From IMG/VR virus record IMGVR_UViG_3300045967_000229, positions 1 to 21,040 of that record: a stretch of 21,040 nt of DNA. One strand, given 5' to 3'. A program made the translations under genes and the position numbers. The stretch comes from a virus. The notes below the pieces were generated by a model. It was not told the DNA's origin and ran no database searches. It saw only the letters and a program-made list of their open reading frames with translations. Shown in pieces: positions 1-21,040 of the stretch (position 1 is its first letter; every line of letters starts with the position of its first letter).

Positions 1-338
1 GTCCGCAACGCCCCGCCTGTCGTTTGCGCGACTACCCTCCCCCCCATGCGCCGCACGCCATGACGCGAGTGGCAACGATGCTTCGAGCAGTCACACAACC
101 AGCGCTTGTTGGCCGCTGACTCACGCAGGGGACCACGCAGCGTGGGGTCGCGGTGGTCCCGCTGCAAAGACTCCCCGCACCCGCACAGTTCACAACGTGC
201 GCCCTCCAGTGCAGCAGCGCGTTCCGCCCGGTGCGCCTGACCGTAGCCCCTCTGCCCCGTTGTCTGACGGCACCCCGAACAGCGCCCCCGAAAGAGCACC
301 CCCACGGCGCGCCCGCAATTGGAACAGGGCCGGAGCAT
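1..338 (-). CDS. HNH endonuclease, partial (C-terminus beyond left edge)
   Basis: An ATG at 338 shares one base with the upstream stop (TGATG). The frame stays open for 112 codons to the window edge, so the C-terminus is missing. A zinc-ribbon-like start (C5, C8, C20, C23) is followed by a GYGxxHRxxR segment near residue 31 and then an HNH core: C49/C52, the D61-H62 pair, N77, C82/C84 and H87/H90. This is the typical order of small phage HNH nucleases with a beta-beta-alpha-metal fold. In many siphophages such a nuclease lies just before the terminase genes and assists DNA packaging or cos cleavage. The position after the lysis genes fits that, but terminase is not visible here. The extra N-terminal CxxC pairs could instead form part of the fold's structural zinc site. 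Confidence 0.8.
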   Translation of the reverse strand, partial: MLRPCSNCGRAVGVLFRGRCSGCRQTTGQRGYGQAHRAERAAALEGARCELCGCGESLQRDHRDPTLRGPLRESAANKRWLCDCSKHRCHSRHGVRRMGGRVVAQTTGGALR

Positions 339-475
339 CAGCCGCCCAGCCTGCTCCACAACAGGGCCGCTGCCAGGAACAGGACCGCCCATGCGGTCAG
401 GTCCTGACCCTTCCCCCTGAAAAGCGCCACCGCAGCGAGTAGCCCGGCAACGAGGATCAGCGCGAGCTCGATCAT
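338..475 (-). CDS. 45-aa membrane protein, lysis module
   Basis: This short gene overlaps the stop of the holin-like gene by ATGA and ends in TGATG with the HNH gene, so both junctions suggest translational coupling. The product is MIELALILVAGLLAAVALFR, then a short polar loop (GKGQDLTA), then a second hydrophobic stretch ending in WSRLGG. That gives two predicted membrane helices with a tight turn, and third codon positions are mostly G/C. Its place directly after a holin-like gene suggests a second holin component or an antiholin, but no family was recognised and the role is inference. Confidence 0.65.
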   Translation of the reverse strand: MIELALILVAGLLAAVALFRGKGQDLTAWAVLFLAAALLWSRLGG

Positions 476-738
476 GGCGCGGTCACCGTCATCTGGTTGG
501 CCGGTGCGGCGGTGTTGGCACCGAGCGAAACCGCGCGCTCAGCGGCGCGCTGGCCGGCGGTCGTGCTCTCGCGGTTGAAGATGAAGCCCAGCACCAGCCC
601 CGTGTTGGCCGTGACAAGGGCCAGCTTGGCGTCGCTGCTGATGTCGGGCGTGGGGATGACCAGCAGCAGGTACGAGCCTGCGATGACGATCGCGGCGATG
701 ACATAGGTCGAGAGCAACCGGAGCGTATCGGCGTTCAC
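472..738 (-). CDS. Holin-like small membrane protein (88 aa)
   Basis: A GTG start at 738 overlaps the previous stop by GTGA. The protein has a hydrophobic helix at about residues 10-28 (YVIAAIVIAGSYLLLVI), a short polar turn, and a second weaker hydrophobic segment at about residues 40-55 (LVTANTGLVLGFIF). A polar, Ala-rich C-terminus follows. Size, two-helix layout and position after a candidate cell-wall peptidase and next to other small membrane proteins fit a class II holin or holin partner. Holins have little conserved sequence, so the call rests on topology and context. Confidence 0.6.
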   Translation of the reverse strand: MNADTLRLLSTYVIAAIVIAGSYLLLVIPTPDISSDAKLALVTANTGLVLGFIFNRESTTAGQRAAERAVSLGANTAAPANQMTVTAP

Positions 739-911
739 CCTTCGGGCGCCTCGGGCTCGGGCTCCTCGGGTAGCTGGCCTTCCTCGACTTCCTCGTCTTC
801 CTCAGTGGTGGTGTCGGGTGTCTGCTCGTCGGTCATGGTCTTCCACTCCAATGCTGGCATCGGGAACGGCCCGTACTGCGCGATTGCCAACTGAATGCCC
901 CAAACACTCAC
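735..911 (-). CDS. 58-aa acidic protein, lysis module
   Basis: A GTG start at 911 overlaps the stop of the peptidase gene by GTGA, and the stop overlaps the GTG of the holin-like gene by GTGA. The N-terminal third (VSVWGIQLAIAQYGPFPMP) is hydrophobic to neutral. The rest is highly acidic, with runs of Glu, Asp, Pro and Thr (TEEDEEVEEG, PEEPEPEAPEG). The double overlap and its fit between two genes argue that it is translated. No function is recognised. The acidic tail suggests a soluble regulator or a partner of a basic protein, but this is a guess. Confidence 0.6.
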   Translation of the reverse strand: MSVWGIQLAIAQYGPFPMPALEWKTMTDEQTPDTTTEEDEEVEEGQLPEEPEPEAPEG

Positions 912-1564
912 GGTGCCTCCTCCAGTACCTTCTGCGCGGCGACGATGGCGTCACCACGCTCCATTGCCAGCTTCTCGAGGGCAGAGCAGTCGGGCGCCGG
1001 TATCTGCGTCACGGCGACCGCGCCGAACGACGAGAAGGCGGCCATCGCACCTTGCACGTCGCTCAGCCGGGCAGTCACTACCTGCTTCGCCAGTTCCGGC
1101 CGGCGGCCATCGCCCAGCGGATCGAGCCATTGGGTGAAACGCTTGGCCTGCGGCGCGAAGCTCTCCAGGCCATAGACGGCCAGGCCGTGGCCACCGCGGA
1201 AGTCGTCCTGCCCTGACAGGTAGGCGGCGTTGTCGTTGACCCAGCCGTAGTTGACGCAGACGTGGACGGCCTGACCGGCGGCCAGTGCCGCGATGAGCTC
1301 GGCGTCATTGAGCAGGCGCACGGCGTTGACGCCATAGGCGGCGTAGCCGGCCTTGACCTGGGCGAGCGTGATGCCGCCCGCTGGTGCGCCGATGGCCTGC
1401 CGTATGGCCGACACCTTGGGCACCGTCGCGCCACGTGTCGCCCAGCGGACAAGGCCCTGGATGGTCTTGATGCTGCAGTCGCTGCCGCGCGTCGGCGGGA
1501 TGGCACCGCCGAGGTCGCCCTGTAGTTGTGGGTCCACACGGGGAAGCTCAATGCCGTAGGTCAT
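908..1564 (-). CDS. Papain/C39-like cysteine peptidase, candidate endolysin
   Basis: The chosen ATG at 1564 makes an ATGA overlap with the preceding gene; the same frame is open further upstream, but that part is out-of-frame sequence of the neighbouring gene. The 218-aa product has a cysteine-peptidase layout: C30 in a GSDCS motif at the head of a helix (IKTIQGLVRWA), H126 in GGHGLAVYG and D148 in WLDPLGD. These would form a Cys-His-Asp triad of the papain/C39 type. No signal peptide is seen, so export would depend on a holin. Its position between small coiled-coil/membrane proteins and a holin-like protein suggests it cleaves peptidoglycan cross-bridges during lysis. A structural or maturation peptidase is the alternative. 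No separate cell-wall-binding domain is evident, though the last 50 residues could act as one. Confidence 0.65.
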   Translation of the reverse strand: MTYGIELPRVDPQLQGDLGGAIPPTRGSDCSIKTIQGLVRWATRGATVPKVSAIRQAIGAPAGGITLAQVKAGYAAYGVNAVRLLNDAELIAALAAGQAVHVCVNYGWVNDNAAYLSGQDDFRGGHGLAVYGLESFAPQAKRFTQWLDPLGDGRRPELAKQVVTARLSDVQGAMAAFSSFGAVAVTQIPAPDCSALEKLAMERGDAIVAAQKVLEEAP

Positions 1565-1791
1565 GACGGCTCCCCGCCGTAGCGGTCGTAGCGATCGGCC
1601 AAGACCTTGATGTCGAGCCACTCGGCGAAGGTGAAGCGCGGCGATGGCGCGGGCACAGGTGCCGGGTCGGGTGCGACAGGACGGGCAAGGGCGTCGATGC
1701 CGCGGCAGAAGGCGTCGACGATGCGCGCCATGGCAGCCGCCACGCGCGGGTCGACCGGCTCCAGGTTGTCGCTGCCCACGATCTTGGTCAC
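1561..1791 (-). CDS. 76-aa protein of unknown function, lysis module
   Basis: A GTG start at 1791 overlaps the preceding stop by GTGA, and its stop overlaps the peptidase ATG by ATGA. The product has a helical N-terminal half (PRVAAAMARIVDAFCRGIDALA), a Pro-rich linker (PVAPDPAPVPAPSPR) and a short C-terminal helix (FTFAEWLDIKVLADRYDRYG). It has no membrane segment or known motif. The two-helix and linker design resembles small accessory or adaptor proteins. Context places it in the lysis/tail-end cluster, but the function is unknown. Confidence 0.6.
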   Translation of the reverse strand: MTKIVGSDNLEPVDPRVAAAMARIVDAFCRGIDALARPVAPDPAPVPAPSPRFTFAEWLDIKVLADRYDRYGGEPS

Positions 1792-2156
1792 CGGCCACCG
1801 CCCAGGGCGGCAGCGACGGCGAACAGGCTGCCGACGCTGGCGATCGCGCCGAGCAGCGAGGCGCCGACGACGAACTTGAGCAGGTTGGTCGCACCGCGCT
1901 GCTGGTCGAGCAGCGAGTTGATCTTGTCGAGGCCGTCGGCGAGGTGGTGGATGCGGTCGTCCTGCGCCTTGGCACCGCGCTCGGACGCGGCGACGTGCTG
2001 GTTGAGCGCGGCCATCACGCGCTCCTCGAGCGACAGCAGTTGCATCTCGCGGTCGCGCTTGTGCTCGCGCTCGTCGGCCCGGCGTGCCTCGTTGAACTCA
2101 CGGTAGCTGACGTAGCGGTCACCATTTCGCGGTGTGGCAGCATCCAATTCCTCCAA
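1788..2156 (-). CDS. Coiled-coil protein with C-terminal membrane anchor (XhlA-like)
   Basis: The 122-aa product is very charged and helical at residues 20-85 (NEARRADEREHKRDREMQ, then heptad-like LADGLDKINSLLDQQ). One C-terminal membrane helix follows at about residues 93-117 (LKFVVGASLLGAIASVGSLFAVAAAL). This layout matches XhlA-type holin-associated proteins. TTG at 2156 is the only usable in-frame start after an upstream TGA, with a weak AGG eight bases before it. A GGAGGA close to an internal TTG at 2147 is too near to serve it well, so the start is uncertain. It leads the lysis cluster and is followed by a GTGA overlap. Confidence 0.65.
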   Translation of the reverse strand: MEELDAATPRNGDRYVSYREFNEARRADEREHKRDREMQLLSLEERVMAALNQHVAASERGAKAQDDRIHHLADGLDKINSLLDQQRGATNLLKFVVGASLLGAIASVGSLFAVAAALGGGR

Positions 2157-2430
2157 ATCGAACGCCTGTTCGTCAGCACCGGCAATACGCAGGGCTGCTG
2201 ATTGACGGTTGCGCGGCAGGCTGGCAGCCCGTCACAAACCGCCAGCCGTACCGATGCCGCGCTGCCTGGGAGGGGGCCAGGCGGAGGAGGAGGAGCAGGG
2301 AGAAGCTCCGCGGACGGGGCGACGGGCCGTCGTTCACGGCTCCGATTATTTGCTTCGCTACGGCTGGTGGTGCTAGGGGTTACCGGCCGTATGTTCGCTT
2401 TCCACGCTCAGAATTGGGACAGAAATCCCA
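2157..2430. other. Intergenic stretch before the lysis genes
   Basis: No convincing gene is seen on either strand. On the minus strand the lysis frame is open for about 25 codons upstream of the TTG start (back to a TGA near 2234) but has no start codon. A 7-bp inverted repeat (GGGCTGC at 2192-2198 with GCAGCCC at 2224-2230) and a 5-bp one (2415-2419 with 2426-2430) are present, neither followed by a T-run. This is the most likely place for a late leftward promoter and upstream transcript end, but no convincing promoter could be picked out. Confidence 0.4.
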
Positions 2431-2658
2431 TCATTGAGGCGGGCGAAAGTGGAGCCGGAAGGGCAGGCCGGTGCGCTCACCCGGCATCGTCCGGCGGCCC
2501 GCCTTCTGGCCTGCCTTCAAGCGGTGCTGGGTCCAGTCGCGCACCACGCCCTGCCAGCCACAGCGGCAGGTCAGCGGCGCATCCTCCTCGCTGACCTCCG
2601 GTCCCCAGCGCAGGCGGTGGCCGATGAAGTCGACCGCGGCGACAACATGGACGCTCAT
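2431..2658 (-). CDS. 75-aa protein with CxC...H zinc-finger-like motif
   Basis: The ATG at 2658 overlaps the stop of the LuxR-type HTH gene by ATGA; the frame is open further upstream but only over that gene. The product starts MSVHVVAAVDFIGHRLRWGP and contains PLTCRCGWQGVVRDWTQH, a compact CxC...H arrangement that could bind one zinc or belong to a small DNA-binding fold. It ends in a basic tail (GQKAGRRTMPGERTGLPFRLH). Coupling to an HTH gene suggests a regulatory partner. No family was recognised. Confidence 0.6.
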   Translation of the reverse strand: MSVHVVAAVDFIGHRLRWGPEVSEEDAPLTCRCGWQGVVRDWTQHRLKAGQKAGRRTMPGERTGLPFRLHFRPPQ

Positions 2659-2867
2659 CGCGGCGCCCAGACGCGGTAGGCCGCCTGGCGGGTGCTGGTG
2701 ACGCCGAGGATCGAGCGCACCGAAGTCATCGTGTTGCGCAGCGTCGCCGGGGTGATGCCGAGGCTCTGGGCGGCCTCTTCGGCGGTGTCGGCCCGACAGT
2801 AGGCGGTCAGGACCTCGCGCTGGCGCACGGACAGGCCGTGCTCGTCGCGGATGGCTAGGCGCGGCAT
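2655..2867 (-). CDS. Standalone LuxR/GerE-type HTH protein
   Basis: The 70-aa product is almost only a LuxR C-terminal DNA-binding domain: LSVRQREVLTAYCRADTAEE, then AAQSLGITPATLRNTMTSVRSILGV with the recognition helix, then TSTRQAAYRVW. The LSxRQREVL start and the VxSIxxxLGVxSRxxA-like end match the GerE family. No sensor or receiver domain precedes it. The start lies just downstream of the left attP arm repeats, so its leader crosses attP in the free genome. On integration the gene would be separated from the integrase side, so its expression could differ between lysogeny and lytic growth. It may regulate the downstream lysis genes; this is inference. Confidence 0.75.
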   Translation of the reverse strand: MPRLAIRDEHGLSVRQREVLTAYCRADTAEEAAQSLGITPATLRNTMTSVRSILGVTSTRQAAYRVWAPR

Positions 2868-2869
2868 CG

Positions 2870-2892
2870 GTTTGTGTCAGCGTTTGTGTCAA
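2870..2892 (+). repeat. Left attP arm repeat (two TTTGTGTCA sites)
   Basis: A 23-bp direct repeat contains TTTGTGTCA at 2871-2879 and 2883-2891, one every 12 bp. It is identical to 3026-3048. It lies 25 bp from the tRNA-derived core and directly before the LuxR-type HTH gene start. Proposed arm-type integrase binding pair. Confidence 0.8.
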
Positions 2893-2916
2893 ACGCCCCG
2901 TTCCACGCACAAAGAC

Positions 2917-2967
2917 GCGCGGCTGTTAACCGCTTGGTCGCAGGTTCGAATCCTGCCGCCGGAGCCA
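2917..2967 (+). tRNA. 3' fragment of tRNA-Asn (attP core), not a functional tRNA
   Basis: The fragment has a 4-bp anticodon stem GCGG/CCGC around the loop CTGTTAA with anticodon GTT (Asn), a variable loop, a perfect T arm (GCAGG-TTCGAAT-CCTGC), the 3' acceptor half CGCCGGA, the discriminator G and an encoded CCA at 2965-2967. Nothing upstream resembles a D arm or the matching 5' acceptor half (TCCGGCG), so the gene is incomplete. Insertion at a host tRNA-Asn would restore the tRNA 3' end. The anticodon stem flanking the 7-nt loop is the likely core-type inverted repeat and crossover region. Confidence 0.85.
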
Positions 2968-3025
2968 CTTTCACCCTCAATGCACCGGGATGTGGCCCGG
3001 TCTGGCACGAGGTGGGCGGCGGTTC

Positions 3026-3048
3026 GTTTGTGTCAGCGTTTGTGTCAA
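3026..3048 (+). repeat. Right attP arm repeat (two TTTGTGTCA sites)
   Basis: This is the second copy of the 23-bp repeat, with TTTGTGTCA at 3027-3035 and 3039-3047. The last site overlaps the integrase stop codon (TGA, 3045-3047), so the arm is partly coding. Its orientation is the same as the left copy. Confidence 0.8.
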
Positions 3049-4112
3049 CCAACGACCCTCCTCAGTGCTTCGAGCTCAGCGGCATCCGCCGTGCCGATGT
3101 AGTGGCGGTGCGTGGTGTGCGTCCGGCTGTGGCCCATCAGGTCCGCGATTCGGCGGTCAGGGACGCCCGCCGCGAACAGGCGCGAACCGAAGGTGGCGCG
3201 CAGGATCTTCCACGGTCGGCGGCGGATACCTGCCGCTGCCAGCACGTCGTACCAGCGATGGGTCAGCCATGAGCCGTTCAGCGGGCCGCCGGAGGCATTG
3301 ACGAATACCGGGCCGGTTGCAGTCGGCACGAAACCGGCAGCGACCAGGCGGGCGCGGTGGTCGGCGAACGCGTCCTGCACTGCGGGCGCCATTGGCACGC
3401 TACGCTTGCTCCGTGCCGTCTTGGGCTCGACGCGCTCATAGCGGCCATCGACGCGGGCGAGTTCCTTGCGAACGCGCAGGCTCTCACCGTCGATGTCCTC
3501 CCACGCCAACCCCAGCTGCTCGCCCTGGCGCAGCCCGGTGCCGAGGGCAACGACCACGGCCGCCTCGAGCGGGTGGCCGACGAGCGACGCCAGCATCGCC
3601 TTGACCTCGGCGGGTGAGAGCACGTCTGGCTCACCGAGTACGACCTTCGGCGCATCGACGAACTCGCGGCTGGCAACGTTGCGCGTGACCAGTCCCGCGC
3701 GGACAGCCTGGCCGAGCGCGCGACGGAGCACGATGTGGGCGTTGCGCTTCGTCTTTTCCGAGCCGTGGAGTCCGACCAGCATCCGCTCGACGTGGAGCGG
3801 TGACAGGTCGCTCAGGCGGACCATGCCGATGGCCGGCGCGATGTGGGTCACGATGGCTGCCCGATAGCCGCTGCGCGTGGTCGGCCGTATGTCGCGGGCC
3901 TCATTCACCCACCGTTCGAGGTAGCCGGAAAGGCTCTCCCGGCTCGTGATCGGCCCGAAGCTGGCGCGCAGTTCGTCGAGGGCGACCCTTGCCTCGGCCC
4001 TCGTGCGCCGGTAGACGGTCCTGACCTGATTGGCGCCGCGTGGTCCGCGGCTCAGCGTTGCCACCCACCGACCATCGCTGCTGCGCTTGTAGACCGATCC
4101 CTCGCCCGCCAT
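3045..4112 (-). CDS. int: Tyrosine recombinase, phage integrase
   Basis: The 355-aa product has an N-terminal arm-binding region (GSVYKRSSDGRWVATLSRGP, residues 5-24), a SAM-like core-binding domain (about 55-155) and a catalytic domain (about 165-355). Catalytic residues are R195 (TGLRQGEQLGLAWEDID), K231, R305, H328 (LMGHS) and the nucleophile Y338 (HRHYIG). The usual first histidine of the HxxR box is Lys (K302 in KILR), a substitution seen in part of the family. ATG at 4112 has GAGGA six bases upstream; in-frame GTG and TTG starts lie up to 15 bases earlier. It sits beside attP and after an excisionase-like gene, as expected for a phage integration module acting on a tRNA-Asn site. Confidence 0.95.
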   Translation of the reverse strand: MAGEGSVYKRSSDGRWVATLSRGPRGANQVRTVYRRTRAEARVALDELRASFGPITSRESLSGYLERWVNEARDIRPTTRSGYRAAIVTHIAPAIGMVRLSDLSPLHVERMLVGLHGSEKTKRNAHIVLRRALGQAVRAGLVTRNVASREFVDAPKVVLGEPDVLSPAEVKAMLASLVGHPLEAAVVVALGTGLRQGEQLGLAWEDIDGESLRVRKELARVDGRYERVEPKTARSKRSVPMAPAVQDAFADHRARLVAAGFVPTATGPVFVNASGGPLNGSWLTHRWYDVLAAAGIRRRPWKILRATFGSRLFAAGVPDRRIADLMGHSRTHTTHRHYIGTADAAELEALRRVVG

Positions 4113-4299
4113 CCGCTTCCTCACCAAACCGAACTGTACGGCCGAGGAGCCACTCGTCGAGGGCCGAACGGCTGACCAGGTAGCGGTTGCGGCTGACGCG
4201 GATCACCGGCAGGCCGTCGCGGCGATAGCGGGCGCGCAGGCTCTCCAGCGAGCAGTGCAGCAGCTCGGCCGTCTGCTCCAAGGTCAGGTACTCGCTCAT
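3901..4299 (-). CDS. Excisionase-like MerR/HTH_17 protein with long tail overlapping int
   Basis: The first 53 residues form a compact winged-helix excisionase-type domain: YLTLEQTAELLHCSLESLRA, then RYRRDGLPVIRVSRNRYLVS and RSALDEWLLGRT. These domains bind DNA and steer integrase toward excision. The ATG overlaps the stop of the upstream 41-aa gene by ATGA. No stop follows the domain. The frame continues in a different phase from integrase for 212 nt past the integrase ATG, giving a low-complexity Arg/Gly-rich tail of about 70 residues. Such a long overlap is unusual. Either the tail is tolerated, or a frameshift joins the two reading frames. The integrase ribosome-binding site lies within this gene. 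Confidence 0.75.
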   Translation of the reverse strand: MSEYLTLEQTAELLHCSLESLRARYRRDGLPVIRVSRNRYLVSRSALDEWLLGRTVRFGEEADGGRGIGLQAQQRWSVGGNAEPRTTRRQSGQDRLPAHEGRGKGRPRRTARQLRADHEPGEPFRLPRTVGE

Positions 4300-4421
4300 C
4301 CGGCATCGTCGTAGTCACCATCGACCCACGGGAGGCCGATCCGGTCGTCGTCCCAGGGCAGGCCGTGGCGCAGCACGTAGGCCGCGATCGCCAGCAGCAC
4401 AAGGACGACGGCGCACTTCAC
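4296..4421 (-). CDS. 41-aa membrane protein
   Basis: A GTG start at 4421 overlaps the stop of the 82-aa gene by GTGA, and the stop overlaps the excisionase ATG by ATGA. The product has one N-terminal membrane helix (KCAVVLVLLAIAAYVL) and an acidic C-terminal tail (PWDDDRIG, WVDGDYDDAG). The two couplings and G/C-rich third positions support translation. Function is unknown; small anchored phage proteins in early operons sometimes modify host functions, but nothing here proves that. Confidence 0.6.
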   Translation of the reverse strand: MKCAVVLVLLAIAAYVLRHGLPWDDDRIGLPWVDGDYDDAG

Positions 4422-4666
4422 GGCGCGCGCTCCAGGGCGGCGAGGATGGCGGCGGCGATGCGCTTGGTGCCGTATTGGGGGAATGGGTAGCGGTTCAGGG
4501 CATCGAATAGCGCCTCGGCCAGCGTTTCGGGCGTGACGCGGACGTAGCCCTCGCGGGCCTCGACCTCGATGGCGACAACTAACTCGGGCCAGCGGCCAGT
4601 GGTACCGGCAGCATCTAACACTGCGTCGAGCAGCGCCTTGCCCGCCTGCGTCTGCGGCTTACTCAT
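4418..4666 (-). CDS. 82-aa early-operon protein, unknown function
   Basis: The ATG at 4666 overlaps the end of the preceding gene by 8 nt. The product is helical and soluble: KALLDAVLDAAGTTGRWPELVV at the N-terminus, then EVEAREGYVRVTPETLAEALFDALNRYP, then GTKRIAAAILAALERAP. No catalytic motif or zinc site is seen. It lies between a Cys-containing protein and the excisionase-like gene in the coupled early operon. No family was recognised. Confidence 0.65.
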   Translation of the reverse strand: MSKPQTQAGKALLDAVLDAAGTTGRWPELVVAIEVEAREGYVRVTPETLAEALFDALNRYPFPQYGTKRIAAAILAALERAP

Positions 4667-4934
4667 GGCTCGGCTCGCGGGTTTCGTCGCGGATGGTGCC
4701 GCAGCGGGTGCAGTGATACGTGAGCCCTATGCGCCCAGCCAGTAGGCTGTCTGTGTTTCCCACCCAATCGTGTCGTCGGTCGGCGCGGGCGGCGTCAGCG
4801 ATGGCGGTGAGGCGGGCTGCCCACCATTCTCGCGGCGGTAGCCCCACGCCTCGCCTTAGTCCACGCTCGTCGTAGTGCTCAACGTCGGTCAGCAGCGCCT
4901 CGATCAGCGCCGATACGTCGGGCTGGTCGCTCAC
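4659..4934 (-). CDS. 91-aa protein with C-terminal Cys/His motif
   Basis: A GTG start at 4934 overlaps the VRR-NUC stop by GTGA. The first 55 residues are helical (DVSALIEALLTDVEHYDERG, then REWWAARLTAIADAARADRR). The C-terminal part contains TYHCTRCGTIRDE, one CxxC knuckle with a nearby His. That may be half of a zinc site or a redox pair. It follows a nuclease in a replication/recombination operon, which suggests an accessory role in DNA metabolism, without direct evidence. Confidence 0.65.
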   Translation of the reverse strand: MSDQPDVSALIEALLTDVEHYDERGLRRGVGLPPREWWAARLTAIADAARADRRHDWVGNTDSLLAGRIGLTYHCTRCGTIRDETREPSHE

Positions 4935-5371
4935 CTCAGCACCTCCGCGATTTCATCGAGGTCGGACGGGCGCCAGACATGGACCTCGATCGAAGTAGGC
5001 GCGCCGTACTGGTCGGTCGTCAGCGAGCGCAGCACGTCGAGGACGCGGTCCTGCTCGTAGGTCAGCCGACCCTTCTCGGCCTTGAGCTCGGCGAAGATGA
5101 GCCGGTGGTCCTTCGCCCGGACGAGGACCAGGTCGACGAAACCCGCTCCGAGCGTGCCCGACACTGGTGTTCGCCAGCCCTTGGCCGTCTGCGCCGGCCG
5201 GAAGTGGACGTGCTCCCAGCCGAGCAGCGCAGCGAGGTCGGTCACCTGCCGCTGGAAGCCGCGCTCGTTGAGCTCGAGCTGCGGGCTGGTCCGAGCGAAG
5301 CCGGACTTGGCAACGGCCCGGTCGACGGCTGCGATGGCGCGCTGCTGGTCGGGCGTGGTGGGCAGCGTCAT
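4931..5371 (-). CDS. VRR-NUC family nuclease
   Basis: The ATG at 5371 overlaps the preceding stop by ATGA; the frame is open upstream only across the neighbouring gene. The 146-aa product carries the PD-(D/E)xK signature of phage VRR-NUC proteins: E36 in NERGFQRQVTDLAALLGW, D80 in GFVDLVLVR, E95 and K97 in LIFAELKAEKGRLT, followed by YEQ. Family members are small, Holliday-junction or flap-type endonucleases. In this operon it probably processes replication or recombination intermediates together with YqaJ and RecT. All key residues are present and the length is normal for a phage member. Confidence 0.9.
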   Translation of the reverse strand: MTLPTTPDQQRAIAAVDRAVAKSGFARTSPQLELNERGFQRQVTDLAALLGWEHVHFRPAQTAKGWRTPVSGTLGAGFVDLVLVRAKDHRLIFAELKAEKGRLTYEQDRVLDVLRSLTTDQYGAPTSIEVHVWRPSDLDEIAEVLR

Positions 5372-5607
5372 TCGACGGCCGCCGTCTGGCGGTAGCGACG
5401 GAAGCCGGCGGGGAATGGGTTGTGCTCGGCCTGGTCGAGCATCCAGCGCAGGTGGCCGCCGGGGTAGGTGTCGGCGATGACCTGGCAGCCCTTGCCGTCG
5501 ACGTTGGCCGGGTGCTGGGCACGCATCCCGCTGCGCGTCACGACCGGCTCGGCGAGGCTGCCCACAGGGATGGGCTCGCGGCAACGGACGCAGACCGGCT
5601 CAGTCAC
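5368..5607 (-). CDS. 79-aa protein with N-terminal zinc-knuckle motif
   Basis: A GTG start at 5607, with GGAGGA just upstream inside the preceding gene, overlaps its stop by GTGA. The product begins TEPVCVRCREPIPVG, a CxxC knuckle, followed by QHPANVDGKGCQVIADTYPGG with a further His and Cys that could complete one zinc site. The C-terminus is basic and aromatic (FPAGFRRYRQ). It lies between the replication candidate and the VRR-NUC nuclease. Small zinc-binding proteins of this kind are common in phage replication operons, but their roles are mostly unknown. Confidence 0.65.
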   Translation of the reverse strand: MTEPVCVRCREPIPVGSLAEPVVTRSGMRAQHPANVDGKGCQVIADTYPGGHLRWMLDQAEHNPFPAGFRRYRQTAAVE

Positions 5608-6164
5608 ACCGTTCCTCCGAGTCGTTCGATCGTCGACTCGATGCCTGCCCGGAGGTCGGGGTCGTTCGTTTCGTCGAGGGTGACGCGCAGCTCGGCGATC
5701 CGCTCCTCGTCGGTTGGCTGCTTTAGCCGAGAAGGGTGCGTCGATTGGGCATGGCCGTTGCCCGCGCGCGGTTCTGTAGTCCTAGCACCTTCACGTATCT
5801 CTGTCTGGTCTATGTATGGTTTGGTAGGCATCGATTTCGCATTGCCGGTCGCATTGCCGTCCGCATTGCCCCACCTGATGCGTGCCGCATTGCGGGCCGC
5901 ATTGCTCTGCGCATTGCGCTGCGCATCGAGCCCGCGGACCCGGTAGCGGTGGTGGGGGAGGATGTCGACCAACTCGGCGTCGACCAGTTTCTGCAGCGCC
6001 GTGCGACTGACACCCTGCGGCAGTTCGGCCGGTGAGGGCCAGAGCTTGTCGGCCCTGGCGAGCAGGCGCAGCCAGGTGGCCAGCGAGCGATCGTCGGACC
6101 AGATCGCGTCGTAGTTGGCGACGAGGTCCTCGTGGAAAACGCGGACGAAGGAGCCCTCGGCCAT
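5604..6164 (-). CDS. Phage replication initiator candidate with embedded repeats
   Basis: The ATG at 6164 shares a base with the upstream stop (TGATG). The 186-aa product has an N-terminal winged-helix-like domain (about residues 1-80: FVRVFHEDLVANYDAIWSDD, then SLATWLRLLARADKLWPSPAELPQGVSRTALQKLVDAELVD). A linker follows at residues 80-110, made of repeated N-A units every four residues, and then a charged C-terminal helix (DEERIAELRVTLDETNDPDL). This domain order recalls phage replisome organisers, in which an origin-binding domain is joined to a helicase-loader contact region. The linker DNA is a phased repeat array that may be the origin itself. The replication role is inferred from layout and operon position; a transcription regulator is the alternative. 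Confidence 0.65.
   Translation of the reverse strand: MAEGSFVRVFHEDLVANYDAIWSDDRSLATWLRLLARADKLWPSPAELPQGVSRTALQKLVDAELVDILPHHRYRVRGLDAQRNAQSNAARNAARIRWGNADGNATGNAKSMPTKPYIDQTEIREGARTTEPRAGNGHAQSTHPSRLKQPTDEERIAELRVTLDETNDPDLRAGIESTIERLGGTV
5838..5928. repeat. Iteron-like array, 12-bp phase, candidate replication origin
   Basis: The 8-mer CGCATTGC occurs exactly at 5838, 5850, 5862, 5886, 5898 and 5910. A degenerate unit (CGCATCG) follows at 5922, and a poorly matching unit fills the 5874 slot, so all are in one 12-bp phase. On the coding strand each unit reads NGC AAT GCG. Both Asn and Ala codons are fixed although this genome otherwise prefers AAC. The flanking 5771-5837 is only about 46% GC by count, an easily melted stretch beside the array. 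This is the arrangement of the lambda origin inside gene O. Confidence 0.65.
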
Positions 6165-6490
6165 CAGAGTCCCAGCACCATTTCTTTGGGCTGTTCCATG
6201 CGCCGAGCCGTTCGCAGCATCGCCCTCGTGGTCACGGCCTGCGTTGCCAGTCGACTGCGCAACCGCTGCGCGCACTCGCGCACCTCGGCCGGATCGGTGC
6301 TGTAGCGCAGGCCGTTGCCGTCGCTGACGATGGGCTCGCCGGCAAGCCGGAGCGCCTGCACGGCCAGCTCTACGTCGCGGCGGGGCACGTTGAGCCAGTG
6401 AGCGAGGTCGTCCATCCGCGCCGGTCCCGTCATCAGGTCGCGCAGCACGGCGCGCTCGATGGCGAGTGACGCCTCGGTGCCGTACTTCAT
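6164..6490 (-). CDS. Winged-helix HTH protein
   Basis: The ATG at 6490 overlaps the preceding stop by ATGA. The 108-aa product has an HTH followed by a wing: AIERAVLRDLMTGPARMDDLA, then HWLNVPRRDVELAVQALRLA (recognition helix), then GEPIVSDGNGLRYSTDPAEV. A long C-terminal helix rich in Arg and Ala follows (RECAQRLRSRLATQAVTTRA). This pattern is common in phage early operons, where such proteins sit next to replication genes and may bind the origin or regulate it. Fit to the winged-helix fold is good; the specific role is inferred. Confidence 0.75.
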   Translation of the reverse strand: MKYGTEASLAIERAVLRDLMTGPARMDDLAHWLNVPRRDVELAVQALRLAGEPIVSDGNGLRYSTDPAEVRECAQRLRSRLATQAVTTRAMLRTARRMEQPKEMVLGL

Positions 6491-6696
6491 GCGGGCACCC
6501 CCGCCAGTTCTTCGACGGTGACGCGGGCGATGCCCTTCGAGCGGGCGTAAGCCTGCGTGACCGGCCCGTCATGCGTTGCGCAGCGCGGCAGCCACTTGCC
6601 ATCCGCGGCGATGTAGACGGCCACGACGGCACGGCCACAGGTGAACCGCTGGTGGTGCTCCTTGACCGGGTACAGGCAGCGGTCAACGTCGGTCAT
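6487..6696 (-). CDS. 69-aa early-operon protein with Cys/His residues
   Basis: The ATG at 6696 overlaps the preceding stop by ATGA; a longer frame upstream is a shadow of the neighbouring gene. The product has C7, C20 (FTCGRA) and C39 with a nearby His (PRCATHDGPV), which might bind zinc. A short basic helical C-terminus follows (QAYARSKGIARVTVEELAGV). It resembles the small zinc-binding proteins common in phage recombination operons. No family was recognised. Confidence 0.6.
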   Translation of the reverse strand: MTDVDRCLYPVKEHHQRFTCGRAVVAVYIAADGKWLPRCATHDGPVTQAYARSKGIARVTVEELAGVPA

Positions 6697-6902
6697 CGTG
6701 CGACGCCCAGCACCGCGACCAGGACGACCCACGCCACCACGGCGAGAGCAAAGCCCTCGGCCAGCGCCCGCTTCCCCCACCGGCCGCCGGCGGGTAGGTA
6801 GGTGCCGTCATCCCAGTCGACCAGCGGGAGGGCGTCCTGCCAGCGCGGCTGGCAGGTTACGCACTCCTCGCCGAACGGATGGGCCTGATGACGCGGGATC
6901 AT
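6693..6902 (-). CDS. 69-aa protein with CxxC and C-terminal membrane helix
   Basis: The ATG at 6902 overlaps the RecT stop by ATGA. The N-terminus has HPFGEECVTCQPRWQ, a CxxC pair with a nearby His. A C-terminal membrane helix lies at about residues 48-67 (EGFALAVVAWVVLVAVLGVA). A tail-anchored protein inside a recombination operon is somewhat unexpected. It may attach a DNA-metabolism complex to the membrane or have an unrelated role in host takeover. Function unknown. Confidence 0.6.
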   Translation of the reverse strand: MIPRHQAHPFGEECVTCQPRWQDALPLVDWDDGTYLPAGGRWGKRALAEGFALAVVAWVVLVAVLGVAR

Positions 6903-7876
6903 TTGAGCAGGTCCATCCCGGCCTGCAGGTCGTCGTCCTGACGCACCGACAGATCAGGCTTGGCCTGCTCGGCGTGCCAGGCGTCGTCGCCCTGCCCGTC
7001 GTACTGCTGAGCCGGCTGATTGGAAGCCGCCGCTTCGCCGGCATCGGGCTCGGGCGCGGCGGGCGGGCTGCTCACGCCGAGCCGATCGTGGATGCGCGCG
7101 ATGGTGGCCGACGTTCGGCCCTGGCGATGCTGAGCGGCCTCGGCCTCGTCCTGCTCCTCGAGCTCGATGGCGCGCCGCGCCTCGACGGTCAGCGGCGCCG
7201 TCTTGAGCAGCCGGCGCAGGATCGACTTCTTGGCCATTTCGTTGTAGTCGGTGACCCAGGGGCCATCGCCGGGTGACTTCGAGCGGCCGCGGATGGTCTC
7301 GACCCACGCCCGCGTGTCCCAGTCGAATTGTGGCTCCGAGCCGTCGCGGTACTGGATGCAGGCGTAGACATGGGTGACGTTGCCTGGGTCGTCCTGGCCG
7401 AGATAGGGCCGGTGGTGCAGGCGATCGTCGGAGCCGGCCTCGACGTAGAACTCGTCCTTCTCGCGCACCACGCGGGCCCAGACCTTGCTCACCTCGCCCG
7501 AGCGCCGTGCCAGTTGCACGTAGCCGCGGTAGTCGATGATGAGTTGCGCTTCCTTCTTGCCCGTCCGCTTGTTGCGGAAGGGCACGAGATGTGCGCCGCC
7601 GATGGCGCCGGTCGGCTCCAGCCCGTAGCTGCCCGCCTCAACGACGGCGCGGGCGATCGTGACCGGGTCGCACTCCCAGAGCTCGGGCCGGCGCGTGAAC
7701 ACCGACAGGACGACGCTCTTGAGCCGGGTCGGGTCGATGAGCGACGAGGCCGAGGCCTCGACGACGGCGCGCCGACGCTCCAGCTCCTGGTCGAGCGCCG
7801 CGAGCGCGGCCTGCTCGGGCCTGACCACTACGGCCGTCTCGGTGTTGCCCTTCGTGGGCGCCGTGGCGCTAGCCAT
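6899..7876 (-). CDS. recT: RecT family single-strand annealing protein
   Basis: The 325-aa product matches RecT: SLIDPTRLKSVVLSVFTRRP, then CDPVTIARAVVEAGSYGLEPTG, then GGAHLVPFRNKRTGKKEAQLIIDYRGYVQLARRSGEV, and a C-terminal NEMAKKSILRRLLKTAPLT segment. RecT anneals complementary single strands after 5' resection. The ATG at 7876 has GGGAGGAG four bases upstream and shares one base with the stop of the YqaJ gene (TAATG), so the partner pair is translationally coupled. The acidic C-terminal tail after residue 250 is variable in the family. An in-frame ATG six codons earlier is less likely. Confidence 0.93.
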   Translation of the reverse strand: MASATAPTKGNTETAVVVRPEQAALAALDQELERRRAVVEASASSLIDPTRLKSVVLSVFTRRPELWECDPVTIARAVVEAGSYGLEPTGAIGGAHLVPFRNKRTGKKEAQLIIDYRGYVQLARRSGEVSKVWARVVREKDEFYVEAGSDDRLHHRPYLGQDDPGNVTHVYACIQYRDGSEPQFDWDTRAWVETIRGRSKSPGDGPWVTDYNEMAKKSILRRLLKTAPLTVEARRAIELEEQDEAEAAQHRQGRTSATIARIHDRLGVSSPPAAPEPDAGEAAASNQPAQQYDGQGDDAWHAEQAKPDLSVRQDDDLQAGMDLLK

Positions 7877-8799
7877 TACGCTCCTCCCTTCCAAGTGACA
7901 CGCAGGACGCGGGGACCCTCTAACCCCGCCTTGGCTGACGCTATGAACGGGTCAAGGTCAAGCTCGGACTGTTCGGCCACGCGCTCGGCAACGTCCTTCC
8001 AGGGCGTGCGTGGTTGCTCCTGGCGCAACGTGACGGTGGCGCCCGGTGCGAGCAGCCGGCTGGCCTCACCCATCGCTTCGCGAATCCGGTTGTTCAGCGT
8101 CCGCTCGTGCGTTTCGGCCTCGGCCAGCTGGTCCTTGGCGCGGCGGTACTCAGCGACGAGCAGCTGCTGCTCGGGCGTAGCGACGAGCTCGTCGCCGTTG
8201 TCCCTCGGATGGCGGGTCGACAGGTAGCGGCGGTACGCCTCGGTGCCGTCGACCGGCGGCGGTTGCTTGGCCAGGACGTGCTCAGCCCAGAAGCGCACCG
8301 CCTCGGCGGTCAGGTCGTCGATCAGGCCCTGGTCACGGTCGACGCGGACGACCTCGATGCCGGTCGTCGTGCCGGCCAGCACGGCCACGTCGACGAACAG
8401 GCGGCCGGTGCAGGCCATCTGCCAGGCGCACTGCACCAGCACCCGCGGCGGGACGCCGTCGTCGTAGTCGCGGCTGTGGCTGGTCGCCTTCAACTCGACG
8501 AGGCCCGGCTCGCCGACGATGCGCCGGTCCGGGTGGGCGTACAGGAACGGGTACTGCGGGTGGTAGACGACGCTCGATCGCTGCAGCCGTCGGCCGGTCT
8601 GCTCGGTGTAGGCGTCGGCGATGGCGTCCTCGAGCAGCTGGCCCATCCTCATGCGGCCGGTCAGCTCTTGGGCGGGTCCCTCGCCGGTCTTCTCGGCCCA
8701 GACCTCGATCGCCGAGCGGTAGCTGCTCACGCCGACGATGGCCGCTATGTCGGTGGCACCTAGACCTTCGCGCCGTTCGTCGGCCGTCAGGACCTTCAT
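7876..8799 (-). CDS. YqaJ-type viral exonuclease
   Basis: The 307-aa product starts with the YqaJ motif LTADERREGLGATDIAAIVGVSSYRSAIEVWAEKTG. The lambda-exonuclease-like core follows: E57 (MGQLLEDAI), D91 (YAHPDRRIVG), and the E102/K104 pair in LVELKAT, then LVQCAWQMACTG. This nuclease degrades the 5' strand of duplex ends and hands the 3' overhang to RecT. A C-terminal helical region (about 215-260) resembles the extended tails of the family. The ATG has AGGGG nine bases upstream. Pairing with RecT gives a Red-like recombination system. Confidence 0.93.
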   Translation of the reverse strand: MKVLTADERREGLGATDIAAIVGVSSYRSAIEVWAEKTGEGPAQELTGRMRMGQLLEDAIADAYTEQTGRRLQRSSVVYHPQYPFLYAHPDRRIVGEPGLVELKATSHSRDYDDGVPPRVLVQCAWQMACTGRLFVDVAVLAGTTTGIEVVRVDRDQGLIDDLTAEAVRFWAEHVLAKQPPPVDGTEAYRRYLSTRHPRDNGDELVATPEQQLLVAEYRRAKDQLAEAETHERTLNNRIREAMGEASRLLAPGATVTLRQEQPRTPWKDVAERVAEQSELDLDPFIASAKAGLEGPRVLRVTWKGGA

Positions 8800-8833
8800 T
8801 CCCTCGTTCCCCTGCTCTTCGATTGAGACCGCA

Positions 8834-8906
8834 CCGGCTGCCGGGTGTCTGCTGCCATTTCCGCCCCCCAGGGCGGCCTCCCCGCAGCTATTGCCCTGGC
8901 AGCCGG
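8834..8906. repeat. Inverted repeats in the exonuclease leader (left cluster)
   Basis: CCGGCTGCC at 8834-8842 is the exact reverse complement of GGCAGCCGG at 8898-8906. A tighter hairpin (CCGCCC at 8861-8866 with GGGCGG at 8871-8876, 4-nt loop) lies between. No T-run follows on either strand, so these are not standard terminators. They lie upstream of the YqaJ gene within the early transcript. Confidence 0.6.
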
Positions 8907-9125
8907 CTAGTGCGGCCTCCGGCTACCGAATTCGTGACCGTTGCCCTTCGGCAGCTCCAGCAGCGGCAGGTCAACGGCGGGCTGCTGCTGCTGGAGTGGT
9001 CGAAGGAATGAACGAGGCTGCCGGGCTGGCTGGGCCGGCGCCGATGCACCACGCCGGCTTTTCCCGGCAGCCTCGTTCGCGGGATAGGCGATGAGCCGGT
9101 CGGTGGGGCGCAAGTAGAGCCTCAC
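8907..9125 (-). CDS. Doubtful 72-aa ORF overlapping structured DNA
   Basis: A GTG at 9125 overlaps the Cro-like stop by GTGA, and the first 19 residues (VRLYLRPTDRLIAYPANEA) have coding-like codon use. After that, composition becomes Gln/Pro/Arg-rich (RQPRSFLRPLQQQQPAVDLP) and the frame runs through two strong inverted repeats. It may be a short gene with a degenerate tail, or only a structured leader. No function or family is visible. Confidence 0.3.
   Translation of the reverse strand: MRLYLRPTDRLIAYPANEAAGKSRRGASAPAQPARQPRSFLRPLQQQQPAVDLPLLELPKGNGHEFGSRRPH
8955..8996. repeat. 10-bp perfect inverted repeat
   Basis: CTCCAGCAGC at 8955-8964 is the exact reverse complement of GCTGCTGGAG at 8987-8996, with a 22-nt spacer. 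It lies next to the larger nested repeat at 9010-9078 and forms part of the same structured segment. Confidence 0.6.
9010..9078. repeat. Nested perfect inverted repeat (16-bp outer, 7-bp inner stem)
   Basis: The outer arms GAACGAGGCTGCCGGG (9010-9025) and CCCGGCAGCCTCGTTC (9063-9078) are perfect complements. Between them GCCGGCG (9034-9040) pairs with CGCCGGC (9052-9058) around an 11-nt loop. The result is a long two-tier hairpin on either strand. No T-run follows it, so intrinsic termination is unlikely. Possible roles are a structured leader that controls the early transcript, an antitermination (put-like) RNA, or a protein-binding site. Confidence 0.65.
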
Positions 9126-9322
9126 GCGGCCGCCTGGATTGCTTCGCGGATGCGGCTGATGAGTTCGGAGTCGGCCCGCCGCTCGCCCGACTCAATGCGT
9201 GACAGATGACCGGGCGATACGCCGATGCGGGCAGCCACGTCGATCAACTTCACGCCCGCACCGACTCGCTCGAGCTTGAGGCTGCGTCCGACGATGGCCT
9301 CGGGTGTGTTGACTGCGGGCAC
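9122..9322 (-). CDS. Cro-like XRE family HTH regulator
   Basis: The GTG at 9322 has AGGGAG (9330-9335) seven bases upstream. An ATG at 9367 in the same frame lies inside the promoter -10 and is too early. The 66-aa product has one XRE HTH: IVGRSLKLERVGAGVKLIDV, then AARIGVSPGHLSRIESGERR, then ADSELISRIREAIQ. It is the first gene of the leftward early operon, divergent from the larger XRE gene, which is the position of Cro in lambdoid switches. It probably binds the TTTGTC/GACAAA sites just upstream of its own start. Assignment as Cro-like rather than repressor comes from position and size. Confidence 0.85.
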   Translation of the reverse strand: MPAVNTPEAIVGRSLKLERVGAGVKLIDVAARIGVSPGHLSRIESGERRADSELISRIREAIQAAA

Positions 9323-9341
9323 CGCTGCGCTCCCTGTGGCG

Positions 9342-9370
9342 TTGACAAACCTTTGTTGCCGGAGCATACC
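9342..9370 (+). promoter_or_regulatory. Candidate rightward promoter for the CI-like gene
   Basis: TTGACA at 9342-9347 and CATACC at 9365-9370 are 17 bp apart. The -35 is a consensus match; the -10 is weaker. The -10 overlaps that of the opposing promoter, and operator-like site O1 (9345-9356) covers the -35 side. Confidence 0.5.
9345..9356. promoter_or_regulatory. Operator-like palindrome O1
   Basis: ACAAACCTTTGT is a palindrome with 5-bp arms and a CC centre. It overlaps the -35 of the rightward promoter and the predicted start of the leftward transcript. Related half-sites TTTGTC (9385-9390) and GACAACCTTTGTC (9402-9414) follow. Confidence 0.55.
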
Positions 9371-9392
9371 TAAGTCAGCAAGAGTTTGTCAA
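9363..9392 (-). promoter_or_regulatory. Leftward early promoter
   Basis: On the minus strand, TTGACA (9387-9392) and TATGCT (9363-9368) are separated by 18 bp, a good sigma70-type match. Predicted start is near 9356, giving a leader of about 34 nt before the GTG of the Cro-like gene. The -35 contains a TTTGTC operator half-site, so a bound repressor would block it. Confidence 0.65.
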
Positions 9393-9401
9393 GCCGAGGG
9401 C

Positions 9402-9414
9402 GACAACCTTTGTC
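9402..9414. promoter_or_regulatory. Operator-like palindrome O3
   Basis: GACAACCTTTGTC has 5-bp arms (GACAA/TTGTC) around a 3-bp centre and resembles O1. It lies just before the start of the CI-like gene, where a bound repressor could autoregulate. Confidence 0.5.
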
Positions 9415-9424
9415 GGGCCAAGTG

Positions 9425-9820
9425 ATGCTCTGGTGGCTACCGTCAGCCGGGGTGACCAGCGAGGAGGATCAGCACGCTCGCCGCCTGGGCTACTGGCTCC
9501 GTCGCGTCCGTGAAAGGCGAGGGGTGAGCCTAAAGAGCGCCGCCGTGGCGGCCGGGCTGGCGGCCAGCAGCGGCTCGACGGTGAGCAAGTGGGAACACGG
9601 CGAGCGGCCGATCAGCGTCCGCGAACTGCGCCGGTTGGCGCGCTTCTACGACGTGCCGGAGGCCCTGTTCATCGACCCGCCAACGACTGACGAGGAACGC
9701 CTCGAAGCTGCTCTCGCCGACGCAGCAGCCCTAGAGCGCGCGGACTGGGCACGGGAACAGGGTCAAGGCCCAGAAGCTGACGACGTGCCCGGCGCCGGGC
9801 GTCGTACACCGCTTCAATGA
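9425..9820 (+). CDS. CI-like XRE family repressor candidate
   Basis: One of the few plus-strand genes. It holds an XRE HTH: RRLGYWLRRVRERRGVSLKS, then AAVAAGLAASSGSTVSKWEHGERP and ISVRELRRLARFYDVPEALF. A helical C-terminus follows (EERLEAALADAAALERADWA). No peptidase-like LexA domain is present, so release from repression would not follow the RecA-cleavage route. The start is uncertain: ATG at 9425 has no clear ribosome site, GTG at 9452 would give 122 aa, and TTG at 9410 has GAGGG nine bases upstream. Divergent position from the Cro-like gene with shared operators supports a lysogeny role. Confidence 0.75.
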   Translation: MLWWLPSAGVTSEEDQHARRLGYWLRRVRERRGVSLKSAAVAAGLAASSGSTVSKWEHGERPISVRELRRLARFYDVPEALFIDPPTTDEERLEAALADAAALERADWAREQGQGPEADDVPGAGRRTPLQ

Positions 9821-9976
9821 GCACGGCTTCGATGGCCTCGATATCAGTCACGACGGCAGCACTCCGGGCCGGCCCGTCATTAGCCTGGCCGGGTCCGCTG
9901 CCAGGGCCGAGCGCACGTCGGCGGGCCAAAGTCGGCGGGTTCGGTGCCACCTTATTCGTCACGCATTAGCAGGGAG

Positions 9977-9985
9977 TTATCCACA
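9977..9985 (+). promoter_or_regulatory. Consensus DnaA-box sequence
   Basis: TTATCCACA matches the E. coli-type DnaA box consensus exactly, which is uncommon by chance in GC-rich DNA. It is a single copy just ahead of the 49-aa gene. Whether host DnaA binds it is unknown. Confidence 0.35.
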
Positions 9986-9987
9986 GA

Positions 9988-10137
9988 ATGAGCCCGATCG
10001 TTGCCATCCTACCCATCGTCACCTTCGTCGTGCTGCTGCTGCTGACGGACATCCTGTGGGCCTTCGCGGGCGCCATCATCGACGCCGTCGTCATCGCGGT
10101 CATCAACCGCCCTAGGTCGCGATCAGCCGGTAGTTGA
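9988..10137 (+). CDS. 49-aa hydrophobic membrane protein
   Basis: This ATG-initiated gene lies on the plus strand after the CI-like gene and overlaps the end of the tail-fibre gene by 26 nt, tail to tail. The product (IVAILPIVTFVVLLLLTDIL, then WAFAGAIIDAVVIAVIN, then a basic end) has one or two membrane helices. Third positions are nearly all G/C. A GGGAG lies eleven bases upstream, slightly far. Cotranscription with the repressor candidate suggests a lysogeny gene, for example superinfection exclusion, but this is inference. Confidence 0.55.
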   Translation: MSPIVAILPIVTFVVLLLLTDILWAFAGAIIDAVVIAVINRPRSRSAGS

Positions 10138-10762
10138 TCCGCGCGATTTCGGTGGTCAGGTCGCCGGGCGTGCCGGTCTTGGTGGCGGTCACGACGAGGC
10201 CGATGTCGGTCGCTGCCGTGGCAGCGTCGACCGAAGTGTCGACCAGGGCGCGCCAGAGGTTGCTCGAGCCGCTGTCAATACTGACCGTGCCGATGTCGGT
10301 CAGGGTCGTCCCATCGGCGTCGCGGATGCGCAGCGTCAGTACCCACTTGTGGGAGCCGCTGAGCGCGGAGCCGCCGCTGGCGACGAAGAACTCGGCGAAG
10401 AAGTCCTCGACCCAGATGCTCTCCAGCAGCGGCCAGGCACCTGGATTGCCCGTCGCGCTCATCGGCTCGGCGACGGTGCCGACGCGACGGATGGTGGCGG
10501 TGTATTGGCTGAGCGTCAGCCAGCGCGTGCCGTCGTAGAAGAACTGCAGGTGCAGGTCGGTGCGGTAGAACAGGTCACCCGACGATGGCCCGCCGGGGAA
10601 CGACGTGCCGCCCGCCATGCCGCTCGCGAAGGCGTCACCGTCGATCCAGTAGGGTTCGGTGCCATCGTCGGACAGCACGGGAGTCGTCAGCCCGACAGGT
10701 TCGGCAACGCGCGTCTTCTGGCCGTTCGTCTTGACGACGATGACGGCCTTCTCGCTACCCAC
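10112..10762 (-). CDS. Tail fibre / receptor-binding candidate (216 aa)
   Basis: A GTG at 10762 overlaps the end of the 898-aa gene by 8 nt. The N-terminal third has the short motif GDLFYRTDLHLQFFYDGTRW, common in tail fibre proteins as a small beta module with a surface aromatic patch. The C-terminal part is beta-rich (HKWVLTLRIRDADGTTLTDI, then GLVVTATKTGTPGDLTTEI). It is the last gene of the leftward tail operon, a usual place for host-range proteins. No enzymatic motif is seen. An assembly or decorating tail protein is the alternative. Confidence 0.65.
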   Translation of the reverse strand: MGSEKAVIVVKTNGQKTRVAEPVGLTTPVLSDDGTEPYWIDGDAFASGMAGGTSFPGGPSSGDLFYRTDLHLQFFYDGTRWLTLSQYTATIRRVGTVAEPMSATGNPGAWPLLESIWVEDFFAEFFVASGGSALSGSHKWVLTLRIRDADGTTLTDIGTVSIDSGSSNLWRALVDTSVDAATAATDIGLVVTATKTGTPGDLTTEIARINYRLIAT

Positions 10763-13451
10763 GGGGCATCTTCGCTATCCAGCCGTTGACACCGCTGATG
10801 GTGTTGCCCTCGAAGCTGGTGCCGTCAGCCGCGCCGCAGGCCCACAGGCACGGTCCCATCATCTCCATCCCGATAACCTGGCTGCCCGCGTTGCCGCCGG
10901 TCGTGGTGAACTCGCGCCGGTCCAAGCGTTCGCCGAACTCGGGGTCGAGTTTGTAGATGACGCCCGTGCTGCCGTCCGTCCAGTCCGCCGGCCCTTCGTA
11001 GCCGCAGACGAAGACGGCATCGGCGAAGGCGAGGACGGTCTGCCCGATGCCGGTGGCGCTGCCCCACGACGCCCGTGACGGCCAGCGGTAGTCGTACAGG
11101 GCGTTGAGATCCAAGTCCCATAGCTCCGTGCCGTCGCTGTCGTACCGGGTCAGCACATTGCCCTGCAGCAGATAGATGGTGTAGTCGTCGGCGACGGCCC
11201 AGTCCTGAATGTCGACGTAGAAGCCGTCCATTGTCACCGAGTCCTCTAGGCCCGGCGTCCGCGAGTAACGTTCCAGCACGGCGTTGTCGCTGTTGTTCCA
11301 GTCGCCCTGGTCGAGAAAGACGTGCTGGCGGTTCGGCGTCGGGCGCAGGTTGTAGGACTCGCGGGTGAGGGTCGCCTCGGCCTCCTCGGTGCCGTCCGTC
11401 ATGTCGCGCCGTTCCAGCGTGGCCCCGCCGATGATGTCGAGGCGTGAGATTTCTACGGTGTAGGCGGTGGCGCAGTAGATCGAGAAGCCGTCCGTCCACG
11501 AGCCGGCGCCCGACTCGTCGCCCGACTCGGCCTCTACGTCCCACGTCGACGGCTCGCTGCCGGCGCTGGCCCAGATGCGGGCGCGCGAGTAGCCGCCCAC
11601 GGCAGAGGGCACGCGCTCCCAGCGTACCGAGTAGTTGGTGGCGGTGGTCAGGGTGACGGCGGCCGACTGCTGAACGTCGGTGTCCGTTTGAATTTCCAGA
11701 ATGAACTTGCCATCGCTCGCGCGCTGATTGATCGAGAAGTAGGTGTCCTCGGCGTCGAGCTGGTAGCTGAACTGGCAGATACGGTCAGCGTTGGAGCCGA
11801 AGGTAAAGCGCAGGTCGGTCAGCAGCAGCGTGCAGGCGTTTCCCTGGTCCCACGGCTTGCCCGAACCTCGCAGCGTTTTCTCGCCATCCGTGCCGCCGAC
11901 GTACTCGAAGTTGGCCGAGTCGGCGCGGATGGTGGCGCCACCGCTGACTGCTCCGGCGTCGTTATCGGCGATGTTGTTCGGACCCTTCCATGCCTCGCCG
12001 GTATCGGTCGTGCCGAGTTCGGGGCTGGTCGTGGTCCGGGTGAAAGTGTCTGTGACGAGGGCCTGCGTGAAGTTGACCAGCCACGCCTTGCGGATGTCCA
12101 TGACCTTGCCAGCGGTGATGGCCGCCGAGATGGTCCAGCGGTCATCGCCGAAGGCGCCCACCGTGCCGACGTACAGCGCCGCGTCGCCGTTCATCAGCGC
12201 CTCGTAGACCGGCTCGTGGTCGATGTAGTTCAGGTCGTGGTTACCGGGCGTGGCCTCCGCGACGAGGGTGACGCTGCAGTCGTACTTAGCCAGGTCGGCG
12301 CCATCGAACGCGAACATATGGCCGCGCCCTTCGGCCAGGCTGATGTTCTCGTCCATGCCCGAGGGCAGGATGGCGACGGTGCGCGTGCAGTCGGTACAGT
12401 CCTTCACCGTCTGCGTCTGGCGTGACACGTCACGGCGCGGGATGCACGCCAGCCGATCGGAGAAGCGCACGTCGCAGCGGTAGCCCCAGGTGTAGTCGGC
12501 GGCGGATGGCGGGAAGGGCGTGACGGTGGTGCTGTTGATGATGAAGTCCACGCCGGCCGACAGGTCAGCGTGGGCCGGGTCGGTGATGTTGACAGTGGTG
12601 CCCGGCAGCAGGCCGGCGCGGAACGTGACCAGCCGACCCGACTGCGCCACCGCACCGATGCGCTCGAGTTCCACTTCGCCGAGGAAGGTGAGGTCGGCCA
12701 GCAGTTTCGTGTCGTTGGCCTGTAGGCTGCGTGCGCGCTGGCCGCTGGTGGGCTCAGCCGGCACCCAGGCGTTGGTCCCGTCGCCCTGCACCCACACGGC
12801 GTCGATGTCGGCGTCGGTTCGGTCGTAGTCGAGGTTGAAGTCGCGGAACGAGTAGGAGTCCGGCGCTGACGGCGCATCCACGTCGAGGTCGAACGCGGCT
12901 GGGATGTTCAGGTCGGCGTTGTAGAACTGCAGTTCCTTGTCGAAGTCGACGTAGAACACCGCCGCCAGCAGGCCCGCCACCTGCGCCAGCGCCTCGCGCC
13001 GGCTCAGGCCGCTGTAGTCGAACGGGCCTACCGTGCCACCGAAGGCAGCCACGCCGCCGGTCGTGATGCCGAAGTCCTCGCCCTGGCTGAATATCCAGGT
13101 GATGCGGTCGTTCGGGTCCTCGGTCGTGTTCCGCGCCGCCGTGATGATCGTGTCGTCCAGCCGCGCCGTGAAGTCGCGGCCCTGGTACTCCCAGAAGGGC
13201 GTGTTGCCCTCGAACTGGGTCAGCGTCTTGACGCTGATGTCCCCCGCGCTGACGGTGACGTAGTTGGTGTTGTCGTCGGCGAACTCGAACTTGTATTCGT
13301 CGCCCTCATCAAAGGCGTCGGCGGTGCAGGAGAAGACGGCCGTCGCCAGCTCGCACGGCTGCTGATTGGTCAGCGACACCGTTTCGAGCATCACGTCGCC
13401 GGTCTTGTTGGCGTTGGCCTGCGTGACGTTGATGACCCGCCAGACGCCCAC
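10755..13451 (-). CDS. Tail hub fused to LamG-like and propeller-like modules (898 aa)
   Basis: A GTG at 13451 directly follows the tape-measure stop, with AGGTAG upstream. Residues about 1-335 look like a baseplate hub/Tal: after a beta region comes SGLSRREALAQVAGLLAAVF, then YVDFDKELQFYNADLNIP. Residues 350-460 include a CxxC (DCTDCTRT) and beta strands. Residues 468-675 resemble a concanavalin/LamG sandwich (DTFTRTTTSPELGTTDTG ... YTVEISRLDIIGGATLERRD). From about 700 to the end, repeated WxxDGT-like strands (VLTRYDSDGTELWDLDLN, GVIYKLDPEFGERLDRREF) resemble a beta-propeller. The module order suggests a tail tip that docks to the tail and binds cell-surface carbohydrate. No separate Dit gene is visible between tape measure and hub. 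Confidence 0.75.
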   Translation of the reverse strand: MGVWRVINVTQANANKTGDVMLETVSLTNQQPCELATAVFSCTADAFDEGDEYKFEFADDNTNYVTVSAGDISVKTLTQFEGNTPFWEYQGRDFTARLDDTIITAARNTTEDPNDRITWIFSQGEDFGITTGGVAAFGGTVGPFDYSGLSRREALAQVAGLLAAVFYVDFDKELQFYNADLNIPAAFDLDVDAPSAPDSYSFRDFNLDYDRTDADIDAVWVQGDGTNAWVPAEPTSGQRARSLQANDTKLLADLTFLGEVELERIGAVAQSGRLVTFRAGLLPGTTVNITDPAHADLSAGVDFIINSTTVTPFPPSAADYTWGYRCDVRFSDRLACIPRRDVSRQTQTVKDCTDCTRTVAILPSGMDENISLAEGRGHMFAFDGADLAKYDCSVTLVAEATPGNHDLNYIDHEPVYEALMNGDAALYVGTVGAFGDDRWTISAAITAGKVMDIRKAWLVNFTQALVTDTFTRTTTSPELGTTDTGEAWKGPNNIADNDAGAVSGGATIRADSANFEYVGGTDGEKTLRGSGKPWDQGNACTLLLTDLRFTFGSNADRICQFSYQLDAEDTYFSINQRASDGKFILEIQTDTDVQQSAAVTLTTATNYSVRWERVPSAVGGYSRARIWASAGSEPSTWDVEAESGDESGAGSWTDGFSIYCATAYTVEISRLDIIGGATLERRDMTDGTEEAEATLTRESYNLRPTPNRQHVFLDQGDWNNSDNAVLERYSRTPGLEDSVTMDGFYVDIQDWAVADDYTIYLLQGNVLTRYDSDGTELWDLDLNALYDYRWPSRASWGSATGIGQTVLAFADAVFVCGYEGPADWTDGSTGVIYKLDPEFGERLDRREFTTTGGNAGSQVIGMEMMGPCLWACGAADGTSFEGNTISGVNGWIAKMPRG

Positions 13452-15110
13452 CTAGCGCGCTACCTGCCAGCCCGCGCCTCTCACACCCTGGCGCACGGCC
13501 TGCTCAATGTCAGCGTGCAGCGCACGCAGGCCGGCGGGGCCCATGTAGCTGCCGTTGATGTTGATCGTGATCCCGCCGCCACCCCATGCCGAGGGCGAAG
13601 CCGTGGGCACGGATGGCAGGATGCGCCCGTTCTGATTGGGCACGAATAGCTCGGGCTGCTTCTCACCGACGATGTACGACTGACCGGCCTGGACCGGCCC
13701 GCCATGCTGGCGGTTGCCGCCGCTGGTCGGGCCGGGGTTGGCGATGTTCCGCAGGATGCGATCCAAGGAAGCGCGCCGCAGTCGGTCTTTGTAGCCCTCG
13801 ACAAAGGCGTTGGCGGCGATCTGGCCCCACGTGAACGCCCGACCCGCCAGCAGCTCCCATTGGTCGATGAGGATGTTGCGGGTGGCGATCGCGGCGCCGC
13901 GAAGAGCAGGGTCGCTCGAGTTGAGCCCCTCAGCGAGCATGGCGCCTGTCAGTTCACCCGCGATGCGTGCGAGCTCGGCCTGACGCTCCTCCTCGTGGGT
14001 CATGATGTATGTCAAGTCCTTCATCGCGTCCTCGACGAAGTCCTTGTTGCCCTCGATGGCATCAGCCACGGTGCCCGGCAGGTTCGCCCCCTCGCGCTCA
14101 GCCTGTGCCGTCGCCTTCTCGAGCTCGTCCGTGATGCCTTGCCAAAGTTTCTCCGACGCGGCGCGGATTTCCGGCGCGGTGTTGACGATTTTTTCCTTCG
14201 TGTGGTCGAGCCCGTCGTCTATGTTGGTGACCCAGTGCCGGCGGAAGTAGTCGGTATCGTCGGCGGTGTCCACCAACGTCTCGCCGACCGCCTTCAGGCC
14301 GTCGCGCATGTTCGCCATCGGCTCGGTGTTGGTGGTCTTCTGATGCAGCAGTTCGAGCGCGTCAAACGCGCCCATCGTGACGGTCACGCCCTCGGCCAGC
14401 GCCTCGTTGAACTTCAGTTGTGCCGGGGCGAGTTTCGCGCCGACGATCTCCTGCTGCTCGTCCAGCTTGGCGTTCGTCTTGTCCAGTTGGCCCGCGTAGG
14501 TCTGCGAGTAGGCGATGGCCTGCCCAGTCGCCACTTTCTGCACTTCCGCCAGTGCTTCCTCGCTGCTGGCGAACTCCTTGACCTCGATGCCAAGCTCACC
14601 CAGCAGCCGGTAGCGCCCGCCTTCGACCTTGATGAGCGCGGTGGAGGCCGCCTCGAGGCTGATGCCCTTGAGCCGCGCGAGGTCTTGCGCGGTGTGCATG
14701 ATCTTGAGCGCCGACGTGACATCGCCCGTGGCGGCGACCACGCGCGCCAGACTCAGCTCAAACTCGTCATCCTGAAAGCCGAGTTCGCGCGTCTTGTCGG
14801 TGGCTTCCTTGATTTCGGTCGAGTAGCCCTGCCATCCCGTGACGTTGGCGTCGAGCGAGGTCGTGAGCTTGGCGGTGGCGACCTCCTGCTCCTTGAACGC
14901 CTCGATTGAGTCGCCCATGAAGTCGGTGACGGCGCCGGAGGCCCGACCGATCAGCCCGATGGTGCTGATGCCGAAGGCTGCGCCGAGGCCGACCTGGAAG
15001 CCGCTGAGCTGGCCCTTGGCACTCTGGGCCGCCGTGCCGATGCCCTTGATGTCGGCTGCGGTCTGCTTGGCGTTCGGCGCGGACGTGCGGATGGTGACGC
15101 TGTTAGCCAT
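13452..15110 (-). CDS. Tail tape measure protein
   Basis: The 552-aa product begins at an ATG sharing a base with the upstream stop (TGATG). It has a hydrophobic N-terminal stretch (GLGAAFGISTIGLIGRASG, about 40-58), a long helical region (TSLDANVTGWQGYSTEIKEA, then LEEVQK-like and KATAQAEREGANLP), and the typical tape measure end HGGPVQAGQSYIVGEKQPELFVP. Tape measures fix tail length; at about 1.5 angstrom per residue this predicts a tail of roughly 80 nm. It is short for a siphophage and shows no lytic domain. It follows the chaperone candidate and precedes the hub gene, the normal order. Confidence 0.9.
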   Translation of the reverse strand: MANSVTIRTSAPNAKQTAADIKGIGTAAQSAKGQLSGFQVGLGAAFGISTIGLIGRASGAVTDFMGDSIEAFKEQEVATAKLTTSLDANVTGWQGYSTEIKEATDKTRELGFQDDEFELSLARVVAATGDVTSALKIMHTAQDLARLKGISLEAASTALIKVEGGRYRLLGELGIEVKEFASSEEALAEVQKVATGQAIAYSQTYAGQLDKTNAKLDEQQEIVGAKLAPAQLKFNEALAEGVTVTMGAFDALELLHQKTTNTEPMANMRDGLKAVGETLVDTADDTDYFRRHWVTNIDDGLDHTKEKIVNTAPEIRAASEKLWQGITDELEKATAQAEREGANLPGTVADAIEGNKDFVEDAMKDLTYIMTHEEERQAELARIAGELTGAMLAEGLNSSDPALRGAAIATRNILIDQWELLAGRAFTWGQIAANAFVEGYKDRLRRASLDRILRNIANPGPTSGGNRQHGGPVQAGQSYIVGEKQPELFVPNQNGRILPSVPTASPSAWGGGGITININGSYMGPAGLRALHADIEQAVRQGVRGAGWQVAR

Positions 15111-15559
15111 CAGGCAGCCTTCTTCGCCGCGCGCAGGCGGCGCTTGATTTCACGGTTGGCGGGGCCCGGCGGGATGAGCGCGTCCACGGCGGTCGGCGCA
15201 TCCGACTCCACGACGTGCAGCCCTGCGATGGCCTCGCGCTCAGGCTTGGCGTTGAGCGTCTGCAGCCACTGGCCGATGATGCTGTCCACCAGCGGCAGCG
15301 GCAGGCGGGTCATGCCGGCCGCGGTGGCCGGGATCGGCCCGCGGTGGTCGGCGATGTCCCACGAGGGCAGCGCCTCAGCCACGAAGGTCGTGTAGAGGGC
15401 GTTCAGTGCCCGGCGTTCGTCCTCTGCCTTGGTGGCTGCCATGAACGCCGCCCAGTACGACTTACACTCGTCGGCGATGTGCCAGGAATGCAGTGGCTCG
15501 ACCTCGACGCTGGGGCCATCGAGGTCGAGCGTGGTGCGGTCACCGGGCAGCCGCCACAT
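15110..15559 (-). CDS. Tail assembly chaperone candidate
   Basis: The 149-aa product lies between the tail tube genes and the tape measure, the position of tail assembly chaperones. It begins MWRLPGDRTTLDLDGPSVEV, contains ALNALYTTFVAEALPSWDIA and LVDSIIGQWLQTL, and ends in a basic helix (REIKRRLRAAKKAA). The chaperone coats the tape measure during assembly. Many phages make a longer form by a frameshift, but no second frame or clear slippery run is visible; the alternative frame runs into the tape measure itself. The start has no clear ribosome site. Confidence 0.6.
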   Translation of the reverse strand: MWRLPGDRTTLDLDGPSVEVEPLHSWHIADECKSYWAAFMAATKAEDERRALNALYTTFVAEALPSWDIADHRGPIPATAAGMTRLPLPLVDSIIGQWLQTLNAKPEREAIAGLHVVESDAPTAVDALIPPGPANREIKRRLRAAKKAA

Positions 15560-15568
15560 CGGCGGCGC

Positions 15569-15946
15569 TTACGTCCAGGCGGCGGCGGTGCCGGAGTTCA
15601 GGTTGAAGTTGACGCTCCACGTGAGCGAGCCGTCCTGCGCGCGACTGACGGCGTAGTTGGTCGTGTTGACCGTGGCCGTGAGGGTGGCGCCGGGGTAGCC
15701 GATGACGAGCGACTTCGACCCGGGCGTCTTGAGCGTGGCGTGGCTCATGCTGGCGGCGGTATTGAACACGCCGCTCATCGTTCCGCTGTAGTCGGCCAGC
15801 AGCAGGATGCGCTCCATTGCGCTTTTGTCCAGGCCGGTCACGTCCTGCTCGCCGTAGGGCGTGTCGATGTTGATGCTGGTCACGTCGTTGGTGATGACGT
15901 TCCCCGCGACGGTGATTGCGGTCGGTAGACCGCTGACCTTGGCCAT
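15569..15946 (-). CDS. Tail tube paralog, short form (125 aa)
   Basis: The ATG has AAGGA about seven bases upstream. The product has the tail tube pattern with the blocks EQDVTGLDKSAMERILLLAD, VFNTAASMSHATLKT, SLVIGYPGA and AVSRAQDGSLTWSVNFNLNS. The same blocks occur in the preceding 248-aa protein (EQDVTGINKSAVERILTLRD, FWNTATDQAVLTLQT, ITRAQDGSL), so the two genes descend from a duplication. This copy lacks the C-terminal extension. It may form an alternative or minor ring of the tail, or a joint to the tail tip. The duplication is unusual for siphophages. Confidence 0.8.
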   Translation of the reverse strand: MAKVSGLPTAITVAGNVITNDVTSINIDTPYGEQDVTGLDKSAMERILLLADYSGTMSGVFNTAASMSHATLKTPGSKSLVIGYPGATLTATVNTTNYAVSRAQDGSLTWSVNFNLNSGTAAAWT

Positions 15947-15959
15947 TGCTCGATCCTTT

Positions 15960-16706
15960 CTACGCTACGACTGATTCGGTGTAGCGGACGAAGTTCACCG
16001 CCGCTACGAGGTCCGTGTAAGTGCCGTCGACCTCGATGCGCACGTAGCGCCGGATGGTCGCGGTGGCCGATGTCTGGATGCGTTCGCTGGTGGCGGCCGT
16101 CACCGACGTGAACGCGCCGCCGGTTATGGCCGCGAACGCGATGTTGTTGGCCGAGTCCTGCACGGTCACGGTCGGCTCGCCCGAGCCAAGGGAGAAGACG
16201 TGCAGATAGGCGGCCATGCCGAACAGCGTCGACACGGCGCCCAGGTCGATGGCGGTCGTGTCGAGCGTGCCTGACGCGAACGTCTCCTTGCCGGTGGTCA
16301 GCATCTCGCCCCACTCGAGGCCCATGCCCAGGCCGTTCGCCTTCACGTCGTTCGTGGCCGCCAGCGAGCCATCCTGCGCGCGGGTGATGGGGTAGTTGAT
16401 CTGCTTGCCCTGTATCGACGCGGCGGCGTCACCGAGCGACGAGCTGAGCATCAGCGTGCAGATGCGATCCGTGCGCGGCATCGTCTGGAGCGTGAGCACT
16501 GCCTGGTCGGTGGCGGTGTTCCAGAAGGAGGCGAAGCTCATCGTGCCGTCGCGCAGCGTCAGGATGCGCTCAACCGCGGACTTGTTGATGCCGGTGACGT
16601 CCTGCTCATTGCGCATCGTTTCGGCGCTGGTGATGGCGCCGACGTCGCCGGACAGGTCGATCTCGTCTACGAAGAATGAGGCACCGATACCCGATCGCTT
16701 AGCCAT
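15960..16706 (-). CDS. Major tail tube protein with C-terminal domain (248 aa)
   Basis: The ATG has GAGG about seven bases upstream. The first half (about residues 1-120) is a tube core containing EQDVTGINKSAVERILTLRD and ITRAQDGSLAATNDVKANG. The second half (about 120-248) is an added beta domain: FGMAAYLHVFSLGSGEPTVT, then VQDSANNIAFAAITGGAFTS, then ATIRRYVRIEVDGTYTDL. Such domains decorate the outside of siphophage tails and may bind carbohydrate. The gene is followed directly by a shorter paralog. The position before the chaperone and tape measure is normal for the tube gene. Confidence 0.85.
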   Translation of the reverse strand: MAKRSGIGASFFVDEIDLSGDVGAITSAETMRNEQDVTGINKSAVERILTLRDGTMSFASFWNTATDQAVLTLQTMPRTDRICTLMLSSSLGDAAASIQGKQINYPITRAQDGSLAATNDVKANGLGMGLEWGEMLTTGKETFASGTLDTTAIDLGAVSTLFGMAAYLHVFSLGSGEPTVTVQDSANNIAFAAITGGAFTSVTAATSERIQTSATATIRRYVRIEVDGTYTDLVAAVNFVRYTESVVA

Positions 16707-16714
16707 GCCTTACC

Positions 16715-17170
16715 TCAGGGTGCGTAGGTGTAGTCATCGAGGTCCAGCCCGATTTCCCAATCGAGCACGGCGTATTTCGTCTGCCCGACGAGCTGGAGTC
16801 CGGCCGGCGCGGGCAGCATCTTGAGCGCGGTGCAGCCACCGCCGAGCGTGAAGTCGCCGTCGACGCGCGTGCGGAACGACGCCGCGAACGCGCCCATCTG
16901 GATTTGCATGGTCCGCGTGTCCGAGGCGGCATCGGTCGGCTCGGGCCACATCGCCCGCACCACGATCGTCTGGGCGACGTGCTGGCTGTTGAGCGAGCCT
17001 TCGCCGAAGTAGACCGAGTCCCGCTCACCGTCGTAGAACACGCGCACCGACCGGCCCTTGGCGACCGGGAAGCCCACGGCCACGTCAACGAAAGTGCCGG
17101 TGGCGTCGGCCGTGCCGGCGGCAGCGAGGGCATGAACCTGTAGGGCGTCCAGGCAGGCAGTCAGGGTCAT
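16715..17170 (-). CDS. Tail terminator-like protein
   Basis: The ATG at 17170 overlaps the upstream stop by ATGA. The 151-aa product is mixed alpha/beta: MTLTACLDALQVHALAAAGT at the N-terminus, a beta region (GRSVRVFYDGERDSVYFGEG, VAQTIVVRAMWPEP) and an end with AVLDWEIGLDLDDYTYAP. Strands with an acidic end, the length and the position just before the tail tube fit the tail terminator family (lambda gpU/HK97 type) that caps the tube. Direct motif support is weak, so the role depends mainly on gene order. Confidence 0.6.
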   Translation of the reverse strand: MTLTACLDALQVHALAAAGTADATGTFVDVAVGFPVAKGRSVRVFYDGERDSVYFGEGSLNSQHVAQTIVVRAMWPEPTDAASDTRTMQIQMGAFAASFRTRVDGDFTLGGGCTALKMLPAPAGLQLVGQTKYAVLDWEIGLDLDDYTYAP

Positions 17171-17586
17171 TCCAGGCCCTCGGTGAGGTTGGCCCGCAAT
17201 ACGGCGCGGGCTGCGCGTAGCTGGCGGGTCACTCGGCTGATGGCGCGCGTGCGGCGCTCAACCGACGAGGCGGCGGCCATCAGCGAGATTGCCTGCCGCT
17301 GGTCGAGGCCGGCCCTGTTGACACTGACCACGGCGGCGGTCATCCACTCCTTGCCGGTCAGCGATTCGGTGCGCCCGACGACATGGTCGGCAACGCGATC
17401 GCCGGTCCCGCTGACGAGAGCGCGCCGCGTGGCGCCGGTCAGCAGACCCTCCTCGGCCGCCGGTTCGCCTTCCTCGGCTATGCCCTCCATCATCTTGCGG
17501 ACGTTCTCGAGCAGCGTCTTGTCGATGTCGGCCTTGAAGAACGGGCCGGAGAAGTCCACGTCAACCGATGAGCGCATGGATGCCAC
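17167..17586 (-). CDS. HK97 gp10-like neck protein candidate
   Basis: A GTG at 17586 has GAGG about eight bases upstream; an ATG three codons in is an alternative. The 139-aa product begins SVDVDFSGPFFKADIDKTLL and continues ENVRKMMEGIAEEGEPAAEE, the GPFF-helix start typical of gp10-like head-tail joining proteins. A long basic C-terminal helix follows (RRTRAISRVTRQLRAARAVL). It lies between the connector and terminator genes, as gp10 homologs do. About 50 bp separate it from the zinc-ribbon/HTH gene. Confidence 0.65.
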   Translation of the reverse strand: MASMRSSVDVDFSGPFFKADIDKTLLENVRKMMEGIAEEGEPAAEEGLLTGATRRALVSGTGDRVADHVVGRTESLTGKEWMTAAVVSVNRAGLDQRQAISLMAAASSVERRTRAISRVTRQLRAARAVLRANLTEGLE

Positions 17587-17638
17587 GGCCTAATCCTCAG
17601 ACCGGCGCATCGGCACTAATAGCGCGCAAAACGGACAT

Positions 17639-17920
17639 TTACTGTCCCGAGTCAGCCAACATCTGCCAACGCCCGAGAGTCCGCGCGCTGATGCCGAGGT
17701 ACTCGGCGAGCTCGGCGTTGGTCGCGTCGGGGTGCTCCTTGCGCGCGATACGGATGCGCTGTCTGACCTGGCTGGCGTCGAGGTTCGGCCGGCCCGCGTC
17801 ACGCGCAGTAAACCCCGGCGGGTCCTGCGCCCGCTGCTGCCAGGGCAGGGCCGGGTCGCGCCCGCAGGTCGAGCACGCGCCCGGTTTTGTTGCCGCACCG
17901 CACCAGCCGCACTCGATCAT
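17639..17920 (-). CDS. Zinc-ribbon plus HTH protein inside the head operon
   Basis: The ATG at 17920 overlaps the connector stop by ATGA. The 93-aa product has a zinc ribbon (C4, C7, C16, C19 in ECGWCGA...ACSTCG), a linker (PPGFTARDAGRP) and an HTH (SQVRQRIRIARKEHPDATNA then ELAEYLGISARTLGRWQMLA). DNA-binding genes are rare between connector and neck genes. It may regulate late genes or have moved in as a cargo gene. A short non-coding gap follows. No catalytic residues are seen. Confidence 0.7.
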   Translation of the reverse strand: MIECGWCGAATKPGACSTCGRDPALPWQQRAQDPPGFTARDAGRPNLDASQVRQRIRIARKEHPDATNAELAEYLGISARTLGRWQMLADSGQ

Positions 17921-18522
17921 CCGAGCACGGGCAGGCTGTATTGCTTGAGCGTCCAGCGGTCACGGCTGTCGAAGAACTGGGCGATGTAGGGCCGGCCCAT
18001 CTCGTCGGTCGCCATGAGCTGCTGCTGGCCGGCCTGGCGCGCGTTCCACACGCGCTGGCCGATGACGAGGGCGAGTTGGGTCACGTCGTCGGGAATGGCC
18101 GCCCAGCCGGTCGTGGCGGTCATGCGCACCGTGCCGTACCCGACCGGGAAGCGGCGTGGCGAGGCGATGTCGGTCAGCACGACCCAGAAGCCGGGGAAGC
18201 CCGGCGTCCGCTCGTGGTCGACCGGCCGCACCACGTAGTGCGTGGTCGTCCAGGCGGTGTAGCTGCCGCCGGTCGAGCTGGCGTACTCGAGCGCGGTGAT
18301 GGCGCGCACGCCGCGCGGGAAGAAGAAGCGGTCGCTGCCGTCGCCGTCGAGGGTGAAGGTCGCCGAACTGACCGGCGCGACGACACGCTGCGTGATGCGC
18401 TCGATTTCGGCGTTGACCCGATCGCAGATCAGGCCGATGAGCGTGTCGTCGTTGCTGTCGGTCTTGCCGATGAGCTGCTTGAGCGATGAGGTTGTGGCGT
18501 AGGCGCCGATGGCCGTGGGCAT
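17917..18522 (-). CDS. Head-tail connector protein (gp6/gp15-like)
   Basis: The 201-aa product begins AYATTSSLKQLIGKTDSNDD and TLIGLICDRVNAEIERITQR, the helical start typical of the gp6-like connector family. Beta-rich sequence follows (VAPVSSATFTLDGDGSDRFF, TTHYVVRPVDHERT) and then a helical end (DDVTQLALVIGQRVWNARQA). These proteins form a ring below the portal that joins the tail. Position after the capsid-region genes is standard. The start ATG has only a weak upstream GAGCTAGGG. Confidence 0.8.
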   Translation of the reverse strand: MPTAIGAYATTSSLKQLIGKTDSNDDTLIGLICDRVNAEIERITQRVVAPVSSATFTLDGDGSDRFFFPRGVRAITALEYASSTGGSYTAWTTTHYVVRPVDHERTPGFPGFWVVLTDIASPRRFPVGYGTVRMTATTGWAAIPDDVTQLALVIGQRVWNARQAGQQQLMATDEMGRPYIAQFFDSRDRWTLKQYSLPVLG

Positions 18523-18526
18523 GGCC

Positions 18527-19132
18527 CTAGCTCATCGCATACGTGGCAGGCACGCCCGGTGTGTGAATGGCCGTCACGTCGTTGGTGCTGGTCGTCGCCA
18601 TCTTGAGCCAGCCGACCCACGGCACGTCGTACAGGTACTCCGTGCCGGCCGCCTGTGATGCCGGGATGGTGAACAGCGTGCCGGCCTTGTCAGAGAGCAC
18701 GATCGCGGCGGCGACGGTGTTGTTGACGACGACCGAATGGAGCAGGCCGGCGCCGACGGCCATGTACGACCCTGCGGCGACGCCGATGACGATGGTGTCC
18801 TCGTTGCCCTCGACGGCGTCGATGATCCACCCTGCGCCGGTTATCGAGGTGATGGACTTGAACACCGAGGTCCCCGTCACCGTCTCGCCGGCAACGGGCG
18901 TCAGCGTTTCGCTCAGGGCGTTGCCGTGCAGGTCCTTGCCGACGACGGCGAGCGTGCCCATCGTGTCGGCCGTGTCGACCGCCGTCACCGTGGCGGTGAC
19001 GAGGAAGCCGCCCTGCCACACCGCCGAGGCGTTGGCGAGCGTGTAGGTGCCGACTTTCATGTCGACCGTCGTCACGAGCCGGTTGGTCACGGCCGCCGTG
19101 GTGGCGGCAATGTTGGTCGCTCGGAAACTCAT
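18527..19132 (-). CDS. Beta-rich structural protein of the head region
   Basis: The ATG overlaps the preceding stop by ATGA. The 201-aa product is Ala/Thr/Val-rich with strand-like repeats (TNRLVTTVDMKVGTYTLANA, VWQGGFLVTATVTAVDTADT, GWIIDAVEGNEDTIVIGVAA) and an end with TEYLYDVPWVGWLKMATTST. Low charge and beta content suggest a virion protein, perhaps a head decoration or fibre. The position between capsid and connector genes supports a head role. No family was recognised. Confidence 0.6.
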   Translation of the reverse strand: MSFRATNIAATTAAVTNRLVTTVDMKVGTYTLANASAVWQGGFLVTATVTAVDTADTMGTLAVVGKDLHGNALSETLTPVAGETVTGTSVFKSITSITGAGWIIDAVEGNEDTIVIGVAAGSYMAVGAGLLHSVVVNNTVAAAIVLSDKAGTLFTIPASQAAGTEYLYDVPWVGWLKMATTSTNDVTAIHTPGVPATYAMS

Positions 19133-19398
19133 CGTTGCCGCCTTTCACCTGGTGCTGCTGTCGCCTGCTCTACGACCGGCCGCGGCAGGCTGTCAGCCTC
19201 GCCGAACATCGCCGGGAAAGCCTTGACGACGGGATGATTGCTCTCGAACATCTGGCCCTTTTGGACTTCGACCTTGCGGCCTTCCTTGACCACCGGGCGC
19301 GGGCCTTTGACATCGCCCTGCTTGTTCTTCGGCGCCGGGCCTAGCTCGTCTTTGGCGAGCCTGCCGACGAATGACTGGAGGGCTACGACTGATGCCAC
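19129..19398 (-). CDS. Small conserved head-region protein (89 aa)
   Basis: A GTG at 19398 has AAGGAG about eight bases upstream. The product begins VASVVALQSFVGRLAKDELG, has a Lys/Pro-rich middle (PAPKNKQGDVKGPRPVVKEG), and contains KGQMFESNHPVVKAFPAMFG. The KGxxxxxxHPxVKxxPxxF motif is found in many small phage proteins near capsid genes; their exact role is unknown. It overlaps the next gene by ATGA. Confidence 0.65.
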   Translation of the reverse strand: MASVVALQSFVGRLAKDELGPAPKNKQGDVKGPRPVVKEGRKVEVQKGQMFESNHPVVKAFPAMFGEADSLPRPVVEQATAAPGERRQR

Positions 19399-19443
19399 CT
19401 TGTTTTCTCCTTGTTCGCTTCGATGCGTCTAGCGGGATGGATG

Positions 19444-19475
19444 GGTGGCGGGCCGGGCGCGTTCGGCCCGCCACC
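19444..19475 (-). terminator. Strong hairpin after the capsid gene (attenuator-like)
   Basis: GGTGGCGGGCCG (19444-19455) pairs perfectly with CGGCCCGCCACC (19464-19475) around an 8-nt loop, starting 15 nt beyond the capsid stop. No U-run follows on the minus strand, so it is not a classical intrinsic terminator. It may stabilise the capsid mRNA end or partly reduce read-through, helping the high capsid output. Confidence 0.6.
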
Positions 19476-19490
19476 GGGGGACTGGTGGGC

Positions 19491-20966
19491 TTAGTTGATG
19501 TTGATCTGGCGGCCGGCGTCGGCGTTCAGTGCGCGGGCTGTGTTGCGCCAGATGGCGAGCAGGCCGCGGTCACCGTTCGGGAAGCCGGTCGTTGCGTCGA
19601 ACATGTTGGGGACCAGCTCGACATCCATGCCGAGGCGGTCCAGCACCATGTAGTTCTTCGGCGCGACGAGGATGCCGACGACGGCGTCGTCGGTGGTCAC
19701 CGTGGCCGGCGCTGACGGCGTCTCCCAGACCGGGTAGCCGAGCAGCTGGAGGCCGGTGTTGCCGCCGGGGTTGTTCTGCGGGTCGCCCACGGCCGGGTAG
19801 CCGAGGGTCGAGTTGAAGTACTTGCCGTAGGCGGTTTCGAAGCCCTGGCAGATGCGGATGACCGCACGGCTGAGCATCCAGATCGCGTCGCGGCGGTGGC
19901 GGATCGGCAGCGCGGCCTCGGTCGCGTCGAGGTCGGCGACCGCGAACGTGTCGTTCGTGATCGTCTCCTTGACCGTGAACACGCTCTTCACGAACATGCC
20001 CTGCGGGTAGACCGTCGTGCCGACGCCGATCGAGAACTGGTTCTCTTCGAGCGTGTCCTTGGCCTCGCCGATGAGCACGGCCAGCTCCGAGCCGATGTCG
20101 GGCCGGTCCTGCAACGTCTCGCGCGAGAGGGTGATGAACGACGACACGCGCTGCGCCGTGAGCGACGGCCGGGCGAAGGTCGGGCCACCTTCCGTGGTCG
20201 CCGCCGACTCTGCGTCGTAGGCGGCCAGGACGTTGCCGACTGACACGCCCTGCCAGTTGTTCGAGCCAGCGATCGTCTCGACCCGGCAGACCACCCGGAA
20301 CGGGTTGATATTGGTCCAGGCGCCGGTCGGGATGAATGTCGGGTCGAAGGTGTACGGGATGGCGTAGCCACCCGTCGTGGTCGTGCCGACGACCTGGAGC
20401 GCGGCGTAGCGCTCCTCCTCGGGCGTCAGGGGGATGCCCTTGACGAGCTTGTTGAACGCCCGCTTGTAGACCGGGCTGCCGGTCTTGAGCATGCGCTGGG
20501 CGATTTCGCCTTCCTCGGTGTCGCGCGTGTCGAGGAGCCACTGCATGTGGGCCTTGATCGCGGCGTCACGCTTGCCGGCCTCGGGGTGCTCCAGCGTCGA
20601 TGTCTCGACCGAACGCTTGGCGTTGTCGCGAAGCTTCTGCTGGCGTTCCTCGACCGAGCGAACATGCCCTGGGCCGTACTGCTCGGGGTTGTAGATGTCG
20701 GCCTCGGTCTTGCGCACGATCACGGTCGGCCCGCTCTCGACGCGGCCGGGGTCGGCGGAGAAGGTGCGCAGGAGCGCCGTGCGCTCGTCCCACGCCTTGA
20801 TGTCGGCGCGCAGGGCGGTCAGCTCGGCGGTGTCGCGATCCCACGTCACCTGTGCCGTTTCGGGCAGGACGCCGGGGTACTCGGTTGCCTGGCGCTTGAG
20901 CGCCTCTTCGAGCTCGCTTGCCCGCGCGGCCTTGTCCTCGCGGGTGACGTACTCATGGGTGTCCAC
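19491..20966 (-). CDS. Major capsid protein, HK97 fold
   Basis: A GTG at 20966 has AAGGAG about nine bases upstream, giving 491 aa; the ATG at 21023 in the same frame is the alternative. Residues about 10-110 are helical and charged (KAARASELEEALKRQATEYP, ELTALRADIKAWDERTALLR), like the delta domain that scaffolds HK97 capsids. The capsid domain follows: VGTTTTGGYAIPYTFDPTF, then NPFRVVCRVETIAGSNNW, ARPSLTAQRVSSFITLSRETLQ and DTLEENQFSIGVGT, ending GLLAIWRNTARALNADAGRQ. A prohead protease would be expected to remove the N-terminal part. None is seen in the window. Confidence 0.92.
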   Translation of the reverse strand: MDTHEYVTREDKAARASELEEALKRQATEYPGVLPETAQVTWDRDTAELTALRADIKAWDERTALLRTFSADPGRVESGPTVIVRKTEADIYNPEQYGPGHVRSVEERQQKLRDNAKRSVETSTLEHPEAGKRDAAIKAHMQWLLDTRDTEEGEIAQRMLKTGSPVYKRAFNKLVKGIPLTPEEERYAALQVVGTTTTGGYAIPYTFDPTFIPTGAWTNINPFRVVCRVETIAGSNNWQGVSVGNVLAAYDAESAATTEGGPTFARPSLTAQRVSSFITLSRETLQDRPDIGSELAVLIGEAKDTLEENQFSIGVGTTVYPQGMFVKSVFTVKETITNDTFAVADLDATEAALPIRHRRDAIWMLSRAVIRICQGFETAYGKYFNSTLGYPAVGDPQNNPGGNTGLQLLGYPVWETPSAPATVTTDDAVVGILVAPKNYMVLDRLGMDVELVPNMFDATTGFPNGDRGLLAIWRNTARALNADAGRQININ

Positions 20967-21040
20967 GTGGAACTTCTCCTTTGGCTGGGGGGAGGGGGTG
21001 CGCGCCTGCTGGGCAGAGCGCATGAGGGTGTCGAAGTGCT
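20967..21040. other. Right-edge segment upstream of the capsid gene
   Basis: This 74-base segment is too short to assign. The capsid frame is open through it to the window edge (HFDTLMRSAQQARTPSPQP in that frame). It may hold the end of an upstream gene, such as the prohead protease, or an N-terminal extension of the capsid. Confidence 0.3.

Follow-up and report, generated by a model that had tools for sequence, protein, structure and literature searches.

Comparison with known origins inside initiator genes

In lambda O/ori, iterons and a weak AT-rich stretch that follows them lie inside the initiator gene (PMC7466680). The lambda iterons sit in the linker-coding part of the gene, after the N-terminal DNA-binding domain, and the helicase-loader gene comes next. 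RepA_N initiators (pSK41, pTZ2162 and PLE RepA) bind semi-palindromic direct-repeat iterons with their N-terminal domain (PMC7145576). Several RepA_N plasmids are also known to have the origin inside rep. Origins inside initiator genes are, as such, known already.

Here, we describe an array of short repeats in the window, i.e., the whole 21,040-base IMG/VR virus record IMGVR_UViG_3300045967_000229, which belongs to a tailed phage. We consider it likely (probability around 0.8) that these repeats are replication-origin iterons within the phage's own initiator gene, similar to lambda O/ori, with binding and origin function being inferred. This reading rests on the helicase and loader neighbours found in relatives and on the lambda-like order, iterons first and then a weak stretch.

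The window is similar to lambda and to the lambdoid Stx phages P27 and 933W, as all have repeats inside a gene, which in the window is an initiator gene only by analogy with relatives, and an AT-rich part 3' of them. However, the lambda iterons are longer (about 19 bp, as is generally known) and few (4-6), while here a 7-bp core is repeated at 11-12 bp spacing. The GCAATGC iteron is, unlike in lambda, common to initiators without a detectable common N-terminal domain. Further, lambda O/ori has an adjoining loader, while the gene downstream of the window array gene encodes a VRR-NUC nuclease and searches with window genes recognised neither a helicase nor a helicase loader; many relatives do have a helicase or loader. 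Neither Pfam nor PHROGs relates the window protein to phage replication protein O, and Pfam gives no RepA_N domain for it. The PLE iterons lie in a non-coding region and the RepA_N half-sites are longer and placed around a poly-A centre, both unlike the window. The RW-type DUF1376 (PF07120) genes, in contrast, share the GCAATGC array and the weak stretch of the window, and DUF1376 genes adjoin DnaC/DnaB-type genes. Rac YdaU, which is also a DUF1376 protein, has neither the RW motif nor an array, unlike the window. No description of the GCAATGC iteron, or of DUF1376/YdaU as an origin carrier, was found in the open-access literature searched. As far as that literature goes, a short iteron common to dissimilar initiator families and tied to a short helical motif appears to be new.

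The array gene and the phage around it

The array lies in a probable replication initiator gene of 186 aa on the minus strand (5604..6164, ATG at 6164, the stop ending at 5604). The protein matches no database family, and its role as an initiator is inferred by analogy with relatives. It consists of an N-terminal domain, the motif AARIRW, an Asn-Ala linker that encodes the iterons, a low-complexity linker and a helical C-terminal tail. The N-terminal domain, about residues 1-85 (5912..6164, minus strand), is presumed to bind DNA; the evidence for it is homology to L353. The AARIRW codons (5871..5888, minus strand) form a motif of the [KR]A[KR]xAAxxRW type, identified by sequence and profile comparison, which breaks the 12-bp grid of the array.

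Only one relative of the window protein is convincing. The protein L054/L353 (IMGVR_UViG_3300047160_001493) is 40% identical to it over the N-terminal 121 residues and has its own 12-bp GCAATGC array, in which both spacers and linker residues differ from those of the window. The window protein itself has no Pfam, PHROG or PDB match, and compared with PF07120 it gives no match above the Pfam cut-off. As sole query it found nothing in IMG/VR, phages or plasmids, and the alignment of the window protein and L054 found no further convincing kin in IMG/VR. The L054 protein as sole query gave only its self-match plus chance matches. In a search of 396 genomes of one phylum, three candidates (L270-L272) were rejected as kin of the window family, as the matches looked spurious. 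The AlphaFold model of the window protein, built from a two-row alignment, is uninformative (pLDDT 52.8).

The right part of the record contains capsid, head-tail and tail genes, while a tyrosine integrase, RecT, a YqaJ exonuclease, the VRR-NUC nuclease and an HTH regulator are found around the array gene. No switch in GC skew is seen at 5.8 kb of the record. In the tail-gene region, a reading frame of 898 aa (10755-13451, minus strand) matches nothing in Pfam or PHROGs, and the neighbouring 13452-15110 is similar to tape measure proteins.

Six candidate iterons in helical phase

The window array consists of six copies of CGCATTGC, starting at 5838, 5850, 5862, 5886, 5898 and 5910 on a 12-bp grid with one slot skipped, and no further copy exists elsewhere among the 21,040 bases of the record. 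The skipped slot, 5874, is no copy; it is taken up by codons for the conserved ...AARIRW segment. In coding-strand order, iterons 1 to 6 are exact copies of GCAATGC on the minus strand at 5911..5917, 5899..5905, 5887..5893, 5863..5869, 5851..5857 and 5839..5845. One period before iteron 1 there is a degenerate half-copy (5922..5929, minus strand; CGCATCGA / TCGATGCG, matching at 6/8 positions, codons GAT GCG), and the leading GATGCT half-copies of DUF1376 arrays resemble it. The original prediction had proposed the six positions in a strict 12-bp phase, which held exactly, and the degenerate copy at 5922, which held as well.

Each copy is NGC AAT GCG when read on the coding strand, i.e., the Asn of the array is always AAT and the next Ala always GCG. 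In 11 other genes of the record, AAT makes up 9% of the Asn codons (AAC 91%) and GCG 33% of the Ala codons, and the remaining three Asn of the window gene are all AAC. The claim that these codons go against the preference of the genome was therefore confirmed by the codon counts. The residue preceding the Asn is R, S or G; these are chemically different and have only the NGC codon form in common. As all of them are spelled NGC, the invariant element is GCAATGC.

Given the peptide and the codon usage of the record, the probability of six GCAATGC heptamers is 2.4e-8, and that of six 8-mers including the GCG is 3e-11. In 20,000 synonymous simulations of the window gene, the maximum GCANTGC count was 4, compared with 6 observed. 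A dinucleotide-shuffle null for the 8-mer is weak because phase and codons are ignored, and the codon-usage simulation was used in its place.

Recurrence of the arrays in IMG/VR

GCAATGC arrays with 11- or 12-bp spacing are found in well over a hundred IMG/VR contigs. The counts are lower bounds, and there is some redundancy among the IMG/VR sequences. A run of three GCAATGC spaced by 12 bp is present in 79 stretches, where base counting gives a chance expectation well below 1. At 49 of these 79 loci a [KR]..A..RW motif is present shortly upstream in an open frame, and a looser form of the motif is present at 54. The 11-bp spacing occurs in at least 120 stretches, with the motif upstream in 51 of the 80 that were fetched. 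With a spacing of 11 bp the reading frame shifts at each copy, and in the 11-bp arrays with the motif the first copy is in frame 0, 1 or 2 in 31, 11 and 9 cases, respectively.

The synonymous control GCAACGC at 12-bp spacing was found in 45 stretches, all ordinary low-complexity repeats and none (0/45) in the context of the motif (Fisher 6e-14 for the AAT against AAC contrast). A control spacing of 15 bp gave 41 stretches, eight of them with the motif, all being variants of one type (QREKANRRW...GNAAPGNAA). Arrays at 15 bp exist, but they are rare. The QREKANRRW type with 15-bp GCAATGC (GNAAPGNAAPGNAA) was seen at L502, L503, L506, L513, L520, L522, L524 and L532. When genome contigs were scanned at 12-bp spacing, 15/80 passed a loose RW test, several of these spuriously, and most matches lay outside the motif context; the DNA pattern alone is therefore not specific in chromosomes.

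The arrays occur in DUF1376, in Lin1244_N and in families without Pfam names, such as that of the window. Their usual site is constant, directly behind the [KR]A[KR]xAAxxRW motif with which a small N-terminal domain, predicted to be a winged helix, of phage replication-type proteins closes; the consensus of the motif was taken from 78 distinct proteins. We define GCAATGC-iteron / AAxxRW initiators here as genes with at least three GCANTGC at 11-12 bp spacing beside [KR]..A..xRW, and the window meets this definition. An hhalign comparison of the window family with DUF1376 gives an alignment confined to the AAxxRW motif and the NA repeats, with no N-terminal similarity detectable by profile comparison. 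The AlphaFold model of an RW-type DUF1376 protein (pLDDT 80.8) shows a winged-helix-like domain and then one long C-terminal helix ending at ARW. Foldseek with this model returned weak winged-helix matches, none with E <= 0.001.

The neighbours of the array genes are often replication genes. By Pfam, a DnaB-type helicase follows directly in at least 14/72; by PHROGs, the next ORF is a primase/helicase in 18, and in a few more it is a DnaC-like loader or a DnaA-like ATPase. The Plectonema/Leptolyngbya phages Lbo240-yong2 and Lbo-JY16 have two copies and then a replicative helicase, and Leeuwenhoekiella phage vB_LaeS_Arctus_1 has two copies followed by a 'DNA replication protein'.

Arrays in DUF1376 genes selected by protein domain

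DUF1376 genes were collected by alignment of the N-terminal domain only, which avoids choosing them by the repeat, giving 72 distinct genes. Within 420 nt past the domain, 42/61 genes with the RW motif contain at least two GCANTGC, compared with 0/10 intact genes without it (Fisher 4e-5, not corrected for gene relatedness). In the 45 codons after RW of 44 nonredundant genes there are 96 GCANTGC, while 16.7 +/- 3.4 are expected from their own codon usage. The maximum in 500 simulations of these genes was 30, and the observed number exceeds the expectation in all three frames.

The iteron consensus in the relatives is (A/G)AGCAATGC(T/C), with A at position -1 in 87% of the copies, in any frame. 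Adjacent copies are separated by 11 (27 cases), 12 (17) or 22-24 (23) bp and never by 9, 15 or 18, with single outliers at 34 and 143; the spacings correspond to one or two helical turns. In 19 of the 61 RW-type genes fewer than two exact GCANTGC are present, and many of these have diverged copies as judged by eye, as do some RW genes whose motif takes the variant form KAGA..AR(W/Y) or GKQGA.KRW. No array was found in the non-RW DUF1376 genes of E. coli, Pseudomonas and Rhizobium phages, including YdaU of the E. coli Rac (pro)phage, nor in Lin1244_N genes without the motif.

Some genes in these families carry other repeats. The DUF1376 genes L335, L337 and L348, whose motif is GKQGA.K(R/K)W, appear to contain a different 12-bp repeat, ATGGCAAAYGC, which could possibly be an iteron of altered specificity. 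Other repetitive linkers (NPVNQPINEVNQSIN and LTGVQTNV) follow the domain in the Lin1244_N genes L356 and L372 and in the non-RW DUF1376 genes L249/L254/L257, and it is conceivable that they represent further iteron types.

One DNA repeat read in three frames

Each of the three frames is used for reading this one DNA repeat, giving SNA, AMxT or TQC/KQC, and the repeat occurs in either orientation. The xNA frame is used by most 12-bp arrays, and most loci read SNAP. In L028, L037 and L080, the array is instead read as AMPQ/AML/AMPT, and in L081 the odd palindrome has the opposite orientation and gives SALQPALQ. The peptide NAMRTQCDGNA consists of three iterons read in three different frames. 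Further, the arrays are not always confined to the coding region. In L051 and L080 the array runs on past the stop codon. The genes of L020 and L062 end shortly after the RW motif, and there the array follows the stop.

Due to these frame changes and the copies past stop codons, neither protein-level selection nor drift of a duplicated peptide can explain the arrays. It is the DNA, rather than the protein, that is conserved at the array.

A weak stretch 3' of the iterons

On the coding strand, the iterons are directly followed on their 3' side by a candidate DNA-unwinding element (5771..5837, no strand assigned), for which melting is inferred. Its GC content is 44.8%, the lowest of any 67-nt window in the record. 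Using published nearest-neighbour values, the least stable DNA of the region is a 60-nt stretch located +40 nt from the last iteron (z = +4.2). Averaged over 41 DUF1376-type genes, the least stable 60-nt stretch is likewise centred 40 nt past the last iteron.

In the DUF1376 genes (L273-L352) a (CCTTCA)n tract is found behind the iterons. It encodes the peptide PSPSPS with fixed codons (ACCnTCA, 92 observed vs 6 expected), and it is possible that this tract is a second origin element, either an unwinding or a loading site. Elsewhere, the simple-sequence linkers KESKVKES, TDRQTDRQ and EEKRREEK come after arrays. The weak stretch of the window contains one ACCTTCAC on the plus strand (5788-5797), which is the unit of the (CCTTCA)n tract on the opposite strand to that tract and may be due to chance.

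Several claims of the original prediction can be judged from these comparisons. The low GC of 5771-5837, given as about 46%, held, with 44.8% as the recomputed value. Selection at the DNA level is supported by the P of 2.4e-8, by the absence of an AAC version and by the frame changes. Homologs that keep Asn-Ala and vary the codons freely would have refuted it, and the opposite was found, with AAC in 0/45 and AAT in 49/79 stretches in context. In the proposed comparison of relatives, the DNA is kept while the peptide changes, in three frames and beyond stop codons. Iterons beside a melting region are supported as the weak 3' stretch recurs in the 41 DUF1376-type genes. The lambda O/ori design is supported too, while the replication role, the binding of the repeats and the start site remain inference.

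A possible mechanism

We suggest that the array could work as follows. The iteron is an odd palindrome with the core GCA-N-TGC, in its compact form AGCAATGCY, and a spacing of one helical turn (11 or 12 bp) would place all iterons on the same face of the helix. The initiator would contact the iterons through its N-terminal domain plus, by inference, the AAxxRW helix that follows. That the RW motif reads the iteron is inferred from their co-occurrence. Strain from the bound initiators would then open 5771-5837, the weak stretch, where a helicase would be loaded; in many relatives a helicase is encoded by the next gene, and in the window phage it is presumably that of the host. Binding by the encoded protein, melting and the start of replication at this site are all inferred, as there are no binding, footprint or coverage data.

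Alternative explanations

The array could be an operator for its own operon, bound by the encoded protein or by a repressor, with the origin located elsewhere. Short palindromic sites in helical phase would also fit a regulator, the DUF1376 model predicts a winged-helix-type domain and there is no direct mapping of the origin. However, the sites are several hundred bases inside the gene and not at a promoter, the weak stretch recurs directly 3' of them, the neighbours are helicases and loaders, and the arrangement matches lambda O/ori (PMC7466680), so we regard an operator as unlikely. It is similarly improbable that a conserved host factor, and not the encoded protein, binds the iterons and that the linker is just a tolerant carrier. 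In favour of it, one heptamer is found with N-terminal domains that lack detectable mutual similarity, and heptamer loci come from many bacterial phyla, although their context is mostly unchecked. Against it, the arrays within DUF1376 track the AAxxRW motif (42/61 vs 0/10), and the non-RW DUF1376 and motif-less Lin1244_N genes are without arrays. To our knowledge, there is no conserved host protein with a GCAATGC site.

Two further explanations do not involve a DNA-binding site. A disordered Asn-Ala linker (SNA/RNA/GNA) might be selected as a peptide, for which the xNA frame of most 12-bp arrays speaks. However, AAC arrays are absent in context even though AAC makes up 91% of the Asn codons in the record, and the repeat is kept as AMPT, QAML and TQC and past stop codons. 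For the family as a whole the frame changes refute this explanation, and we can practically rule it out; it could survive only as a variant special to the window. Neutral tandem duplication, i.e., a minisatellite with identical codons from recent copying, would fit the 12-bp tandem layout and the two short arrays that TRF reports in the window. This is contradicted already, as the 4-nt spacers of the window all differ while eight positions are invariant, and as the core and the helical spacing recur across unrelated genes, with 11 and 12 bp mixed. We therefore find it the least credible of these alternatives next to peptide selection, and retain replication-origin iterons inside the initiator gene as the preferred reading.

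Implications

For most phages that are known from metagenomes alone, it is not known where the origin lies, and a single short signal that does not depend on the reading frame, together with the motif, would locate both origins and initiators by sequence in many phage groups. It would also explain why proteins without a known function, DUF1376 among them, contain puzzling SNAPSNAP or NAMRTQCDGNA repeats, and it presents a clean case of selection on DNA dictating protein sequence. Further, RW and non-RW initiators differ in carrying the repeats, which offers a direct test of the evolution of origin specificity.

A bolder reading, which we are at this point equally ready to accept or to reject, is that GCANTGC at a spacing of one turn is a code read by a small portable [KR]A[KR]xAAxxRW helix that has been joined to several unrelated N-terminal domains in phages of many phyla, i.e., a modular and very widespread system. 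If this were true, SNAPSNAP and NAMRTQCDGNA would be mere by-products of translating an origin, and the sequence could by itself suffice to find most origins of this kind.
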